Positions 1-64,000 of a stretch of DNA of 64,000 nt are shown here, piece by piece (position 1 is the first letter of the stretch; each line of letters starts with the position of its first letter). A program made the translations under genes and the position numbers. The stretch comes from Candidatus Bathyarchaeia archaeon (lineage in GTDB: Archaea > Thermoproteota > Bathyarchaeia > 40CM-2-53-6). The stretch spans positions 62,001-126,000 of the forward strand of contig DASYWW010000011.1 of assembly GCA_035935655.1 (NCBI GenBank), given 5' to 3'. The notes below the pieces were generated by a model that was not told where the DNA came from, did no database searches, and was given only the letters and a program-made list of their open reading frames with translations.

Positions 1-844
1 TGTCGTGAACCTCGTGACTCAGAGACTCTAACGCGTCCCGGACCATCGTCTTGTTCTGAATGTCTCTTTCGAATGTCTGCTCAACACTGATCGATTTCCT
101 GAGCCCTCTCTCTTCCACGGGTGTCTCTTCGATCCCATTGGCTATAGCCCAGAGCCAGACTCCTCCCTTTCCAAACCAGTCCGTGAGCTTCTTCGCTTCT
201 ACCTTGCGCAACTGACCGATTGTCTCGATTCCCTGGTTTTGGAGAAATTCGGTTGTCTTTTTGCCTACTCCACTGATCTTATTGACTGGTAAGTGTTCGA
301 GAAACTTATCGACCTCCTCTGGCTGAACAAGGGTGAGCCCGTCCGGCTTCCGCATATCCGAAGCCATCTTTGAGATCGATTTGCTTGGCGAGATCCCGAC
401 GCTGACCGTGAGGCCTTCTCGCTCTTTCAAGGCCTCTTTCAGGTTGGACGCTAGAACCTTTGCATCATCATACGTTTTAGATCTCTTGCTAACGTCCATG
501 AATGCTTCGTCAATGCTTGTCTGCTCGAAAATATCGGCAAAGCCACGCATTATATCCATCACTCTCTCCGAGGTCTCACCGTAGAGCTTGAAGTCAGGCG
601 GAACATAGATTCCCTGAGGACATAGCTTCCAGGCCATGCTGATCGGCATCCCGGATCGAACACCAAACTTCCGTGCCTCATAGGAACAGGACGTAACGAC
701 TCCCCGACCCTTGCCATTCTTCGGGTCAGCACCGACGATCAATGGCTTGCCTTTCAATGAAGGGTCTCGATGGATCTCGCAAGATGGATAGAAAGCGTCC
801 AGGTCACAGTGAAGAATTATTCTCGACCGCGAGCTTGACGACAT
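1..844 (-). CDS. dinB: Y-family DNA polymerase (DinB/Dpo4-like), C-terminus beyond the window
   Basis: Lesion-bypass DNA polymerase. The ATG at 844 opens a frame that runs off the left edge, giving about 281 residues of a family usually near 350, so the little-finger domain is cut. The N-terminal palm motif HCDLDAFYPSCE carries the first metal-binding Asp and the steric-gate region. The second catalytic motif TSIDEAFMDV (Asp-Glu pair) follows at about residue 105. A helix-hairpin-helix-like stretch (residues about 180-200, VNKISGVGKKT) marks the thumb. The upstream gene ends only 3 nt before this start, so the two are probably co-transcribed. The family assignment is certain; whether it is closer to Dbh or Dpo4 is not decided. 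Confidence 0.95.
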   Translation of the reverse strand, partial: MSSSSRSRIILHCDLDAFYPSCEIHRDPSLKGKPLIVGADPKNGKGRGVVTSCSYEARKFGVRSGMPISMAWKLCPQGIYVPPDFKLYGETSERVMDIMRGFADIFEQTSIDEAFMDVSKRSKTYDDAKVLASNLKEALKEREGLTVSVGISPSKSISKMASDMRKPDGLTLVQPEEVDKFLEHLPVNKISGVGKKTTEFLQNQGIETIGQLRKVEAKKLTDWFGKGGVWLWAIANGIEETPVEERGLRKSISVEQTFERDIQNKTMVRDALESLSHEVHD

Positions 845-847
845 TTT

Positions 848-1219
848 CTAGGGTTCGTAGTTGTAGGCAAAACCTGTGTATCTTGTTTGAGCCAATGAGC
901 CAGACTTCGGATCTACTTTGAGTCCAAAGTCTTCGAGGAACTTTGCTCCCAATACGGGAAGGGCCCCCTCGTAGGTGGCGGCTAGAGTTACGTTCTCTCT
1001 GTCGTAAGCAGCGACTACGACTGAATAGATCGAGGCGTCAACGGTGCTTCCGTCGTCCAGCTCCAACCTTGCCATCAGGGTCTCTAAGGAAGCGCCCACC
1101 TGAAACAAGATCTCAGAGGGGAGAGTTGTGAAGAAGAGTGATGGATCAATTGATACTCGGGAAATATACTTCTGCGCTTTCTCGCCCTTGACCGAAACTC
1201 TCGTCAAAGCAGGGGACAT
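848..1219 (-). CDS. retropepsin-like (clan AA) domain protein lacking a normal DTG motif
   Basis: A small beta-rich protein. Its C-terminal signature PVLGAKFLEDFGLKVDPKSG matches the end of archaeal single-domain aspartic protease-like proteins (retropepsin fold). The flap-to-core spacing also fits, with a hydrophobic strand followed by LP at residues about 27-35. The catalytic Asp-Thr-Gly is not present: the equivalent position reads Ile-Asp-Pro-Ser, so the Asp remains but the Thr-Gly does not. I chose the ATG at 1219 because family members begin just before the first strand; a longer form from 1282 is possible. It lies 3 nt upstream of the Y-family polymerase gene on the same strand. Protease activity is doubtful; a scaffold or binding role is an inference. 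Confidence 0.6.
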   Translation of the reverse strand: MSPALTRVSVKGEKAQKYISRVSIDPSLFFTTLPSEILFQVGASLETLMARLELDDGSTVDASIYSVVVAAYDRENVTLAATYEGALPVLGAKFLEDFGLKVDPKSGSLAQTRYTGFAYNYEP

Positions 1220-1338
1220 AATCCCAACCGTAAGATAGTAACGAGTTCCTTCCAGATAAGCTTCAGAGCATGTCGTGGCCACAAGGACAAGTCAGTCTTC
1301 GACATTCTCCACTCTGCCTATCCGGGATTGGGACGAGG

Positions 1339-1812
1339 TTATCTCACGATCGTTGTGCCAACATAAGCGTAGGTTTCGGGCATTCCCATTTCTTGCAACG
1401 TCGAGTAACGACAATACCCGTCGACAAGGAGATTTCCTTCCCGTAACAGAACGATAGGCCAGATAACTGCTCCACGTGTCTCCAACGCCGTACGCAGCTC
1501 CAAACGACGCTCCGTCAGACGGTCCGCAAACGTTCGACCAGTCTTGACGTCCGAGGATCTCAAGATCAGAGGATTAAGCGTTACATCCCCGATGTTGACA
1601 ACCTCCAGTCTCCACTTCCGTTTTGGCAGCGAGTTAAGCAAGGCGTCGTCTCTTGGGTCACGCCCCATGCTCTTTTGATCCGCCTCTAGTTCTCTCCGTA
1701 CCTCCGTGTTGATGAAATCATGAATATCATCAGAATCCTCAAACACTCGATATTCGATGCTGCGAAGCCGACGCACAGTCGTCAAGTTCTCCGCCGCTGG
1801 ACGGACTATCAT
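1339..1812 (-). CDS. ParB/sulfiredoxin-like domain protein
   Basis: 157 residues. The C-terminal third (WPIVLLREGNLLVDGYCRY followed by TLQEMGMPETYAYVG) has the ParB-like pattern: a strand giving a value or input, then Val-Asp-Gly-x-x-Arg-Tyr, then a helix and Gly. Known relatives bind DNA, nucleotides or act as nucleases or kinases; the substrate here is unknown. The N-terminal half (residues 1-85) is charged and has no motif I recognise. The gene diverges from polD, sharing a 189-bp intergenic region, and is followed by the retropepsin-like and Y-polymerase genes on the same strand, which suggests a link to DNA metabolism (inference). Confidence 0.6.
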   Translation of the reverse strand: MIVRPAAENLTTVRRLRSIEYRVFEDSDDIHDFINTEVRRELEADQKSMGRDPRDDALLNSLPKRKWRLEVVNIGDVTLNPLILRSSDVKTGRTFADRLTERRLELRTALETRGAVIWPIVLLREGNLLVDGYCRYSTLQEMGMPETYAYVGTTIVR

Positions 1813-2001
1813 GATGTCGAAGTGCCTCCGACCCTGGTGCGGTCAGTCATAGCCCGTCCTACCTCAAACTACTCGCGTCCAGCTCTTAAAACTCGCCCCT
1901 TAGCCAGCCTGCGTGATCTCCTAGTTTGGAAAACAGTTTCAGTTGTCTCAACGAGAAATTGACCATTAACCTATTACATTAGGCAGAGTCGAAGGTCCTC
2001 C

Positions 2002-5000
2002 GTGCAAGTTCTAGAGAGCCGGCCCAACAACGGTTACGCGACGAGAATAGAGGAAGAATACAACCGGCAATACACAATTGCCTCAGAGGCACGAGCGAAG
2101 GGGCTCGACGCCTCCTGGAAAGTGGAATCGCAGACAACTTATGACCTGGCGGAGCGGGTGGAGAAATCAGTTGGACCAGCTGGAGTCGCAGCGCGAATCC
2201 GTGAGTTGAGCAAGCTGATCTCGCGCGAGGAGACAGCGCTGAAGATTAGCGAGGACATCGTTCTCGGCCATTTTGGAAGCCTTGAACCAGAGGATGCCGC
2301 CGAACAAGCGATCCGTACCGCGCTGGCAGTGTTGGACGAGGCGGTGACTGTAGCACCGATCCAAGGAATACACGACGTCAAGATCCGAACAAACGTTGAC
2401 GGATCCAAACACCTAGCGGTCTACTTTGCAGGCCCGATGCGGTCAGCTGGCGGGACGGAGATGGGCTTGACAATGATTGTTGCGGATTATGTCCGTCGAC
2501 AACTGAACATTCCCCCTTATCACGCCTCGGAACAAGAGGCGATGAGATTCGTTGAGGAACTGCGTCTCTACGAGCGATCTGTCGCGCGGTTCCAATATCG
2601 GAACCCTGACAGCGTCCTCAAAGACGCCATTATGCGCCTCACCGTAGAGCCAAACGGGGTGGAAACGGACCCCGTCGAGGTGGCTGTCAACCGCAATCTT
2701 ATGCGAATAGAGACTAACCGGATCAGGGGCGGAGCGCTGCGTGTTGTAAATGATGGGTTGCTCGGACGATCGACCAAGGTTCTGAAGATCGTTGAGAAAT
2801 TGGGACTGGAAGGCTGGGGATGGCTGGCTATGATGAAGACCTCGTCCTCGGAGGGAGAAGAAGCGAAAGAGTTCATGTTCATGGAAGACGTCGTCGGGGG
2901 ACGCCCGATTTTCGCCTTCCCCAGCGCAGCAGGAGGCTTCAGAATACGATATGGCCGCTCGCGAAACACCGGCATGGCATCGGTCGGTGTTCACCCGGCT
3001 ACCATGGAAATTCTGGGCGGTTTTCTAGCAGTAGGCGTTCAGATGAGACTGGAAAGGCCGGGAAAAGCAGGAATCGTCAACGCCGTGGATAGCATCGAGC
3101 CTCCGGTCGTGAAGCTCATTGATGGTTCAGTGATGAGGATAGACTCGCCTCAAGAAGCAAGGGCACTGCGGGAAAAGATTGAGAAAATACTATTTCTTGG
3201 TGACCTGATGGTAGGATACGGAGAGTTTCTCGAGAACAACAGGGCCCTGGTGCCATCAGGGTTCGTCGAGTCATGGTGGGCACAGTTGCTGGAGGAGAAG
3301 CTCCGCGACCCGGAAAAAAGCAACAAAGCACAACGATTACTGAATATCTCTGCGGAACGATTGCGGGAATTCACTAACAATCCATTCTTTGCAAAACCAC
3401 GAGTCGCCGAGGCAATTGGATTATCCCAGTGCCTCGGAATTCCTCTGCATCCGGCATTCACTCACTTTTGGAGTCTTGTGGCAGTCCAAGACTTACGCTA
3501 TCTTCGCGAGAAACTCATCCACTATCTCGACGAGTCGGGGGTTCTGCCGTATGATCAGAAGCTAAAGGATATTCTCGAACAGGCTCGCGTGCCGCACAAG
3601 ATGGTGGCGGGTGCTATCCAGCTCGGAGATGATGCTTTGGTTTTCCGTGCGATTCTGAAGCTCGACGCTCCGGCAGCTCATGTTGAAGGAGAAAGCTCGC
3701 TAGAGGCCTTGAGCTCATTGGCTGGATTCCCGGTGAAGAACAAGGCGCCGATCTTCGTCGGGGCACGCATGGGCCGTCCGGAGAAGGCAAAGGAGAGGAT
3801 CATGACTCCACGGGTCCACGGGCTATTTCCGACTGGGCAAGCCGGGGGTCCGCGCCGTGACTTGATAGAGGCGTCGAAGAAATCGGTTGTAACACTAGAT
3901 CTGGTGGATCGAACGTGTATACAATGTGGTCGCTGGGAATCAAAACTCAAGTGTCCAGTTTGTGGGCGGGAGACGAAGATGAGTACGAACTGTTCCAAGT
4001 GCGGCCTGTCATCGCACGATTCGTCATCTACGTGCAATGGCTCGCTCATCGCCTACCGGAGCGTCAACCTGAACCTTGTCGAAATGCTAGACGAGGCAGT
4101 TCGGAGGCTCAAGCTGGGAAAAATGGAAGTGTCGGTGAAAGGAGTGAAGGGATTGATCAACAAGACCCGAATGCCCGAGCCTCTAGAGAAAGCGTTGCTA
4201 CGGGCGAAAGCAGATGTCTCTGTCTTCAAAGATGGAACCTTGCGATTTGACGCTTCGAATGCTGTCCTAACCCAATTCAGACCCGGCGAAATTGGGCTTA
4301 GCCTAGAGAAGGCACGCGAAATAGGGTACACGAAGGACATGGACGGACGCGAGCTCTCGGACCCGAGACAGCTGTGCGCTTTGGAGATACAGGACCTTGT
4401 CGTCTCGGAAGCCTGCGGCGAGTATCTCTTGAAAGTAACCAAGTTCCTCGACGACCTCCTCACCTCTTTCTACGGACTAGACAAGCTCTACAAAGCCTCG
4501 AAGAGAGAGGACCTGATCGGGCATCTCGTTGTGGGATTATCCCCTCACACATCGGTGGGCGCAGTGGGAAGAATCATAGGATTCACAAAGGCAAGCGTTT
4601 GCTATGCCCACCCCTTGTACCACGCTGCAAAACGACGAGATTGCGATGGAGACGAAGACTCAGTGTCCCTCTTGCTGGATGTATTGTTGAACTTCTCCAG
4701 AGAGTACCTTCCAGATAGAATTGGGGGTTTGATGGACGCCCCACTGTTACTCGCTCCGCTACTCAATGCGACAGAAGTGGCGCGGCAAGCCTTCAACATC
4801 GAAACAGTAACCACTCTGCCTATTGCTTTCTACGAGAAGACTCTGGTGGGGGCGAATCCGAAGGAGATAGAGGACCTTGTCCCTACTCTCAATCAAGCGC
4901 GGGAATCATTATCGAATAACTGGAACATCGGTTTTACCCACCCAACAGAAGATCTAGATCGGGCGCGACTTACCAGCGCCTACAAAGAGTTGCCTACAAT

Positions 5001-5406
5001 GCTTGACAAAGTCAAAGAGCAACTAGATCTTGCGGACAAGATCGTGGCTGTGAAAGGGGAAGAGGTTGCCAGGAAAGTCCTCGGAACTCACATTCTACGA
5101 GACTTGGTAGGGAACCTGCGAACATTCACGTCTCAGAGATCTCGATGTTCCAAGTGTAACTGGAAACCGCGCCGAGCACCCTTGAAGGGAGTGTGCGTGA
5201 AATGTGGAGGTAAATTGGGACCTACTGTGTTCAAGGCAGGCGTCGAGAAGTATCTTCAGGTCGCCTTTGACATGGTCAAACGGTACAATGTCGGGGAATA
5301 CTATCGACAGAGACTTGACTTGATCAAAGTCGAACTGGACGAGACGTTCAGACCCGTTGAAGAGGACAGAACACAGACAAAGCTCTTAGTTGGAGATTTT
5401 GCCTAG
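2002..5406 (+). CDS. polC: DNA polymerase II (family D) large subunit DP2
   Basis: Catalytic subunit of the replicative D-family polymerase found only in archaea; it partners with the DP1 exonuclease subunit, which is not in this window. The 1134 residues start at GTG 2002 and carry no intein. The N-terminal AGPMRSAGGTEMGL and GGRPIFAFPSAAGGFRIRYGRSRNTG blocks are typical. Zinc-finger cysteines lie near residues 639-670 (CIQCG, CPVCG, CSKCG). The catalytic DCDGDED motif is at residues 880-886 within an AHP-x-Y-H-A-A-K-R-R context. A C-terminal zinc module has the pairs CSKC and CVKC. The gene is followed after 15 nt by a small winged-helix protein on the same strand. Confidence 0.98.
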   Translation: MQVLESRPNNGYATRIEEEYNRQYTIASEARAKGLDASWKVESQTTYDLAERVEKSVGPAGVAARIRELSKLISREETALKISEDIVLGHFGSLEPEDAAEQAIRTALAVLDEAVTVAPIQGIHDVKIRTNVDGSKHLAVYFAGPMRSAGGTEMGLTMIVADYVRRQLNIPPYHASEQEAMRFVEELRLYERSVARFQYRNPDSVLKDAIMRLTVEPNGVETDPVEVAVNRNLMRIETNRIRGGALRVVNDGLLGRSTKVLKIVEKLGLEGWGWLAMMKTSSSEGEEAKEFMFMEDVVGGRPIFAFPSAAGGFRIRYGRSRNTGMASVGVHPATMEILGGFLAVGVQMRLERPGKAGIVNAVDSIEPPVVKLIDGSVMRIDSPQEARALREKIEKILFLGDLMVGYGEFLENNRALVPSGFVESWWAQLLEEKLRDPEKSNKAQRLLNISAERLREFTNNPFFAKPRVAEAIGLSQCLGIPLHPAFTHFWSLVAVQDLRYLREKLIHYLDESGVLPYDQKLKDILEQARVPHKMVAGAIQLGDDALVFRAILKLDAPAAHVEGESSLEALSSLAGFPVKNKAPIFVGARMGRPEKAKERIMTPRVHGLFPTGQAGGPRRDLIEASKKSVVTLDLVDRTCIQCGRWESKLKCPVCGRETKMSTNCSKCGLSSHDSSSTCNGSLIAYRSVNLNLVEMLDEAVRRLKLGKMEVSVKGVKGLINKTRMPEPLEKALLRAKADVSVFKDGTLRFDASNAVLTQFRPGEIGLSLEKAREIGYTKDMDGRELSDPRQLCALEIQDLVVSEACGEYLLKVTKFLDDLLTSFYGLDKLYKASKREDLIGHLVVGLSPHTSVGAVGRIIGFTKASVCYAHPLYHAAKRRDCDGDEDSVSLLLDVLLNFSREYLPDRIGGLMDAPLLLAPLLNATEVARQAFNIETVTTLPIAFYEKTLVGANPKEIEDLVPTLNQARESLSNNWNIGFTHPTEDLDRARLTSAYKELPTMLDKVKEQLDLADKIVAVKGEEVARKVLGTHILRDLVGNLRTFTSQRSRCSKCNWKPRRAPLKGVCVKCGGKLGPTVFKAGVEKYLQVAFDMVKRYNVGEYYRQRLDLIKVELDETFRPVEEDRTQTKLLVGDFA

Positions 5407-5421
5407 AAAAGGGCTGCCAGC

Positions 5422-5685
5422 GTGACACCGCCCTACCATCCACGAGCCTACATTTCCGGAATGAGAAACGTCAATCGAGGACTAGCATCTAGATCGAAAA
5501 TCATCGAGACCATGGAGAAGGGAAAAACAAGAATCATTGAGATAAGTGAAAAGACCGGTCTCACTGAGAGTTGCGTGAGCCATCACCTGAGATTGCTTCT
5601 CAAGCAAAGAGTTGTTTTCTCAGCCACCTTTGGACGGGGAAACAGGTGGACCCTTACAAAGTACGGGCAGGAAAAACTAGGCTGA
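5422..5685 (+). CDS. small winged-helix DNA-binding protein
   Basis: 87 residues from GTG 5422, directly downstream of polD (15-nt gap), so probably in the same transcript. Residues about 25-85 form a winged helix: a first helix (SRSKIIETMEKGK), then IIEISEKTGLTESCVSHHLRLLL as the helix-turn-helix, and RWTLTKYGQEKLG as the wing end. This resembles small ArsR/MarR-like archaeal regulators. No effector domain is present. A role in regulating the polymerase gene is a guess from position only. Confidence 0.75.
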   Translation: MTPPYHPRAYISGMRNVNRGLASRSKIIETMEKGKTRIIEISEKTGLTESCVSHHLRLLLKQRVVFSATFGRGNRWTLTKYGQEKLG

Positions 5686-5747
5686 ACGCTGGTCCGGCAA
5701 TATGCCCGCAAGAAAAAGGGGGGATGGTCGAGGATTCGTGGCTTAGC

Positions 5748-6320
5748 CTATTCGTCGCCGTGATCGTTCTCGTTTTCGCTCTCGTGTACTATCTGGCCTC
5801 TGATCTCGCCGGATGGATTTGCTTTGGTGTGGACGTTGATGTAGGTGTTGCCGGCGAGGAGGGCTTTTACAAAGTCATCCCAACTCGTGACCATTGGACT
5901 GGCTTTTGTGTTGAGGTCGGATGCGGTCCGGGTCCCTTCAGCGAGAGTCTTGCAACCGTGCGGTGAGGAGAAGAGAGTTTGGCTCCCGAAGAAGGGTATG
6001 ATTACAGGCCCATTCGTTCCTGCCGCGCCAACGTGGATGTGCGACGCTGTTACGTTGACGATGTCGCAGACTATCACTCTGAACGCTATTGCGGTACTAT
6101 TGTCAATGAGTCTAACAGTTGCCATTCCAAAAGCGTCCGTATTTACGGCTGGTACTTGTTGGCTTCCGGTCAGATCGATATGGAACGTCACTTGATGGAT
6201 CTCGTTGTGTTCTTCTGACGTTTCATGGCCTTGGTGTTGGGCAAGTACTGGAGCTACTTGGACCGTCGCTACGAAGATGGCTAGGGAGACCAGGAGAGCA
6301 ATCGAGAATACTTTTTTCAA
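5748..6320 (-). CDS. secreted CHRD-domain protein
   Basis: A secreted protein with a CHRD domain, a beta-sandwich family of extracellular proteins related to chordin repeats. The best start is the TTG at 6320. It is preceded by a clear GGAGG ribosome-binding site 7 nt upstream, and translation then begins MKKVFSIALLVSLAIFVATV, a normal signal peptide ending near VLA. The mature part starts with His-rich QHQGHETSEEHNEIHQ and contains the CHRD pattern: LTGSQQVPAVNTDAFGMATV, ASHIHVGAAGTNGPVI and a terminal TYINVHTKANPSGEIRGQI. A longer ATG form from 6368 would bury the signal peptide. The acidic tail ends ENENDHGDE. Confidence 0.88.
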   Translation of the reverse strand: MKKVFSIALLVSLAIFVATVQVAPVLAQHQGHETSEEHNEIHQVTFHIDLTGSQQVPAVNTDAFGMATVRLIDNSTAIAFRVIVCDIVNVTASHIHVGAAGTNGPVIIPFFGSQTLFSSPHGCKTLAEGTRTASDLNTKASPMVTSWDDFVKALLAGNTYINVHTKANPSGEIRGQIVHESENENDHGDE

Positions 6321-6336
6321 ACTAAAACCTCCGTGG
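6321..6336 (-). promoter_or_regulatory. Shine-Dalgarno site that fixes a TTG start
   Basis: On the minus strand CACGGAGGTTTTAG precedes TTG AAA AAA. The GGAGG is 7 nt from the TTG at 6320, which starts exactly at a signal peptide. It shows that leadered translation from TTG is used in this genome. Confidence 0.7.
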
Positions 6337-6452
6337 CTCCCGTATCTTTCTGGGTTAGCATTTATCATTTTCTAGAGCGAGATCCGGGGATAGCCGTGGA
6401 TAGAGAGGGCTGTTCACGGAAGCGAACGCGTTACGAACGGATGGGCTATTCG

Positions 6453-6911
6453 TCACTCCGCCGCCGGACCTGAACCTTTCTGTAGCTTCACGGTGGCCAA
6501 AACAGCTCGGTCGTCCGCATTCTCTACAACAAAGAACCATTTGCCCTTCGACTCCGCGGTAAATTCGAGCGTTGCCTTTTCAACGCCTTCCTCGCCCGTC
6601 TCGCTCCAAAATTCCTCGCCCTGATCAAGATTATCCAGATTGTCTTCATCCAGCAGGTACACGTTGACGAGGCCAGTTGCTGTGACTTCACCCGAGAACT
6701 GCTTGCCAACGTCCAGCACTACATCGTACTCGATATAGTCGCCCTTAGCGATTGTAGGGTTGAAATTGGGACCTTGTTTGATAGGAGCGGGTCTTGGTGT
6801 CGGCGCGATCTTTGGCGCATCGATCCTGGGCACGGTGACTGTTGAGGCGATCTGCTTGGGAGCAACTTTGGGTCCCGGCGTCTTAGGCGGCTCCGCTTTC
6901 GACGATTGCCT
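6453..6911 (-). pseudogene. C-terminal half of a split gene: Pro-rich linker plus beta-sandwich domain
   Basis: The open frame continues without interruption from the TAG that ends the upstream membrane ORF. The first in-frame start (GTG 6833) lies inside a proline/lysine-rich linker and has no ribosome-binding site. The C-terminal domain (about 95 residues: KGDYIEYDVVLDVGKQFSGEV through WFFVVENADDRAVLATVKLQ) is a predicted all-beta extracellular-type domain of the GOLD/pre-peptidase C-like kind. It has no signal peptide of its own. It is probably the missing ectodomain of the membrane protein encoded by 7214-6912. I call it a pseudogene fragment, but readthrough or a sequencing error would make it functional. 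Confidence 0.55.
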
Positions 6912-7214
6912 CTAATCCATTCTCGCCGGCCCCTGGTGATTTGGAGCGCCATGTTTTTCATTGGGACGGTGCTGCGCGGTCTTGATGTCTGCCTGGGAGT
7001 GATGACTAGTCGTAGGAATCTTCGATGTCGGGTGTGAGGTCAAGGGACCTCTGGGTTGGCTGATGTTGGCTAGCAATGGAAGTATGAGTGAGATGAGTAT
7101 CAGTACGCCTGCGATGGACCATGACACTGCTTGGAGAAACGCCCCTATGGTCACCAATATTGCGGCCAGGTTGCCAAACAGCAAGAGTGGTCTAGAGGGC
7201 GTCATATCAACCAC
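6912..7214 (-). CDS. two-helix membrane protein, N-terminal half of a gene interrupted by TAG
   Basis: 100 residues. Two hydrophobic segments, LLLFGNLAAILVTIGAFL and SIAGVLILISLILPLLANI, are separated by a short turn. A hydrophilic Pro/His/Ser-rich linker then ends at a TAG (6914-6912). The same reading frame continues for 152 codons into a further linker and a beta domain. The composition of the linker is the same on both sides of the stop, which argues that the two ORFs were one gene. No function is recognised. Confidence 0.55.
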   Translation of the reverse strand: MVDMTPSRPLLLFGNLAAILVTIGAFLQAVSWSIAGVLILISLILPLLANISQPRGPLTSHPTSKIPTTSHHSQADIKTAQHRPNEKHGAPNHQGPARMD

Positions 7215-7744
7215 GAGTAATGTTCAAAGATCAATTCTGGTTGCAGAAAACGGAGTTGTAACCCGCTGAGCTCACGGAGCGGGGTACGCCGTTCTTCTTC
7301 TGGCAGATCCTTTGCCGGGAGACATGCCTCTCTCAACCGTCATTGCAACGCTCGACTTTACGGGCACCGATCCAATTCCCGTATGGTTTCTTTGTCCAAA
7401 CACTCTTTTCGAGGGCCCCCGGGGACAGTCGATTTTGTTGAGTCAGGCTCTTAATGAGCCAAAGGTCTTAGCATGTGACGCCATGCATTCATTTTACTAT
7501 CACTTCAAAGAAAAAGAAGTAAGATAGAGCCTTAACTTGTACGCGTGCCATTCTCACGTTAGGATGTTGGACCAATCAGTTTGGAGGTCAAGAGTCTTAA
7601 CCGAACAGATCGATAATCAGGACAAAACATCACGTGTAGCAACTGAGAACATTGCTGAGCCTTGCAGACTCCGTGGAAAACCAACCACTAACCGGTACGC
7701 GAACCTTCTCTCTGTCGCGAATGCGCAAGGACTAAACGACTGAA
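7215..7744. other. 530-bp intergenic region with no supported gene
   Basis: Short frames at 7312-7527 and 7537-7743 have no domain, no ribosome-binding site and unnatural composition. No tRNA-like fold or strong repeat was found. A GGGCCCCCGGGG run near 7413 could form a local hairpin. The region separates the split membrane-protein gene from the next minus-strand gene and may hold a promoter for 7214. Confidence 0.5.
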
Positions 7745-8143
7745 CTAATCGTTCGAACCTAATCGTTCTTTTGCTTGTTTCAAAACCCAATGTCGTGCTA
7801 GAAATGACAGTGCGATGGCCGGAAACAGGATAAGGCTGACGAGTATCAATATCGAACCCACTATTGAGCCAACGGAGCTCGCGTTCGGCTGGTTGCCTAA
7901 CGTACCCGGTTGTGTCGCCTGAGCCGGACCGAACGTGCCATAATTGGAGCCATTGGACCCATGAGTTACCGAAGTCTGAGTTGAGGGTGCTAGAATCCCA
8001 GGGAGAACTACAAACGCTAAACCAATCAGTACACCCAGCACCAGACTTAGTCCCGCTTGGGTTCTTTTGCCAAGTCTCAATATCGAGCTTCCTTCTCCAC
8101 TGTCTCCACGATACTCATAGGCTGAGGCTCTGTATAATCCCAC
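7745..8143 (-). CDS. small membrane protein with two transmembrane helices
   Basis: 132 residues. Two hydrophobic segments, AGLSLVLGVLIGLAFVVLPGI (about 30-50) and SIVGSILILVSLILFPAIAL (about 92-112), flank a Ser/Thr/Gly/Asn-rich extracellular-type loop of about 40 residues. A basic C-terminal tail follows (RHWVLKQAKERLG). A start further in, near the RLGKR stretch, is possible because the first 25 residues are polar. It lies 24 nt downstream of the membrane-bound winged-helix gene on the same strand and may form an operon with it. No family is recognised. Confidence 0.6.
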   Translation of the reverse strand: MGLYRASAYEYRGDSGEGSSILRLGKRTQAGLSLVLGVLIGLAFVVLPGILAPSTQTSVTHGSNGSNYGTFGPAQATQPGTLGNQPNASSVGSIVGSILILVSLILFPAIALSFLARHWVLKQAKERLGSND

Positions 8144-8167
8144 ATGTTAGAACAGCCCGATCCGTTT

Positions 8168-8620
8168 TCAGAACGGCCTTAACCTCCACGCTCGCCAAGT
8201 CTCACTCCATGAGACCGCTACCGCGGTTATGCCAAGGATAAACGCCATGATATTGTGTGCTGAGAAATCTGGTCTGTAGATGATCGGATAGACTGCGAGC
8301 ATGACTGTAAACATCGTTGAATAGAACAAGTATCTCGGAAGCATGAACCCAAAAACTCCAACGAAGTTCTGTAAGACCCCGACCTTCACTTGCTCGATCA
8401 AATGATATTCACCGGTCGAATCTTTTTCCAATAAGCCCAGATCCTTGAGTTTCTCCAAGTGATGCAAAGCGACACTGGGGCTACTCAGCCCCAATGCTCT
8501 CTGAACTGGTCTAACTCCGACAACTTGGTCCCTTGACCCGAGGATATGCCAGTAAACACGCAAAGTCACACCCTTCAACTCAGACTCGATAACCCTCTCG
8601 CGTTCTTGCGCCAAGATCAC
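8168..8620 (-). CDS. membrane-anchored winged-helix regulator
   Basis: 150 residues from GTG 8620, chosen because AGGAG lies 5 nt upstream; the frame is open to 8656 but has no better start. Residues about 20-85 form a winged helix (LRVYWHILGSRDQVVGVRPVQRALGLSS, then SVALHHLEKLKDLGLLEK and the wing). They are followed by two or three hydrophobic helices (VGVFGFMLPRYLFYSTMFTVMLAVYPI and MAFILGITAVAVSW). This architecture, an intracellular DNA-binding domain tethered to the membrane, is common in archaea and probably senses a membrane or extracellular state. The ligand is unknown. The following gene on the strand is another small membrane protein. Confidence 0.72.
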   Translation of the reverse strand: MILAQERERVIESELKGVTLRVYWHILGSRDQVVGVRPVQRALGLSSPSVALHHLEKLKDLGLLEKDSTGEYHLIEQVKVGVLQNFVGVFGFMLPRYLFYSTMFTVMLAVYPIIYRPDFSAHNIMAFILGITAVAVSWSETWRAWRLRPF

Positions 8621-8760
8621 ACTTTCTCCTGAAGGTGAGAGAAATGCCAGGAGCAATACAAGCTTACCCTTCAGCCAAGAGAGGCGTTCGGACTTCCGAA
8701 CACGGTGTTCTAAACACTGGGATTAACCCCATGCGCCGCCCTACCATATGACGGACAAAC

Positions 8761-10659
8761 ATGATACTCCGCAAAGCAACAGCAGCATACCTGCTCATCC
8801 TTACCAGCCTCACTCTCATTCCGGTTTCAGTTATGCTCACGACGCCAAACGCCCACGCAATGGTCCCCTTCGCTTCATACAAAGACCTTCAAGAATTCGC
8901 TCACACCGGAGGCTGCGGTAGCCCGACCCCGAGTCTCTACAGCCGCGGCCCGCTCGCCGCTGGTCCAGCAACATACGGTCCCGCAGGCCAATCGGAAAGC
9001 GGTTCAAGCCAGACTCCCACTCACTCCGAGACGAACCAGCAAGTGCCAGGCGTTGACGAACTCGACACCGTGAAGAACGATGGCCAGTACGTTTACACGA
9101 TAACAAACAACACCGTTGCCATTGTCCAAGCCTATCCGACAACAGACGCAAGACTTCTCGCAAAAGTCGCCATCAATGAGACTTTACAAGGAATATTTGT
9201 GGTAGGCAACAGATTGGTCATCGTGAGCGGGATTCCAGGTTACCCATATCCGTACTTTGGAAGAGCAATGTTTACTGGTGCAGGAGCCGGAGTTACACAG
9301 CCTGGTTCGATCGCGACCATTTACCCTATCCGATCATTCTCAGGCACGACCTCTATTTTCGTCTTCGACATTAGTAACCATGCCAACCCGGTGATGACTA
9401 CTAGGGTCGAAGTAAACGGGACTCTAGCGGGTGCTCGGCTAATTGGAAACAACGTCTACCTTGTCGCAACCCAACCAGTTTTCTGCTATGGCGAGGTCTT
9501 GCTCCCAGAACATATCGTCAACGGCAAAGCAGTAAAGGCCACGCCCGCCCAAGTCTATCACTCGGACATCATAGACGGAGGTTACAGCTTCACTACAATT
9601 GTCGGGTTCGACGCTACACAGAATAATCCCAGGCCTGTCGCGAAGATCTACCTGATCGGAACGACAAGCACTATCTACGCTTCTCTGCACGATATCTATC
9701 TCACGCAGCCAGTATGGAGCCAGAGCCAGCAGACGATAGTTCACCGTATCAACATCGATGGGCTCGCTATTACGTACGAGGCCACGGGAGCAGTACCCGG
9801 AATTGTTCTGAATCAGTTCTCTATGGATGAGTACAAAGGATACCTCCGGATCGCAACCGCCAACTGCTGCAGCCAGGGTGGTGGCGGACCCATCCCACTC
9901 GCATATGCACCAGTCAGCCAGCAAGAGACAAACGTCTACATTCTCGACAAGAGCCTCCACCCCACCGGAAAACTCGAAGGACTTTCGCCAGGGGAACAGA
10001 TCTATTCTGCCCGGTTCATGGGCGATAGAGGATACCTGGTCACATACAAGCGGACAGATCCCCTCTTCGTCATTGGCCTCCAAGACCCAGCCAGGCCCTC
10101 AGTGCTCGGCCAGCTCAACGTAACTGGCGTCTCAGACTACCTACAACCCTACGACGAGACGCATCTTATCGGCATCGGCCAGTCAGGCACCGATGTAGCA
10201 TGGGAGAACGCGGTCCGGTTTACAGGCCTCAAGATAAGCCTCTTCAATGTCACCGACCCCAAGGAGCCTTCGGAGACAAGCCGATATCTTATCGGGGGGC
10301 CCGGAACTAGCTCGCCCGCAATCAACGACCATAGGGCGGTTCTCTTCGAGAGAACGTTCAACCTCCTCGTGATTCCAGTCGAAGTGATTGCACCACCCCA
10401 GAATACGGCGACCATGTACTCATATCAACCGATCTGGCAGGGAGCCTATGTCTTCAACGTCACACCTGACAATGGAATCATCTTGAAGGGTAGAGTAACA
10501 CAGCTGCAGAACGGCCAACTACCATCATGGCAGAACAACAACATCTTCATCACCAGAACACTCTACGTCGGAAACGTGCTATACACCATATCAAACAACA
10601 TCGTTCAGATGAACAGTCTTACAGATCTCTCAAAACTAGGTGCAGTAAGCCTCACGTAA
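8761..10659 (+). CDS. secreted C-terminal beta-propeller protein (COG4880 family)
   Basis: 632 residues. An N-terminal signal peptide (MILRKATAAYLLILTSLTLI and on to the NAHA site near residue 32) is followed by the hallmark TNQQVPGVDELDTVKNDGQYVY of secreted archaeal beta-propeller proteins distantly related to WD40. Repeated strands with DIS/DVT-like turns run to the C-terminus (FVFDISNHANP, ISLFNVTDPKEP, YVFNVTPDNG). It acts outside the cell, probably in binding or cell-surface interactions; no catalytic site is evident. A Cys pair (NCCS) lies mid-protein. It diverges from the membrane winged-helix gene, with about 140 bp between starts. Confidence 0.9.
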   Translation: MILRKATAAYLLILTSLTLIPVSVMLTTPNAHAMVPFASYKDLQEFAHTGGCGSPTPSLYSRGPLAAGPATYGPAGQSESGSSQTPTHSETNQQVPGVDELDTVKNDGQYVYTITNNTVAIVQAYPTTDARLLAKVAINETLQGIFVVGNRLVIVSGIPGYPYPYFGRAMFTGAGAGVTQPGSIATIYPIRSFSGTTSIFVFDISNHANPVMTTRVEVNGTLAGARLIGNNVYLVATQPVFCYGEVLLPEHIVNGKAVKATPAQVYHSDIIDGGYSFTTIVGFDATQNNPRPVAKIYLIGTTSTIYASLHDIYLTQPVWSQSQQTIVHRINIDGLAITYEATGAVPGIVLNQFSMDEYKGYLRIATANCCSQGGGGPIPLAYAPVSQQETNVYILDKSLHPTGKLEGLSPGEQIYSARFMGDRGYLVTYKRTDPLFVIGLQDPARPSVLGQLNVTGVSDYLQPYDETHLIGIGQSGTDVAWENAVRFTGLKISLFNVTDPKEPSETSRYLIGGPGTSSPAINDHRAVLFERTFNLLVIPVEVIAPPQNTATMYSYQPIWQGAYVFNVTPDNGIILKGRVTQLQNGQLPSWQNNNIFITRTLYVGNVLYTISNNIVQMNSLTDLSKLGAVSLT

Positions 10660-10786
10660 ACACCGCGATAACGGACCAAGAATCCGTCGGGTTTCCTCTT
10701 TCTTTTTCCATCTTCACGATAGAGACTGGTCTCTCTAATTACAATCCGTACGGAAGGTGTTTGGAAGAGCGAACGGGTTCTAGTTG

Positions 10787-11131
10787 CTAGATGTTCCAGC
10801 TTCGTGTAATAACAGGCCTGATCCGGATGTAGGTTCCGGGGCCCATGTATCCAGTATGCTTGACGATGTCAGCTTTTCCCTGTATCTTGATTCCTCGCGG
10901 AGACCAGGGTTTCGCTGTTTTCAGATCATCAACGACGAACGAAGCCCGAGGATTCTCCAGCACATTCTTGTACTTCATGGTGTTCATGACGTCCCGCCCA
11001 CTCACATAGACGTATTCACCGTCAGTATCGAAGCTAACTGCGGCAACATCGGGCCTTCCGGATTTCGACGATGTTCCGATTCTTGCCAGTTGCTGAGATT
11101 TCAGATAGGCAATCTCTTTCTCAGTGAACAA
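10787..11131 (-). CDS. PPOX-fold, F420/flavin-dependent oxidoreductase family protein
   Basis: 114 residues, a single split-barrel domain of the pyridoxamine 5'-phosphate oxidase-like superfamily, the short class often using coenzyme F420. The start FTEKEIAYLKSQQLARIGT, the middle RPDVAAVSFDTDGEYVYVSG and the segment MKYKNVLENPRASFVVDD are typical of the F420-binding subgroup. The C-terminal IRIRPVITRSWNI corresponds to the closing strand. The substrate is unknown. It stands alone between the beta-propeller gene and DUF72. Confidence 0.85.
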   Translation of the reverse strand: MFTEKEIAYLKSQQLARIGTSSKSGRPDVAAVSFDTDGEYVYVSGRDVMNTMKYKNVLENPRASFVVDDLKTAKPWSPRGIKIQGKADIVKHTGYMGPGTYIRIRPVITRSWNI

Positions 11132-11226
11132 TTCTCACAACTCTTACGAGCACATGTGCCTGTCCGTGCATAAGGCTGCCCCCTGTCTCCTAGCCTCCAT
11201 GCCTTTTGTGAATCCAGAGTTCTGAC

Positions 11227-12114
11227 TTATTTCTGGAACTCCGCCATGCTGCTCTGCAAAGGTCCGGATTCCTTGGACAACTCCTTCCAGTCCAGTTCGG
11301 CCAATCCAGCGAGCCGTCGGAACTCGTTCACTGATCCAGGCCCAAATCCTGCGAAGTGGTTGTTGAAGAAGATGAAGCCCTGCTTGAACAGACTGGATTT
11401 CTCCTCCAAGGCCGTGTACCATTTTCGCATGACCTCGCCCTGATCGCGTTGCTTTCCTCCGAAATTGGTTATCGATCGATCGCCCACCATTCGAAGATAA
11501 GCCACTTCAGAGGTAGCCTCCGGGGGAGTTGAGGCGTACTGATTCTCTGACCAGGCTAGGCTTACATTACTCGTCTCCAAGAGTTTGTAGATGTCGGCTT
11601 TGAACCACGACTTGTTGCGGAATTCGATGGCGTGAACGTACTTCCCGTCTGTCTGTCCGAGAAACGTCTCCAGAGCTTCTTTGTCTTTCTTGTAATTGAA
11701 TGACGGTGGAAGCTGGATCACCAAGGCGCCGAGCTTTTCACGGAGCTCTGACATTGCCTTGTAAAACCGTTCTAGCTGCGCTTGACTGTCACGCAGTTTT
11801 AGCTCGTGGGTGATTTTCTTCGGAAATTTCGCGGCGAAAAGAAAGCCATCGGGAGTGACACGTTTCCAATTGGAAACCATGAAGGGCGAAGGTGTCCGAT
11901 AATAGCTGGAGTCAATCTCGACCGCGTTGAAGACTTGTGAATACATGCGAAGATAATCAGCAGGCTTGGCGTCCTTAGGATAGAATGGGCCGACCCAGTC
12001 CTGGTAGGACCAACCGCTGCAACCGATTCTCAGCTTCTTGGGATCCACAGGCAAAAGGGATTCGGAGAAATGTCTAGTCGCGTCGTTAAAGACTCTTACC
12101 TGGGCATAGTTCAA
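11227..12114 (-). CDS. DUF72 (YecE-like) TIM-barrel protein
   Basis: 295 residues. The core begins LRIGCSGWSYQDWVGPFYP near residue 28, the diagnostic opening of DUF72. It continues with EIDSSYYRTPS, FAAKFPKKITHELKL, LVIQLPPSF and AIEFRNKSWF, each a family block. The C-terminal FIFFNNHFAGFGPGSVNEF is typical. The family forms a TIM barrel with a likely nuclease or sugar-related role not proven. The ATG at 12114 overlaps the stop of the upstream RecA-like ATPase by 4 nt, so the two are translationally coupled. A second DUF72 gene lies at 24559-25269. Confidence 0.92.
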   Translation of the reverse strand: MNYAQVRVFNDATRHFSESLLPVDPKKLRIGCSGWSYQDWVGPFYPKDAKPADYLRMYSQVFNAVEIDSSYYRTPSPFMVSNWKRVTPDGFLFAAKFPKKITHELKLRDSQAQLERFYKAMSELREKLGALVIQLPPSFNYKKDKEALETFLGQTDGKYVHAIEFRNKSWFKADIYKLLETSNVSLAWSENQYASTPPEATSEVAYLRMVGDRSITNFGGKQRDQGEVMRKWYTALEEKSSLFKQGFIFFNNHFAGFGPGSVNEFRRLAGLAELDWKELSKESGPLQSSMAEFQK

Positions 12115-12911
12115 AACATTGGTGTGTTGGAGAACACGATTCCCTGCTGCGTGATCTGGTAGAAATATCCCCTTGAAGGGGTTGGGTTACGTCCGATTTT
12201 CAACACTTTCAAGGTACCACCCCTCAGCAAGACCTCTCCTTGTCTCTTCCTCATCTCGATGACTCCGTCGGCGAGGTTTGCGGTCGCGTTTTCCACGTTA
12301 ACGTCCACGACCTCGGTGTGCAGGACGGAGATTGTTACCGCTCGCGCGATCTGCGTTGCGAAGCGCATTACCTGAACGTACTGGTAGACGCGTTTCGCTT
12401 CTGCTAGCAGGAAAAAAGGTGTGATCGAGTCCATCACGATCACTTTGGGACCTATGCTCGGCTTCATCGCAAAGCTCCTCCCGTAGGCGAGGAGGTCCTG
12501 AAACCTCAAGGTCTCCTCCAAGATATCACCCGGGTCCATCTTGGGAAGAGACTCAGCAAGCTTCTGAGCTCCAAGCGAGAACATGTCGATAAACTCGAGA
12601 CGCCCTTCCTCCTCGATCTTCGTCACGGCAATGTGATGGTCCTCGAGTCCGAGCTTAACCACATCAGCTGGATCATCGATGCAGTAGTAGAGAAGCTGAC
12701 ATCCTTGGCGAAGAAAATTCGCCACGAGTTCTCGTACGAGGGCGGACTTACCGCTCCCGATCGGACCCATCAACGCCACACTTGACGGCCTGGGGATGCC
12801 TCCACCGCTGACCTTGTCGAGAATGGGAATGCCTGTCGGTTGAACAGCCTCTACTCTATTATCCCCTGAGGACCTTTTCAATGGTCGCCGTGTTCCCTGT
12901 TCCTCAGGCAA
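12111..12911 (-). CDS. RecA/KaiC-superfamily ATPase
   Basis: 266 residues. The core opens with TGIPILDKVSGGGIPRPSSVALMGPIGSGKS, in which GPIGSGKS is the Walker A. A Walker B-like strand PKVIVMDSITPFF follows, and the usual second-strand region QLLYYCIDDPADV corresponds to KaiC-type FSFEE. The domain is single and lacks the KaiC second copy. The gene is coupled to DUF72 by a 4-nt overlap. Such archaeal KaiC-like ATPases act in signalling, motility or DNA metabolism; the partner here is unknown. Confidence 0.85.
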   Translation of the reverse strand: MPEEQGTRRPLKRSSGDNRVEAVQPTGIPILDKVSGGGIPRPSSVALMGPIGSGKSALVRELVANFLRQGCQLLYYCIDDPADVVKLGLEDHHIAVTKIEEEGRLEFIDMFSLGAQKLAESLPKMDPGDILEETLRFQDLLAYGRSFAMKPSIGPKVIVMDSITPFFLLAEAKRVYQYVQVMRFATQIARAVTISVLHTEVVDVNVENATANLADGVIEMRKRQGEVLLRGGTLKVLKIGRNPTPSRGYFYQITQQGIVFSNTPMF

Positions 12912-12967
12912 GTGCTCTAGTTCGAAAGGGGCCGTGTAACTTGGACGACTAGCCTAAAGTGACAATA

Positions 12968-13615
12968 TCAGTTGTTCGACCGGATCTTGGCCAGGCCCAA
13001 GACGAATGTGCCGCAGAAGATTCCAAGAAAGGCACCGCCGACAACATCACTTGGGAAGTGGAGCCCCAAGATGATCATCGAGACTCCAGTAGCGACAGCA
13101 AGCGCAATGAATGGGGAACGCGAGGCAGGATACCTTGACCACATCACGGTAGCGACCGTAAACACACTTGTCGTATGTCCTGAAGGGAATCCGGGGTTCG
13201 TAGGGATCGCGCCACGCGCCGCGATTCCCAGCGAAGCCACCTGGAAGGGTCTTGGAAGGTTGAAGGCTGCTTTCAGCAGGTCCGTCAAACCCATCGCAGT
13301 CACCATAGCGACTGCCAGGATCAGTGAACCGGTCCATTCGTTACGGTCCCTGCGAAAAACATAGAGCCAAAACACTAGCGGTGCCCAGATGAGATCGCCC
13401 ACCGTCGCTAGCCCATAGAACAGAGGGACAAGATCATCGGGTATAGAATGATAGAGTGCAACAGCGAGGTAGGCATCTGTCGCGGTCCCGAGTAAGCGAA
13501 GGCCAAGCAGAGCGAGGACGAATCCTAAGGCGCAAATCAGAATAACTTTGCGTGAGTTCTCTAGGCTCTTGGCCCATGATTTGGGGTCGAGCCCGGTCCT
13601 TCCTAGTAAAGACAT
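12968..13615 (-). CDS. PAP2-family membrane phosphatase
   Basis: 215 residues with about six hydrophobic helices. It is a lipid or polyprenyl phosphate phosphatase-like enzyme. Motif 1 is KAAFNLPRP (Lys-x6-Arg-Pro), motif 2 is PSGHTTS, and motif 3 reads SMIILGLHFPSD. Motif 3 normally is Ser-Arg-x5-His-x3-Asp; here the Arg is Met, while His and Asp are kept. A role in undecaprenyl- or dolichyl-phosphate recycling or phospholipid turnover is likely from the family. It is transcribed away from the PRPP synthetase gene. Confidence 0.85.
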   Translation of the reverse strand: MSLLGRTGLDPKSWAKSLENSRKVILICALGFVLALLGLRLLGTATDAYLAVALYHSIPDDLVPLFYGLATVGDLIWAPLVFWLYVFRRDRNEWTGSLILAVAMVTAMGLTDLLKAAFNLPRPFQVASLGIAARGAIPTNPGFPSGHTTSVFTVATVMWSRYPASRSPFIALAVATGVSMIILGLHFPSDVVGGAFLGIFCGTFVLGLAKIRSNN

Positions 13616-13703
13616 ATGAGAGGCTCTAGCTTACCAACTGTCATTACGTGGACGGGTTGAGCCCTCACTTTTATTAGCACCGCATAGTTGGTCTCGTTCT
13701 CCC

Positions 13704-14600
13704 ATGCTGATATTAGGTGGCTCCGCCAGCCAACCACTCGCCGAGAAAGTCGCAAAAGAGCTCGGCCAGGAAGCCGGCCAATTGGAAGTGAAGCGTTTTC
13801 CAGACGGCGAAAAATATCTCCGAATCCATGATAACGTCAAGGATCAGGATGTCGTAGCGATCCAGTCTCTCTATCGGACACCTGACGAGAACATATTCGA
13901 GCTCCTCCTGTTGACGGATACGCTCAGGGACCTGGGAGCCCGCTCCATTTCTGCTGTAGTACCTTACTTCGCATACACGAGGCAAGACTCACGATTCTAT
14001 CCTGGGGAAGCAGTCAGCTGCGCATCCGTAGCCCGGCTTATAGAATCTGCCGGGGCAACAACTTTCCTTACGATTGATTGTCACCTTCACAGACTGGGAG
14101 ACGTCGCGAAAGTCTTCAAGATCCCGGCTCGCAACCTCACCGCAATGCATGAACTGGGAAAGTACGCTCGGGAACACTTCAAACCGAAGAACCCCATGGT
14201 AATCGGGCCAGACGAAGAAGCTGACCAGTGGGCCGCAGTCGTTGCTAAGGAGCTAGACGCGGAGCATACGGTGTTTAGGAAAGTAAGAGTACGAAAAGAG
14301 GGTATGACCTCATCGAAGGTAGAAGTTGACGCCGGGGAAATAAACCTGAAAGGACGAGACGTAGTCTTCGCTGACGACATCATTAGCACTGGCGGGACCA
14401 TTGCGGAGGCTGCAAAGGCTTGCAAGAAAGGAGGCGCGAAACGTATCTTCGTGGTCTGCACCCACCCCGTTCTTGCGGAAGGAGCTCTGAAACGAATCAA
14501 GACCGCAGGAGTGTTGAGAGTTATCGGGACAGATACCTACCCGGGCCCAACAAGCAAGGTCTCGGTCGCGCCAGTCATCGCAGCGGCGTTGAAGAGCTAA
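13704..14600 (+). CDS. prs: ribose-phosphate pyrophosphokinase (PRPP synthetase)
   Basis: Makes phosphoribosyl pyrophosphate from ribose 5-phosphate and ATP for nucleotide, histidine and tryptophan synthesis. The 298 residues show the ATP-binding PYFAYTRQD (about 93-101), the PRPP-binding VVFADDIISTGGT (about 220-232), the flexible-loop Lys/Arg region VRVRKEGMTSS, and the catalytic-His region TIDCHLHRLGD. The length and loop match the archaeal class. ATG 13704 follows the family N-terminus. A PfkB-family kinase starts 58 nt downstream on the same strand and is probably co-transcribed. Confidence 0.97.
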   Translation: MLILGGSASQPLAEKVAKELGQEAGQLEVKRFPDGEKYLRIHDNVKDQDVVAIQSLYRTPDENIFELLLLTDTLRDLGARSISAVVPYFAYTRQDSRFYPGEAVSCASVARLIESAGATTFLTIDCHLHRLGDVAKVFKIPARNLTAMHELGKYAREHFKPKNPMVIGPDEEADQWAAVVAKELDAEHTVFRKVRVRKEGMTSSKVEVDAGEINLKGRDVVFADDIISTGGTIAEAAKACKKGGAKRIFVVCTHPVLAEGALKRIKTAGVLRVIGTDTYPGPTSKVSVAPVIAAALKS

Positions 14601-14658
14601 AAAACCGATCCAGAGCGCGATAACGTGGCATTGTCCACTCTGAGGGAGACGGTCGTAG

Positions 14659-15606
14659 GTGTCGCCTGACCTCGTTGTCACGGGGGCATTGAACTGGGAC
14701 ATCAACCTCTTCGTCAAACGACTTCCTAGACCCGGAGAAGAGGTGGTTGTGGAAAAGGTCGATCGGGTCCCGGGAGGAAAAGGTGGCAATGTTTCAGTTG
14801 CAGCATCAAGGATCCTCGGTCCACGGAAGGTGGCTTTGTTGGCTTGTCTGGGGAAAGATGAGATCGGCAAGAAACAACTAATGATTCTCAAACAAGATGG
14901 GGTGGACACTTCAGCGGTCCAGACGCTGATCAAACTTGAGTCGGGGCAGGCATACATCACAGTGGACGAGAAGGGAAGGAACAATATTGAGACGCATTTC
15001 GGCGCGAATGCCGGGCTGAATCGGGACCACATTATGCTCCCTGAGGTCCAGAATCTCTTCGGCAACTGTCGTATGATGGTTGTAATCGATCCGCCGCGAC
15101 ACGTCGCTAGAAGAATACTCTCCGAGGGACGCCGTCTCCGGAGGACTGTTCTTTGGCATCCCGGGGTCTTAACACGGTTCGGAATGAAAGAGTTCATCGA
15201 CGAAATGGAGGGTTTAGACTATCTAGTCTTGAATGAACATGAGGCGCTCGCGTTCACGAGTACGAAAACCCTCGACGAATCTCTCGCTGCCTTCAGCAAG
15301 GTGGCCCCGAAAATGAGGATTCTCGTTACGTTGGGATCCAAGGGCTTCGCGTTTCATGAGAAGGGGAAACAGTTGAAGATGAAGAGCGTTGATCTTGCAA
15401 AAATGGGGCGGAAGATAGTGAACACGACGGGATGTGGAGACGCGTTTGTCGGAGCGTTCGCAGCATACAAGGTCCTGGGCTTAACTGACATCGAGGCGCT
15501 CAAGCATGGGAACGTGGCGGCAGCCCTCAAGGCCGGTAGGCCAGAAACTAGAGGAAGCCCGACTCGGAAAGAGCTCGAAGAGTTCTACCAGAAATACTCA
15601 GCCTAA
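14659..15606 (+). CDS. PfkB-family carbohydrate/nucleoside kinase
   Basis: 315 residues from GTG 14659. The N-terminal GALNWDINLFVKRLPRPGE and RVPGGKGGNVSVAASRILG make the ribokinase-type substrate pocket. The C-terminal NTTGCGDAFVGAFAAY contains the anion-hole GCGD with the catalytic Asp. It phosphorylates a sugar or nucleoside hydroxyl. Next to PRPP synthetase, candidates are ribokinase, ribose-1-phosphate kinase or a nucleoside kinase feeding pentose phosphates (inference from position). The sequence alone does not settle the substrate. Confidence 0.9.
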   Translation: MSPDLVVTGALNWDINLFVKRLPRPGEEVVVEKVDRVPGGKGGNVSVAASRILGPRKVALLACLGKDEIGKKQLMILKQDGVDTSAVQTLIKLESGQAYITVDEKGRNNIETHFGANAGLNRDHIMLPEVQNLFGNCRMMVVIDPPRHVARRILSEGRRLRRTVLWHPGVLTRFGMKEFIDEMEGLDYLVLNEHEALAFTSTKTLDESLAAFSKVAPKMRILVTLGSKGFAFHEKGKQLKMKSVDLAKMGRKIVNTTGCGDAFVGAFAAYKVLGLTDIEALKHGNVAAALKAGRPETRGSPTRKELEEFYQKYSA

Positions 15607-15716
15607 CGAATCCAAACCGGTAGTAAGTTCCAGATCACTTGGTTTGTTCCAACAAGATTCCGTAGAGTTCGCTTTAATGGTGGGCGTGTTTACCTTCATC
15701 CAAGGGAAATTCCGCA

Positions 15717-16826
15717 TTGGCTAGTACCGTCGAAGTTGCAAAATGGGATCAGGCTGTTGCCTGGCTCTTGAAGAACGAGAATCCGGGCGTTCGATATTGG
15801 ACGCTCAAGGATATTCTCGAAAGATCCGAGAGGGACAAAGATGTCGTATCGGCATTGAACGGAATTGCCTCCTGGGGCCCGATAGCCAACTGCCTGAAAG
15901 AGCAAGACCCTGCAGGCTACTGGGGCGATGGCGAAGATGTGTATTGGCCGAAATGGAGGGCGACTGTATGGGCGTTGATATTACTGGCTGAAATGGGGGT
16001 TCCGGGGGCAAATCCCTCAATCAAGAAAGGTAGCGAGTATTTTCTTCGAGTTATGGATGGACAGGATCGTTCTTGGCCTCCGCTGAAATACTCGGATGAG
16101 GACTTGCGAGGGTGGCGGCTGGTCTGGGAGCCTTGCGTAACTGGAAACCTGGCTCGGACCCTCGCGGAGTTCGGGCTCGAGGATGATCCTCGAGTGCGCG
16201 AAATGTTTGAGTGGCTAGTGAAGCACCAGCGAGATGATGGAGGATGGAACTGTGAGACTGAGGGACGGGACGGTCGTGAGGTTCACCATAGCTCGTTCAT
16301 GTCGACGATAGAACCGCTGTGGGCGTTTTCTTCTATTGACCCCCAGAGGTGGCCTCGTGGCGGACGGGAAGCGGTAGAGAGCGGTGTGGAGTTCCTGCTA
16401 ATGCATCGGTTGTTCAAGAGTGATCAGTCTGGCAAAGTTATTCGGCCGGAGTGGGCACAGCTTCATTTTCCGCTTTTCTACTTCTACGACATTCTCCATG
16501 GGTTGCGGGTGGTAACCGCGCTAGGTTTTGGTGGAGATGAGAGGACCAAGGATGCTAGGGAATTGCTAGTGTCAAAGCAACTGCCGGAGGGGACGTGGCC
16601 GCTGGAGGCCACATACGTTAGAGCCTTGCGTCGCAATTTCGTGAAAGATGAGAAGACGGGGCAGTGGCACTCAGTGAAAGAGGAAGGCGTTGATCTCTCC
16701 AACATCTACAAAAGCCCTGGAAAGGTTGTAGAGGTTCCGAGCATCTATTCGAGCCTTGGCGAGGTGGGAAGAGCCAACCCTTGGGTGACCTTGAACGCCC
16801 TTAGGGTGCTTAAAGAGCGAGACTGA
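15717..16826 (+). CDS. prenyltransferase/squalene-cyclase-like alpha-alpha barrel protein
   Basis: 369 residues from TTG 15717 (AAGGGA about 12 nt upstream). Several QW-like or (alpha/alpha) repeat segments are visible: CLKEQDPAGYWGDGEDVYW, EWLVKHQRDDGGWNCETEGRD, and SKQLPEGTWPLEATYV. The cyclase DxDD motif is not seen, so cyclisation is unlikely. Related stand-alone proteins are common in soil bacteria and archaea with unknown substrates. It is isolated, with a hairpin about 80 nt after the stop that may end transcription. Confidence 0.8.
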   Translation: MASTVEVAKWDQAVAWLLKNENPGVRYWTLKDILERSERDKDVVSALNGIASWGPIANCLKEQDPAGYWGDGEDVYWPKWRATVWALILLAEMGVPGANPSIKKGSEYFLRVMDGQDRSWPPLKYSDEDLRGWRLVWEPCVTGNLARTLAEFGLEDDPRVREMFEWLVKHQRDDGGWNCETEGRDGREVHHSSFMSTIEPLWAFSSIDPQRWPRGGREAVESGVEFLLMHRLFKSDQSGKVIRPEWAQLHFPLFYFYDILHGLRVVTALGFGGDERTKDARELLVSKQLPEGTWPLEATYVRALRRNFVKDEKTGQWHSVKEEGVDLSNIYKSPGKVVEVPSIYSSLGEVGRANPWVTLNALRVLKERD

Positions 16827-16904
16827 ACCGGGCCCGTCAACAAAGTGCGTGGTTGCGGTGTGGCGTTAGGATCTGTTATTTTCCACGAACGATGAAGGGC
16901 CGGG

Positions 16905-16927
16905 GAATCCCAGTGAACGTGGGATTC
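16905..16927 (+). terminator. perfect 8-bp hairpin after the alpha-alpha barrel gene
   Basis: GAATCCCA (16905-16912) pairs perfectly with TGGGATTC (16920-16927) around a 7-nt loop. It lies about 80 nt past the stop at 16826. It is not followed by a T-run, so it is only a possible terminator or RNA-processing hairpin. Confidence 0.35.
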
Positions 16928-17259
16928 TAAGCATTTCACGAAGGGCGTGGCGCGAGAAAAATCGACCCCCGGGGAGTCATGAGTTAGTTAACAAGAAAAT
17001 AGTTAGCAGAAAAGGAAAAGTTAGACAAGACCAAGTTCCAGAAAAGAAAATGTTGGACGATTGCGCTATTTTTGGCAGAGTTCAGCCTTTTCCGTGCGCA
17101 AACTCGATGCTACCCCTGGCTTTGGCGAACTAAGAGATGGATAGAGTTAGGGCTGAGTCAGTGGTTCGATGTTGACCCCATAATAGGGGGAATGAATCTC
17201 ATTCACCTTGCTAGGTAACAACTCGATTATGTCGAGGACGAGCCCAAAGGGGCTCTGCC
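16928..17259. other. intergenic region with no gene; A/G-rich stretch with repeated GTTAG
   Basis: The region contains several spaced GTTAG copies (about 16984-17025 in GTTAGTTAAC, ATAGTTAGC and AAGTTAGAC) and no supported ORF. No tRNA or RNA fold is obvious. Confidence 0.4.
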
Positions 17260-17277
17260 ATGGGCCTCCTTGTAAGG

Positions 17278-17580
17278 ATGGAGAGAATAGTCGAGTCGTT
17301 GATGAGCCTTGTCTCACTAGTGGGCTTTGCCAGTACCCTCATCCTTCTCTTCGTCTTCCTTACCACTCCTCCAGTAACGAGTATCACGGAGACGAGCGTT
17401 GGGGTCCAAGGCGTCTACCAGTATCAGGTCAGGAATATTACTATTCAAGGAGTTCCCTTCTTCTGGGTGTTTACGAGCCTGGTCTCATTGTCCGCTGGAC
17501 ATACGTACAAGTCTGCAAAGCATCTCTTTCTCCATGCCAAGGGCAAACATCCCCCGGCAGCCGTAGCGGACCCAAACTAG
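17278..17580 (+). CDS. small membrane protein
   Basis: About 100 residues (101 with this ATG). A first strong helix, SLVSLVGFASTLILLFVFLTT, is followed by an extracellular-type Thr/Val/Gln-rich loop (TSITETSVGVQGVYQYQVRNITIQG), a second shorter hydrophobic stretch (VPFFWVFTSLVSLSAGH) and a basic tail. The start could instead be ATG 17260. No family is recognised. Confidence 0.5.
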   Translation: MERIVESLMSLVSLVGFASTLILLFVFLTTPPVTSITETSVGVQGVYQYQVRNITIQGVPFFWVFTSLVSLSAGHTYKSAKHLFLHAKGKHPPAAVADPN

Positions 17581-17620
17581 GCTTAGAAAATGCTACCGAA
17601 GGCGCGGAAAACTAGACCGC

Positions 17621-17803
17621 CTAGGCATTCGGTTCAGATTTCGATGGGGACGGGCTTTTCTGCTCTTTCCAAGTTGACCCGCAGACATGGCAGTTATGAT
17701 ACCTAAACTCGTCCGTTTCCCCAGACGAACGAGTACAGGGCCCCGTCGTCCCGCAGACAGGACAGGTATGAGTTGTCTGCTCCAAAGTGTTGGTCGATTC
17801 CAC
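17621..17803 (-). CDS. small zinc-ribbon protein (paralogue of 28604-28801)
   Basis: 60 residues with two CxxC knuckles: TCPVCGTTGPC and NCHVCGSTWKE. The spacing and the HNC-H-x-CGSTWKE ending match the small protein encoded at 28604-28801 almost exactly. It starts 3 nt after the stop of the M24 peptidase gene, so it is almost surely translated from the same message. The four Cys (plus flanking Cys and His) probably bind one zinc. The function is unknown; nucleic-acid or protein binding is the usual role of such ribbons. Confidence 0.75.
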   Translation of the reverse strand: MESTNTLEQTTHTCPVCGTTGPCTRSSGETDEFRYHNCHVCGSTWKEQKSPSPSKSEPNA

Positions 17804-17806
17804 TTA

Positions 17807-18997
17807 CTATCCGACCCTGATTATGTCTTCCTGCGGCTTAGACAGCTCCTCGTAGCCACTCGACGTGACCAAGACATCCTGTTCCAGATTGCAAGTTCCT
17901 AGCTTGCTCGTGACAGAGGGTTCAATGGTGAAGATCATGTCCTTCTGAACAGGTTTTTCCACCTGTTTTCCATATCGGTTTGGCCACCTTGGACCGAGAA
18001 GAGGCCCAATCTCATGGGTACTCCTCCCCAATACGTGTCCTAGCGCATGCTTGTATTCCGAGTAGCCCCTATTGACAACTACTTTTCTTCCAGCCCCGTC
18101 AACCTTGTATCCCAAAGTTCCGGGCTTTAGGACTGCGAGCGCAGCATTGTTTGCGGTTCTAGCTGTCTCGAACATTCGTTTCACCGAGTTCGGAATATTT
18201 CCAGGCCCTACGAAATAGACCCGTTGAATGTCACTGCAGTAGCCTTCGTAGTTGACTCCAAAGTCTAGCTTGACAAAATCACCGTTTCTGATAGTCGCGT
18301 TATGATAGCCAAGATGTCCCATCGGGTTGCTTGCGACATTCACAGAGGGACAGCGATCGTAGGCCCACGCCGTGGACAGGCCTCTCTCAGTGACGAGCTT
18401 GTGAGCGAATTCGTGAACATACTTATCCTTCTTACCAGGTCTGATCGCTTCCTCTATCTTATCGTAGATTTTTTCGCACTCGGCAATCGCCTTCTTCGCC
18501 AGTTCGACCTCTTCGGGGACGAGCCTAGCTCGCAGGGTTATAGCCAACTCTTCTCCGGAGACGAACCGTTTCGAGTACCCTTTCAAGGCCCGTTTGAGAT
18601 ATGCCTCCATTCCACTCGTTAGGCCATCTGCAGCACCCTCGTCATAACTCGCGTTGACGGCGATTTTCTTCGGATTTCGTCTTCGGATGATCTGTTTCAG
18701 CTTGGGGGCGGCACCTTCGCTCGCATAGCCAATAACCTCGTCGTAGAACTTGTTCTGCTTGATCGTGTCAACTTCTAGGTTCCCCACGATAGCTGTCTTG
18801 GTTCCGTCCTGATCTATGATCGCCGCGGATCGCCATGTCAGATCGCTAAACCTCAGATCTTGAGCCAGCGGATCCTCGTTTCCCTCCCTCGTGAACGTAA
18901 TCCAGGCGTCGATCTCCCGTTCGGTCATGGCCTGCTGAATCCACTTTAGCTTCTTCCTCAGAAACTCCATTTTGAGGGGAGACTTGTCGAGCTTCAC
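17807..18997 (-). CDS. M24-family metallopeptidase (Xaa-Pro aminopeptidase-like)
   Basis: 396 residues. The N-terminal creatinase-like domain covers about residues 1-160 and the pita-bread catalytic domain the rest. The five metal ligands are all visible: Asp in FVKLDFGVNYEG, Asp in YCSDIQRVYF, His in HALGHVLGRSTHEIGP, Glu in IFTIEPSV, and Glu in CNLEQDVLV. It removes N-terminal residues next to proline or hydrolyses similar bonds. A small zinc-ribbon gene follows directly. Confidence 0.92.
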   Translation of the reverse strand: MKLDKSPLKMEFLRKKLKWIQQAMTEREIDAWITFTREGNEDPLAQDLRFSDLTWRSAAIIDQDGTKTAIVGNLEVDTIKQNKFYDEVIGYASEGAAPKLKQIIRRRNPKKIAVNASYDEGAADGLTSGMEAYLKRALKGYSKRFVSGEELAITLRARLVPEEVELAKKAIAECEKIYDKIEEAIRPGKKDKYVHEFAHKLVTERGLSTAWAYDRCPSVNVASNPMGHLGYHNATIRNGDFVKLDFGVNYEGYCSDIQRVYFVGPGNIPNSVKRMFETARTANNAALAVLKPGTLGYKVDGAGRKVVVNRGYSEYKHALGHVLGRSTHEIGPLLGPRWPNRYGKQVEKPVQKDMIFTIEPSVTSKLGTCNLEQDVLVTSSGYEELSKPQEDIIRVG

Positions 18998-19143
18998 GCA
19001 TTACTACAGCGCGTGAAACGACTTATCGCTTTCTGTGGTATGGTCCCAAATATTCGGAGAGTCCGAGAGGAAGCCTCCGCAAAAGCTACCCTCTGTGTCT
19101 CGGAAGTTCGCTAAGTCTATTATTGCCAGACTTTCCTAAAATC

Positions 19144-19404
19144 ATGGAGATGCAAACCGAGCAATATTCAGTGAAGCAGTTTGGCATAGACGTTGATCTC
19201 AATGTTCGGAAGTACCAGGACGAATCTGAGGTTTTGAGACATCTCCAACCACTTTTAGAGAGACTGATCAGAAGCCCCGGTTCTGTTCCACCCGAGGCGT
19301 TCGCCCCGAGAAAAGATAGGTTTGCGATGAACCTCCATATGCCAAGAGACGAGAAAACAATTCCCACCATCTTCTCTCCATCCCACAATTCAGTGAGGTT
19401 CTAA
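19144..19404 (+). CDS. conserved-looking hypothetical protein
   Basis: 86 residues from ATG 19144; a TTG at 19123 is the other choice. It is soluble and charged, with a predicted helix SEVLRHLQPLLERLIRS and a Pro-rich middle. No motif is recognised. Its 3' end overlaps the convergent methyltransferase gene by 4 nt, a normal arrangement for a real gene here. Confidence 0.5.
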   Translation: MEMQTEQYSVKQFGIDVDLNVRKYQDESEVLRHLQPLLERLIRSPGSVPPEAFAPRKDRFAMNLHMPRDEKTIPTIFSPSHNSVRF

Positions 19405-19988
19405 CCCAGTTTCTCGCTTATCTCCATAGCGTCCTTGGTAGTATCCGAGAATTCTAGAAGAGTCTCTACCGTCCGGCTCTTGTACAGACCCCTCTTCCTA
19501 ACATAATCGAGATAGTCTTCCATTTGATCCTTGAATATGCCTACGTTGTCCGCGACGATGACACTACCTATGTGAAGATTCTTCTCGATAGCTTTGAGAT
19601 ACGCTAGATACTGGGTCTTCTCTGCATCCAGGAAGACCAAGTCGAAGTTTCCTGAGAGTTTCAGCAATTCTGTTCGTCCATCTCCTTCGATGAGCCTAAT
19701 CTTATCCTGCATTTTCGCACGCTTGATGTTCTCGCTGGCGATCCGCACATGTTCAGGGCTCTTCTCGACTGATATGATCTCGACCTCAGGCGGCGAGTTC
19801 TTTGTCATTAGTATCGCAGAGTACCCGTAGAGGGCTCCGACTTCCAAGATTCGCTTAGGCCTCGCCCTTTTCACGATCTCTGCGAGAATCTTTCCTTTGA
19901 CGGGTCCAATAGATGGGATAAACGAACGTTCACCGATCGCCTCGATTTCTTTGAGGACCACATCTGCTGGGTCCGATCGCTTCTTCAT
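19401..19988 (-). CDS. SAM-dependent O-methyltransferase (catechol-OMT-like)
   Basis: 195 residues. Motif I is ILEVGALYGYSAI, the acidic loop is EIISVEKSPEHVRIASENI, and the metal-binding/active-site region FDLVFLDAEKTQYLAYLKAI follows, with IVADNVG as the next strand. The order and the FLDAEK-DN pattern are typical of the divalent-cation-dependent O-methyltransferase family 3. The substrate is unknown. It converges with 19144-19404. Confidence 0.88.
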   Translation of the reverse strand: MKKRSDPADVVLKEIEAIGERSFIPSIGPVKGKILAEIVKRARPKRILEVGALYGYSAILMTKNSPPEVEIISVEKSPEHVRIASENIKRAKMQDKIRLIEGDGRTELLKLSGNFDLVFLDAEKTQYLAYLKAIEKNLHIGSVIVADNVGIFKDQMEDYLDYVRKRGLYKSRTVETLLEFSDTTKDAMEISEKLG

Positions 19989-20086
19989 TGATTCAGCTCT
20001 CTCTCAATGCCTCTCTAGACATTGAATTGCTTTCTGTCATCCCTCATTCTTAAGAGCGAGATTGCATAAATCAATAGAGCGGGTTT

Positions 20087-20332
20087 ATGACGTCAATAAA
20101 CCCGCAGGTCAATTTCATCCTCAAAATATCGGAATCCTTCTGGACTCGTCTCGGCTGCATAATTCGAGGCCACAATTACCAACGCAAGTATCTCGGAAGG
20201 CGACCATTGCCAAATGGCTACGTTATTGGTCATGCAACCTACATTTGCATTCGATGCGGAAAATTCAGGGATTGGCCAACTACTTTCAAGGAATGGCTCA
20301 GGCACCCCTTCGAGCTTAGAACACCAGATTAA
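20087..20332 (+). CDS. small protein with possible zinc-binding Cys/His pattern
   Basis: 81 residues. C-IIRGH, then after about 19 residues GHATYICIRCGKFRDW: this resembles small phage or genomic zinc-binding proteins that begin with a Cys-x3-Gly-His and end with a CxRCG knuckle (DUF1660-like pattern). No neighbours suggest a role. The competing frame at 20062 has lower-quality composition. Confidence 0.45.
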   Translation: MTSINPQVNFILKISESFWTRLGCIIRGHNYQRKYLGRRPLPNGYVIGHATYICIRCGKFRDWPTTFKEWLRHPFELRTPD

Positions 20333-20428
20333 CGCCGCGCCACGGTATATCCTATGGCTACCTTGTTCTCTAGAGAGACAGTAGCCCCCGTTCAAATCTA
20401 GCGAGTCAAAGGGGCCTAGATAGGAAAG

Positions 20429-20845
20429 ATGGGTGAAACAGCAAGATTGCAGCTGAGAATGCTCAAGGGCAAGATTCACAGAGCTCGAGTTACGGGTGCT
20501 GACCTGAACTACGAGGGAAGCATCGAGATAGACTCGTCTCTAATGGAAGCGGCTGGAATTCTTCCCTTCGAGAAGGTGGACATATGGAGCATCACCAACG
20601 GTGATAGATTCTCCACTTACGCCCTCCCCGCCGAACCACGAAGCGGAATCATTGCACTCAATGGCGCAGCCGCACGAAAAGTACAGCCGGGCGACGAGAT
20701 CATAATCACGACGTTCGTATCGATGAACGAGAAAGAGGCTGAGCACTGGAATCCGAAAATCGTTTTTGTCGACGAGAAGAACCGGTTTAAGCCTATGACA
20801 CACGTGCCCAGAGCAATGGCCGGTAGACGCAAATTGAGTCCGTAA
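20429..20845 (+). CDS. panD: aspartate 1-decarboxylase, pyruvoyl type
   Basis: Makes beta-alanine from aspartate for pantothenate and coenzyme A. 138 residues; the core MLKGKIHRARVTGADLNYEGSI places the self-cleavage Gly-Ser after Tyr-Glu. The rest is closely like bacterial PanD (IDIW-type KVDIWSITNGDRFSTYA, NGAAARKVQPGDEIII, FVSMNEKEA). The start is ATG 20429 after AGGAAAG; ATG 20459 would begin right at the conserved core. Most archaea use a PLP-dependent enzyme, so the bacterial type is notable and suggests transfer or a lineage-specific choice. Confidence 0.93.
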   Translation: MGETARLQLRMLKGKIHRARVTGADLNYEGSIEIDSSLMEAAGILPFEKVDIWSITNGDRFSTYALPAEPRSGIIALNGAAARKVQPGDEIIITTFVSMNEKEAEHWNPKIVFVDEKNRFKPMTHVPRAMAGRRKLSP

Positions 20846-20880
20846 TCCAACGGCGGCGGAAGGACAAGAATCCGTCCTCT

Positions 20881-21528
20881 TCAGTTCTGTTTTCTGGCCG
20901 ACGCCAGGAACATTGGTATCTCAACCCGTTGTGCTTCGTGCGAGCTTGAACAACAGGAAGAGAGGGTTTCTACTTTCACGCTGTTCAGTCCCTTCTCTCT
21001 CATCATCACGGCGACTCTTTCCATCTTGAACCCCAACCACAAGTCGGCGTGCTCTCTCCGCAACCACTCGTGGCCATGTTCCTGTAGGTCTGAGATCGCC
21101 ATTCTTCCACCCGGCCTGAGCACCCTGGACATTTCCGAGATAGCGACCTCAGGGTGAGGACAGTGGTGCAGCACCATGTTGCCGATCACGACATTAACAG
21201 ATGAATCTGGTAGCTGCATGTGTTCCACGTTTCCAACTCTGAACTCAACCTTTCCTTTCCCTAGCTTTGCAATTGATTCATCGCTCATACCTCTGGAGAA
21301 GTCGAGCGCGATGACTTTGCGGGCGACCATAGCGGCTCCTTCGGTCAGAAATCCTGTTCCAGCACCCACATCCAGGACGGTATCGTCGGGACTAATCCGG
21401 GCCGCATTCAAAACAGCGTCTCTAACTTCCTCGCCGTAGAAGTTCTTTCTCATCTTGTCCCACTGGGACGAGACTTGATCGAAGTATTCCTTCACCTTGT
21501 CCGACAATGACTCTACAAGAGATACCAC
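20881..21528 (-). CDS. class I SAM-dependent methyltransferase
   Basis: 215 residues. Motif I is VLDVGAGTGFLTEGA, followed by VIALDFSRGM and RVGNVEHMQLPDSSVNVVIGNMVLHHCPHP, with VLRPGGRMAISDL as motif III. The C-terminal LSSCCSSS region contains a Cys pair that is seen in relatives sitting next to ArsR-type regulators, some of them arsenic-related; this is only a hint. It converges on panD. Confidence 0.85.
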   Translation of the reverse strand: MVSLVESLSDKVKEYFDQVSSQWDKMRKNFYGEEVRDAVLNAARISPDDTVLDVGAGTGFLTEGAAMVARKVIALDFSRGMSDESIAKLGKGKVEFRVGNVEHMQLPDSSVNVVIGNMVLHHCPHPEVAISEMSRVLRPGGRMAISDLQEHGHEWLRREHADLWLGFKMERVAVMMREKGLNSVKVETLSSCCSSSHEAQRVEIPMFLASARKQN

Positions 21529-21601
21529 AAGAATCAGTTAAAGGATGCGCAAGCGTGTGCCCATTCCCTAGATTGAGAAAAATTGGAGAGGTGTCAATAT
21601 A

Positions 21602-22288
21602 GTGATTGAAGCCGATTTCTACAGGGTCCGGCTTCATTTTGAGCGCTTATTCGCCGACCCGTCTATCTTCGAGGATCAGAGAAACGTCGCTCGACGATAC
21701 CTCCTCCCTGGGACCGTTGGCAACAAAGCCCTTAGCATCTATCAGGTAACAAGTGATATCTCGCCAACGGATGATTTGGGGAAGTCCTCTGAAATTGCCG
21801 GGACCGCTCGGTATGTTCATCGGGGAAGAGTTGTTCGCTCGGAGTACTTCGAAAACGCGAACGTGATTCTAGAGTATGCAGATTTTGGCAGTGGCATCTC
21901 GCGTAATGATCATCAAAGACTGTGGAAGAAACAGAGGTGGGGACGAATGGCTTTCAGTCTTAAGGAATTTCACCACGAGCATTTGATGATCGAGATACCT
22001 GATACTTCCCAGCTCTACGAAATGCTACGTGTTAGGGCAGACCCGACAACTCTAGTCGACGTCGAGCTTCCAAACCTTTCCGACAACTTGTTTCGCTCTG
22101 CTGTTGGCTACCTAGAAACCCGCTTGAAACAACTCGCCGGGGCGGAGCACCAGACGATCGAGATCTATGTTGCAAAAGACTTACTTCCTAAGGAGAAGCA
22201 AGCCTTGGAGAAGAGACTAACGCGTCCTTCGACCCAGTCTACGATCTACATCATGCTATCGAAAGCCGAAGCACCGGAGCAGCTCTAG
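21602..22288 (+). CDS. uncharacterised protein
   Basis: 228 residues from GTG 21602, preceded by a GAGAGGTG ribosome-binding site 9 nt upstream. It is soluble and mixed alpha/beta, with no metal or nucleotide motif I can name. It has a basic patch (RLWKKQRWGR) near the middle and an amphipathic helix (LFRSAVGYLETRLKQLAGA). It diverges from the methyltransferase gene. Confidence 0.6.
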   Translation: MIEADFYRVRLHFERLFADPSIFEDQRNVARRYLLPGTVGNKALSIYQVTSDISPTDDLGKSSEIAGTARYVHRGRVVRSEYFENANVILEYADFGSGISRNDHQRLWKKQRWGRMAFSLKEFHHEHLMIEIPDTSQLYEMLRVRADPTTLVDVELPNLSDNLFRSAVGYLETRLKQLAGAEHQTIEIYVAKDLLPKEKQALEKRLTRPSTQSTIYIMLSKAEAPEQL

Positions 22289-22312
22289 CGACTCTTTGTC
22301 GGGAAAGAAAAT

Positions 22313-22690
22313 CTAGACGACTTGCTTGTAGGATTCGGTGAATTCTGGATCTATTACTCCCGAAATGACTTTCTCAGAGCCGTCGGGAAGTATTACTGGC
22401 GTGCCTGCGGCGTGGTAGGGAAGCTCGAATTTCTCAAGTTTCTCTGGGGCATCTACTTCGAAGAGTTTGCGACAGGCCCCGTTCTGGTAATGGAAACAAT
22501 AGATCTTCTCGACACGTCTCTCTCCAAACCCGCCAGCTCTTCCTCCGGCAGCGTTAGAGTCCTCAGGCAGTTGGAGAATGTAAACAGAATTTTCTCCTTG
22601 TAGTGTTCTCAGGTCAACGGGGTTTTGTGCGACGAGTATTCGCCGGCCTTTTTGGGAGATGAGGTTCGCCAGTTCTTCGAGAGGAGTCAT
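22313..22690 (-). CDS. uncharacterised protein, possible thioredoxin-fold fragment
   Basis: 125 residues. The C-terminal AAGTPVILPDGSEKVISGVI resembles the cis-Pro strand and following Gly of thioredoxin-like folds (Gly-Thr-Pro-Val-Ile). A Cys pair (IYCFHYQNGACR) is spaced unlike a CxxC active site. No confident family is found. A second small gene follows upstream at 22738-23001 on the same strand. Confidence 0.5.
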   Translation of the reverse strand: MTPLEELANLISQKGRRILVAQNPVDLRTLQGENSVYILQLPEDSNAAGGRAGGFGERRVEKIYCFHYQNGACRKLFEVDAPEKLEKFELPYHAAGTPVILPDGSEKVISGVIDPEFTESYKQVV

Positions 22691-22737
22691 ATTATCCTCA
22701 ACCGTTATGTCATGTAGAAATATCTATGCTGGGCTGG

Positions 22738-23001
22738 TCAGAGAAAGCTTATCGTAGCGTCCTTCCTACCGATTCGGACCAGCTTTTCGATCTCCTTGCT
22801 ATCCTCCTCACTGAGGGGAGTGTAGAGCCGGTAGTCTTTGTTGGATCCTGAGTATCGGCCGGCTATGAGATATGCGTCCTTGTTTGCCTCTTTCAGGACG
22901 GTGACACGGTTCAGCGCGTCCTTTGCTGTGTAAAGATAGAGAGGGCTTGGATCGAACTTCTGGACATCTTTCAGTGAAAGCTGTTTCTTTTCAGTAGGCA
23001 T
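22738..23001 (-). CDS. uncharacterised small protein
   Basis: 87 residues, alpha/beta, with alternating charged helices and short strands (SPLYLYTAKDALNRVTVLKEANKDAYLIAG). No motif is recognised. It has a normal start context and sits 47 nt upstream of 22690 on the same strand. Confidence 0.5.
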   Translation of the reverse strand: MPTEKKQLSLKDVQKFDPSPLYLYTAKDALNRVTVLKEANKDAYLIAGRYSGSNKDYRLYTPLSEEDSKEIEKLVRIGRKDATISFL

Positions 23002-23127
23002 TGACTACGCGCGGCCTCTACAACCCTCTGATCTTAGTTAAGCCTTCACGATGAGACATGACGTGTCTTAGCGTCATTGGTATGGCTTAAATGCCGAACA
23101 TTCATCCCAACCCTTCTGAACGAAAAA

Positions 23128-23397
23128 ATGAAAATGTACATTGTGATACTCGGCGTGATACTGCTGATAGCCGGAATAGGTGGAGCCGCATACTACGGAT
23201 TCGTACCTAGAACTCGTGTCTACGGTGCCATAGGCGTTGCCGTCGTCGGAATCGTAGTCGCTGCCTTAGGCGCTATGATGAAGACAACTAGCGTAGGCGC
23301 TACCACGACTGGACAGTTCGCCTGCCCAAAGTGCGGCGCAAAGTTCGGCTCTGAAGCAGCTTTGAACCAGCATACCAAAGACAAGCACGGAATGTAG
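23128..23397 (+). CDS. small membrane protein with C-terminal C2H2 zinc finger
   Basis: 89 residues from ATG 23128. Two transmembrane helices, MYIVILGVILLIAGIGGAAYY and YGAIGVAVVGIVVAALGAMM, precede a single zinc finger FACPKCGAKFGSEAALNQHTKDKH (Cys-x2-Cys-x12-His-x4-His). The finger sits on the cytoplasmic side if both helices span. It could bind DNA, RNA or protein at the membrane. Other starts upstream (23077) would put a charged stretch before the first helix and are less likely. Confidence 0.75.
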   Translation: MKMYIVILGVILLIAGIGGAAYYGFVPRTRVYGAIGVAVVGIVVAALGAMMKTTSVGATTTGQFACPKCGAKFGSEAALNQHTKDKHGM

Positions 23398-23561
23398 CTC
23401 GATTCACAGGCTTTTCTGCAGAGACAGACAAACGCTCGAGTACGCTTCCGTGCCATATCCCCAGAACTATTCCCGTTTTTTGACTCCCGAGATTCTAGGC
23501 CTTACCTCAGTCCGTTTGGGAGTGCTGTGAGAGGACCAGATTCGAAAGATCTGGCCTCTTG

Positions 23562-23864
23562 CTAGACCTTGAGCTGGCCTGATCTGCGGAGAGACTCAAC
23601 TTGTCCCTGGGTGTACCGGAACATGATGTCGCCGCGCTCTGGCTGGAAGTCCCACGGAGCGACCAGTACAGTATCGCCCATCTTAATCCAGACTCGGCGT
23701 TTCATCTTTCCACGGATTCGACAGACTCGCGTAACGCCGTCGGCGCACTCGACGAGTACTCTGTCGTAGCCAAGTAGGTTCTTGACCGTCCCGTAGAGTT
23801 GGCCTGGGCCAGGTGTGAGCATCTCGCTGAGGTTGGCCTCACTGAGGACCTTCCGCTTACCCAT
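23562..23864 (-). CDS. eif1a: translation initiation factor aIF1A
   Basis: 100 residues with an S1/OB-fold: QLYGTVKNLLGYDRVLVECADGVTRVCRIRGKMKRRVWIKMGDTVLVAPWDF is the family core. aIF1A binds the ribosomal A site during initiation. The Arg/Lys-rich basic patch and KGD-like turn fit archaeal members. It is a single-gene unit here. Confidence 0.97.
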   Translation of the reverse strand: MGKRKVLSEANLSEMLTPGPGQLYGTVKNLLGYDRVLVECADGVTRVCRIRGKMKRRVWIKMGDTVLVAPWDFQPERGDIMFRYTQGQVESLRRSGQLKV

Positions 23865-23932
23865 ACTATCAAGCTACTAGGGTATGGGAGTGATATTAAA
23901 GGCCAAAAGTCAGGCCGTAATTCTGTTGCTCT

Positions 23933-24493
23933 TCAGTTCTTCCACTTGACCGAGCAACCGAAAGGTCTCGTCTCCTGAACAGATGGCTTCTGGCCCGAAA
24001 GAATCGCGTCTAACGCGTTCCCGAGATCTTTGGTCTTCACCTGTTCGGGGTTTCTGTTATCGTCAATTCTGCCCTTGTATTGTAATCGGCGTTGCTGGTC
24101 GAACGCGAAAATATGTGGGGTGCAGATTGCCCCGTATTTCTTGGCGATTTCCTGCGTTTCATCTCTGAGGTAGGGAAAGTTGAAGCCACGTTCCTTGGCC
24201 CTTTTGATCATGTTTGGGTAGCTGTCTTCTGGATATCCCGTTTCGTCGTTGCTGTTAATCGCGACTAATGTGACTCCTTTGGCCGCATAATCCTTCTGGA
24301 GCTGAACCATCCGGTCTTCGTATGCCTGCACGTACGGGCAGTGATTGCAGCTGAAAATCACCACTAACGCTTTCTTGTCAGAGAAGCTCTTCAGGGTGTG
24401 AGTCTTGCCATCGACTCCTTTCAGTTGAAAATCGACCGCGGACGCGCCTAATGGAAGCCCGACCGAGTCGAGGGTCGTAGGTGAGGAAGGCAT
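23933..24493 (-). CDS. thioredoxin-fold redoxin (AhpC/TSA-like)
   Basis: 186 residues. FSCNHCPYVQAYEDRM gives a CxxC-type active site (Cys-Asn-His-Cys). ALVVIFSCNHCPY, ATLVAIN-like VTLVAINSNDETGYPEDS and the cis-Pro region CTPHIFAFD are typical of the small thioredoxin-like proteins in this family. The likely role is thiol-disulfide exchange or a peroxide-linked reaction. It diverges from the DUF72 gene at 24559. Confidence 0.9.
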   Translation of the reverse strand: MPSSPTTLDSVGLPLGASAVDFQLKGVDGKTHTLKSFSDKKALVVIFSCNHCPYVQAYEDRMVQLQKDYAAKGVTLVAINSNDETGYPEDSYPNMIKRAKERGFNFPYLRDETQEIAKKYGAICTPHIFAFDQQRRLQYKGRIDDNRNPEQVKTKDLGNALDAILSGQKPSVQETRPFGCSVKWKN

Positions 24494-24558
24494 GTCGAAT
24501 GGGATGAGGAAGGCCTTAGAAACCTTTCCGACTCTGATTCCTCGGGGAATGGATCGGA

Positions 24559-25269
24559 TTGAAGACCAAAGCGATGGTAGGCGTCTCAGGGTTCAGCTAT
24601 GCAGGATGGAAGGGCAACTTCTACCCAGAGAACCTGAAGACCGAGGAATTTCTATCCTACTACTCCCAACAACTTAACAGCGTAGAGATCAACAGCTCCT
24701 TTTATGCCCCTCCAAGCCTCGCAATGGTGAAGTCATGGGCAGCCAGGACCGGCGATAATTTCAGGTTCTCGTTCAAAGCACCGAGACAAATTACTCATAT
24801 TCTGAAACTCGCGAAGGGGTCGGTCGAAGCCACAGAGAGACTTGGAATAACACTGAGCTCTCTTGGAGAGAAGAAGGGTCCAGTTCTCTTTCAACTTCCA
24901 CCCTACTCGAAACAGGACTTGAAACTCCTGGAGGATTTCCTAGCGAACACTTCCAAGATCGGGGAGAGAGTGTTTGAGTTCAGACATGAATCTTGGTTGA
25001 ACGATCCTACCTATGCTACGCTAGAGAAACACGATGCCGACTTCTGTATCGCAGAAACAGAGGATATGAAACCAGTCTTCAAGGTTACGGGAAAGAACCC
25101 GTATTTCAGGCTGCGAAGAGAATCCTACGATGCAAAAATGATTGAGGACTGGACCGGGAAGATTAGAGAGACGAGTAAGGGAAGCGAATCAGTTTACATC
25201 TATCTACGCCACGACGAAACCGGGGACAACGCAGCGAGGGCGTTGAAGATCCTAGAGTCGTTTACTTGA
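24559..25269 (+). CDS. DUF72 TIM-barrel protein, second copy
   Basis: 236 residues. VGVSGFSYAGWKGNFYPENLKTEEFLSYYSQQLNSVEINSSFYAPPS is the DUF72 signature, followed by FKAPRQITHIL, VLFQLPPYSKQD and FEFRHESWL. It is shorter than the first copy (295 residues) and diverged. The start may be TTG 24559 or ATG 24574. It lies between the redoxin and the peroxiredoxin; DUF72 proteins are found near such genes but no function follows. Confidence 0.92.
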   Translation: MKTKAMVGVSGFSYAGWKGNFYPENLKTEEFLSYYSQQLNSVEINSSFYAPPSLAMVKSWAARTGDNFRFSFKAPRQITHILKLAKGSVEATERLGITLSSLGEKKGPVLFQLPPYSKQDLKLLEDFLANTSKIGERVFEFRHESWLNDPTYATLEKHDADFCIAETEDMKPVFKVTGKNPYFRLRRESYDAKMIEDWTGKIRETSKGSESVYIYLRHDETGDNAARALKILESFT

Positions 25270-25306
25270 AAAGACAGGCACCCGATACCGATGTTGTAAT
25301 AGTTGC

Positions 25307-25783
25307 CTACGTTGTCTTCGCGGCTGCTTTCTTTAGCTCTTCGTAGTTCGGTTCCTTGGTAGGGTCATCACTGACCCACTTGTAGACGACAACCCCATTG
25401 TGATCTAGTATGAAGACGGCTCGTTTTGCAACAGTGTATCCTTTGAGGTTCCCGAAGTTTTCATGGTATACGTTGTAAAGTTTCACAACTTCCCGGTTGT
25501 AGTCGCTAAGGATTGGGAAGTTGAGATTGTTATTCTGTGCAAAGGCCTTGTTTGTGAACGGATCGTTGACACTTATTCCTGCGACCTGAGCGTTGATCTT
25601 GTTCAGCTCTTGTATGTTGTCACGGAATGTGCACATTTCACGGGTGCACACTGTGGTGAATGCTCCTGGGAAGAAGGCGAGTATCGTTGCACCATTGGGT
25701 TTCAGAAGCTCTTGAAGGGCTCGAGGTTTTCGATCAGTGTCGGGGAGTGTGAAGTTCGGAGCTTTTTCTCCCTGGTTAACCAT
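25307..25783 (-). CDS. peroxiredoxin (AhpC/TSA family)
   Basis: 158 residues. The peroxidatic motif PGAFTTVCTREMCTFRD (Thr-x3-Cys) is followed by a second Cys in the same helix, typical of the atypical 2-Cys/BCP-like class. It reduces hydrogen peroxide or alkyl hydroperoxides with thiol donors. The start VNQGEKAPNFTLPDTDRKP is standard. It is near a CxxC redoxin (23933-24493) that could serve as a donor (inference). Confidence 0.93.
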   Translation of the reverse strand: MVNQGEKAPNFTLPDTDRKPRALQELLKPNGATILAFFPGAFTTVCTREMCTFRDNIQELNKINAQVAGISVNDPFTNKAFAQNNNLNFPILSDYNREVVKLYNVYHENFGNLKGYTVAKRAVFILDHNGVVVYKWVSDDPTKEPNYEELKKAAAKTT

Positions 25784-25922
25784 TTGTTAGTCAAGTTGGG
25801 CGCATGTTTGATAGAGGTTTCTAAACCTTACAGCTCTTGACCCGCAGTAGTCTCGAAAAACAGGAGGGGCTAGTGAATTCTAAAAAGAAAATTGGGGAGC
25901 CGAGGATTGTATTCCTGGCCCA

Positions 25923-26495
25923 CTAGTCGTCGTTGCCTTGATCGTCGGAGCTTTCGTTATCTTTGTTGTCCGCACAAGCGTTAGTATCGTCGGTGTCGTG
26001 GCCGTTAGAGTGAGACGCGTGACTGTCGGTGGTGTCGTTGTCCGTCTTTGTAGAGTGGGTTGCGTCGTGTTGCGGGTTGTGCTTGCCTAAGGCTGCCATG
26101 AATCCGTGTGCTTTGCTGACTAATGACGTGTCTGGTTTGTCTTGCTTGCCTTGTTTGTCATGTCCCTTCGCAAGGTGCTTGCCTTCGTTTGAATGACTGC
26201 TAGAGTCAGTCGACGTAGGGTTAGAAGTGCAAGCCGGCGGATTTGTATCGGGTGAACAGTTGGTGGTGCAAGTCGACGGGGGAGTGCAATCGGTTGTGCA
26301 CGATGTTGAAGGAGTGCAGTTCGTGGTGCAGGTTGAGCTCGTCGGTGTTGTGCCACCGTTGCCTTTGGTGTTTCCTCCACCACTGCTTGATGCTTGTAGT
26401 GCGGGGCCGTGTAGCAGGAAGGGCACGAGGAAAGCGCCGATTCCAGCGACGATCAGGGCGATAGCGCCCACTTTGCGTTTGGTGGATGAATCCAT
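25923..26495 (-). CDS. secreted or anchored low-complexity Thr/Cys-rich protein
   Basis: 190 residues from ATG 26495, which has AGGGAGAT upstream and starts a signal anchor (KVGAIALIVAGIGAFLVPFLL). The mature part is Ser/Thr/Gly-rich with a Thr-Cys repeat (TCTTNC, SCTTDC, TCTTNC), then a His/Asp/Ser-rich tail (HDATHSTKTDNDTTDSHASH) ending DDQGNDD. The repeat Cys could make disulfides or bind metals outside the cell. A longer form from 26588 is possible but lacks a ribosome-binding site. No homologue is recognised. Confidence 0.65.
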   Translation of the reverse strand: MDSSTKRKVGAIALIVAGIGAFLVPFLLHGPALQASSSGGGNTKGNGGTTPTSSTCTTNCTPSTSCTTDCTPPSTCTTNCSPDTNPPACTSNPTSTDSSSHSNEGKHLAKGHDKQGKQDKPDTSLVSKAHGFMAALGKHNPQHDATHSTKTDNDTTDSHASHSNGHDTDDTNACADNKDNESSDDQGNDD

Positions 26496-26644
26496 TCTTT
26501 TTCCTATCTCCCTTTTCTTGGAGTTGAAAGCCCGGTTGAGAGGGCTGGGTATATGATACAACGATTTGAACAGCCAGAAAGGTGTCAAACCAGGACCTTT
26601 GTCCCGAACGGTTCTTGAGTTGTTTGATCGTGTGTAATATCGAG

Positions 26645-27928
26645 CTATAGTACTCGGAGAAACAGGTATAGGATGAGAAGATTGGGAATTGTCACCAGGA
26701 GTCCGATCTTTGAGAACTCCAAGAACCCGAAGCCTGATCCTCGGCTCTCAGCTTGTTCTAGAATTATGACATTGCTTGCCGCGCCCAAGAGACTGATCCC
26801 TCCGGAGAGAGTACTTGCACCTGCTAGCGCCATCCATGGCTTGACATCAGCGCCAGTGAAGCCAGCTGCTTGCATCGCTTTGATGTAAACTGCGACAAAG
26901 GGAACGTTGCTCAGGAGCTGGCTGAAGAATGCACTAGCCAAGATTATCGTTATGATCGAAAGACCGGGATCAGACTTGGTAAGAACAGGCAAGTAGATCA
27001 TAAAGCTCTGCAGGGCGTTCGACTCCCAGAAGGCCTGCATTACGATGAAGAGGGAAATGAAGAAGATGATAATCCCCCAGTCGACCGATCTGAGGATCTC
27101 CCGTCGTCTCCCGCTTCCCAAGAATACAATCGTCGCACCTAGAAGCGAAACCGTTCCGAGGTTGAAGTTTCCCTGAACCCCAAACAATTCAGCGATACCA
27201 ACGAGGAAGAAGCCGATCACAACTATTCCGGCGGCCGATCCAGAGAGCTTTGCTAGTGTTTGATCTTTGATTGCATCTCGAGGATTAGCTTGGAGTTGTG
27301 CGAGTGTTGAGTTTGAGAATTCTTTCCTGTAGTACCATCTGAGGATTAGGTATGTGACTCCGAGCCCTGCCATTGTTGGTGGGGCGAGGTAGTAGAGAAA
27401 ATCGAGCATTGGGTTTGGAATTCCTGTTGATAGGGCGACCAGAAGGTTCTGCGGGTTGCCTATGGCCGTCATCGTGCTGCCGATGGTTACACCCAAGGCG
27501 AGAGTGATCAGAAAGACTCCGGGTCGGACCCTCAGCTGCTTCGCAACGCTCAGCATGATTGGCGTGGCCATGAGTGCCAAGGTGTCGTTCACCAAGAACG
27601 CTGACATCGCACTTGTTCCGATCAGAGCCAGGCCGAAGATTTTCTGGGGTGACTTTGCCAATCGCAGCAGCCTCAAGGTTAGGTACTCGAGGAGACCGGA
27701 GAGATCCAATGCGGCAACTACTGAGAACATTCCTAGCAGGAAGAAAATCACGTTGAGATTGATCGACGCGTAAGCATCTTTTAGGGGGATGGCGCCGGAG
27801 AAGATCATTGCGACAGCTCCCGCCATCATTATGGTCCAGACCGGGATGCGAAACCATCGGAGGTTTCGTAGAACTATAAGGGTATAGACAGCTGCGAAGA
27901 TACCTATCGGAAGATACTCTAGTGTCAA
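26645..27928 (-). CDS. ArsB/NhaD-superfamily membrane transporter
   Basis: 427 residues with about 11 hydrophobic segments. Two inverted halves are visible (AFLVNDTLALMATPIML and LSNVPFVAVYIKA are the paired motif regions). GNPQNLLVAL fits the anion/sodium site of the ion-transporter superfamily. The substrate could be arsenite, sodium, citrate or another anion; sequence alone does not say. It is transcribed alone, next to the secreted Thr/Cys-rich protein. Confidence 0.88.
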   Translation of the reverse strand: MTLEYLPIGIFAAVYTLIVLRNLRWFRIPVWTIMMAGAVAMIFSGAIPLKDAYASINLNVIFFLLGMFSVVAALDLSGLLEYLTLRLLRLAKSPQKIFGLALIGTSAMSAFLVNDTLALMATPIMLSVAKQLRVRPGVFLITLALGVTIGSTMTAIGNPQNLLVALSTGIPNPMLDFLYYLAPPTMAGLGVTYLILRWYYRKEFSNSTLAQLQANPRDAIKDQTLAKLSGSAAGIVVIGFFLVGIAELFGVQGNFNLGTVSLLGATIVFLGSGRRREILRSVDWGIIIFFISLFIVMQAFWESNALQSFMIYLPVLTKSDPGLSIITIILASAFFSQLLSNVPFVAVYIKAMQAAGFTGADVKPWMALAGASTLSGGISLLGAASNVIILEQAESRGSGFGFLEFSKIGLLVTIPNLLILYLFLRVL

Positions 27929-28075
27929 CTTGCTAATGGATCCACAAGATTCCTACCATACTAAGCAATTTCGAGAAGTCAGCATTGCTGCCCAATTTTT
28001 TCGGGCTCTTTGTGGAAGCTAGTGGCTTCGGAATTGGGTTCCTGGAAGGCCAGCTCCCGTTCTATCCACTGATGC

Positions 28076-28576
28076 CTATAGTTCTTCGAGCATCTTCTGG
28101 GACCAGAGGAGTGAAGCTTCTGGTTTCTTGGGAGAGTCTTTGTCTTTTTTCACCTTGGGCCTTGTAGGAGGTTTCTCCGGTCTAGATGCTTCTGGAATTA
28201 GGCCCTTGTTGGGAATAACTGGTTTGGGACCTGCTGGGTCCTGACCTTGTCCAATGACAGCGCCATCTGGATCTCTCAGGATGCCATTCTCGTAGAAGGC
28301 TTTGTAGTGTCCTTTGTAATCGTAGATGAACCCGTCGTCATCCATCCATGCGATGTTGTGACCGTCGAAGTCGACAATTCTATGGTCTTTCAGTAGCCTG
28401 TATCTTGCAGTTCCGTTCTCGTCCCATATTACATCGATTTCTTCTTCTTCAGCTTCTGGTCCTAGTTCCAAAGTCGTCCACTCACGGGGGCTATCCCTCA
28501 AGCTAAGAAGGTTACCGATGATATTGATAGCAAAGTAGGGAATAGGATCTAAGGAGACTTTAACCTCCCTGTTCAA
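28076..28576 (-). CDS. protein with beta-hairpin repeats (4-fold beta-flower-like)
   Basis: 166 residues. Residues about 55-110 have the repeated pattern (hydrophobic)-D-x-x-G-x-x-(aromatic): RIVDFDGHNIAWM, GFIYDYKGHYKAFY, GILRDPDGAVIGQ, which resembles the four-bladed beta-flower domain of small bacterial/archaeal proteins. A Pro/Lys-rich tail (about residues 115-155) follows. The N-terminus has a polar strand region. The match is by eye only. It diverges from the zinc-ribbon paralogue at 28604. Confidence 0.55.
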   Translation of the reverse strand: MNREVKVSLDPIPYFAINIIGNLLSLRDSPREWTTLELGPEAEEEEIDVIWDENGTARYRLLKDHRIVDFDGHNIAWMDDDGFIYDYKGHYKAFYENGILRDPDGAVIGQGQDPAGPKPVIPNKGLIPEASRPEKPPTRPKVKKDKDSPKKPEASLLWSQKMLEEL

Positions 28577-28603
28577 ATAGCTGAGAGACGATCACACAGG
28601 ACA

Positions 28604-28801
28604 ATGGAGGCTCAAGGAGACAGGCACACCTGTCCTGTCTGTGGGCATGTCGGGCCCTGCATCTATGCTGGTTGGGACGACGGAGACAACTTTAGAGTGC
28701 ACAACTGTCACATCTGCGGCTCGACGTGGAAGGAACCGAAAGTAGGTCTGGATCGCGCTGCAAAACCGACACTGGAGCAACAAGCTCATCAGATAGCCTA
28801 G
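28604..28801 (+). CDS. small zinc-ribbon protein (paralogue of 17803-17621)
   Basis: 65 residues. TCPVCGHVGPC, then an acidic spacer, then HNCHICGSTWKE: the same four-Cys ribbon as 17803-17621 with the spacer differing. Here the gene stands alone with its own promoter region. The pairing shows a small family in this genome. Confidence 0.75.
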   Translation: MEAQGDRHTCPVCGHVGPCIYAGWDDGDNFRVHNCHICGSTWKEPKVGLDRAAKPTLEQQAHQIA

Positions 28802-29035
28802 TCCAACTCTCCCTGCTCAAACCGAGATCCAACGTAGATATACTAGTCCTGACGACGAGGAGGCTCTGAACGGGATTGCCGCGTCAGTCAAGGACTTTTC
28901 GTATCAGGACTCGACAGAAAAAGACGAACAGGTCTAGAAAACGTACGGGTTCGAGTCGAAAAATAAGCAACCCTTTCAAAAGCAAGCTTTAGTCCCGAGA
29001 AAACGGGTCATCCTGCCCAGAGTGACACGAACGGC

Positions 29036-30463
29036 CTAACTTGTCATCTTACCAAAGTTGTCCAGCATTGTGACGAAGGATTTCTCCATCGAGGCTAGTC
29101 CACCGGTTGGTCCTTTTTCGTCTATTACGATGTACTCGTTCGGGGAGTGCTGTAGAGCACCGTGGCCGAGTCCGCCGATCACTACTGGTAGGTTCAGGGG
29201 TTTCTTGTTGAAGAGTGCAAAGGGTGCGCTTCCTGCGATGGTGGGCCATAGCTCGGGGTCTTTTCCGAGCTCTTTGTAGGATTTTATGACTGCTTGTGCC
29301 GGTGGGCTCTTGTAGCTTGTTCGTGACCATCCGTAGCCTGCTTCTACTACCCTTATTTGGATCTCCTTGAATCCATACGCGTCTAGATGGTTTCTTATCA
29401 TCGGTATCACATCGTCCTTTCTCATGTTCGGAACCAAGCGAACATCCATCTTGACGGTAATCTTGTGTGGCAGCAACGTCTTTGTCTCAGGTCCGGCGTA
29501 GCCGCTTGCAATGCCGTTGATATTGAGGGTGGGATCAAAAAGATACTTCTTCAACGCCTCGATCCCATGGGTGTCGCCGATGAACCTGTCAACCTTCAGC
29601 TCTTCTTTTGTCGCGGAATCGTTGAACGTCTTCTCCAGCTTCGGGAGGAGCTCGCGGTCTTCCTTGTTAGGAACCTGTGCGTGGCGGTAAAAGTCCTGAA
29701 TCGTTACCTTGTTGCCGTCGGGACCGGTCATGGTGGATAGTGCCTGAATCATTTTCCAGACTGGGCTGTCGACCCAGGCTTTGTGGCTTCCATGTATTCC
29801 GAACTCTTTGGGGCCTCTTCCCCATACTGCGCCGTCGAGTTCGAGTTCGAAGTATACGATTCCCTTGACGCCTAGATACATTACGACTTTTCCGGTTCGG
29901 TCTTGTGAGCAGAATGGAAAGAAGACAGCCTTTGCCGCTTGCAGGTCTTTCTCGTGTTTTGAGATGAACTCTGGCAGGTGGCGGCTTCCGAGCTCTTCCT
30001 CACCTTCAACGAGGAACAGCATGTTTACGGGTAGTTTCTGGCGTGTGGCCTTGATCGATTCGCAAGCATTCAGGAACCCGCGCAGTTCTCCCTTCGTGTT
30101 AACTGCGCCGCGGGCTACAAGGCATCGACCGAACGGTGGAACATCCATCAGCGTCCCCGCCAGGGGGTCGACCTTCCAGCCAAGCTCGTCAACTGGCATA
30201 GTATCGTACATCATGTAGACAACGATTGTCTTGTCTGCTCCAGCGTCATATCGGCCGTAGACTACCGGGTTTCCGCCAGTCTCCTCCAGACTTGCCGTGG
30301 CGCCTAGACTCGCAAGGTAGCTTAGCACGAGATTCGCGCACTCTCTAACCCCTTTGTTCTCGGGAGAGATGGAGGGTTGGCGAATTAGCTCCTGGACTTT
30401 GGCGATGTGTTGCGGGAGATTCTTGTCTATGTGAGCGAAGACTTTTGCGCGATCAAGCGGCAT
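29036..30463 (-). CDS. M20-family peptidase-like protein with altered metal ligands
   Basis: 475 residues from ATG 30463; the frame is open to 30616 but the first 51 residues overlap the upstream gene's 3' end and look non-coding. The fold of ArgE/DapE/carnosinase-like proteins is clear, from VVYMMYDTMPVDELGW through LVEGEEELGSRH and GGLGHGALQHSPNEYI. The usual first zinc ligand His in HxD is Met (MYD), and the bridging Asp is Asn (GAVNTKG). The Glu pair and the final His are kept. It may have lost activity or use one metal. The dimerisation domain lies at about residues 200-340. Confidence 0.8.
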   Translation of the reverse strand: MPLDRAKVFAHIDKNLPQHIAKVQELIRQPSISPENKGVRECANLVLSYLASLGATASLEETGGNPVVYGRYDAGADKTIVVYMMYDTMPVDELGWKVDPLAGTLMDVPPFGRCLVARGAVNTKGELRGFLNACESIKATRQKLPVNMLFLVEGEEELGSRHLPEFISKHEKDLQAAKAVFFPFCSQDRTGKVVMYLGVKGIVYFELELDGAVWGRGPKEFGIHGSHKAWVDSPVWKMIQALSTMTGPDGNKVTIQDFYRHAQVPNKEDRELLPKLEKTFNDSATKEELKVDRFIGDTHGIEALKKYLFDPTLNINGIASGYAGPETKTLLPHKITVKMDVRLVPNMRKDDVIPMIRNHLDAYGFKEIQIRVVEAGYGWSRTSYKSPPAQAVIKSYKELGKDPELWPTIAGSAPFALFNKKPLNLPVVIGGLGHGALQHSPNEYIVIDEKGPTGGLASMEKSFVTMLDNFGKMTS

Positions 30464-30522
30464 GATGTCGCCTGAAAGATTGGTTACGGTATAAGCATTG
30501 AGCGAAGGATTCTGGTGTTCGG

Positions 30523-30837
30523 CTATACTGTGGAGGAGGCGAACTGGTAGGACTGTTGTAGAATCCTCATTATTCGGCGGAGGTCTGGTCTGGGTCCTAG
30601 TTTGAGTATGACCCATCCTTCGCGGTCATGGACTTCCGGAGAGCGGGAGACTGTGCCTTGGCTGATCATGACCTCTTTCAGGTCAGGCGGCAACCGTAAT
30701 TCTATCCGGTCTGGGCTGTGAATGTGAGCGAAGGACTTGCCGCCCACGTGCAGCTCGATCTCTTCGTCTCCATGGTCTTTCATCTCGACACCTGGTACGA
30801 GGAGCATCTCGCCTGCGATCATGTCCAGTAGGCTCAT
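30523..30837 (-). CDS. uncharacterised small protein
   Basis: 104 residues, beta-rich, with a basic/acidic pattern (GVEMKDHGDEEIELHVGGKSFAHIHSPDRIELRLPPDLKEVM). It lies upstream of the M20-like gene, 59 nt away, and may form an operon with it. No motif is recognised. Confidence 0.55.
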   Translation of the reverse strand: MSLLDMIAGEMLLVPGVEMKDHGDEEIELHVGGKSFAHIHSPDRIELRLPPDLKEVMISQGTVSRSPEVHDREGWVILKLGPRPDLRRIMRILQQSYQFASSTV

Positions 30838-30894
30838 GGCTCAGTTGCCTGAGTGGTCAGGGATGCGACTTATTTCTTTCTCGTCACGATCCCG

Positions 30895-31428
30895 CTAACG
30901 TGTTGGGCGGTGACTGTCATACTTTCTTGGGAGGCTGATGTACCTCCTCAAGCGTGGCCATCCGGTCTTCGCGTATTTGAGCCGTTCAGGGTCGTTCTTG
31001 ATCCACTTTAGCATGTGAAAGAAGCTCCTCGCGCGCTTATCGTCCCTTTCGGGAATCGGCTCATACCCTAGGTTTCTGATCTCGTCCAGGTACGCTGTCT
31101 CCACGTTATTCTGAGCGTATCCCGTTATCACGGCGGTCTTGACTCTTGTTTTTCCATATTTCTCGCTTAGAAGAGGCCTAGTCTCATCGAAAAGGAAACT
31201 ACTGCATATTTCGATCTCTTCATCCTCGCCCAGTTTCATCTGGCAAAGGAGATTGAGGGCGAGCTCTGTCGCCTTCTTCTGGTACATCTTTCTCCCGAAA
31301 CTCGGACTCTGGAAGTAGGACACGGGAATCATATCATAATGAAACTCTCCAGTTTCCTTACGGTGCGCTCCAACCACGACTCCGTATAGAAGGTCTCCGA
31401 CGCCCGCATCGTCGATCTGGATGGTCAT
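30895..31428 (-). CDS. uncharacterised protein, possible RNase H-like fold
   Basis: 177 residues. The N-terminal strand-turn IQIDDAGVGDLLYGVVVGA resembles the first strand region of RNase H-fold proteins (Asp-Asp-x-Gly). A second acidic strand (DEEIEICSSFLF) and a GYAQNNVETAYLDEIRN helix follow. A charged C-terminus ends RRYISLPRKYDS. The RNase H comparison is weak and no catalytic set is complete. An intergenic element (C) lies 46 nt upstream in the same orientation. Confidence 0.5.
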   Translation of the reverse strand: MTIQIDDAGVGDLLYGVVVGAHRKETGEFHYDMIPVSYFQSPSFGRKMYQKKATELALNLLCQMKLGEDEEIEICSSFLFDETRPLLSEKYGKTRVKTAVITGYAQNNVETAYLDEIRNLGYEPIPERDDKRARSFFHMLKWIKNDPERLKYAKTGWPRLRRYISLPRKYDSHRPTR

Positions 31429-31473
31429 ATTGTGAACCTAGATTCTGTGCGGGTCGGACATAAGCGTGATTTT

Positions 31474-31703
31474 CCGGGGAAACCACTCTTACGTCTCAAG
31501 ACCCTCTCGCTAGTACCCCCCTTTTTTTCTCGAAAATTTCCCGTATGGTAGTGATAATGGGCGAATTAGGCGAGTCAGGGCGCGGTCTGGGCTTGGACGG
31601 CTCGTGAGTTTGCTTGATCTGTCCCGCCATTCCCGAAGGATTCTAGGATGAGATGTGGGTGATGTGATAGATTCGAGATCTTGGCATCTAATTGGCGATT
31701 TAC
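31474..31703 (-). repeat. dispersed intergenic element, copy C
   Basis: Reverse-oriented copy of the element also found at 47100-47320 and 51610-51842. Over 41 positions (31556-31596 versus the reverse complement of 51718-51758) I count 36 identities, and all five differences are transitions. It contains the conserved CTCGCTAGTACCCCC, AATGGGCGAATTAGG and GTCAGGGC blocks. It fills the divergent intergenic space between 31428 (minus) and the PadR gene at 31797 (plus), ending 46 nt before the minus gene's start. Confidence 0.75.
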
Positions 31704-31750
31704 GGTCGCTCGATAGAGTCGTATTGGCAAGGCTGTTGAGGATGGGAATG

Positions 31751-31798
31751 TTTATATCTCGATATCGGATATCCAATATCGGAAAAGCGATATCGAAT
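31751..31798 (+). promoter_or_regulatory. TATA box and ATATCG operator cluster of the first PadR gene
   Basis: A TATA-like TTTATATC (31751-31758) is followed by CGATATCG, GGATATCC (31767-31774) and GCGATATCGA (31787-31796), packed up to the ATG at 31797. The half-site ATATCGAAT also occurs in the perfect palindrome at 33431-33447 before the second PadR gene. This is most simply an auto-regulatory operator, with a nearly leaderless start. Confidence 0.65.
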
Positions 31799-32216
31799 GT
31801 TTCGTGGATTTGGAATGTTCAGAAAACGTGGGCTCAGACCCTGGGTCCTCAACATCCTAAGAAGATCGCCAAAGAACGGAGCGGAGATAATGGACGAGAT
31901 CGAAAACATGAGCCAGGGATGGTGGAGACCCTCCCCAGGATCCGTCTACCCAATGCTCGAAGAAATGGTCCAGGATGGACTCATCAAGAAGAGGGAGGAC
32001 GGCAGATACGAGCTAACAACCAAGGCGCAACAGGAAGAAGAATGGCCCTTCAGCCACCACTTCACCGGCCCCCGATCAATAGACGCAATGCTAAACGAGA
32101 TCACAGGCTACATATCATACTTCGAAGACCTAACAAAAACCGACCGAGCGAAGCTAGACTCGTACAAAGACAAGATAACAACGATGTCAGAACGACTTGC
32201 TGCATTAGTCAAGTAG
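31797..32216 (+). CDS. PadR-family transcriptional regulator
   Basis: 139 residues. The winged helix LRPWVLNILRRSPKNGAEIMDEIENMSQGWWRPSPGSVYPMLEEMVQDGLIKKREDGRYELT is standard PadR. A C-terminal helical dimerisation part follows (LNEITGYISYFEDLTKTDRAKL). The Trp-rich WWRPS turn is family-typical. It converges with the threonine synthase gene (10-nt gap) and probably controls its own promoter and perhaps neighbours. Confidence 0.92.
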   Translation: MFRGFGMFRKRGLRPWVLNILRRSPKNGAEIMDEIENMSQGWWRPSPGSVYPMLEEMVQDGLIKKREDGRYELTTKAQQEEEWPFSHHFTGPRSIDAMLNEITGYISYFEDLTKTDRAKLDSYKDKITTMSERLAALVK

Positions 32217-32225
32217 CCTTCGTAC

Positions 32226-33374
32226 CTAGATCTGCTCTAGGGTCTTCAGCCCAGACCCGGTTGCTATGAGGACTACATTTGCTGACCTGTCGATCATCTT
32301 CTCCTGGTAAAGATGGGATAGAGCTGCGATTGTCGCTGCGCTAGAGGGCTCGAGGAGAAGACCTTCAGTCTTGAGAGCTTGACCCATCGACTTGCGGATC
32401 TCCGAATCTGTAACGGACAATGCTATGCCCTTTGACTCTTTGAGGCAACGAAGAATCCACTTCCCAGCCAGTGGCTTGGGAATTTTGAGGCCGAAGGCGA
32501 TGGTTTCGGGATTCTTCCATTCTTCAACATCGTCTCTCTTGGAGTTGTAGGCCTTGACCACTGGCGCGCAGCCCGCAGGCTGGACCGCGATGAAACCCGG
32601 TCTCCCTTTGACCCACCCGATTTTTTCCAGAATCGAAAACATCTTCCACATTCCCACTAGGCCGACTCCGCCCCCGACAGGGTATAGGACGTAGTCTGGA
32701 ACTCTCCAATCAAACTGTTCGCAGATTTCCAGGGCAATGGTCCCTTTGCCATCATGGCGAAACGGTGTGACAAAAGTCGAGGCATTGTAGGGTCCTTTCC
32801 TATTGGCAACATTCTCCGCTCGACGTCCGGCGTCTGCGATCGTACCGTCAACAAGGCTGACGGTTGCTCCAAGTTTCCTGGAGAGTTCGATTTTTGCGGG
32901 ATTTGCTCGCCGGGGAAGAAACACTCGACAGGTTAGTTCTGCGATGTGTGAATATAGGGCGAATGAGCATCCCGCGTTCCCCTCGGAAGACAAGACGATG
33001 TCCTCTACACTCAATGAGGAAAGAGCCGTGATCGCGAGAGAGGCGCCTCGATCCTTGAACGTCCCGGTCGGGTTTTTCGTCTCGTCTTTCACCCACACGT
33101 TTCCATGAAAGGAGTTCAGCTTTCTGAGGGGAGTATTCCCCTCGCCTGCGGAGACAATCCTGTATGTCTCATCAACGGGCAGGAAGGCTTTGTATTTCCA
33201 CATGGATGGAGTGTGGTCGAGATCGTTCTTCGAGAACCCGCTGAGCATCTCTGGATTGATTATTGTATCCAGGAGTCCATTACACTTGGAGCACTTTTGG
33301 GCAATCTTACCCTTAGCATAGGCGGCATGGCATTCTGTACACTGCAGCCCTTCATAGGCATCCTCTCGGCTCAA
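32226..33374 (-). CDS. thrC: threonine synthase
   Basis: 382 residues, fold type II PLP enzyme that converts O-phosphohomoserine to threonine. An N-terminal zinc-ribbon CTECHAAYAKGKIAQKCSKC is followed by GEGNTPLRKL and the PLP-Lys region DETKNPTGTFKDRGA. SSEGNAGCSFALYSH and PVGGGVGLVGMWK hold cofactor phosphate and substrate; LEPSSAATIAAL closes the site. It lies between two PadR genes and shares its promoter region with the second one. Confidence 0.93.
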   Translation of the reverse strand: MSREDAYEGLQCTECHAAYAKGKIAQKCSKCNGLLDTIINPEMLSGFSKNDLDHTPSMWKYKAFLPVDETYRIVSAGEGNTPLRKLNSFHGNVWVKDETKNPTGTFKDRGASLAITALSSLSVEDIVLSSEGNAGCSFALYSHIAELTCRVFLPRRANPAKIELSRKLGATVSLVDGTIADAGRRAENVANRKGPYNASTFVTPFRHDGKGTIALEICEQFDWRVPDYVLYPVGGGVGLVGMWKMFSILEKIGWVKGRPGFIAVQPAGCAPVVKAYNSKRDDVEEWKNPETIAFGLKIPKPLAGKWILRCLKESKGIALSVTDSEIRKSMGQALKTEGLLLEPSSAATIAALSHLYQEKMIDRSANVVLIATGSGLKTLEQI

Positions 33375-33402
33375 TTGGACCTAGTAAGGCGAGGATGCGA
33401 TA

Positions 33403-33447
33403 CCCTCTTAAGAGGGGGTCTTATATTGAAATTCGATAATATCGAAT
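33403..33447. promoter_or_regulatory. palindromic operators in the thrC-PadR divergent promoter
   Basis: CCCTCTTAAGAGGG (33403-33416) is a perfect 14-nt palindrome. ATTCGATAATATCGAAT (33431-33447) is a perfect palindrome with 8-nt arms and one central base. For thrC (minus strand) an AATATAAG TATA-like box sits between the two. The second palindrome shares TATCGAAT with the operator of the other PadR gene. Confidence 0.7.
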
Positions 33448-33470
33448 CTCGATAGTTTCCTCGTGAAAGC

Positions 33471-33794
33471 ATGACAAAAGCCGTCAATGAGCGCATGGTT
33501 AAGAGCTTCCTCGACCTCTTCGTCCTCTCACTTCTAGACAATGGAGGAAAACACGGCTACGAGATCATGCGGGAATTGAAAGTGAAGACCGGCGCCCACA
33601 TTGGTGCGGGGACACTGTACCCATTGCTTTACGAGCTGGAAGAGCGCAGACTAGTCGCTGGGGAATGGATGTCTCCAACGCGGAGAAGTAGGCGGGTGTA
33701 CAGAATTACAGACCAGGGCGAAAAATATCGTAACCAATCATTCCAGGGATTAGACAGACTACTGAAAATATCGTTCTCGAATTCGAACTACTAG
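33471..33794 (+). CDS. PadR-family transcriptional regulator, second copy
   Basis: 107 residues, the short PadR form: FLDLFVLSLLDNGGKHGYEIMRELKVKTGAHIGAGTLYPLLYELEERRLVAGEW, then the wing RRSRRVYRITDQGEKY. It lacks the long C-terminal helices. It diverges from thrC and faces the 17-nt palindrome, so auto-regulation and control of thrC are likely. Confidence 0.92.
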   Translation: MTKAVNERMVKSFLDLFVLSLLDNGGKHGYEIMRELKVKTGAHIGAGTLYPLLYELEERRLVAGEWMSPTRRSRRVYRITDQGEKYRNQSFQGLDRLLKISFSNSNY

Positions 33795-34333
33795 TCGGGC
33801 AATCTCTTCGATTGCTCAGCGATTCGAGTGATCTCCGCAGGCTCGCCAATTACAGCCTCGCAGAACCGATCACCCTTACCTTGACAGGACACCTCCAGCG
33901 ACTCTAGCTTTCTACCAAAAGTCTGCTCCATCGCACCGGTAAGAATACCGCGGCCAAAATGACATACTGGAGTCTTGCCCTTCCGGTTCCGGACAGAGAC
34001 CCCGTTTGTCCATCTTACCCTGGCAATCTTCTTCTCGAGATCAAAGTCGACTATCGAGACTTTCCCCCATCCGCCAAGGGTACCCAGACTATCCGCAACC
34101 TGGTTCAGTCCTCCAGGGCGTTTGATGTCAAAACCGGATTTTTTCGCGATACTCATGTATTGAGACCCTCCTTGTTTGCCGATGCTATACTGGAAACTAG
34201 TGGCTGTAATGGGGCCGAAGCTTTCGGTCAACTTGTCCTCGATGGAATGAATCAGTGCAACGGGAATGAAGAGAAAACGTTCATCGAATGCGGTGATTAT
34301 TCCCTTGGTTTCGTCGATGTCTAATGCCTGCAA
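33791..34333 (-). CDS. V4R-domain protein
   Basis: 180 residues. The C-terminal CHFGRGILTGAMEQTFGRKLESLEVSCQGKGDRFCEAVIG is the V4R (vinyl-4-reductase) pattern: His-Phe-Gly-Arg-Gly, a Cys ligand and a Gly-x-Gly-Asp-x-Phe-Cys. The domain binds small hydrophobic ligands or metals in regulators. The N-terminal half (residues 1-80) is a helical/beta part without a DNA-binding motif. It converges on the PadR gene with a 4-nt overlap. Confidence 0.8.
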   Translation of the reverse strand: MQALDIDETKGIITAFDERFLFIPVALIHSIEDKLTESFGPITATSFQYSIGKQGGSQYMSIAKKSGFDIKRPGGLNQVADSLGTLGGWGKVSIVDFDLEKKIARVRWTNGVSVRNRKGKTPVCHFGRGILTGAMEQTFGRKLESLEVSCQGKGDRFCEAVIGEPAEITRIAEQSKRLPD

Positions 34334-34425
34334 TACATTGCGCCGGCGGTCAGGCTTCTTGGCAGTAGGCAGAGGAATTCCCGAAGATCGGAGAGTTGGC
34401 TCTGCTTAAATGGTCTTGCGGTAAA

Positions 34426-35112
34426 TCAAGTTCTCAGCTCATCGTCTCGAACGGTTAGGGACCGAGCGAAGGTAAGCGCCCCGTTAGAATCTGCAAGTTG
34501 GAGGTAGGGCCCTCGGGCAGAGGGGGCGCTTGGTTTTTGTTTCTTCCTTCGTCTAGCCATGACAAATGCAGCTAAGACCACAATTACTCCAGCGATCCCA
34601 AGCCCAACGATAAGCAGTATTGTGGCGTAACTGGAGAATAGTGAACCGATGGTCTGGGAAACTAGAACCATCTTACTAACGCTGACTGGATTGGTGTTGA
34701 ACCAAGCGGAGTTGTTGCTGTACTGCCATGTCGCGGTCGCCCTGACGTTGTGGTTACCTATGAACGCGTTTGGTGGGATCAGAACCGGAGTATCGATCCC
34801 CCCTCTCATGCTCGCTGTCAAGTTGAACGAAAGCCCCGAGGAAATCTGACGTGTTCCATTGGACCAGAAGTCCGACGCTAGCGATATGGTGGTGACTCTA
34901 ATGGTCAACTGACCAACGTTCGTAAAGTTACTGAGAATCGAGATAACACCCCCAGGAAAAGGTATCCCACTGTAGCCTAAATCGTAGTTCAACTTGTACG
35001 ATTCAGCACGCGCACTCATCGTCGCAAGGCCGGGAAATGAAAGAATGATCAGCGCCAGTACTGCCATAATCCGAATAATCGGATACTCTTTCATCAGTCG
35101 AGGAAGGCGCAA
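34426..35112 (-). CDS. secreted membrane-anchored protein
   Basis: 228 residues. A signal peptide (about 10-38, IIRIMAVLALIILSFPGLATM through SARA) leads to a beta-rich ectodomain (SILSNFTNVGQLTIRVTTI, NVRATATWQYSNNSAW). One C-terminal helix (ATILLIVGLGIAGVIVVLAAFVMA) and a basic tail RRRKKQK follow. This looks like a CARDB/Ig-like extracellular domain anchored in the membrane. The stop of the VTT-domain gene lies 14 nt before its start, so they form an operon. Confidence 0.7.
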   Translation of the reverse strand: MRLPRLMKEYPIIRIMAVLALIILSFPGLATMSARAESYKLNYDLGYSGIPFPGGVISILSNFTNVGQLTIRVTTISLASDFWSNGTRQISSGLSFNLTASMRGGIDTPVLIPPNAFIGNHNVRATATWQYSNNSAWFNTNPVSVSKMVLVSQTIGSLFSSYATILLIVGLGIAGVIVVLAAFVMARRRKKQKPSAPSARGPYLQLADSNGALTFARSLTVRDDELRT

Positions 35113-35126
35113 AGTTCTGTGAATTC

Positions 35127-35828
35127 CTATGTTGAAGGATCCTGTTGCCCAGGGCCTCGTCGGTCGCTTCTTTGCCTTGAGAAGAAGTTACGAATCCTCC
35201 CTAGTAGTTTACTTCGAAGACTATCCTTGTGTCCCAGCAATCTCTTCTCCCAGTCAACCCTGATGATGAGATACGCCGTGGAGAGAACGAGAGCGGCTGA
35301 CAAGATCGATGCGTAGACGTTTTCTCCGAGAAACTGGTCGACAAACTGGCTTGATTGTCTCGCGACATATAGCACCGAGAGAATCCAGATGAACTTGCCA
35401 GTGTATAGCGCCAGATAGGTTTTCGGAGGGCTATAGCGGATGATGCCCATGGGAATGAAGGCCGCGTCGACAAGTGGAGACGCTGCAAAGAGCACTCCTA
35501 CGAGGAAAGTGCTTCCGCCGAGTAGTTTTCTGAGGGAATCGAACCTCTCCTGTTTACGAATTGCTCGCCTGGCACCGTACCCAAGAGCGTAACTCACCAG
35601 CTTCCCAGTGGCAGAACCGAGCGCCGCAACGGCTGCGATCTGTATGATCCCAATTCCCTGATACGCATCCCCTATGGCGATCGAGACCACGAGCAAGAGG
35701 TAAGGTGTCGGGAAGAATGGGATGAGATTGCCAGCAACACTAACAGCGAAGATGAATAGAAGCGTGGCGAGGAGGCCCGAGGGGTGGGCGGAGAAAAAAC
35801 CGATTACCCATCCAATCAGATCGGCCAT
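35127..35828 (-). CDS. VTT/DedA-like membrane protein
   Basis: 233 residues with about five hydrophobic segments. The core FPTPYLLLVVSIAIGDAYQGIG, the Gly-rich turn AALGSATGKLVSYALGYG and LVGVLFAASPLVDAAFIPMGI fit the VTT (SNARE-associated) family of lipid-scramblase or flippase-like proteins. The C-terminus is basic and cytoplasmic. Substrate unknown. Confidence 0.75.
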   Translation of the reverse strand: MADLIGWVIGFFSAHPSGLLATLLFIFAVSVAGNLIPFFPTPYLLLVVSIAIGDAYQGIGIIQIAAVAALGSATGKLVSYALGYGARRAIRKQERFDSLRKLLGGSTFLVGVLFAASPLVDAAFIPMGIIRYSPPKTYLALYTGKFIWILSVLYVARQSSQFVDQFLGENVYASILSAALVLSTAYLIIRVDWEKRLLGHKDSLRSKLLGRIRNFFSRQRSDRRGPGQQDPST

Positions 35829-35968
35829 GATGCCAGATCAATCAGGTTCTATCGGAATGGGGGTTGAAAAGCTATCTGGCGGAACGCATCAAGCCTAACT
35901 CAAGGGGAGAAGGTTCTTCTGAGCGGAGTCGTGTTCTCGCCTAAACGTGATGGAGAGGGTCTCACAGC

Positions 35969-36286
35969 ATGAGGATGAAGGACGTCTACTCGAAAAAGAT
36001 CACCTCAGAAGAGGAGCAGGGTGGCTACGTGATCATCCTGAAAGATCGACTATCCTTCTTTCCGACATCGGGCCGAAGATTTCAGATGCTCCAGAATGGC
36101 CGCGCGCGAAGAGCCATGGTTGAATCCTATCCCTGTTCTTGTAGAGGACCTGGGTTTCCACACTCGCACTTTTTCGTTAGAGTCAAAGCAGTGAAGTCAG
36201 GCGACAGAGTTACGATTCGAAAGGAATCGAAGAGCGGAACTCGCTATCTTCTGCAAGTCCAAAACCATCCGCGCAGAGTCATCTGA
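35969..36286 (+). CDS. uncharacterised small protein
   Basis: 105 residues, basic, with a central C-x-C (PCSCRGPGFPHSH) and strands (YVIILKDRLSFFP, FFVRVKAVKSGDRVTIRKES). The Cys/His set could bind zinc. It is 47 nt upstream of the RNase J-like gene on the same strand and may be co-transcribed. Confidence 0.55.
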   Translation: MRMKDVYSKKITSEEEQGGYVIILKDRLSFFPTSGRRFQMLQNGRARRAMVESYPCSCRGPGFPHSHFFVRVKAVKSGDRVTIRKESKSGTRYLLQVQNHPRRVI

Positions 36287-36332
36287 AGCTCTATAATCAG
36301 AGGACCTGGAACATCAAGAGGATAGTGGGTTC

Positions 36333-37652
36333 ATGGTCGACCTCACCTTCTACGGCGGGGCGGGCGAAATAGGCGGAAACATGATCCTCGTCCGTGACAG
36401 AGACTCCAAGATCATGCTAGATTTTGGCATGAGCTTGGGAGAGAGGGGACGATTCTTCTCCGAACCCTTCCTGTCGCCCAGAAACGAAAGCGGGCTAATC
36501 AATCTAGGTATCATTCCCGACGTCGCCGGCCTTTACAGAGGAGAAGGGGAAGTACCTGCAGACGCTGTCTTCCTCAGTCACGCCCATATCGACCACTCGA
36601 TGTCGATCTCCCTACTCAATCGCCAGATACCCGTCTACTGCGGCGAGACCACGAAGATGATTCTGGAGGCGCTGTCAACCGCTCGTCCAGGGGGCTTCGA
36701 GAACGATCTTGACGAAATTCAGTTCAAGACTTTTCGAACTGGAGACCGGGTGAAAATGGGAGGAATCGAGGTAGAGCCGGTTCATGTAGACCACAGCATT
36801 CCCGGATCCTACGGTTTTGTTATCCATACGTCGATTGGGACGCTTGTCTACAGCGGGGATTTCAGAGCTCACGGGCCTAGGTCTGACTTGACACAGGATT
36901 TTGCAGAGAGTGCAGAGAGGTCGAATCCGGAGCTGTTTCTCTGCGAGGGCACAAACCTAGTTCGAGGTGACTTGCAATCTGAATCGGAAGTAGTTGACAA
37001 GGTTGACCATGTGATTCGGAAGACCAGCGGGCTGGTGCTCGCAAATTTTTCGACCGCGGACGTGGACAGGTTGAGAACGTTCTACGAGATTGCCAAGAAG
37101 AATAACAGGGTCCTAGCTGTTTCATTGAGGCAGGCTCATCTCCTACAAGCACTGAACAAAGACAAACACCTAGACATTCCAGACATCTCCCACGACACCA
37201 ATATTGTCGTCTACCAGAGATCGAAGAAGACCTACTACAATTGGGAGAAAGAGGTGATGAAGAATGGCACCGTCAAGACATCGAAGGATATCAAGGAAAC
37301 ACAGGGAAAGTTCGTTCTAGCCGCCAGCTCCTATGATATGAACGAGGTTTTGGACATAAAGCCTGATGCGGGTGGGGCGTTCATCAATAGTAGCTCCGAA
37401 CCGTTCAACGAGGAGATGGAGATTGATCATGAACGCTTCGTAAACTGGCTCAACCATTTCGGACTGCCAATGTACCAGATTCACAGCTCGGGACACATGA
37501 TGCCCACCGAACTTCGAGAAACGATAGGCCAGATTAGCCCTAAGACACTCGTCCCAATACATACAGAACAGCCGCACCTCTACGAACTCTTCATCAAAGA
37601 CCTGTGCAAGGTACACCAGCCCATCAAAGGATCAATGTGGACGGTGCAATAG
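36333..37652 (+). CDS. RNase J-like metallo-beta-lactamase nuclease
   Basis: 439 residues. FYGGAGEIGGNMILV starts the MBL fold, LSHAHIDHS is the HxHxDH metal motif, VEPVHVDHSIPGSYGF supplies another His, and YSGDFRAHG is the Asp ligand. The beta-CASP insertion (about residues 180-340) and the late IHSSGHMM and LVPIHTEQP motifs give the RNase J/CPSF-like class. It cuts or trims RNA from the 5' side. An upstream small gene may be in the same operon. Confidence 0.92.
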   Translation: MVDLTFYGGAGEIGGNMILVRDRDSKIMLDFGMSLGERGRFFSEPFLSPRNESGLINLGIIPDVAGLYRGEGEVPADAVFLSHAHIDHSMSISLLNRQIPVYCGETTKMILEALSTARPGGFENDLDEIQFKTFRTGDRVKMGGIEVEPVHVDHSIPGSYGFVIHTSIGTLVYSGDFRAHGPRSDLTQDFAESAERSNPELFLCEGTNLVRGDLQSESEVVDKVDHVIRKTSGLVLANFSTADVDRLRTFYEIAKKNNRVLAVSLRQAHLLQALNKDKHLDIPDISHDTNIVVYQRSKKTYYNWEKEVMKNGTVKTSKDIKETQGKFVLAASSYDMNEVLDIKPDAGGAFINSSSEPFNEEMEIDHERFVNWLNHFGLPMYQIHSSGHMMPTELRETIGQISPKTLVPIHTEQPHLYELFIKDLCKVHQPIKGSMWTVQ

Positions 37653-37722
37653 ACAAGCGCGCAAACCCAGCACCAAAACCGGGATTGTCTACGGCCGTTT
37701 CAAAACGTCAAGGGGCGAGAGC

Positions 37723-38235
37723 GTGACCTTGCGAGCTTTGAAGTGGGAAGACCTCGACGATTGTGTAACCTTCATCAATAATCTCGTCAGTGAGAAAGAT
37801 CGGGAGCCAAACCTCGGAATAGTCGCCGATAGAAAACAGACAAGGGATGAAGAGGCGGAATGGCTCGCCAACCAGATAACCGGAATAGAACGAGGCAGCA
37901 TCGTCAGTGTCGTAGCGGAGGTAGGAGGACGAGTGGTGGGAAACGGTTCAGTCACGAGAGGGTCGTACGAGGACACAAAACGTCACGGATACCTTGGCAT
38001 AGCAATCTCGAAGAAACATAGGGACCGCGGAATCGGCTTGGAAATGATGCGCGCGCTTGTCAAGGAATCTCGGAAAGTCGGACTCAAAACGATCCAACTG
38101 GAGGTCTTCGCAAACAACCCACGGGCAACCCACGTTTACGAGAGAACCGGCTTCAAGGCAACAGGCAGGATACCGAAGAAAATGCTAAGAAAAGGAAAGT
38201 TCATTGATAGCATCATAATGGCCAGAACGCTGTAA
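37723..38235 (+). CDS. GNAT-family N-acetyltransferase
   Basis: 170 residues from GTG 37723 with AGGGG upstream. The acetyl-CoA motif is ISKKHRDRGIGLEMMRAL (Arg/Gln-x-x-Gly-x-Gly), followed by LEVFANNPRATHVYERTGFKATGR. It acetylates a small molecule or protein amine; the substrate is unknown. It converges with another GNAT gene. Confidence 0.92.
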   Translation: MTLRALKWEDLDDCVTFINNLVSEKDREPNLGIVADRKQTRDEEAEWLANQITGIERGSIVSVVAEVGGRVVGNGSVTRGSYEDTKRHGYLGIAISKKHRDRGIGLEMMRALVKESRKVGLKTIQLEVFANNPRATHVYERTGFKATGRIPKKMLRKGKFIDSIIMARTL

Positions 38236-38238
38236 AAC

Positions 38239-38841
38239 CTACAGCTGCTTTCTTACAATCGCGAACCGTTCTAGTTGGCGATGAATCTTGAATCCTGCCT
38301 TCAGGTACATGCTCAAAGAGCCCTTGTAGTTCTCTTCGGCCCACGGAGTCTCCCAATCCCGCTTGACCGGATTGGTTGTAGGATACCCTTCTGCAACACG
38401 TAGCTTGTCCTGACGAAACTTATCGCATGCTGCATTCAGAAGCGCACTGCCCACGCCCTTTCCTCTGTGTCCAGGAGCTACGAGAAAGCACATGATCGAG
38501 CCAACTAACTCAGCAGGATTGTCTATGACTGACGCATACCTTCTCATGTTTACGAAGGCATATCGCGGCTGCGCGTTGCACCAACCAACGACTCTCCCGT
38601 CTGCGAAAGCTAGCAACCCATGGGCTTTGCCTGATCTTATTCGTTCGGCCCGAGCTGCTCTATGAGCGGGCCCAGCTTTAGCTGAGGCATCCCATTCCTG
38701 ACCCGGCGTATCGTAAAATCCGCAGTAACACCCTGACCATTCTGGAAAATCGGTGAAGGCATCCTTATCAAAGAACCTAAGGTAGTCATCGAGGAGCTCC
38801 GGTGTGAGCTCTCGAACCTCAACTTTCAACGCGTGACTCAT
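38239..38841 (-). CDS. GNAT-family N-acetyltransferase
   Basis: 200 residues. The coenzyme A motif is FLVAPGHRGKGVGSALLNAACD, with a Cys-rich N-terminal (SGCYCGFYDTPGQEW) typical of a subgroup. The C-terminal AGFKIHRQLERFAIV closes the fold. The stop is 3 nt from the stop of the other GNAT gene (convergent). The TnpB element lies 62 nt upstream. Confidence 0.9.
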   Translation of the reverse strand: MSHALKVEVRELTPELLDDYLRFFDKDAFTDFPEWSGCYCGFYDTPGQEWDASAKAGPAHRAARAERIRSGKAHGLLAFADGRVVGWCNAQPRYAFVNMRRYASVIDNPAELVGSIMCFLVAPGHRGKGVGSALLNAACDKFRQDKLRVAEGYPTTNPVKRDWETPWAEENYKGSLSMYLKAGFKIHRQLERFAIVRKQL

Positions 38842-38902
38842 CTCTCGCTCACATTTCTCCGAGAGAGTATAAGGACCGCCGCCTATGAGGACTTGTGGTT
38901 CT

Positions 38903-38952
38903 GTTAAGTCTTCATTGAACGAATTGTTGTGGTTGTGGGTTGTTGACTTAAC
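38903..38952 (-). other. inverted repeat at the 3' end of tnpB, likely element end or guide-RNA stem
   Basis: GTTAAGTC (38903-38910) pairs perfectly with GACTTAAC (38945-38952), enclosing the last codons and the stop of tnpB. In IS200/IS605-type elements the right end and the omegaRNA scaffold overlap the tnpB 3' end, so this stem is a good candidate part of that RNA. Confidence 0.45.
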
Positions 38953-40082
38953 TTGTCTCCATCGACTTTGAGGATTAGTGTCGCGTTCTCCGGTTCCTGT
39001 TCCTCTACCATTGCTTCACCTGGAGGCCCGTTGGGGCTGAACCTCAGCCCTCCTGCGGCTATGTTCCTAGCCGCGTTCTCGTCCCTGTCTAGTACGGCTC
39101 CACAGTGTGGACACCATAGTCTTCGTCTGGTGCTCTCTAGGGTCTTGTACCCGCATATTGAGCACCGTTTTGACGTGTTCCTAGCAGGAACGTAGTTTAC
39201 CTTCAACCCTTCCCATCCAGCCTTGTACTCTATCTGTCGTTGAAGCTCTCCATAGCTCCAGCTGTTCATCCTGGCCCGATAGCTTCTCGCTTGGCCATTT
39301 CCCTTGCGATACAATCTTCTGATCCCGGTCAGCTTCTCGAGTACAATCCCGTACCGCTTTGACCTGGCTTCCTCGACGATTCTCTTGGACACGCTGTGGA
39401 GTAGTGGCTGCACGCGGTTCCTCTGCTTCTTTCCATACTTAGAGTATACCCTTACTCTTATTCGCGCATCATTCCTCGTGAACCGACCTTTAACATAACG
39501 ATAGGTCGACTTGATGCTGGTGGCCTTCGACAGGTCGAACGTTCGCACTGTTCCTTCCGTTGAGGCGATTGTAACGTTGTTCAGGTTAAGATCTATCCCC
39601 AGATATCCCTCCGGTTCGATCTCAATTGACTCTCTTGAATGGCTAATGCTGAGCGACTGTGGGGTCACGGTGACAGCGCGAACTTCGAACCCGGAGAGTG
39701 CCTTCATAGTATGATCGTTGAGCTTGACATAAATGTACTGCCGTGGCTTGATTGGAAGTCTCAGAAGATTATTCTCTATTTTGAACCCGTAGTTCGTAGT
39801 CAACATCATCTTTCTGGCATATGGAACGATTGTCCCGGAGTTCTTTCTCTTAGCCTTCCGGTAGTTACGAAGTATCCCGGTGGCCGTGCTGATCGCTCCG
39901 AGCCGGTAGTAGCTGGGGATGTTACGGCTGAGACTTGAGTAGGCGGCTGAAGCGAGACTCTTGAGTGAAGAGATGTTACGTTCGATTCCAATCATAACGC
40001 AGACGTTTACAACGCGTCTGAATTCGTCTAAGAGCCAAAGTAGATCCTCTGAAGCCTGATACTTCTGTTTGACCGCTTTCAT
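38904..40082 (-). mobile_element. tnpB: TnpB (IS200/IS605 OrfB-like) RNA-guided nuclease, solitary element
   Basis: About 392 residues from ATG 40082; TTG 40103 is possible. It shows the RuvC-like core with all three acidic residues: Asp in LGIDLNLNNV, Glu in YGIVLEKLTGIR, and Asp in LDRDENAARN. The zinc-ribbon CSICGYKTLES to CPHCG is also present. No TnpA gene is beside it, so it is of the IS1341-type solitary class. TnpB proteins are programmable nucleases guided by an RNA from the element's 3' end. The gene is intact and looks recently active or selected. Confidence 0.92.
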
Positions 40083-40103
40083 TGCTCGCACTAGTGACGC
40101 CAA

Positions 40104-40409
40104 GACAAGACTTCATTATTGGCTGGATAAGGGATAGAGGATGCTGAACATCGAACCCTGAATCAATATTCGAATCGAACCATGGTCCAGACATAAGCTA
40201 CAACTCCTTAACCCAGAGGGGAGCACACAGAATTCATTTGCGAATCGAGCCTGATCAAAGAAAAAAACGGTAGAAAGACACACTCACTGTACGTCCGGAG
40301 CTGAGCGGTCAAATCCTTTCGAGGCAGCTCAGCCGCAACATATCCATTGGCATCGCATATCCGCGCGAATCCTTTCTCGAGCAGGTTCGCGCAGCGTCCC
40401 CTAGTCTCT
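40104..40409. other. intergenic region between VapC and tnpB with the probable element left end
   Basis: No ORF. TTCGA-rich words repeat near 40150-40190 (CATCGAACCC, TTCGAATCGAACC) without a tRNA fold. A GCTGAGC/GCTCAGC hairpin lies at about 40303-40335. The left end of the TnpB element is somewhere in 40104-40200 but I cannot fix it. Confidence 0.4.
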
Positions 40410-40796
40410 CTACCAGGTTTCGACTACGAGCCCAGGCCCTTTCTCGAAATGCGCCTTGTTCCGAGTTAAGAGAATCTGTCGATGAATCAGAGCAGTGCTC
40501 GCTACGAGTGTATCCAGATCGCCAATCGGTGGACCCTTGGCCTTGAGCTCGTTGATGAGCCTACCGTACTTTTCGCAGACAGCGAGCGAGACTTCGAGCA
40601 GTTCTAAGTGCTCCAGTAGCCCTCCGACCCTCTCGGTCTCGGTTCTTCGACTCTTGGTGGAGTAAGCCCCATCATAGAGTTGGGCTGCGTTCACGGGAGT
40701 AGTCGTAATTCGTTCATCATTCTCCAGGAAGTGCAGCAGTTTCTTTTCCGCTTCTGGTTTCGCGCGTACAAGGTCCACGAGAAACGTTGTGTCCAA
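40410..40796 (-). CDS. vapC: VapC-like PIN-domain toxin
   Basis: 128 residues from TTG 40796. The PIN acidic residues are the first Asp in DTTFLVDLVR, Glu/Asp in the middle, and D in PIGDLDTLVAS, with LLTRNKAHFEK as the last motif. It is an RNase toxin paired with the antitoxin gene 16 nt upstream. The first residues could extend by a non-standard start to give the typical Ile-x-Cys-Leu-Asp opening. Confidence 0.9.
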   Translation of the reverse strand: MDTTFLVDLVRAKPEAEKKLLHFLENDERITTTPVNAAQLYDGAYSTKSRRTETERVGGLLEHLELLEVSLAVCEKYGRLINELKAKGPPIGDLDTLVASTALIHRQILLTRNKAHFEKGPGLVVETW

Positions 40797-40812
40797 ACAG
40801 ACTATGGAGGAT

Positions 40813-41043
40813 CTAGAACTCGGGAGATCTGAGCCGTATCTTACTGCGCTTCTCCAACACCTTCTCGACCGCAGAAGCCAGTTCTTCGTCGGGTGAGAAG
40901 GATCGAATATAGTCCAAGAGGTTCCCTGCAGCTTTCTTCCGCGTGAGTCGAAGGATGACCTTAGTGAACGACTCGTCCTTGCCCTTTGTCCGGGCTAACG
41001 CGTTATACGCCTCCTCAGATATCGTCAGCGTCTTATGCGCCAT
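40813..41043 (-). CDS. vapB: VapB-like antitoxin (DUF217-type)
   Basis: 76 residues. The opening KTLTISEEAYNALARTKGKDESFTKVILRLT matches the small archaeal VapB/DUF217 antitoxins, which bind DNA as dimers via the N-terminus and the toxin via the C-terminal tail. It is in operon with the PIN toxin. Confidence 0.9.
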   Translation of the reverse strand: MAHKTLTISEEAYNALARTKGKDESFTKVILRLTRKKAAGNLLDYIRSFSPDEELASAVEKVLEKRSKIRLRSPEF

Positions 41044-41178
41044 GTCCCGATACGTGCACTTACCTGTATATGTTGCTACCCGCTCGCCCCATAACGATTC
41101 GCGCCAAAGAACAAAGACTCAGGAAAACGGACTTCGGCTTCCTCGGAACCAACTCAAAGCGATGAGAAGAGCGGGATT

Positions 41179-41520
41179 CTATTGTCCTGACTCTTCTTTC
41201 TCTTTCATCGGCATCGTCTTTCGTATCATCTCGATAAGATGCTGTTCCGTTCGGTTATCAAGAACCTGACCGCGCCCGCTACCCTCTGAACCAGCCCTCT
41301 GTCCTGAAAGAAGCCGCTGAAGCTCTCTGTGCGTACTTCGCAACCTCCAGTACAAGGCCAAGGCCGCACCTGTGAAGCCAACAATTGCGATGACGATTAT
41401 CACTGTAAGAAGGCCGCCTTGGAAGAAGTTGTTAACGTAAACTTGGAAAAACGCGTTGTTCGCATACTCCTGGTAAAACCAGAACGCGAAAAACAAGATC
41501 ACAACAGTCTGAAACAGCAT
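41179..41520 (-). CDS. small two-helix membrane protein (third relative of a local family)
   Basis: 113 residues. The first helix (QTVVILFFAFWFYQEYANNAFFQVYVNN) has the same Gln-x-Val-Val-Ile-Leu...Glu-Tyr-x-x-Asn-x-x-(Phe/Tyr)-x-Gln pattern as the two other small membrane proteins at 42400-42708 and 46708-47037. A second helix (LLTVIIVIAIVGFTGAALALYWRL) leads to a basic helical tail ending KEKEESGQ. An open frame continues upstream without a start codon, so the true start is uncertain. Confidence 0.6.
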   Translation of the reverse strand: MLFQTVVILFFAFWFYQEYANNAFFQVYVNNFFQGGLLTVIIVIAIVGFTGAALALYWRLRSTHRELQRLLSGQRAGSEGSGRGQVLDNRTEQHLIEMIRKTMPMKEKEESGQ

Positions 41521-41703
41521 AATGACCTTCGCGTAACCCGGAATGCTATTCCAAGCAGAAGCCTCGTCCTCTTCCTCTCTCGTAATCCCTATCCCGATCC
41601 CTGAAGAGTCCCCTGGCCGACCCTCCAGAGATCTAGAGAGAGCCTCTGATTTGGGAATCTTGTGTCCTGGGAAAGAGAGGACTAGATACTCGATCTAGGC
41701 AGA

Positions 41704-42324
41704 TTACCAGTGACGAGAGACAACAGTAAAGTGCGTCACAGCCAAGTGACCCCATATGTCCCCCGCGACTACCGTGTATTCGCCAAGAGGAAACGGGTGA
41801 AGTACTCCGTCAAAGAATCTTCCCGGTCCGTACGTATTGCCCCCGGTCCAGAAGCCGTTGAAAAACCAGCTTTTCACAATGTTTGCGTGAGGTCCGAAGT
41901 GAATGGTTGGACTTACCACCGAAGGAAAGGCTGGACAGAAATAGGTCGAAAAAGCGTCCCATACGATCATCAGCGTTCCCTGAGCATTGTAGACTGCAAA
42001 ACCAAGAGGATACGTCCAGTCGCAGGGGCCTGTGGTCAAGTCCTTTCCAGCCCACCTCTGAACATTTGGCAGGTCGCTGTTCGTAGCGAGCGGATTCGTC
42101 ACAATTATAGTAATCGTAATACCCTGACCTTCAGCTATCGAACTAGCGTTCCCGTAAACGCTTAACTGAATCCCTCTGGGCTCTCCACCACCAGCCCCTG
42201 TGTGGATTGACATGCCGTTCTGGGGTCTCGTATCAAGATAGACGAGACTCAGCGTCAGAGCCAGAGCGAAGAGCCCAACACCGATCGAGAAGAGACGATA
42301 CCGCTTCAATCGTCCTTCGAACAA
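41704..42324 (-). CDS. membrane-anchored secreted protein
   Basis: 206 residues. An N-terminal signal anchor (FSIGVGLFALALTLSLVYLDT) leads to a Gly/Ser-rich linker and a beta-sandwich-like ectodomain with two Cys (DLTTGPCDWTYP, STYFCPAFPS) that could form a disulfide. The pattern GITITIIVTNPLATNSDLPN and the C-terminal EYTVVAGDIWGHLAVTHFTVV suggest an Ig-like or BsuPI-like domain. Not named. Confidence 0.6.
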   Translation of the reverse strand: MFEGRLKRYRLFSIGVGLFALALTLSLVYLDTRPQNGMSIHTGAGGGEPRGIQLSVYGNASSIAEGQGITITIIVTNPLATNSDLPNVQRWAGKDLTTGPCDWTYPLGFAVYNAQGTLMIVWDAFSTYFCPAFPSVVSPTIHFGPHANIVKSWFFNGFWTGGNTYGPGRFFDGVLHPFPLGEYTVVAGDIWGHLAVTHFTVVSRHW

Positions 42325-42399
42325 GATGTATACTGTTCTTTGATTTATCTCCAGTGCTTAGAACACACCGTCTAGGAATCAGAACACGCAGAAAAAAGG

Positions 42400-42708
42400 T
42401 CACTTTACGCTCTTCTTTTTCAGCGACTCCAGAATCTTCTCTTCTTCTGTCTTCTTACCGAAATGCTTCGACATAGTGTATCCCAATAGTATTCCCGCGT
42501 ATATTCCCGCCAATGTTCCATTGAGCAGGAAGCCTATTGGTCCCACGTTTGTGGTCACCCAGGATTGAAGGTAGAGATTGCTCTGGTATTCTACCGAGAC
42601 CCATGTCAGCAGTCCAAGGATCACCATCGACTCGGCCAGCACCAGCCAGCGCGTCCGCCTGGCAAACTCTTTCTTTTTCAGATCATCGATATCGAGCGTT
42701 TTGCTCAT
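42400..42708 (-). CDS. small two-helix membrane protein (local family member)
   Basis: 102 residues. The polar start SKTLDIDDLKKKEFARR is followed by WLVLAESMVILGLLTWVSVEYQSN, the shared YLQSWV, a short GPIGFLLNG loop, and GTLAGIYAGILLGYTM. The tail is Lys-rich. It aligns with 46708-47037 over both helices. The start is ATG 42708; function unknown. Confidence 0.7.
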   Translation of the reverse strand: MSKTLDIDDLKKKEFARRTRWLVLAESMVILGLLTWVSVEYQSNLYLQSWVTTNVGPIGFLLNGTLAGIYAGILLGYTMSKHFGKKTEEEKILESLKKKSVK

Positions 42709-42740
42709 GATGTTCTGTCCCCGGTTCGGACCCGGTTATT

Positions 42741-43052
42741 ATGCGTAGAGTAGACTTTGGAACCCACAGTTATCCGGTATCTTTCGCGAACTGCTGGATT
42801 AATATCGGCGAAGGGATAAGCTCAAGTGCGATGGGCTGTCGTTCCTCTGAAGGCCCTGTTGTTCTGTGGAGGTGTAAGAAAACGAAGTTTGGAAAGAGAG
42901 TCCGGAACACGATTGTAATCGCCACAATCTCCGCGCTTGTGTTGCTTCCGTCGGTCGTCTATCTCGCTACGGTTGCCGCAGCTGCCTTTGCGGCTGTCAA
43001 TGTAGCCCCCCTGTATTGCAACAATGCTGGCGGATGCCCTTGGACGTATTAG
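42741..43052 (+). CDS. possible short secreted peptide with a transmembrane segment
   Basis: The C-terminal part (NTIVIATISALVLLPSVVYLATVAAAAFAAVN) is a good membrane or signal segment and ends in a short Cys-containing peptide (APLYCNNAGGCPWTY). The N-terminal part lacks a clear start; a GGAGGTG motif at 42868-42874 is not followed by a start codon. Low confidence. Confidence 0.35.
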   Translation: MRRVDFGTHSYPVSFANCWINIGEGISSSAMGCRSSEGPVVLWRCKKTKFGKRVRNTIVIATISALVLLPSVVYLATVAAAAFAAVNVAPLYCNNAGGCPWTY

Positions 43053-43251
43053 CCTAACCCCATAGCAACATCGACACTCACCGGAGCCAAGTTAGGGCAG
43101 TTCCGGTGAATCTGCGCCACCAACTAGCACTAGCTATCAGTTTTCGATATGTTCGGGATTCTACATATTTTGCTGGCTATATCAAGGGTAACAGAATATT
43201 CATCCTCTTTCTCCAGCTAGTTAAGAATCGGATAGAAGGTATGGCGACGAG

Positions 43252-43611
43252 TTGATAATCTCTCAACCGGGCACACTCGGGCTTGCGCGAGATTTCAGAG
43301 AGTCAGTAGCCTACTCAGTAGGCATTCTTGGCGATCAAGTTGCCAACCTGTTCTATTACCACGCCAGACAGAACTACAACGTGGACCCCAGCCAGCTCCC
43401 GCAAGGAGTGGAGAAATTCGACCAGGCTCTCCGGAGCCTGCTCGGAAGCGGCGCTTTCATGGTCGTAAGAGAATGCGCCAAACGGCTGGCCGCCGTTCTA
43501 GGGGTCCGAATAGAACCATTCCCCAACAGCCTCGCATCACTCTACCGAAAAGTCTCTGAGAACTACCGACAAGAAAGATGGGTTCTCTCGCACGAACTGA
43601 TCACTCGCTAA
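43252..43611 (+). CDS. uncharacterised small protein, possible NitrOD5-like
   Basis: 119 residues from TTG 43252. The core FDQALRSLLGSGAFMVVRECAKRLAAVLGVRIEPFPNSLASLYRKVSENY is similar in spacing to the NitrOD5-like segment of the next frame. It ends at a TAA (43609-43611) in the same frame as the following ORF. No upstream domain is seen. Confidence 0.5.
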   Translation: MIISQPGTLGLARDFRESVAYSVGILGDQVANLFYYHARQNYNVDPSQLPQGVEKFDQALRSLLGSGAFMVVRECAKRLAAVLGVRIEPFPNSLASLYRKVSENYRQERWVLSHELITR

Positions 43612-43983
43612 AAGATAACCGCGTTTGAGGGGGTCGATGACACGTCCAGCCTCTCGATATTCGTATTCCAAGAAGTCCTGAACAACAGCTTCGCCACAGC
43701 CCTGCAAGGATTACTCGGGCGGGGTGTCCGGGACGAGGTCTACCGGATTCTGGAGAGCAAAGGAATCAGAGAAGACGAGGTTCCAAACAAGTTCGACAAG
43801 GTGATCGAAGTTCTTCAGAAGGTTTTCGGCGAATGTTCACATGTAATCATCCATCGGGTTCTGCGAGTTCTCTACGAGAACTATTCTCTTCCGGTTGACT
43901 TTTCTATTCAGGAAATTCTTCTGGACCGGTTGGCTATTCTCAGGAATAGGATTGTGGTGGATGATCTTCGTCCGAGAAGTTGA
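43612..43983 (+). pseudogene. NitrOD5-like segment in frame behind a TAA, without a start codon
   Basis: The frame reads straight through from the preceding ORF past one TAA and has no ATG, GTG or TTG before 43801. The coding signal is strong: FQEVLNNSFATALQGLLGRGV, VYRILESKGIREDEVPNKFDKVIEVLQKVFGECSHVIIHRVLRVLYENY. This fits the small NitrOD5-type output domain (about 80 residues) of archaeal signalling proteins. It could be the second half of a broken two-domain gene, or a gene with an unusual start. Confidence 0.5.
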
Positions 43984-44159
43984 ATCGATGCGGATCTCGG
44001 ACCAGAAAACAAAGCCGCCTCAGGAAGAATCGTTGGTCCGACTATGCAAAAGCCCGGGCGGCCTAGGATTCCCTCTCCAAAAGGCCACTGACTCACGATC
44101 AAACAGACAGCAAATGTTCGATTGAAAGCGCTTTCCGCCCCTTTTGCCCCATCGCCATC

Positions 44160-45050
44160 GTGAATGGTATCCGGAGACAGAGAAATATGCTCTTTTCCTG
44201 CTCCATCTTATTAACTGACACACCGACCAACACACGAACAATATTGCACACTATCAGACTTCTTCCTGCCATCAGCATACTAGCAACTCTTCTGTTCGCC
44301 AACCCTGTCAACGCTGCCTCTTCTCAGGCAAGCATTAGCATTGTCGACGTCGCCCACTTCAACCCCGTCACCTTCAACTTTCCAGGAGCCCACGCCTACG
44401 ATTTCCGCCCTGGAACGGCGACAGTTAGTCAGGGTGGCACTGTAACATGGACCGATAATGGATATGACCAACACACAGTAACGTCATACACGAACAAGGT
44501 GACGGTCAGCTTCGAAGGCGTCAACGTCCTGATCCCTGTCCCCGACGGCCAGTTTGACAGTGGTTTCCCGCCTATCTTTTCAGGCCAGTCATGGACTCTG
44601 GACACGGCAAACGCCAAACTAGCACCAGGAGACTATCACTACTTCTGCCAGATCCATCCTTGGATGCAAGCTCTACTCCACGTTGCCAGCGGCACAAGCC
44701 ATCCAACCGCTAGCGTAAACATCGACCATCACCAGGCCAGCACCGCCCAGTTCTTCTCCGGAAGCGCCAGCTGGGGCTTCCTACCGCGCGACCTCCAGGT
44801 CAAGAAGGGAGCGCAAGTCACAGTAACAAACAACGGCATACTACCGCACACGTTCAGCAGCTACACTATCGCCATACCCGTTACCGAGGGCTTCAAGACG
44901 CTCATCATTCCGATCAGTGACGGCGTCTTCAACCAAACACTGATCCCGAGTCAATCCTGGACACTTGACACTAGTACGCTCAACACTGGAACGTACACGT
45001 ACGCTTGTCTCTTTCATCCATGGATGAAAGGGTCCCTCACAGTGAGCTAA
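44160..45050 (+). CDS. secreted two-domain cupredoxin
   Basis: 296 residues. A signal peptide ends near NAA (about residue 53). Two plastocyanin/amicyanin-like copper domains follow. Domain 1 has His in YDQHTVTSY and CQIHPWM (Cys-x2-His-x2-Met). Domain 2 has His in LPHTFSSY and CLFHPWM. Each has all four usual type-1 copper ligands, so both may bind copper and move electrons outside the cell. Start could be GTG 44160 or ATG 44187. Confidence 0.88.
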   Translation: MNGIRRQRNMLFSCSILLTDTPTNTRTILHTIRLLPAISILATLLFANPVNAASSQASISIVDVAHFNPVTFNFPGAHAYDFRPGTATVSQGGTVTWTDNGYDQHTVTSYTNKVTVSFEGVNVLIPVPDGQFDSGFPPIFSGQSWTLDTANAKLAPGDYHYFCQIHPWMQALLHVASGTSHPTASVNIDHHQASTAQFFSGSASWGFLPRDLQVKKGAQVTVTNNGILPHTFSSYTIAIPVTEGFKTLIIPISDGVFNQTLIPSQSWTLDTSTLNTGTYTYACLFHPWMKGSLTVS

Positions 45051-45224
45051 CCTACAAGATCAAACTCAAACTCTCCTCTACGCTTTTTCTTCTGTTCCAC
45101 AAATCATTGATCGCCGACTTTAGCTCGAGATTAGAGCCGCGATGCCTCTTGGATACAGCCAGCTTCTGTTGGGTCTGGACGCCTATTCTTATAGTAGCCT
45201 CAGAGGCTCTAAGGGAGATTAAAC

Positions 45225-45641
45225 ATGCAATCTCAACAGACTAAAGGCGAGTTGATCGAGGAGCTGAAGGGTAAGACCAACAGCTTCAGCATCAGAGACA
45301 TCACCAGCAACGGCATCAAGATGGAGAACAACGACACCGGCCAGATATCGGGCAAGCTACAAGGCAATTTCATGGAGACCGTCTACATTCACATGAAAAC
45401 TGACGGTACCAGCGATTGGGAAGGCAAAGGCATCCAGATGATAGGCAAGGACATGGTCGCAGTCACGGGACATGGCAAAGGCAAGCAGAACGCTGACGGA
45501 ACAGTCTCATTCGAGGGAGAGCAGAAGTTCATGACACAATCCCCGAATCTCTCTTGGCTTAACAGCGTCAAAGGCTGGATCGAAGGATCTGCCATACAGC
45601 AAGACCAGTCGTTCACCGCCAAGATCTACAACAAGAAATAA
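45225..45641 (+). CDS. uncharacterised beta-barrel-like protein
   Basis: 138 residues from ATG 45225 with GGGAG upstream and a CTTATAG TATA-like box at about 45188. It is rich in Gly, Lys and Thr with short strands (GQISGKLQGNFMETVYIHM, GKDMVAVTGHGKGKQ, TVSFEGEQKFMT), suggestive of a small beta-barrel. No signal peptide. Not recognised. Confidence 0.6.
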   Translation: MQSQQTKGELIEELKGKTNSFSIRDITSNGIKMENNDTGQISGKLQGNFMETVYIHMKTDGTSDWEGKGIQMIGKDMVAVTGHGKGKQNADGTVSFEGEQKFMTQSPNLSWLNSVKGWIEGSAIQQDQSFTAKIYNKK

Positions 45642-45814
45642 CAGTACAGCCCAGTTAACTTCCAATCTTCTCTTTTTTCGCCCAACCAAAAGGCCTGACT
45701 CCACACCCAGCAGCGACAAGACTACAGGATTGTTCTCGACCAATAGGATTCGAGGATCTTGTTCTGCATGGTATATACAGGACCGACGAGTAGACCCTAG
45801 CTGATAGTTGAGGG

Positions 45815-46357
45815 TTGAACAGGTCTAATCCGAGTCCCCGTATCCTCGTCCTCATCCTCGTCGTCCTCCCTGTACTATCAGTAGTGCCTGTTAGGGCGGC
45901 CGGTGATTTCTTGTTGACAGCTGACATTCCTCCGGTCGCGGACACCGCCCACCAGTCTGTCTCCACGATAACAGTCACGTCAGTCTATGGTTTCTCTGGA
46001 ACAGTAGCTCTCTCGGACACGCACTCCTCCGGACTGTCGTGCAGCCCGATCAACCCGAGCAGTGTCAGCCTGGACACGTACACTCCATCGGTAGGAGCAA
46101 CCCTCTCCTGCAGCGCATCCACGCCCGGCCTCTACAATGTAACAGTAACAGGCACTAGCCCCTCTCTCAGTCATACTGCAAGGTATACTGCGAACATAAC
46201 TGCAGCGCCCCCAACGACAAATACCCCCCAGCCCGCCACAATCCTTGGTCTGTCTCCCGCGATAATCTGTGCCCTAGTGGGAGTGATCGTTGTCGGAGTT
46301 GCTGCCGGCTATTTTGGACTGAGAAGACGAAGACTTCCAGGAAAGAAATCTGCCTAA
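45815..46357 (+). CDS. secreted Ig-like protein with C-terminal membrane anchor
   Basis: 180 residues. A signal peptide (ILVLILVVLPVLSVVPVRA), then an Ig/Big-like domain (VSTITVTSVYGFSGTVALSD, NVTVTGTSPSLSHTARYTANIT) with two Cys, a Thr/Pro linker, and a C-terminal helix (IICALVGVIVVGVAAGYFGL) with a basic stop RRRRLPGKK. It is a typical archaeal cell-surface protein. The start may be further in than 45815. Confidence 0.65.
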   Translation: MNRSNPSPRILVLILVVLPVLSVVPVRAAGDFLLTADIPPVADTAHQSVSTITVTSVYGFSGTVALSDTHSSGLSCSPINPSSVSLDTYTPSVGATLSCSASTPGLYNVTVTGTSPSLSHTARYTANITAAPPTTNTPQPATILGLSPAIICALVGVIVVGVAAGYFGLRRRRLPGKKSA

Positions 46358-46628
46358 CCAATCTACCTTTTACCGGAAAAAAGCCCAAAAAGATGATTCC
46401 TAATACCATCCCCTTCTCATCCTCGACAAAACCTCCAATCCAAAGCCCCAAGACTCGCGAGATCAGAACTGTCCAGTCGAAAACCGTACCGCAGATCAAA
46501 TCACCGACCCAATCCTCCTAGAACCAGACATGAAACCGGCTGTGACACCAGTTCTTGAAGCGCCTCCGAAGCAGGACGCAGCAATCCTGAAAACGCGCAC
46601 TGAAATTACTATTGAAACACGCTTTAAA

Positions 46629-46684
46629 CCAGTCTGACGACTGGGTACCGCAAATTCTCGGGCCCCCCCCGGGGCCTACCCGAG
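46629..46684. terminator. GC-rich hairpins between convergent genes
   Basis: CCAGTC/GACTGG (46629-46644, 4-nt loop) is perfect. CTCGGG (46657-46662) pairs with CCCGAG (46679-46684) around GGCCCC/GGGGCC. They lie between the surface protein (plus) and a small membrane protein (minus), fitting a two-way transcription end. Confidence 0.45.
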
Positions 46685-46707
46685 ACGCGCGCCGCGCCCA
46701 GTTCCAG

Positions 46708-47037
46708 CTACTGTGCTTCCGGGCTGACCATGACCGCTTCCTCTCTCCGTTTCGCCCTAACCGGCCTCTGCCTTCTTCCACGCCCCCGCTCCCCAATCAT
46801 CCTCGGCAGAGTCCTGAAGACAAAGATAGCCACCAACAAGCCCGCATAGAACGCCGCCAGGCTTCCGTTCAGCAAGAACCCCAATCCTCCAAGGTTCTGC
46901 GCGGCCCAACCCTGAAAATACTGGTTGTTATTGTAATCCTCGGATATCCAGACCAGCAAGGCAAGAATAACCAGCGATTGAAACCATACTAGAATCCCGG
47001 AACGGCGAGCATACTGCTCCTCCCGAAGGCTCGCCAT
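46708..47037 (-). CDS. small two-helix membrane protein (local family member)
   Basis: 109 residues from ATG 47037, chosen because GAGGT lies 5 nt upstream; ATG 47055 and 47067 are alternatives. SLREEQYARRSGILVWFQSLVILALLVWISEDYNNNQYFQGWAAQN, GGLGFLLNG and SLAAFYAGLLVAIFVF match the 42400-42708 protein. The basic tail is Arg-rich (RGRGRRQRPVRAKRREE). Confidence 0.7.
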   Translation of the reverse strand: MASLREEQYARRSGILVWFQSLVILALLVWISEDYNNNQYFQGWAAQNLGGLGFLLNGSLAAFYAGLLVAIFVFRTLPRMIGERGRGRRQRPVRAKRREEAVMVSPEAQ

Positions 47038-47099
47038 ACTGACCTCGCCAGCCATGGCCACTAACAATGCGGAAACCAGCCTATATTCTTAGATGACTA

Positions 47100-47320
47100 G
47101 AAAGATCGCTTATTATCAGCCCTGATCCCGATTCTGGCAAGCCTCGCTCGGCTGTCGGCAAATTCGTTCGGGTTTGTCGCGATCTTTCCAACGCCATCCT
47201 AGCCTGGATTGTGCCCTGAATCGCTAGTCTCGCCCATTATCACTGCCGACAGGAAATCGTTTCCAGGAAATAGGGGGTCTTAGCGATCGAGCCTCGCGCC
47301 GCAAGAGCGGTCCTTCGCCA
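47100..47320 (+). repeat. dispersed intergenic element, copy A
   Basis: Plus-oriented copy. It shares GAAA..TCGC, GCCCTGATC (47119), CTCGCCCATT, ACAGGAAATC, AGGGGGT (47272) and TAGCGA with copy B at 51610-51842; the spacing between GCCCTGATC and AGGGGGT is 153 nt here and 163 nt in B. It has no coding frame. The flanks are a small membrane gene (minus) and a short RHH-like gene (minus). Confidence 0.75.
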
Positions 47321-47623
47321 CGGGACCACAATCGAAGTGTGTATTCGGATTGAACACATTGTAGACGTCCCGCCCATATACTTCCGGTCCGATCATCCGT
47401 GTTCGGCGCAACACGGCGTTGAAAGGGAAAATATTGTGCTCGCCTGGAAACATCGCTCCAATTTCTTCGGGCTCGTGCAAAACCTGTTGACCCCCCTTTC
47501 AACAGCCGTGTCCCAATATCCCAAAAGAGAACAATTTCTAGGAGGGAAAAAGGACCAGGAGACTATTTCAGAGATGCCGTTCCGAGAATCTCTGTCTGAG
47601 CCTGATCAGGCTCCAGTAAACGC

Positions 47624-47785
47624 CTACCTATTCCATTTCTTCCGATTCTCACTAAGCCACTCTGGAATGATAACAGCCCGTAATAGTTCTTGAACAGTCG
47701 CACCCCGTTGCGAGGCCTCTTTCATAATGGCATGATACGTTTCAGTCTCTAGTGTCTGCATGAACTTTTTGTTATTCCGCGGCAA
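47624..47785 (-). CDS. 53-residue ribbon-helix-helix-like protein
   Basis: A small gene from TTG 47785 with GAGGGTAG upstream. The product, PRNNKKFMQTLETETYHA then IMKEASQRGATVQELLRAVIIPEWL, has the strand-helix-helix pattern of CopG/RHH DNA-binding proteins with the (Ala/Val)-Thr-Val-x-Glu-Leu-(Leu/Ile)-Arg second helix. Such proteins are small regulators or antitoxins. No toxin partner is beside it. Confidence 0.65.
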   Translation of the reverse strand: MPRNNKKFMQTLETETYHAIMKEASQRGATVQELLRAVIIPEWLSENRKKWNR

Positions 47786-48132
47786 AACCCACTACCCTCG
47801 GCTACACAACACTCAACCGTTCTTGTAAGAGTTTGTGCACACCGGAGAGACAGCACCGGGAACAGCCACGTTGCTCTAGAAAGAAATCTCAGACGAGAGA
47901 GAAAGAGACTGAGATAATGAAACAGGCCAGATCCTTCCAGGCAGCTCGAGGAGAGATGACCATGCCGTCTGGATAACTACGAACTAGGAAGTCTCCAATT
48001 GACACAATCCTTACAACTATATCGCTTACCGACATATTCTGATCGATCGGAACTTGACGCGGCCCTGTAACCTGCCCGTAATATTCTAGGTTTCAGCGTA
48101 TTCTTTATCAGCGCTATCCGAAAGCGCGCTCT
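47786..48132. other. intergenic region with no gene seen
   Basis: No ORF, tRNA or clear repeat. Purine-rich GAGAGAGAAAGAGACTGAGA occurs near 47900. A TATA-like TTCTTTATC lies near 48100, before the next gene's start at 48133. Confidence 0.35.
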
Positions 48133-49077
48133 ATGCAACGAAGAAAAATCGTAATCGCAACCCTATCAGTACTACTTATTGGACTAACCCTAACGTCCAG
48201 CAGTGTCCCCAGAGCACACGCATTCCTCGCCTCAACACCCACCGTGACACTTTCAGGATTGACAGTCAGCGGCTTCACAGATCCCCTCACCGGCACAACT
48301 GTTGACGCGTTAGCACAAGGCGGATCGCTCACGGTAAACGTCTACCTTGTCGCTAGCAGCGGATCAGGCGCAGTCTACCAACGAAACGTCACAATCGGGT
48401 TCAAAGGCGACTGGATGGCATCGTACACCAACGCAAGTAACGCCAGCCCAACCAATACTCTCGCAATGAACGCGGGACAGACTGCAACTGTAACAATCTC
48501 CATTCCGATGCCCACCAGCGGAGGAGTAGCAGCCCACACGTGGAACGTAGCGATCTGGGATGGAGCCTCCAACAGCCTCAACGCAGCATCATGCTTCTCG
48601 TTCAACAATCCAGAGAAGAGCCCTGCCTGCTGGACGATCTCCAACGGCAGCGCCGGTTACGCCGCTCTCGCAGTATACACAGCCGACCAGTTGAACGCGG
48701 CGCAGTCCAACCTACAGGAAGAGAGCATCACCGCGAACGTGCAGACTGAGCTCGCAGCAATATCCGGACCACTACATACTAACCCGCCCGGCTCGACAGC
48801 AGCCGCCGGCCAACTCGCCCAAGCAATGACCGAAGACTCCCTAGGAGACCAAGCATGGACCAACGGTGACTACAGCGGTGCAAAGAACCACTACAACAAC
48901 GCACTGAACGATGCAAACGCAGCAGCAGCCGCCCTGACAGGTTCAGGCGGTGGAACTGACAGCGCAAACCTGGTCAACCTCATACTCGGAGGAACAGGTA
49001 TCGCACTGGTAGGCATAGGCGCGCTCTTCGCAGGACTAGGAGCATTCTTCTACCTGCGAAAGAAACCGAAAGCCTAA
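48133..49077 (+). CDS. secreted, membrane-anchored surface protein
   Basis: 314 residues. A signal peptide (KIVIATLSVLLIGLTLT...RAHA), a CARDB/Ig-like beta domain (about 45-165; SLTVNVYLVASSGSGAVYQRNVTIGF) with a Cys pair (ASCFSFNNPEKSPACW), an Ala/Asn/Gln-rich helical region (TADQLNAAQSNLQEESI, HYNNALNDANAAAAAL) and a C-terminal helix (GIALVGIGALFAGLGAFFYL) ending RKKPKA. Probably a cell-surface protein with an extended stalk. Confidence 0.7.
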   Translation: MQRRKIVIATLSVLLIGLTLTSSSVPRAHAFLASTPTVTLSGLTVSGFTDPLTGTTVDALAQGGSLTVNVYLVASSGSGAVYQRNVTIGFKGDWMASYTNASNASPTNTLAMNAGQTATVTISIPMPTSGGVAAHTWNVAIWDGASNSLNAASCFSFNNPEKSPACWTISNGSAGYAALAVYTADQLNAAQSNLQEESITANVQTELAAISGPLHTNPPGSTAAAGQLAQAMTEDSLGDQAWTNGDYSGAKNHYNNALNDANAAAAALTGSGGGTDSANLVNLILGGTGIALVGIGALFAGLGAFFYLRKKPKA

Positions 49078-49089
49078 ACCCCCAATAAA

Positions 49090-49109
49090 CCCCCGTTTTT
49101 TTCAGGGGG
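49090..49109 (+). terminator. C5/G5 hairpin with T-run
   Basis: CCCCC (49090-49094) pairs with GGGGG (49105-49109) around a loop that holds seven T residues, 13 nt after the stop at 49077. It is a plausible transcription end for the surface-protein gene. Confidence 0.5.
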
Positions 49110-49230
49110 AACCATTTTCTCTCTCCCGCAAAACATCTCCAAACCTGCAGTATCACCATAGACAAATTATCCAGCAGTCCCTCTGAGCAACAAGCGATAG
49201 TCCTCCGGACTGAATTCTGCCGTGCATCCT

Positions 49231-49260
49231 CCACGCTAGATAATGCCAAGACTAGCGTGG
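49231..49260. repeat. perfect 9-bp inverted repeat
   Basis: CCACGCTAG (49231-49239) and CTAGCGTGG (49252-49260) are perfect inverted copies with a 12-nt gap in a non-coding stretch. CCACGCTAG recurs at about 50888. It may be an operator or hairpin. Confidence 0.5.
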
Positions 49261-49573
49261 AACGTCTACACTTCAAAGGACTTTGTCGAATCCAAAACAG
49301 TTACGGGAAACCTATGCCCGCCTGAACCGGATTACAGCCAACAGGACCTCGAGCCGCTCACGGGTCCTGGCCTCTGAAGAATAGTGAACGAAAACGGAGA
49401 CCAGTGCTCAGAACCCAAACCACAAGCTCCTCCAGAGAATCGATCTGCCGACTTTCATCGCTGGCCTTATCGCCGGATTCATAGGTCTCAGCAACGCGCC
49501 CTGGTGGACCCTCAACAGCCCGACAAACAGCCACGTACTTTCCATCCAAGCCTCCCCATTCTATCTACAGATC

Positions 49574-50842
49574 GTGGCAACGGGCATCCCCGCAACAGCC
49601 CCGATCGCATCGATCCTAGGCGCGATCACCCGAATCCTCCTAATCCTATCCTCCCTAACCCTGCTCGTATCGTCCCTCCGCCCAACAGTCTGGTGGCGTC
49701 CCCTCGCCACATGGCTCAGCCTCGCCAGCCTCACTGAACTCTTCTTTAGTCTCTTTCTCCTCGTTCACGCCGGTCAGTCAGCCCTCCTCACAGCATACGG
49801 CGTCAACCCACCAACAAGCGGAACAATGTCCTATCCGGCAAAGGTCATTGGAACAGATCTGAACACGTACATCAGCCCCTCTCTCACGGCAGCGTTCAAC
49901 CTCGACTTCTACCTCGGACTCCTAAGTCTCACAATAGCCGGAACAAGCGTAATCCTGAAGATGTTTCAGGAGCGAGGATTACTAGCCGCCGCGATCCCTG
50001 GCGTCAGAGAGCTATTCCTGACACCGCCCTATCGACACGTCTGGCTCTCGACCAACGATCGAGAACTAAACCCTCTCAGCGGAGATCCTGAAAACGCAAC
50101 AGACGATCAGCTTCTCGTCTCTTTCGGAAAGATCTACAGCACCGTCCAACCTGGCGGAATAATCAGCATCATCCTTCCAACTTGGGCTTCAACCATCAGC
50201 GAGCGGTTCCAGAGGCTCCTCAAGTGGACAGGGTTTTCAATCGAAGAAGCAGCAGTAATCAATCGGGTCCCAGGCAACCCTGAAACCCAACTGCGATTCA
50301 GAAAACCAATCGTCTCAGGGGAAACTGATCAGCAAGATCCCGAACCCACGGCTGTTCTTTCGCAGGCCATTGAGACCGAGTCCTCCCTTCCAGACACTCC
50401 GCCACAGCTTACCATCACCTCGCAACCAGACTGGACCCGGATCAAAATGACCAGGCAAGAGAGAGCAATGCTGAGGTCAGCCGTCTCGATCCTTACGAAA
50501 CGGAGGGAGCCTGTGAGTTATCGCGAGCTGCTGAACCAGGTGTACATGGAGATGGTCGAGAAGAAGGTACAGTTTGACTCAGCCAAACAAATCGAATCAA
50601 CCCTTCTGCAGCACGCAGGAAGAGAACTAGTTCTGGCCGAGGAATCCGATGAAGAAGGCTCTAGAGCAGTCAAGAAGTGGAGTCTCGGCGAAGAGGACGC
50701 ATCTGAGGAGCACGTCAGGCGCTCCTCGGTTTTCGGAAGGCTCTCCGGCCATCGCCCGAGGGCTCCTCCCGTCATGCGTTTATTGAGAAAGTGGCAGAAA
50801 AAGCCGAAGTATACGCGAAGGGCTTCGAGAGAAGAGGAATAG
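49574..50842 (+). CDS. membrane protein with methyltransferase-like and winged-helix domains; 5' end unclear
   Basis: 422 residues from GTG 49574, but the same frame upstream to 49388 encodes a convincing helix (LPTFIAGLIAGFIGLSNAPWW) with no start codon. Four or more transmembrane helices are followed (about residues 135-250) by a Rossmann/methyltransferase-like part (VWLSTNDRELN, STVQPGGIISIILP) lacking motif I. Then a charged linker and a C-terminal winged-helix-like segment (RAMLRSAVSILTKRREPVSYRELLNQVYMEM) complete it. It could be a degenerate sensor/regulator. The 5' end suggests a frameshift or an unusual start. Confidence 0.6.
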   Translation: MATGIPATAPIASILGAITRILLILSSLTLLVSSLRPTVWWRPLATWLSLASLTELFFSLFLLVHAGQSALLTAYGVNPPTSGTMSYPAKVIGTDLNTYISPSLTAAFNLDFYLGLLSLTIAGTSVILKMFQERGLLAAAIPGVRELFLTPPYRHVWLSTNDRELNPLSGDPENATDDQLLVSFGKIYSTVQPGGIISIILPTWASTISERFQRLLKWTGFSIEEAAVINRVPGNPETQLRFRKPIVSGETDQQDPEPTAVLSQAIETESSLPDTPPQLTITSQPDWTRIKMTRQERAMLRSAVSILTKRREPVSYRELLNQVYMEMVEKKVQFDSAKQIESTLLQHAGRELVLAEESDEEGSRAVKKWSLGEEDASEEHVRRSSVFGRLSGHRPRAPPVMRLLRKWQKKPKYTRRASREEE

Positions 50843-50953
50843 TTTCTACTGCACACTCGCTAGCTATTGCGGATGCTACCGTGGAGCGTCCACGCTAGGA
50901 ACGCGTGGCTTATCGTTCGCCAGATTGATTACGCCGAGCTAAGGATTAGAGAA

Positions 50954-51484
50954 ATGAGCAATCTCAGAGCCAAACTAAGCAGAGCAACAAACAAGAAGGT
51001 TCCAGCCCTCGCACTCGTCGTAGTCGCGATGGTCGGAATGGTCGCAGGCGTTCTAGCCGCGAACATTGCGATCACTTCCAACGTTTACACGGGCGAAGTT
51101 GGTACCTATCACAGCAACACGGGCACGTTTGGTATCGTGGACAACGGGTTAGCCGTAGTCGCCAACACAATTGCAGACAATGCTACCACCGCGATTACTT
51201 CCACTACAACTACCCAGCAAGTCTACGGAAACACGGGAGCCACTGGAATCACAGCAGGCCACTGGATGGACTCGCTAGTCTTCACCCCTCCAAATACTGG
51301 AGGGAGCCACACCATCCACATAACTATCAGGAGCGGTGGAGGTGCCCTCGGCGCGACAACCTTGGCCAGTATCACCAGCGGCACCTGGACGACTAACGCA
51401 AACACAGGAGCAGTCACTTTCTACGTAGACCTAGGCGCGAGTCCCATTACCGCACCAGTAACAGTCTACGTCAACGTCACCTAG
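50954..51484 (+). CDS. secreted beta-rich protein (pair member 1)
   Basis: 176 residues from ATG 50954. The signal (ALALVVVAMVGMVAGVLAANI) is followed by a Ser/Thr/Asn/Gly-rich beta domain. The opening ANIAITSNVYTGEVGTYHSNTGTFGIVDNG is similar to ATIATTSTIYQAEMGSAYNITNGILVGDKG in 51963-52472. The two may be pilin-like or SipW-type surface proteins (inference). Between them lies element B. Confidence 0.6.
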   Translation: MSNLRAKLSRATNKKVPALALVVVAMVGMVAGVLAANIAITSNVYTGEVGTYHSNTGTFGIVDNGLAVVANTIADNATTAITSTTTTQQVYGNTGATGITAGHWMDSLVFTPPNTGGSHTIHITIRSGGGALGATTLASITSGTWTTNANTGAVTFYVDLGASPITAPVTVYVNVT

Positions 51485-51609
51485 ACCCCTCAACTTCCAA
51501 GAAAGGACTTCCCTGGATCCTCCAGGGAGCCCGCTCTCTTCTATTGCCCTTAACACGTTGATTCTGAGGGCTAATCCATACTCGGCCATTGTGCCATAGC
51601 TGCAATGGT

Positions 51610-51842
51610 GAAATTTCGCCCATTTTCGGCCCTGATCTGCGATGCAAGGCATCCCCCTGATCTCGGCTGGAAATCGTTCGTGAATCGCTCGATAGAGCAG
51701 GCAAACTCATTAGTCATTCAAGCCCAGACTACGCCCTGACTTGCCTAACTCGCCCATTGTCCCTGCCAGACAGGAAATCCTCTGACCAAAAAGGGGGTAC
51801 TAGCGAGTGCACCTCAAGACGCAAGACCGGGAGTCCCCCAGC
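51610..51842 (+). repeat. dispersed intergenic element, copy B
   Basis: Plus-oriented copy. Ordered blocks: GAAATTTCGCCCATTTTC, GGCCCTGATC (51628), CGGCTGGAAATCGTTCG, CAAGCCCAGACTACGCCC, CTCGCCCATTGTC (51749), GACAGGAAATC and AGGGGGTACTAGCGAG (51792-51807), then CTCAAGACGCAAGACCGG. CTCGC (51749) can pair with GCGAG; copies A and C keep a pairing at the same positions. It lies about 120 nt before the gene at 51963. Confidence 0.75.
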
Positions 51843-51962
51843 AGCTATTCCAAGCAAGCTTGTACGGGTTAATATCCGTTGATTGGAACTGTTACCCATA
51901 TGTGATAGTCAAAGGGACTGAAAACTCAAACATTCGCTAAGAAACCTTCCCGATGCTCGAAG

Positions 51963-52472
51963 ATGAAGTGTGGTTCCGCAGTGTCCAGGTGGGTTCGACG
52001 CACGTTCACTTGGTATTTCTCAGCCAAAATCTTCCTCGCGATCCTTGTGCTCGCAGTTTCAGCCGCGACCATCGCAACCACAAGCACGATCTACCAGGCT
52101 GAGATGGGTAGTGCATACAACATCACTAACGGTATTCTTGTTGGAGACAAGGGTTTCTCCAAACCATCGGTTGGCACCGCCGCGACTGGTACATGCCCAG
52201 CCGGTAACGTCACCTTTGGCACATCTCCCGGAACTGCGAACAATCTGCTTATCGCAGGAGACATCGTCTATGACATTCAGGTAAACGCGACGGCCACTAC
52301 TCCTCTAAACAAGTGTTTTACGGTGACACTTTCCATCAGTGGTTTTTCGCCCAAGACCCTCACAATCGCCTCTGGAACCTCGGTCACTGCCGGGTGGACG
52401 ATCGATTGTAAATTGGACATCGGGACGACCTCTCTTCCTGGTTCGCCTTTTTCGTTCAAGGTAACTATATAG
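51963..52472 (+). CDS. secreted beta-rich protein (pair member 2)
   Basis: 169 residues from ATG 51963. A long basic start is followed by the signal/anchor FLAILVLAVSAATIATTSTIY and a Thr/Gly/Ser-rich domain with two Cys (GTCPAG, NKCFTVTLSI) and a late Cys (DCKLDIG). It is a relative of 50954-51484 by the similar N-terminal signal and first strands. Likely extracellular. Confidence 0.6.
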   Translation: MKCGSAVSRWVRRTFTWYFSAKIFLAILVLAVSAATIATTSTIYQAEMGSAYNITNGILVGDKGFSKPSVGTAATGTCPAGNVTFGTSPGTANNLLIAGDIVYDIQVNATATTPLNKCFTVTLSISGFSPKTLTIASGTSVTAGWTIDCKLDIGTTSLPGSPFSFKVTI

Positions 52473-52507
52473 TAGCAAATCCATTCGCCACCTTGTTTCC
52501 AGTAGGC

Positions 52508-53836
52508 CTATTGCGGACTATCTATCAGAATCGAACGCTTTGTCCTCGTCTCAAGAGTCTTGCGACAGTGGCTAGTCAACTCGCTTTGTGTTAGCCTTGC
52601 TATCAGGGTTGGCGAGTCGATGTAGCCTGTTTTCTCAGTTTTCAGCCAGAGCTTTCTTCCAAGAATGAGAACCGAGATAAGGCCTACAAAGTTTGCGATC
52701 GAAAGCAGCGTTGCATATGGATATGTGGCTAGAATAAGGGTGAGGTATGATACGATGCCAGTTTTCGCCTGGGCAACAACGACTGTTAGAAGTGTTCCGA
52801 AGTAGAAGATGTTCAATGCACCCATCACGATCAGAAGCGGCACAAGTTCAGCGAGTGGTATCCCGATATGGCCGATGCCAAGCGCAAGAAGGGCCCAGCC
52901 AACAAAAGCGAGTATCGCCATTATCGGGCTCATCATTAGCACTTCCATGTCGAAAGCCTTCAGGGGCGACATGGATCTCCAGGCGTCCCAGTGTTTCAGG
53001 CCCGTCTGAATGTTTCCACCGCTCCATCTGATCCGTTGCTTTAGCAAGCTCTTGACCTTCGCCGGCATTTCTTGCCAGCTCTCGACTGGAGCCAGCTTCG
53101 TTGGAATACCCGCTCGCGCGAACCTGACAGCCAGCTCCGCGTCTTCAACGATGGAGTTCGCGTCCCAGAGGCCCACTCTCTCCAGAGCGGTTCGCCGGAA
53201 GAAAGTGTTCGATCCAGAGAAGGCAACGAACAGTTTCAACGCATATTTTCCATCATTGGCCAACCTGTAAAGAAAAGTCTCGTAGGCCGCCAGTCTCGCA
53301 ACAATGCTCTCTTGTAAGTTGAGCGTACGGTGATAGCCGTGCACCGCCCCGACCCTCGGGTCGTTGAAGTAACGTAGAGCTTTGGTGATAGCCTGCGGTT
53401 CCGGAATATCGTCTGCATCAAATGTCGCGACGACTTCCCCTGTCGATTTGGCGAATCCGAAGTTTAGCGCGTCTCCTTTTCCGAGGCTCGTGTCCCTGTG
53501 GAAGACTTTCATCCATGGATATTGTCTTGCGTAATCGTTGCAGATTTCTAGCGTCCTGTCCCTTGATCCATCTTCGACGACGACCACCTCGAGATTCTCT
53601 CTGGGATAATCCAGTTTCGCAATGGCGTTTAGTAGTCTTCCGACAACTTTTTCCTCGTTCTTTACTGGGACGAGGATTGAGACGTTAGGTGGGTCCCAAT
53701 TTTCTCCGGGTTCTTCTGCTGCGAATCCGTGCTTTTTGTATCGCCAGATGCCTACCATGATTATTGGAGTGGCGTAGGCGAAGTAGGCTAGGAAGATTAT
53801 TGTTAGTGCGAGAACGAATCCATCTGCAAAATTCAT
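52508..53836 (-). CDS. processive family 2 glycosyltransferase
   Basis: 442 residues. An N-terminal helix is followed by the GT-A domain with VVVEDGSRDRT and ATFDADDIPEP (DxD-like), then VEDAELAVRF and KQRIRWSGGN (Gln-x-x-Arg-Trp). These are the D, D, D, QxxRW set of cellulose/hyaluronan/chitin-synthase-like enzymes. Several C-terminal helices would form the export channel. It probably makes or extends an extracellular polysaccharide, with the GT-C protein next door. Confidence 0.92.
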   Translation of the reverse strand: MNFADGFVLALTIIFLAYFAYATPIIMVGIWRYKKHGFAAEEPGENWDPPNVSILVPVKNEEKVVGRLLNAIAKLDYPRENLEVVVVEDGSRDRTLEICNDYARQYPWMKVFHRDTSLGKGDALNFGFAKSTGEVVATFDADDIPEPQAITKALRYFNDPRVGAVHGYHRTLNLQESIVARLAAYETFLYRLANDGKYALKLFVAFSGSNTFFRRTALERVGLWDANSIVEDAELAVRFARAGIPTKLAPVESWQEMPAKVKSLLKQRIRWSGGNIQTGLKHWDAWRSMSPLKAFDMEVLMMSPIMAILAFVGWALLALGIGHIGIPLAELVPLLIVMGALNIFYFGTLLTVVVAQAKTGIVSYLTLILATYPYATLLSIANFVGLISVLILGRKLWLKTEKTGYIDSPTLIARLTQSELTSHCRKTLETRTKRSILIDSPQ

Positions 53837-53908
53837 TGTGCCCTGGACTCGTCTTAAGGTTCTGGATTGAAAGGCTATTTAGCATCTTAGAACGCGCTCG
53901 ACTAGGCG

Positions 53909-55219
53909 ATGCTTGAGTCCCTGAGACAACATTGGCATCGGAACTTTGCCAAGGTCGACTCTTTCGTCGATAAGTATTCGCCAGTGATTTTCTGCGGATT
54001 GCTAGCGGCGACGACTTTTCAAAAGATCCTCTTGATCCTCCGCACCAATGGCGGCGGAGACCTTCTGGGTGCTGACATTCCGAAGAGTATGATGTTGATG
54101 GCGGGGCAAAATCCCTACTTGTCCAGTCCATGGGCCTCTCCCTACCCGCCTTTCCTGCTCGCTGTGGTCGGAAGCATCATCAGAATAACATCAGGCAGTA
54201 TCCCGCTTACACCAGACACGATCGGCGTTATCTCCCGAAACGTTCGGTTGACAGGAGTTATTGCAGATGCTGTTGTCGCGCTCCTGATCTTCCTCGCCCT
54301 ACGAATCAGGGGGGTTTCCGGTCTCTGCGCTCTTGTCCCGCCAGCCCTCTTTCTAGCCCTCCCGTCGATAAGTCTCTCTCCCTACTACTGGTTCAACAGC
54401 GACGTTCTCGGTTACCCTATCCTCGCCGGATCAGTTCTCGCCCTGATCCTTAGCCGCTATTTTCTCGGTACGGTTTTGCTCGCTTTAGCGACAGTTTTCA
54501 AGATTCATCCGATTCTCGCGATTCCACTTGTCCTCGTGTGGCTGGTTAGGAAGCGAGGAATTCGGAAGTCGCTCCCAGCGATCGCCGCAACGATGTCGAT
54601 CTTGTTTCTCGGCTTATTCGCCCCAGTTATCTTAACTGGATATCTGGAGTCTGCTCTGGGCTTCAATCTATCCTCTGGGTTTGGAGGAGGCACGTCGAGC
54701 TTTACAATGATGAACCTGCTCTACGCAGTATTGCCATTGCTCTTTCATTTTTCTTTGCCTACCGTTGTGGAGAATCAGGTGTGGGTGGCCACCACAGGAG
54801 CACTCTTCGTAGTCACGCTGGGAATCATTTGGACCCGAGCACGTGAGCTGAGTGCGATTGATGTAGTAGCCCTCGGATTATTGGTATGGCTGATTCCGCT
54901 TCGCCAAATATACACACACTACCTGGTGTGGGCTATCGTTCCGTTTCTGATGCGCGGCCGTCTTCGCCAAACACTGGTCATAGGATCCCTTCTAGAACTT
55001 GCGAACACCATGTCTTCCTGGTCGTGGAATCTTCCGCCAGACCCTTTTCCGATACTCTCCACCCCGTACGGCTTCTTCGCTACCAGTCTAGTCTACTTCT
55101 CGGTGAATATAACATCCCTCATTTTCATAATGAAAGGAATGGGAGTAAGACAACAACTCGACACAAGAAATCTGGAGAGACCCCTTCTTGAGAGTTACCC
55201 AATTCCAATCCCCGGATGA
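53909..55219 (+). CDS. multi-helix GT-C-like glycosyltransferase
   Basis: 436 residues with about ten hydrophobic segments. GQNPYLSSPWASPYPPFLL is a typical loop of the polyprenyl-linked mannosyltransferase (GT87-like) class, and FKIHPILAIPLVLVWLVRKRG matches the core after the third repeat. It transfers a sugar from a lipid donor outside the membrane. It diverges from the GT2 gene (72 bp). Confidence 0.8.
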   Translation: MLESLRQHWHRNFAKVDSFVDKYSPVIFCGLLAATTFQKILLILRTNGGGDLLGADIPKSMMLMAGQNPYLSSPWASPYPPFLLAVVGSIIRITSGSIPLTPDTIGVISRNVRLTGVIADAVVALLIFLALRIRGVSGLCALVPPALFLALPSISLSPYYWFNSDVLGYPILAGSVLALILSRYFLGTVLLALATVFKIHPILAIPLVLVWLVRKRGIRKSLPAIAATMSILFLGLFAPVILTGYLESALGFNLSSGFGGGTSSFTMMNLLYAVLPLLFHFSLPTVVENQVWVATTGALFVVTLGIIWTRARELSAIDVVALGLLVWLIPLRQIYTHYLVWAIVPFLMRGRLRQTLVIGSLLELANTMSSWSWNLPPDPFPILSTPYGFFATSLVYFSVNITSLIFIMKGMGVRQQLDTRNLERPLLESYPIPIPG

Positions 55220-55527
55220 GCCTCACCTCAGAATAGCTAACCCAAAGGCAGGCCTTTCCCCATCGCTCTAGCGTACAATGCGCTTTACGTTTCTAAGCAG
55301 GTGAACAACCTTGAGTTTGGTGTGAGTGAGTGCTTGCGTGATTCCATTTTTTGACTATTTATATACAATTCACACGTTCTCGGACTGAAAAATTGATTCG
55401 GACGCGGTAAACCCGGCGGTTAGCCCCAAGTTGCTGTAGATATCCATAGTCTCCCTTGTATAGGATTTAGTGATTCCAGTCAAGAATCGTCAATCTCACA
55501 GCCACCTTGGACGTATTCCAATCGAAA
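55220..55527. other. intergenic region with TATA-like promoter before the RHH gene
   Basis: No gene. TTTATATAC (55358-55366) is a strong TATA box. The following gene starts 160 nt later, so the leader is long or translation starts at 55507. No RNA fold is obvious. Confidence 0.5.
55358..55366 (+). promoter_or_regulatory. TATA box
   Basis: TTTATATAC fits an archaeal TATA box and lies in A/T-rich DNA unlike its GC-richer surroundings. It probably drives the RHH-like gene downstream. Confidence 0.55.
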
Positions 55528-55710
55528 ATGGGCAAAATGATGATCTCCCTGAGCGATCAGGCGGAGAATCTCGTGCGCCACGAAGTCGAAAAAGTCTACC
55601 ACGGACGTGTAGGAGGTCTCTCAATCTTTTTCGAGCAGATCCTCCGAGACTACTTCCAAGGCAATGGCAAGCCTTCCAAAGCTGTCCGGATGAAGAACGG
55701 TAGAGCCTAG
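55528..55710 (+). CDS. small ribbon-helix-helix-like protein
   Basis: 60 residues from ATG 55528 (an ATT-rich leader precedes; ATG-like starts at 55507 are possible). GKMMISLSDQAENLVRHEVEKVYHGRVGGLSIFFEQILRDYFQ has a first strand (KMMISLS) and two helices like RHH/CopG proteins. No partner gene. Confidence 0.6.
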   Translation: MGKMMISLSDQAENLVRHEVEKVYHGRVGGLSIFFEQILRDYFQGNGKPSKAVRMKNGRA

Positions 55711-55815
55711 CCCCTGAGTGGACCCTCGCGTGTCCGGGACGGACTAGATTGTGCGTTCCGAAGTATTGTAAATTCGCCATTTTCAGGTAGAGCATGATCG
55801 CTCGCAGGCAATAGC

Positions 55816-56208
55816 CTAGGGTCTAAGTCCTCTCGATCGTATCTCCAAGGCTCCCACGAAACTTGGAAGTTCTTCAACGCTACGGACTTCTGTTCGCGCG
55901 AGGTTTCTGATCTTTCTCCACAACTGGTTGTCTGCATGAATTCCTCGATGTGACAGCTCTAGGTACAACCATGTTCCCAACTCTCCACCCTCTCGGTCAA
56001 AATCGGTTAGCACAATTGCCCGTTTTGATCCATCAAGGCGATCGATGAATCTGAATCTCGGCTCTCCTGTGGCCTTGAGGCAGAGGATGGTTCCTTTGAT
56101 GCCGAGCTTTCTTAGGGCTGCTTCGTCTCTTCTTCCCTCGACAATGATCGGTACTCCTGCGTCAGACTGCTCCTGCAGGTCTTGGAAGATCCTTGTCGCC
56201 CTCTCCAT
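55816..56208 (-). CDS. Toprim-domain protein (UPF0292-like)
   Basis: 130 residues from ATG 56208. The Toprim pattern is clear: IIVEGRRDEAALRKLGIKG (Glu in the first strand) and AIVLTDFDREGGELG (Asp-x-Asp). Archaeal relatives are small stand-alone Toprim proteins of unknown nucleic-acid function. It lies 79 nt downstream of tyrS on the same strand. A longer form to 56280 would overlap the intergenic region. Confidence 0.85.
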   Translation of the reverse strand: MERATRIFQDLQEQSDAGVPIIVEGRRDEAALRKLGIKGTILCLKATGEPRFRFIDRLDGSKRAIVLTDFDREGGELGTWLYLELSHRGIHADNQLWRKIRNLARTEVRSVEELPSFVGALEIRSRGLRP

Positions 56209-56287
56209 TTTTCGAGTATACAACACCATCCGCGGGTTTCGAACGTGTGCCGGACATCTTCTCCGGACTGGATCTACCAAACTGCGA

Positions 56288-57402
56288 TTACCTCGCTTCC
56301 AACCTCTTCATCTGTTCCAGGGGTTCAGGGTGTTTTCCAAAATACTCTCTGACTCCACTGAGGATTTCAGCTAGTATTCTTGCCATGTTTGCTTTGAGGT
56401 CCTGCGGGTGGATCTTTCCGGTCTTGTACGCTTCTTCGAGCTCTTTGTATGTAGCGAATTTCAGGTCTCCTCCGAACTTCTGATCTCGAGCCAAAGTAAC
56501 AGTCTTGTATCTGGGAAAGGCGAGGAGGCGGTAGTACTCGATTACTGGATTACCCTCGACTATTTTCGGTGGGCAGTACGCTTTGCGTAGCTTCTCCTCG
56601 ATGACGCCAGGGGAGTCGTGGAGCATTATCGTGTTCTCAGGCTTGCTCTTTGACATCTTCGCTGCGATCACGCTGCTCAGCTTCGGATCCTCATCATAAC
56701 TTCCCCTGTCAGATCCCTGTAAGCCATCTAGGCCCATCAGCATAGGAGTGTGGAGAGCAACCGGTTTTCCCCATCGCAACTTTTCGCCTGCCTCTCGTGC
56801 TAGCACGTGGGCTTTTCTCTGGTCTATTCCCGCGCAAGCCACGTCTAGGCTCATCTCGAATATGTCAGCAGCCTGCATACACGGATAGAACAGGGTGGCG
56901 GCCTCGACTTCTTGGGTTTTCAAGTCGCGCCCCATGATCGGTAGTGCCCGCATTACACGTTGTGCCGTGGTCGTTTTGGCGACCCGGATGACTCTCTCCC
57001 AGTAGTTGGGGTTGCTGGCAAGTTTCGAGGCCCAGACGTACTCAACCTTATCTTCGTCCAGTCCCAATGCTGTGAAGCAGTGCTTGAAGTACTCACCCGC
57101 TGTCTCGATCTTTTCCATGTCCCCTCCATACTTGTTATTGATCATGCTGTGCCAGTCTGCAAGGAATATGATGAAGTGGAATCCTGCCTGGACCATGTCC
57201 TTGATTTTTGAGCCGCAGACGAGTCCTGTGCCGATATGCATCATTCCAGGCAGCTGATCTAGACCAGTTGCTTTCCGGAGCATTCAAAGCCCCAGTAAGC
57301 TCGGGGCTTCTTTTTCTCTACCAGGACGCGCTCCAGTTCTGCAGGCTGAATGATCTCTATAGTTCCGTTTGTGACAAGTTCGAGGCGTTGCCTCGGGTCC
57401 AT
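56288..57402 (-). CDS. tyrS: tyrosyl-tRNA synthetase interrupted by a 29-nt insert
   Basis: Charges tRNA-Tyr. The true start is ATG 57402 (GGAGG at -6), giving MDPRQRLELVTNGTIEII and reaching GFECSG at about residue 40. The frame then hits UAG inside a 29-nt insert (57273-57245). Dropping it joins MMHIGTGLVCGSK in frame and yields 361 residues. The rest is archaeal/eukaryal TyrRS: IFLADWHSMINNK, YPCMQAADIF, AGIDQRKAH, KMSKSKPENTI (KMSKS), KAYCPPKIVEGNP, KFGGDLKFATYKELEE. Without excision, only the second part, starting at 57283, could be made, lacking the ATP-binding start. Confidence 0.85.
57245..57273 (-). other. 29-nt hairpin insert in tyrS, candidate minimal mRNA intron
   Basis: Nucleotides 57271-57250 form a stem of about nine pairs with one mismatch and a CUAG loop. 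Outside it, UCCGG (57279-57275) pairs with CUGGA (57249-57245) with a three-A bulge on the 5' side. Beyond that AUGC/GCAU can pair with a 5-nt bulge on the 3' side. GGAA is repeated at both joints. It resembles a relaxed bulge-helix-bulge site. Confidence 0.55.
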
Positions 57403-57754
57403 TCTATCCTCCAAGTTTCTGCTCTGGCTGGTAGAGTACTAAAAGCCTCTACTGAGCTGCCGGGAGGTTGGGAGCGGGTTTTGCCTGCAGCCCTGTTCTA
57501 GGGTGTCTGTCGCCCGCGTCACTAACACCCAAGCCTCACCGTGAAGATCTTTGTCTTCCCTCAGCCCGGCTCTCTCGAGGCAGGCGTCTAGCAACCCGCT
57601 CCAATGAATAGGCAAGAGCGTTTTGTTCTTAATTGTTCCAGCCTGGACACTCCTGCGTCGCGGGGCTGAAATCACAAAGGGGGTAATTTTTCCCAGGATC
57701 AAGTTTTCAACCTGAAACAGATTTGTGCTTTTTTTTCTGATACATCCGTGTCAC

Positions 57755-57885
57755 CGGCTCGTCTGGCCTTTTTCGATCCCCGTGCATTCCCCTAGGGATA
57801 GGCGTGGAAAGTCCCGTTCCAGAAATCCGTGCTTGGAATCGGGATTGGGGCTGATTTTGGGCGAATTTGCGTCTCGCGGTGCGCG
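57755..57885 (-). repeat. dispersed intergenic element, partial/diverged copy D
   Basis: Reverse-oriented similarity to the distal part of the element: GAATCGGGAT..GGGCTGAT..T..GCGA (57836 onward) matches the reverse complement of copy A near 47100-47135, and CGGCTCGT and CATTCCC match copy C. The first part of the element is not recognisable. It lies between the S19 gene and tyrS. Confidence 0.45.
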
Positions 57886-57905
57886 GTGTGGCGGATTCGA
57901 GGCGG

Positions 57906-58316
57906 TTACTTCAGTGGTACGTACATGCTCGAGCGGGATGCGCCTATGCCGGGGGTTCCGTGGACGACTTTCTGGTTGGTGATTGCGAACTCTCCGAGGA
58001 AGTGTCCGATCATCTCGGGTTTGATCTCGATAGCCACAAACTCCTTTCCAGAGTGCAGATGCAGCGTCAACCCAAGCATCTCAGGTATGATGATCATGTC
58101 CCTAGCATGAGTCTTGACAGATTGAGCCTTTCCGCCACCATTACCGTTTTCTCTTCTCGATTGCCGGATATGCTCTAGAAGGGTCCGCTGGTCGTTGGTC
58201 AGACCCTTGAGTAGCGACCTTCGCTGGCGAGAGGGAAGAAGTTTGATGAACTCGTCCATCGACATCTGCTTGACCTCTTCCAAGTTGTGCCCGCGATATG
58301 TGAACTGTCTAGGCAT
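57906..58316 (-). CDS. rps19: ribosomal protein S19
   Basis: 136 residues. The core MSMDEFIKLLPSRQRRSLLKGL, the basic KTHARDMIIIPEMLGLTLHLHSGKEFVAIEIKPEMIGHFLGEFAIT and the end KVVHGTPGIGASRSS are archaeal uS19. It follows L2 in the cluster. The usual L22/S3 genes do not follow. Confidence 0.98.
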   Translation of the reverse strand: MPRQFTYRGHNLEEVKQMSMDEFIKLLPSRQRRSLLKGLTNDQRTLLEHIRQSRRENGNGGGKAQSVKTHARDMIIIPEMLGLTLHLHSGKEFVAIEIKPEMIGHFLGEFAITNQKVVHGTPGIGASRSSMYVPLK

Positions 58317-58376
58317 CGAATATCCCCCATTTTGCCGGTCGTATTCTCGTAATTAACGTTGGTCCGGTCAAAATCT

Positions 58377-59102
58377 CTACCGCGCGCTTCTTCTCTTCGC
58401 TCTTCCAGTTTGGCGGGCGGCGATGTTTCCGACCTTCCGACCTGGTGAGGTCCAGCGTCCGACTGTCGTAGGTTTACCTGCATGTTTGTGTCGTCCTCCG
58501 CCATGAGGATGAGACGCCGCAATCATAGCCTGTCCCTTGACTACCGGCCATTTTCGTCCCCTGGCCCTCTGCAAGAACCATCTTGGACCCGCCTTCATGA
58601 ATGGTTTCTCAGTTCTGCCTGCACCGGCCACGACACCTATCATAGCTCTGCAATTATCATTCACATGAATCGTCTTGCCAGAGGGCATACGCAACTCCGT
58701 GCCAATTGGAGTATGCGAGACCACTGTCGCAAAGGAGCCGGACGAACGAGCCATTGTTCCACCATCACCGTGACGGAGTTCAATATTGCAGATCATAGTC
58801 CCCTCCGGCATTTTCCCAAGAGTCTTGATGTTACCGATCTCAGCAGGGACTTCCGCTCCGAAGAGAAGCCTCTGCCCAACAGCGATTCCTTCCGGTGCTG
58901 GGACATAGATTTCTCCCGCTCCCTCCACCTGCAGCAGTGCCAGGGGTGCTCCACGAGCCATCTCGTGAACGAGGTCCTTGACGTAGCCCGAAGAATGGCC
59001 GTTTACGCTGTTGTAACCAACAGAGTGAATTCTTCGATGTGTTGGCGCTTTGAATATGAAGTACCCGCGGCCTCGTCTCTGAACGAGAATATTCTTACCC
59101 AT
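58377..59102 (-). CDS. rpl2: ribosomal protein L2
   Basis: 241 residues of uL2, the universal peptidyl-transferase-centre protein. HPHGGGRHKHAGKP is the conserved C-terminal His motif, and GNIKTLGKMPEGTMICNIE and VVAGAGRTEKPFMKAG are typical. It lies between L23 (12-nt gap) and S19. Confidence 0.98.
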   Translation of the reverse strand: MGKNILVQRRGRGYFIFKAPTHRRIHSVGYNSVNGHSSGYVKDLVHEMARGAPLALLQVEGAGEIYVPAPEGIAVGQRLLFGAEVPAEIGNIKTLGKMPEGTMICNIELRHGDGGTMARSSGSFATVVSHTPIGTELRMPSGKTIHVNDNCRAMIGVVAGAGRTEKPFMKAGPRWFLQRARGRKWPVVKGQAMIAASHPHGGGRHKHAGKPTTVGRWTSPGRKVGNIAARQTGRAKRRSAR

Positions 59103-59114
59103 TCAATCCCACTC

Positions 59115-59384
59115 CTACAATATTCCCAGTTTCACAGCGAGTTCTGACGCCTTCGATTCTGGGTTCAGCCTAACATATGCCTTCTTCTTGCCCTCAGGAG
59201 TCACGAGGGTGTGCACTTGGTCCACTTTGACTTCGTAGAGCTCCTCGATCGCCTTCCAAATATCTCGCTTTGATGCTTTAACGTGAACAATGAAGACGAT
59301 CTTGTTCTCTGTCTCTATCAGCTTGACTGTGTCCTCAGACATCATAGGATATGTGATAACTAGTTCGGTGGAGACTCGGCCCAT
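59115..59384 (-). CDS. rpl23: ribosomal protein L23
   Basis: 89 residues of uL23. YPMMSEDTVKLIETENKIVFIVHVKASKRDIWKAIEELYEVKVDQVHTLVTPEGKKKAYVRL matches the family. The start is immediately after the L4 stop (no gap), so they are coupled. Confidence 0.97.
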   Translation of the reverse strand: MGRVSTELVITYPMMSEDTVKLIETENKIVFIVHVKASKRDIWKAIEELYEVKVDQVHTLVTPEGKKKAYVRLNPESKASELAVKLGIL

Positions 59385-60155
59385 CTATCGCAGCCAGCTC
59401 CTGTCTGAGAGGGTTTTGATAGCAGACTCCGTCCAGACCGCCAGTCGTCCTGGATGTGTTCCTGGAGCCAGGGCTTCAACGCTCAAGTCTTTGACACGAA
59501 CAACTTCTACGCCCTCAAAGTTTTCGAACGCTTTCTGAGCGCCCTGGTACTCGCTGACTACAAGGAGGGGTCCTACGGAATGCGTTCGGTTCTTTCCCCG
59601 TATCTTCTTGCTCTTCTTTACCCGGTCGATATCGTCCCATACTCCGATCGCCGTTAGAAAAGTTTTGGCCGCAGACGATTTCCCGAACTTTTCCACCTCA
59701 TCAGTGACGACTAGTGGTAGCTCGATCTCTTCGTCGAACTTGTGCCCTCTCTTTCGGACGAGAGCTTGCGATCCAGTAGCGGCTATTGCCGAGTCAAGTG
59801 CGACGCGTCGTTCTTTCCTGTTCATTGATTTGGCCGTTCGTTTCCAGGCGACGGGTGGAAAGGCCATTCGCCCTCCCATAGTTCCTGGGGCAAAGGCGGC
59901 TGTGCCGGAGAGTGGGCCGTGTCCGCCTACTCGTGGAACCCTTGAGATTCCTCTGCCAACTCCGAAAGATTCTGCGGTGGTCCTCTTTCCCGCCATATGA
60001 TTCCGCCCTTGAGGTTGGAAGCGATGGGATTGTTGAGCAACCACAGCCTTCGCTATGATGTCTCTTCTAAGAACAGAGGTGAACACTGGCGGGAGTGAGA
60101 GCTCGCTCACGGCTTTCCCATCTGTTCCGAAAATCTTGACGTTGCGTTGGCTCAA
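59385..60155 (-). CDS. rpl4: ribosomal protein L4
   Basis: 256 residues of archaeal/eukaryal-type uL4. The Gly/Arg-rich extended loop (VGRGISRVPRVGGHGPLSGTAAFAPGTMGGRMAFPP) and LPLVVTDEVEKFGKSSAAKTFLTAIG are typical. It is 4 nt downstream of L3. Confidence 0.97.
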   Translation of the reverse strand: MSQRNVKIFGTDGKAVSELSLPPVFTSVLRRDIIAKAVVAQQSHRFQPQGRNHMAGKRTTAESFGVGRGISRVPRVGGHGPLSGTAAFAPGTMGGRMAFPPVAWKRTAKSMNRKERRVALDSAIAATGSQALVRKRGHKFDEEIELPLVVTDEVEKFGKSSAAKTFLTAIGVWDDIDRVKKSKKIRGKNRTHSVGPLLVVSEYQGAQKAFENFEGVEVVRVKDLSVEALAPGTHPGRLAVWTESAIKTLSDRSWLR

Positions 60156-60159
60156 GGCT

Positions 60160-61164
60160 CTATGCTCCCTGCTTTGATGCCAGGCTGATCATTTCCATCT
60201 TGGGGGGTTCGCCTGAGATTCGTCCTCTTGCCGGCGTTCTGAGGGCGACTAGCCTGTTTGCCGGTCCGGGTATCGTTCCTCTCAATAAAGTGAATTCGGT
60301 CTTGATTGGTCCGTAGTGCAGGAATCCTCCTTTTGGTGTAACGTCTGTTCCGTTGTCTCCAATCTTTAGAATCTGTTTGTTATACTCTGTTCGTTGAGCG
60401 AATCCCATTTGGCCTGCTCTGGGTACCGAGTACATGACGTAGTGAGGGTGCCAGGGGCCGATGGAGCCGACTCCTCGAACAGTCTTTCTCGATTTGTGTT
60501 TGAGCTTCTTAATTCCCCAGCGCTTTACAGGGCCTTGAATGCCCTTTCCCTTGGTGATCCCAATAACATCCACGTCCATTCCCTCTTTGAAGACATCAGC
60601 AACCTTCACCTCCTTGCCGAGCAGTTTTTTCGCGAACTCCAGCTGATCCTTCACGGTTCCTCCATCGATCTTCACCTCCATAAGGTCGGGCTTTTTCTTT
60701 CCGATCTTGGCTAGGCGTGGTTGGCTCGCGGCGATTGCACGCACTTCCACAACTCTATCTTTTGTGGACTCGAGCTTCTCCCAACCTTTGTTGTCGTCGA
60801 ATTTCTCAGGAACCTTGATTTTGCGTCCGAGATCCTTTGAGGGTTCTGGAGCCCAGACCTCGCCCGAGGTCCTGAGGTTTCCGTTGAATCTCTCATAGAA
60901 TCTTAGTCCCGTTACCAACAATGGAGGGGTTTCTACCACGGTTACTGGTAAAGTGACTTCTTTTCCGTAGTTTAGTGATCCCTGTCGGTTGTCGACCATG
61001 GTAACGTGGCTTGTCCCTGCTTTGAAGCCTGCGAAGGCCAGGAGTTTCGGTGCTCCCTCGTACTCCGGCCAGAAACGGATTCGAGGGGCCCAGTGGGAAG
61101 ATCTCCCCCGAGGTAAATAGGCGAGCGATCCTCTTCTCGGCGCGCTATACTTCCTATGACCCAT
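60160..61164 (-). CDS. rpl3: ribosomal protein L3
   Basis: 334 residues of uL3, archaeal length. The GSLAYLPRGRSSHWAPRIRFW start, GVTKGKG-like GITKGKGIQGPVKRWGIKK and AQRTEYNKQILKIGDNG are typical. It begins at the stop of the methyltransferase-like gene. Confidence 0.98.
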   Translation of the reverse strand: MGHRKYSAPRRGSLAYLPRGRSSHWAPRIRFWPEYEGAPKLLAFAGFKAGTSHVTMVDNRQGSLNYGKEVTLPVTVVETPPLLVTGLRFYERFNGNLRTSGEVWAPEPSKDLGRKIKVPEKFDDNKGWEKLESTKDRVVEVRAIAASQPRLAKIGKKKPDLMEVKIDGGTVKDQLEFAKKLLGKEVKVADVFKEGMDVDVIGITKGKGIQGPVKRWGIKKLKHKSRKTVRGVGSIGPWHPHYVMYSVPRAGQMGFAQRTEYNKQILKIGDNGTDVTPKGGFLHYGPIKTEFTLLRGTIPGPANRLVALRTPARGRISGEPPKMEMISLASKQGA

Positions 61165-62019
61165 CTATTTCTCCTCCAAGACGCTAAGGACGGCAAGGGA
61201 GCTCCACAATGCTTCTTCGGTCCTGACTGTCTCAACCCCTTGGTCCGGAATAGTGTTCAGATTGAAGTCCATTGAGTCGGAGACGTTCATGCCTGACCGG
61301 GCGAGAATTTCTGGGACGCCTTCGCTTGGCGAACCAAATACAATCAAGGGGCACAGGGCTGACTTCCACATCTTCCTCAGATCAGACGCTATCTCCAGTA
61401 CATTCACGCCCTTCCGGGAAGTCGAGATTGTCAAGTCGAATTTCCTGCTCCGTATTATTTCTGATAGTGAAACGTTCCCACGAGCCACCCTGAACCCCCA
61501 ATATATGGTTAACCCGCTGGGCTCCACGATTTCACCCTCAAGATCCGGCGAGTTCTTCGTCAACCGAACGGTGATTCTGTTTGAAGTCGGCAGGTTTGAC
61601 TTGATGCGAACCAAGTTGCGGAAACCGGCCTCGATCATAGAAGACGGCCCGGATTGCACAACTACGCCTTCTCGCAGCAGCCCAGGGCTTGGGTTCTGCT
61701 TGTCAGGGTGGTTAGGTGTACGTAGGGGTGGCAGGGTACCGGCGTACTGTAGGTCAGGGTCCATCTTGAATAGCAGTCTCCGCAGGTACTGCGGGGTCTC
61801 AATGTACTTGAGCATCTTCTCGATTAGGGCTGCTTCGCGATCTACCTCGGCTCCCGCTCTGTCGCGGTAGATGATCGCCTGTTCCACCCGAAACGTCGCG
61901 AGTGCCCGCGAGGCAAACCCTAGGCGGGCTGTCTTTTCCCTCAGATGAGGTATGTCCAAGGTCAAGCTAGCCGGTAAGGCAACCGAGAGGGTTTGGGCTC
62001 GCCGTGCGGGTTGAGTCAT
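61165..62019 (-). CDS. SPOUT-like RNA methyltransferase, first gene of the ribosomal cluster
   Basis: 284 residues. It has the archaeal position just before L3. The middle (PLRTPNHPDKQNPSPGLLREGVV) and the end (LIVFGSPSEGVPEILARSGM, with Gly-Ser-Pro and a knot-like C-terminus) match the SPOUT family COG2106. It probably methylates rRNA (inferred from the fold and place). Confidence 0.85.
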   Translation of the reverse strand: MTQPARRAQTLSVALPASLTLDIPHLREKTARLGFASRALATFRVEQAIIYRDRAGAEVDREAALIEKMLKYIETPQYLRRLLFKMDPDLQYAGTLPPLRTPNHPDKQNPSPGLLREGVVVQSGPSSMIEAGFRNLVRIKSNLPTSNRITVRLTKNSPDLEGEIVEPSGLTIYWGFRVARGNVSLSEIIRSRKFDLTISTSRKGVNVLEIASDLRKMWKSALCPLIVFGSPSEGVPEILARSGMNVSDSMDFNLNTIPDQGVETVRTEEALWSSLAVLSVLEEK

Positions 62020-62109
62020 GATTATCCACAGGTGGCGAGAAAGATAAATTGGTCGGATCTTTTCGACAGGACTGCGAACGTTTAGAAATCTAGCACCTAA
62101 TCATCGAGC

Positions 62110-63156
62110 ATGCCAACAGTTCTCGACAGTGAGAAAGAGATCTCTCGCCTCGATCCGAAGGAAATGCTTGGTGCAGTCGAGAGATTCCCAGAATTCATCA
62201 GCACCCAATTACAAGTTTGGCCTCTAATTCGAAAAATCACCCGACACCCAGTCTTTCGTAACATTGTATTGATGGGTATGGGTGGGTCCGCGTCTGCAGG
62301 AGACCTGGTTCTTGACTGGCTCGAAGACAAGATCTCTGTTCCGGCGATCGTCCTCCGGGACCCGGCGCTTCCAAGATTCGTCGGATCCGACACCCTCTTT
62401 GTTGCTCTCAGTTATTCAGGAGAGACGCGCGAGACTCTAGCTGCTTTCCGAGAGGCGAGAAAACGTGGCTCCACTCTGATGACCATCGGAACAGGCGGCA
62501 AATTGCAAGAATTGTCCGAAGAACTGGGTGTCCCATTTCTTGGAGTTCGACCGGCTCCGGCTCCTCGAGCTGCGCTGGGCCAAATGGTCGTGGCATCGGC
62601 CCTTGCGCTAAACAGCTGTGGAATAATTCAAGACCCCAAGTCTGAGATCGAGTTGGCGGCTCGAGAACTCGGTCGGCTTAGAAATCGGATCCAGAGACAA
62701 GTTCCTCTTACCAAGAACCCTGCCAAGCGTCTTGCTGCATCATTGGAAGGTCGCCTTCCGGCAATCTACGCGTTTCGAAGAATGGGTAGCGTTGCGAGAC
62801 GATTCAAGAATCAGCTTGCCGAGAATAGCAAAATGGTTGCGAAATGTGCTCTTTTGCCTGAAGCAGGCCATAACGAAGTAGAGGCATGGTTCAATCAACG
62901 ATTCCCATTAGCACCCGTATTCATACGCGACCACTCGGAATCTGACTTTGAACGCGCCGTGTTTGAGTCCTTCAGGTCCGCGATAACTAGGGCTGCTAGA
63001 GTCACGCCCGCCCAATTGCGATTGAAGGCGGGCACGCGCTTAGCTGGGTTGCTATTGCCAGTTCTCTATTCAGACTTTGTCTCAGTGTATCTTGCTTTGC
63101 TGAGAGGACTCGATCCTGCCGATACTCCTTGGATTCGAGTTTATAGAAAGGAATAG
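62110..63156 (+). CDS. bifunctional phosphoglucose/phosphomannose isomerase
   Basis: 348 residues with two SIS domains. GMGGSASAGD and VALSYSGETRETLAA bind the phosphate, while NQLAENSKMVAKCALLPEAGHNEVEAW holds the Glu and His of the archaeal PGI/PMI family. It interconverts glucose 6-P/fructose 6-P and mannose 6-P/fructose 6-P. It diverges from the ribosomal cluster. Confidence 0.92.
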   Translation: MPTVLDSEKEISRLDPKEMLGAVERFPEFISTQLQVWPLIRKITRHPVFRNIVLMGMGGSASAGDLVLDWLEDKISVPAIVLRDPALPRFVGSDTLFVALSYSGETRETLAAFREARKRGSTLMTIGTGGKLQELSEELGVPFLGVRPAPAPRAALGQMVVASALALNSCGIIQDPKSEIELAARELGRLRNRIQRQVPLTKNPAKRLAASLEGRLPAIYAFRRMGSVARRFKNQLAENSKMVAKCALLPEAGHNEVEAWFNQRFPLAPVFIRDHSESDFERAVFESFRSAITRAARVTPAQLRLKAGTRLAGLLLPVLYSDFVSVYLALLRGLDPADTPWIRVYRKE

Positions 63157-63219
63157 ACGGATGAGCTTCAACGCTAATCCGCAAGTGTCGGGTCCAGTGT
63201 TGCGAGGCACACCAGTAGG

Positions 63220-64000
63220 CTAGCCCTTCGCTACTCCTATTGGGGTCATTCGTACAACCTTCTGCCCTATTCCCAGCTGATGACTCACTTCGACCACTCT
63301 ATCGACATCCTTGTATGCGCCGGGCGCTTCTTCGGCCAGCACCTCCATGCTGGCAGCACGAATAACTATCCCCTGACTCTCCAAACTCTTCTTGAGATCT
63401 CCCCCCAACCATTTCCGTTTTGCACCGGAGCGGCTCATGAATCGGCCTGCCCCGTGAGCTGTCGTTCCGAAGCTAAGTTCCATCGCTCTTGGAGTTCCGA
63501 TTAGAACCCAACTGCTAGTGCCCATGCTTCCTGGGATGAGGACGGGTTGGCCTACGTCTCTGTATTCCGCTGGGATATCGTGGTGGCCAGGAGGAAATGA
63601 CCGGGTTGCCCCTTTTCTGTGAACAGTCACCTTCTTTGTTTCTCCGTCGATCATGTGGGATTCGACTTTTGCTACGTTGTGGGCGACATCGTAGACGATC
63701 TTCATGTCAAGAGAATCCGCTGGCCGTTGGAATACCTTCGAGAAAGCTTCTCTCGCCCAATGGGTTATCATTTGTCGGTTGACAAATGCGAAGTTGCAGG
63801 CGGCCGACATGGCGGGAATGTAATCCTCAGCTTCGGGACTCTTGCTTGGGCAAGCCGCCAGCTCCCGGTCAGGGAGCTTGATGTTGTACTTGTTGATCGC
63901 TCTCTCCATAACGCGAAGGTAGTCGCTGCACGTTTGGTGACCGTATCCCCTACTTCCAGTGTGAATCAGAACAAGAATCTGGCCTTCCTTATGAATGCCG
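63220..64000 (-). CDS. rtcB: tRNA-splicing ligase RtcB, N-terminus beyond the window
   Basis: About 259 residues of the C-terminal part. [16 protein letters not shown] holds a metal His, [11 protein letters not shown] is the conserved Asn region, [11 protein letters not shown] the His-Asn, [10 protein letters not shown] the next site, and [22 protein letters not shown] the catalytic His with GTP attachment. RtcB joins tRNA halves after intron removal. It continues past 64000. Confidence 0.97.

Follow-up and report, generated by a model that had tools for sequence, protein, structure and literature searches.

The tyrosyl-tRNA synthetase (TyrRS) gene, tyrS, of many soil and sediment Bathyarchaeia is interrupted by a short insert that is most likely removed from the transcript by the tRNA-splicing machinery, as predicted from comparison of these genomes. 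We consider it highly probable that the insert is a bulge-helix-bulge (BHB) type mRNA intron, predicted to be spliced by the endonuclease EndA and the ligase RtcB. This reading draws on conservation at one site, RNA structure, covariation, a rule governing the exon junctions, selection on both exons and the presence of the enzyme genes, and it is from these that we infer that the transcript is cleaved and ligated in vivo.

The gene lies in the window, that is, the whole 64-kb stretch of DNA that was analyzed, and the source assembly comprises 65 contigs (2.5 Mb, completeness 95.8%). On the minus strand, the TyrRS frame starting from the ATG at 57402 reads MDPRQRLELVTNGTIEIIQPAELERVLVEKKKPRAYWGFECSG-KQLV-stop, with KQLV directly after GFECSG, and the remainder of the enzyme is found in another frame, as a 331-aa ORF at 56288-57283. 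Removal of 29 nt yields a single TyrRS of 361 residues, which scores 412.5 bits against the NCBIfam tyrosine--tRNA ligase model NF006330 over residues 1-357, whereas the unjoined pieces score 372.6 bits (downstream ORF) and 28.2 bits (upstream piece). The sequence is as the original prediction had described it, with tyrS split by a 29-nt insert at the ATP-binding region of TyrRS and 361 residues encoded once the insert is removed. That prediction had allowed for a second tyrS elsewhere; a search of the whole source assembly found none. The parts of the gene and of the predicted motif, in the register that is argued for below, are as follows, all on the minus strand:

57273 to 57402, minus strand: tyrS exon 1, 130 nt, made up of 43 codons and the first base of a split codon; dN/dS 0.063
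57244 to 57272, minus strand: predicted BHB intron AGCAACTGGTCTAGATCAGCTGCCTGGAA, 29 nt, phase 1, between bases 1 and 2 of a Met codon
56288 to 57243, minus strand: tyrS exon 2, 956 nt including the stop codon; dN/dS 0.067
57280 to 57283, minus strand: 5′ strand of the outer helix, AUGC, in exon 1
57275 to 57278, minus strand: exon 1 side of the central helix (5′ strand), CCGG, within the Ser-Gly codons
57272 to 57274, minus strand: 5′ bulge, AAA, with the predicted cut between 57273 and 57272
57250 to 57271, minus strand: intron hairpin, with an inner helix GCA/UGC, an A.C mismatch and then CUGGU/AUCAG enclosing CUAG
57246 to 57249, minus strand: intron side of the central helix (3′ strand), CUGG
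57240 to 57245, minus strand: relaxed 3′ bulge, AAUGAU (5 nt if an extra U57279-A57245 pair forms), with the predicted cut between 57244 and 57243
57236 to 57239, minus strand: 3′ strand of the outer helix, GCAU, in exon 2
63220 to 63999, minus strand: C-terminal portion of the candidate ligase RtcB, which continues past the window edge

By itself, the window copy is only moderately convincing as an intron, and the case rests on related genomes. Folding of this copy alone gave a z-score of -1.84, and a 71-nt piece of it has a minimum-free-energy structure other than the BHB. A motif-only scan of the window for a BHB combined with the reading frame returned about 22 unrelated chance candidates and missed the tyrS intron because of the A.C mismatch in its stem.

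A pattern search of 257 Bathyarchaeia genomes identified 32 carriers, and a pattern allowing for a long gap added one more (G050, 53 nt), so that the same-site insert is present in 33 of the 257 genomes, which belong to seven families (f1, the family of the window, and f2, f4, f5, f9, f20 and f27). The original prediction had proposed that related genomes be searched for the same insert or for an intact gene, and the aligned tyrS loci contain both: the insert is at exactly one site in many relatives and absent from many others. It is present in every genome of the window's genus in which a tyrS was found, and some of the carriers are single-contig assemblies. The inserts range from 19 to 53 nt and fall into all three length classes modulo 3 (among 28 distinct copies, the remainder is 0 in 7, 1 in 5 and 2 in 16), and the unspliced reading fails in all 28 owing to a stop, a lost frame, or both. 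A short, frame-disrupting insert at one conserved site of an essential gene is what characterizes BHB mRNA introns of the cbf5 type. One genome, G105, has an intact intron-bearing copy on contig C19 and a second tyrS copy on contig C4 (L134, L143), which carries a 19-nt insert and in which exon 2 becomes degenerate shortly past the HIG motif; this degenerate copy is counted among the 28 that were compared.

When 398 Thermoproteota genomes were searched with a covariance model, the tyrS intron was found only in Bathyarchaeia. Weak matches to the model (23-26 bits, 29 bases) were read as intronless tyrS and set aside. In the TyrRS tree the carriers are clustered, and the presence pattern needs up to 10 changes, of which well-supported branches force only 3. 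A single origin of the intron therefore does not follow, and its history may be that of an old intron with repeated loss, as has been argued for cbf5, or one of repeated gain or transfer.

All copies share a common plan, in which exon 1 ends in C[UC]GG and two bulge bases, one more bulge base and the intron hairpin follow, and CCAG, CUGG, CCGG or ACGG and two further bases then precede exon 2. The central helix of about 4 bp between exon 1 and the intron, together with the 3-nt 5′ bulge, was found throughout, with pairs 1-3 formed in 30 of 30 copies and the innermost pair in 25 of 30, being G.A in the other five; pairing in the outer helix is weak where the variable codon is AGT or CCT. The 3′ bulge measures 5-6 nt in all copies instead of the canonical 3 nt, which excludes only the canonical subtype, since relaxed motifs occur in both cbf5 and tRNA introns (PMC2738675, PMC6379350). 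The predicted tyrS motif is thus canonical in its 5′ bulge and relaxed in its 3′ bulge (5-6 nt); the original prediction had given bulges of 3 and 5 nt. Beyond this structure the intron has no conserved sequence, and we therefore assign it no function of its own.

The pairing is also reflected in how the sequences vary. In 24 distinct reduced sequences, 94.6% of the cells were paired compared to 87.0% in shuffled alignments, 40 cells were changed on both sides compared to 15.9, and the covariation score was 0.409 compared to 0.246, with none of 500 shuffles reaching the observed pairing, double-change and covariation values, although the relatedness of the sequences inflates these shuffle-based statistics and likewise weakens the p-values. 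Controls in which the strands were slid were at most 48.6% paired, and RNAalifold, given the full alignment without prompting, found both the central and the inner helix, with the two partners altered in five pairs. Pair 2 of the central helix switches between U-A and C-G, coupling the wobble base of the exon Ser codon to a base of the intron. All 28 carriers encode this Ser-Gly as UCY-GGA, compared to only 1 of 39 non-carriers (Fisher p 5e-18). Furthermore, the outer helix sets the wobble base of the Glu codon against that of the His codon, and the two are associated when the intron is present (Fisher p 0.008), whereas genes lacking it show no such association (p 0.51).

As the original prediction had noted for GGAA, GGA or GGAA is repeated at both joints, and the register is therefore ambiguous from the sequence of a single copy alone. 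EndA cuts the cbf5 intron between bulge nucleotides 2 and 3 (PMC2738675). The same cut in tyrS would place Leu (TTA, CTA, TTG or CTG) at the junction in 15 of 15 copies outside f1 and Met (ATG) in 13 of 13 f1 copies, and with this uniform Leu or Met the exon borders are consistent with cleavage at that position. In 39 intronless homologs the corresponding residue is Leu in 29, Met in 5, Phe in 4 and Pro in 1, and never Ile or Val; Met is also the residue in L010 and L026, two relatives from f1 that lack the intron. A register one base earlier, directly after GGA, was rejected, as it gives Ile or Val in most non-f1 copies, residues that are absent from intronless genes. Since the junction residues obtained with the cbf5 rule match those of the intronless homologs, we place the intron at 57272-57244, in phase 1. 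The length of 29 nt given originally is retained, while the position given with it, 57273-57245, is one base off.

The codons around the insert also bear on translational bypassing, in which the ribosome would leave the message at GGA, skip the hairpin and land on a matching codon. The bypass element of phage T4 gene 60 is a hairpin insert with a GGA take-off codon and a nearby UAG, and the tyrS insert resembles it in the hairpin, the GGA and the nearby UAG: in f1 the resumed frame is likewise preceded by a GGA triplet and a hairpin follows the take-off, and in several families a UAG comes directly after the take-off GGA. However, the tyrS landing codon is mismatched in most lineages, the triplet being AGA in most other families (AGT in L025), which a Gly tRNA cannot read. 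In both carrier lineages GGA at this position goes with a TCC Ser codon, to which base pairing links it, and base pairing to the exon ahead of the take-off is not something that bypassing requires. We consider bypassing very unlikely. It is also highly unlikely that TyrRS is made as two polypeptides, with exon 2 translated from its own ATG; ATGs do occur at or just after the insert, but the nucleotide-binding motif would be severed between GFECSG and HIG, leaving about 45 residues, and neither the covariation nor the junction rule would be explained.

Programmed frameshifting, or read-through of UAG (for example as pyrrolysine), would produce a TyrRS with extra residues, and it is true that the downstream frame opens at 57283 and that some inserts of 21-30 nt contain an in-frame UAG. 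Nevertheless, the extra residues would fall in the ATP-binding loop, the codon use and covariation would be left unexplained, and no single recoding event with a constant frame change fits all copies, since their lengths span three classes modulo 3 and their stops differ; the chance of this reading is extremely small. The original prediction had also raised a broken gene or an assembly error, and a frame is indeed interrupted in a metagenome assembly. Both readings are refuted by the relatives, as the same site is occupied in 33 genomes including single-contig assemblies, tyrS is single-copy, and purifying selection is equal on the two parts instead of relaxed (among nine genomes of the same genus, exon 1 has a dN/dS of 0.063 and exon 2 one of 0.067), the similarly low values implying that both sides are translated and constrained.

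For a BHB intron, candidate splicing enzymes are encoded in the source genome. Two EndA-family genes are present: the alpha gene, which retains the Tyr-His-Lys region and has the Aeropyrum pernix subunit as its best match (3p1z, E 2e-41), and a divergent partner, beta. The enzyme is accordingly predicted to be of the two-gene, heteromeric type and may assemble as a heterotetramer. Such an EndA is found with cbf5-type introns, and the heteromeric two-gene form has been linked to relaxed substrates (PMC2738675, PMC6379350). A candidate ligase is present as well, the RtcB that had been noted at the right edge of the window. Its matches (63220-63999; G000:C11:125223-128030) form two pieces about 1.5 kb apart in one open frame of 1006 aa, an arrangement that may reflect an intein in this protein. 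Several tRNA loci of the same genome (among L180-L190) have D-loop and anticodon-loop inserts, and one has both; such inserts would be expected with an EndA that takes non-standard introns. The tRNA-Pyl (CUA) called by ARAGORN at L185 (1501-1591) is probably a miscalled intron-containing tRNA.

The cbf5 gene served as a positive control. In the source genome it is also interrupted, on the same contig but outside the window (L197 about 1205-2292; G000:C11 near 48.2-49.2 kb), by a 23-nt insert forming a textbook BHB with 3-nt bulges, CUCU-AG/A-GGUCCU-CCUU-AGGACC-GGAG-UA/A. This intron interrupts the codon for the catalytic Asp after its first base, which is the known crenarchaeal cbf5 site. A cbf5 insert of 17-30 nt was present in 29 of the 30 Bathyarchaeia loci examined, both in carriers of the tyrS intron and in non-carriers (e.g. 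G020; L227).

Taken together, the shared site in 33 genomes of seven families, the covariation, the junction rule, the two-subunit EndA and RtcB strongly support the earlier suggestion of a minimal, relaxed BHB intron. In the mechanism we propose, exon and intron of the tyrS transcript would pair into a relaxed BHB consisting of the 4-bp central helix (exon CCGG with intron CUGG), the 3-nt 5′ bulge, the intron hairpin and a 3′ bulge of 5-6 nt closed by the exon-exon helix. Heteromeric EndA would then cut each bulge behind its second nucleotide (57273 and 57244), and RtcB would ligate the exons into one frame for a 361-aa TyrRS, with the Met codon across the joint.

The original view that archaeal mRNA introns of the BHB type are few agrees with the literature searched, in which cbf5 is the one case confirmed within a coding sequence. 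A 2020 report on an intron in a 5′ UTR stated that the only other known archaeal BHB intron of this kind was that of the cbf5 mRNA (PMC7714728), and other putative archaeal mRNA cases were predicted without confirmation (PMC2738675). The literature within reach of our search, which excluded preprints and most subscription journals, contained no mention of introns in tyrS or in Bathyarchaeia mRNAs, and no confirmed coding-sequence case in archaea besides cbf5, including after the 2020 report. tyrS appears to be the second, predicted, host gene of coding-sequence BHB introns in archaea, and since a second essential gene has a conserved intron, tRNA-type splicing of coding mRNA would not be peculiar to cbf5. 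It is possible, if somewhat less than probable, that the repertoire of BHB mRNA introns in Bathyarchaeia exceeds that of every archaeal group described so far and extends to several essential genes routinely misread as frameshifts or broken genes, with splicing by the tRNA machinery a routine step of mRNA expression. The tyrS of carrier genomes looks frameshifted and can mislead annotators; at the same time, its copies provide a rich natural alignment of predicted EndA substrates, with exon-exon and exon-intron covariation at synonymous sites.

Among known systems, Haloferax HVO_1309 has a 46-nt BHB intron that is cut by EndA and, like the tyrS intron, resides in an mRNA, but it lies in the 5′ UTR and not in coding sequence (PMC7714728). 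Archaeal tRNA introns, which form hBHBh′, hBH and HBh′ motifs, share with the tyrS intron the structural logic and the predicted cut positions, whereas the tyrS motif lies in an mRNA, where coding constrains the exon strands (PMC6379350). The cbf5 pre-mRNA intron, described in Desulfurococcales and Sulfolobales, is likewise short (16-44 nt), in phase 1, located at an active-site motif, BHB-like with often relaxed motifs and a variable interior, and distributed with losses across a clade, and it occurs in genomes with a heteromeric EndA (PMC2738675). The tyrS intron differs from it in its gene, in the archaeal class in which it occurs and in its consistently longer 3′ bulge (PMC2738675), and its helix sequence is CYGG, compared to CUCU in the cbf5 of Bathyarchaeia.
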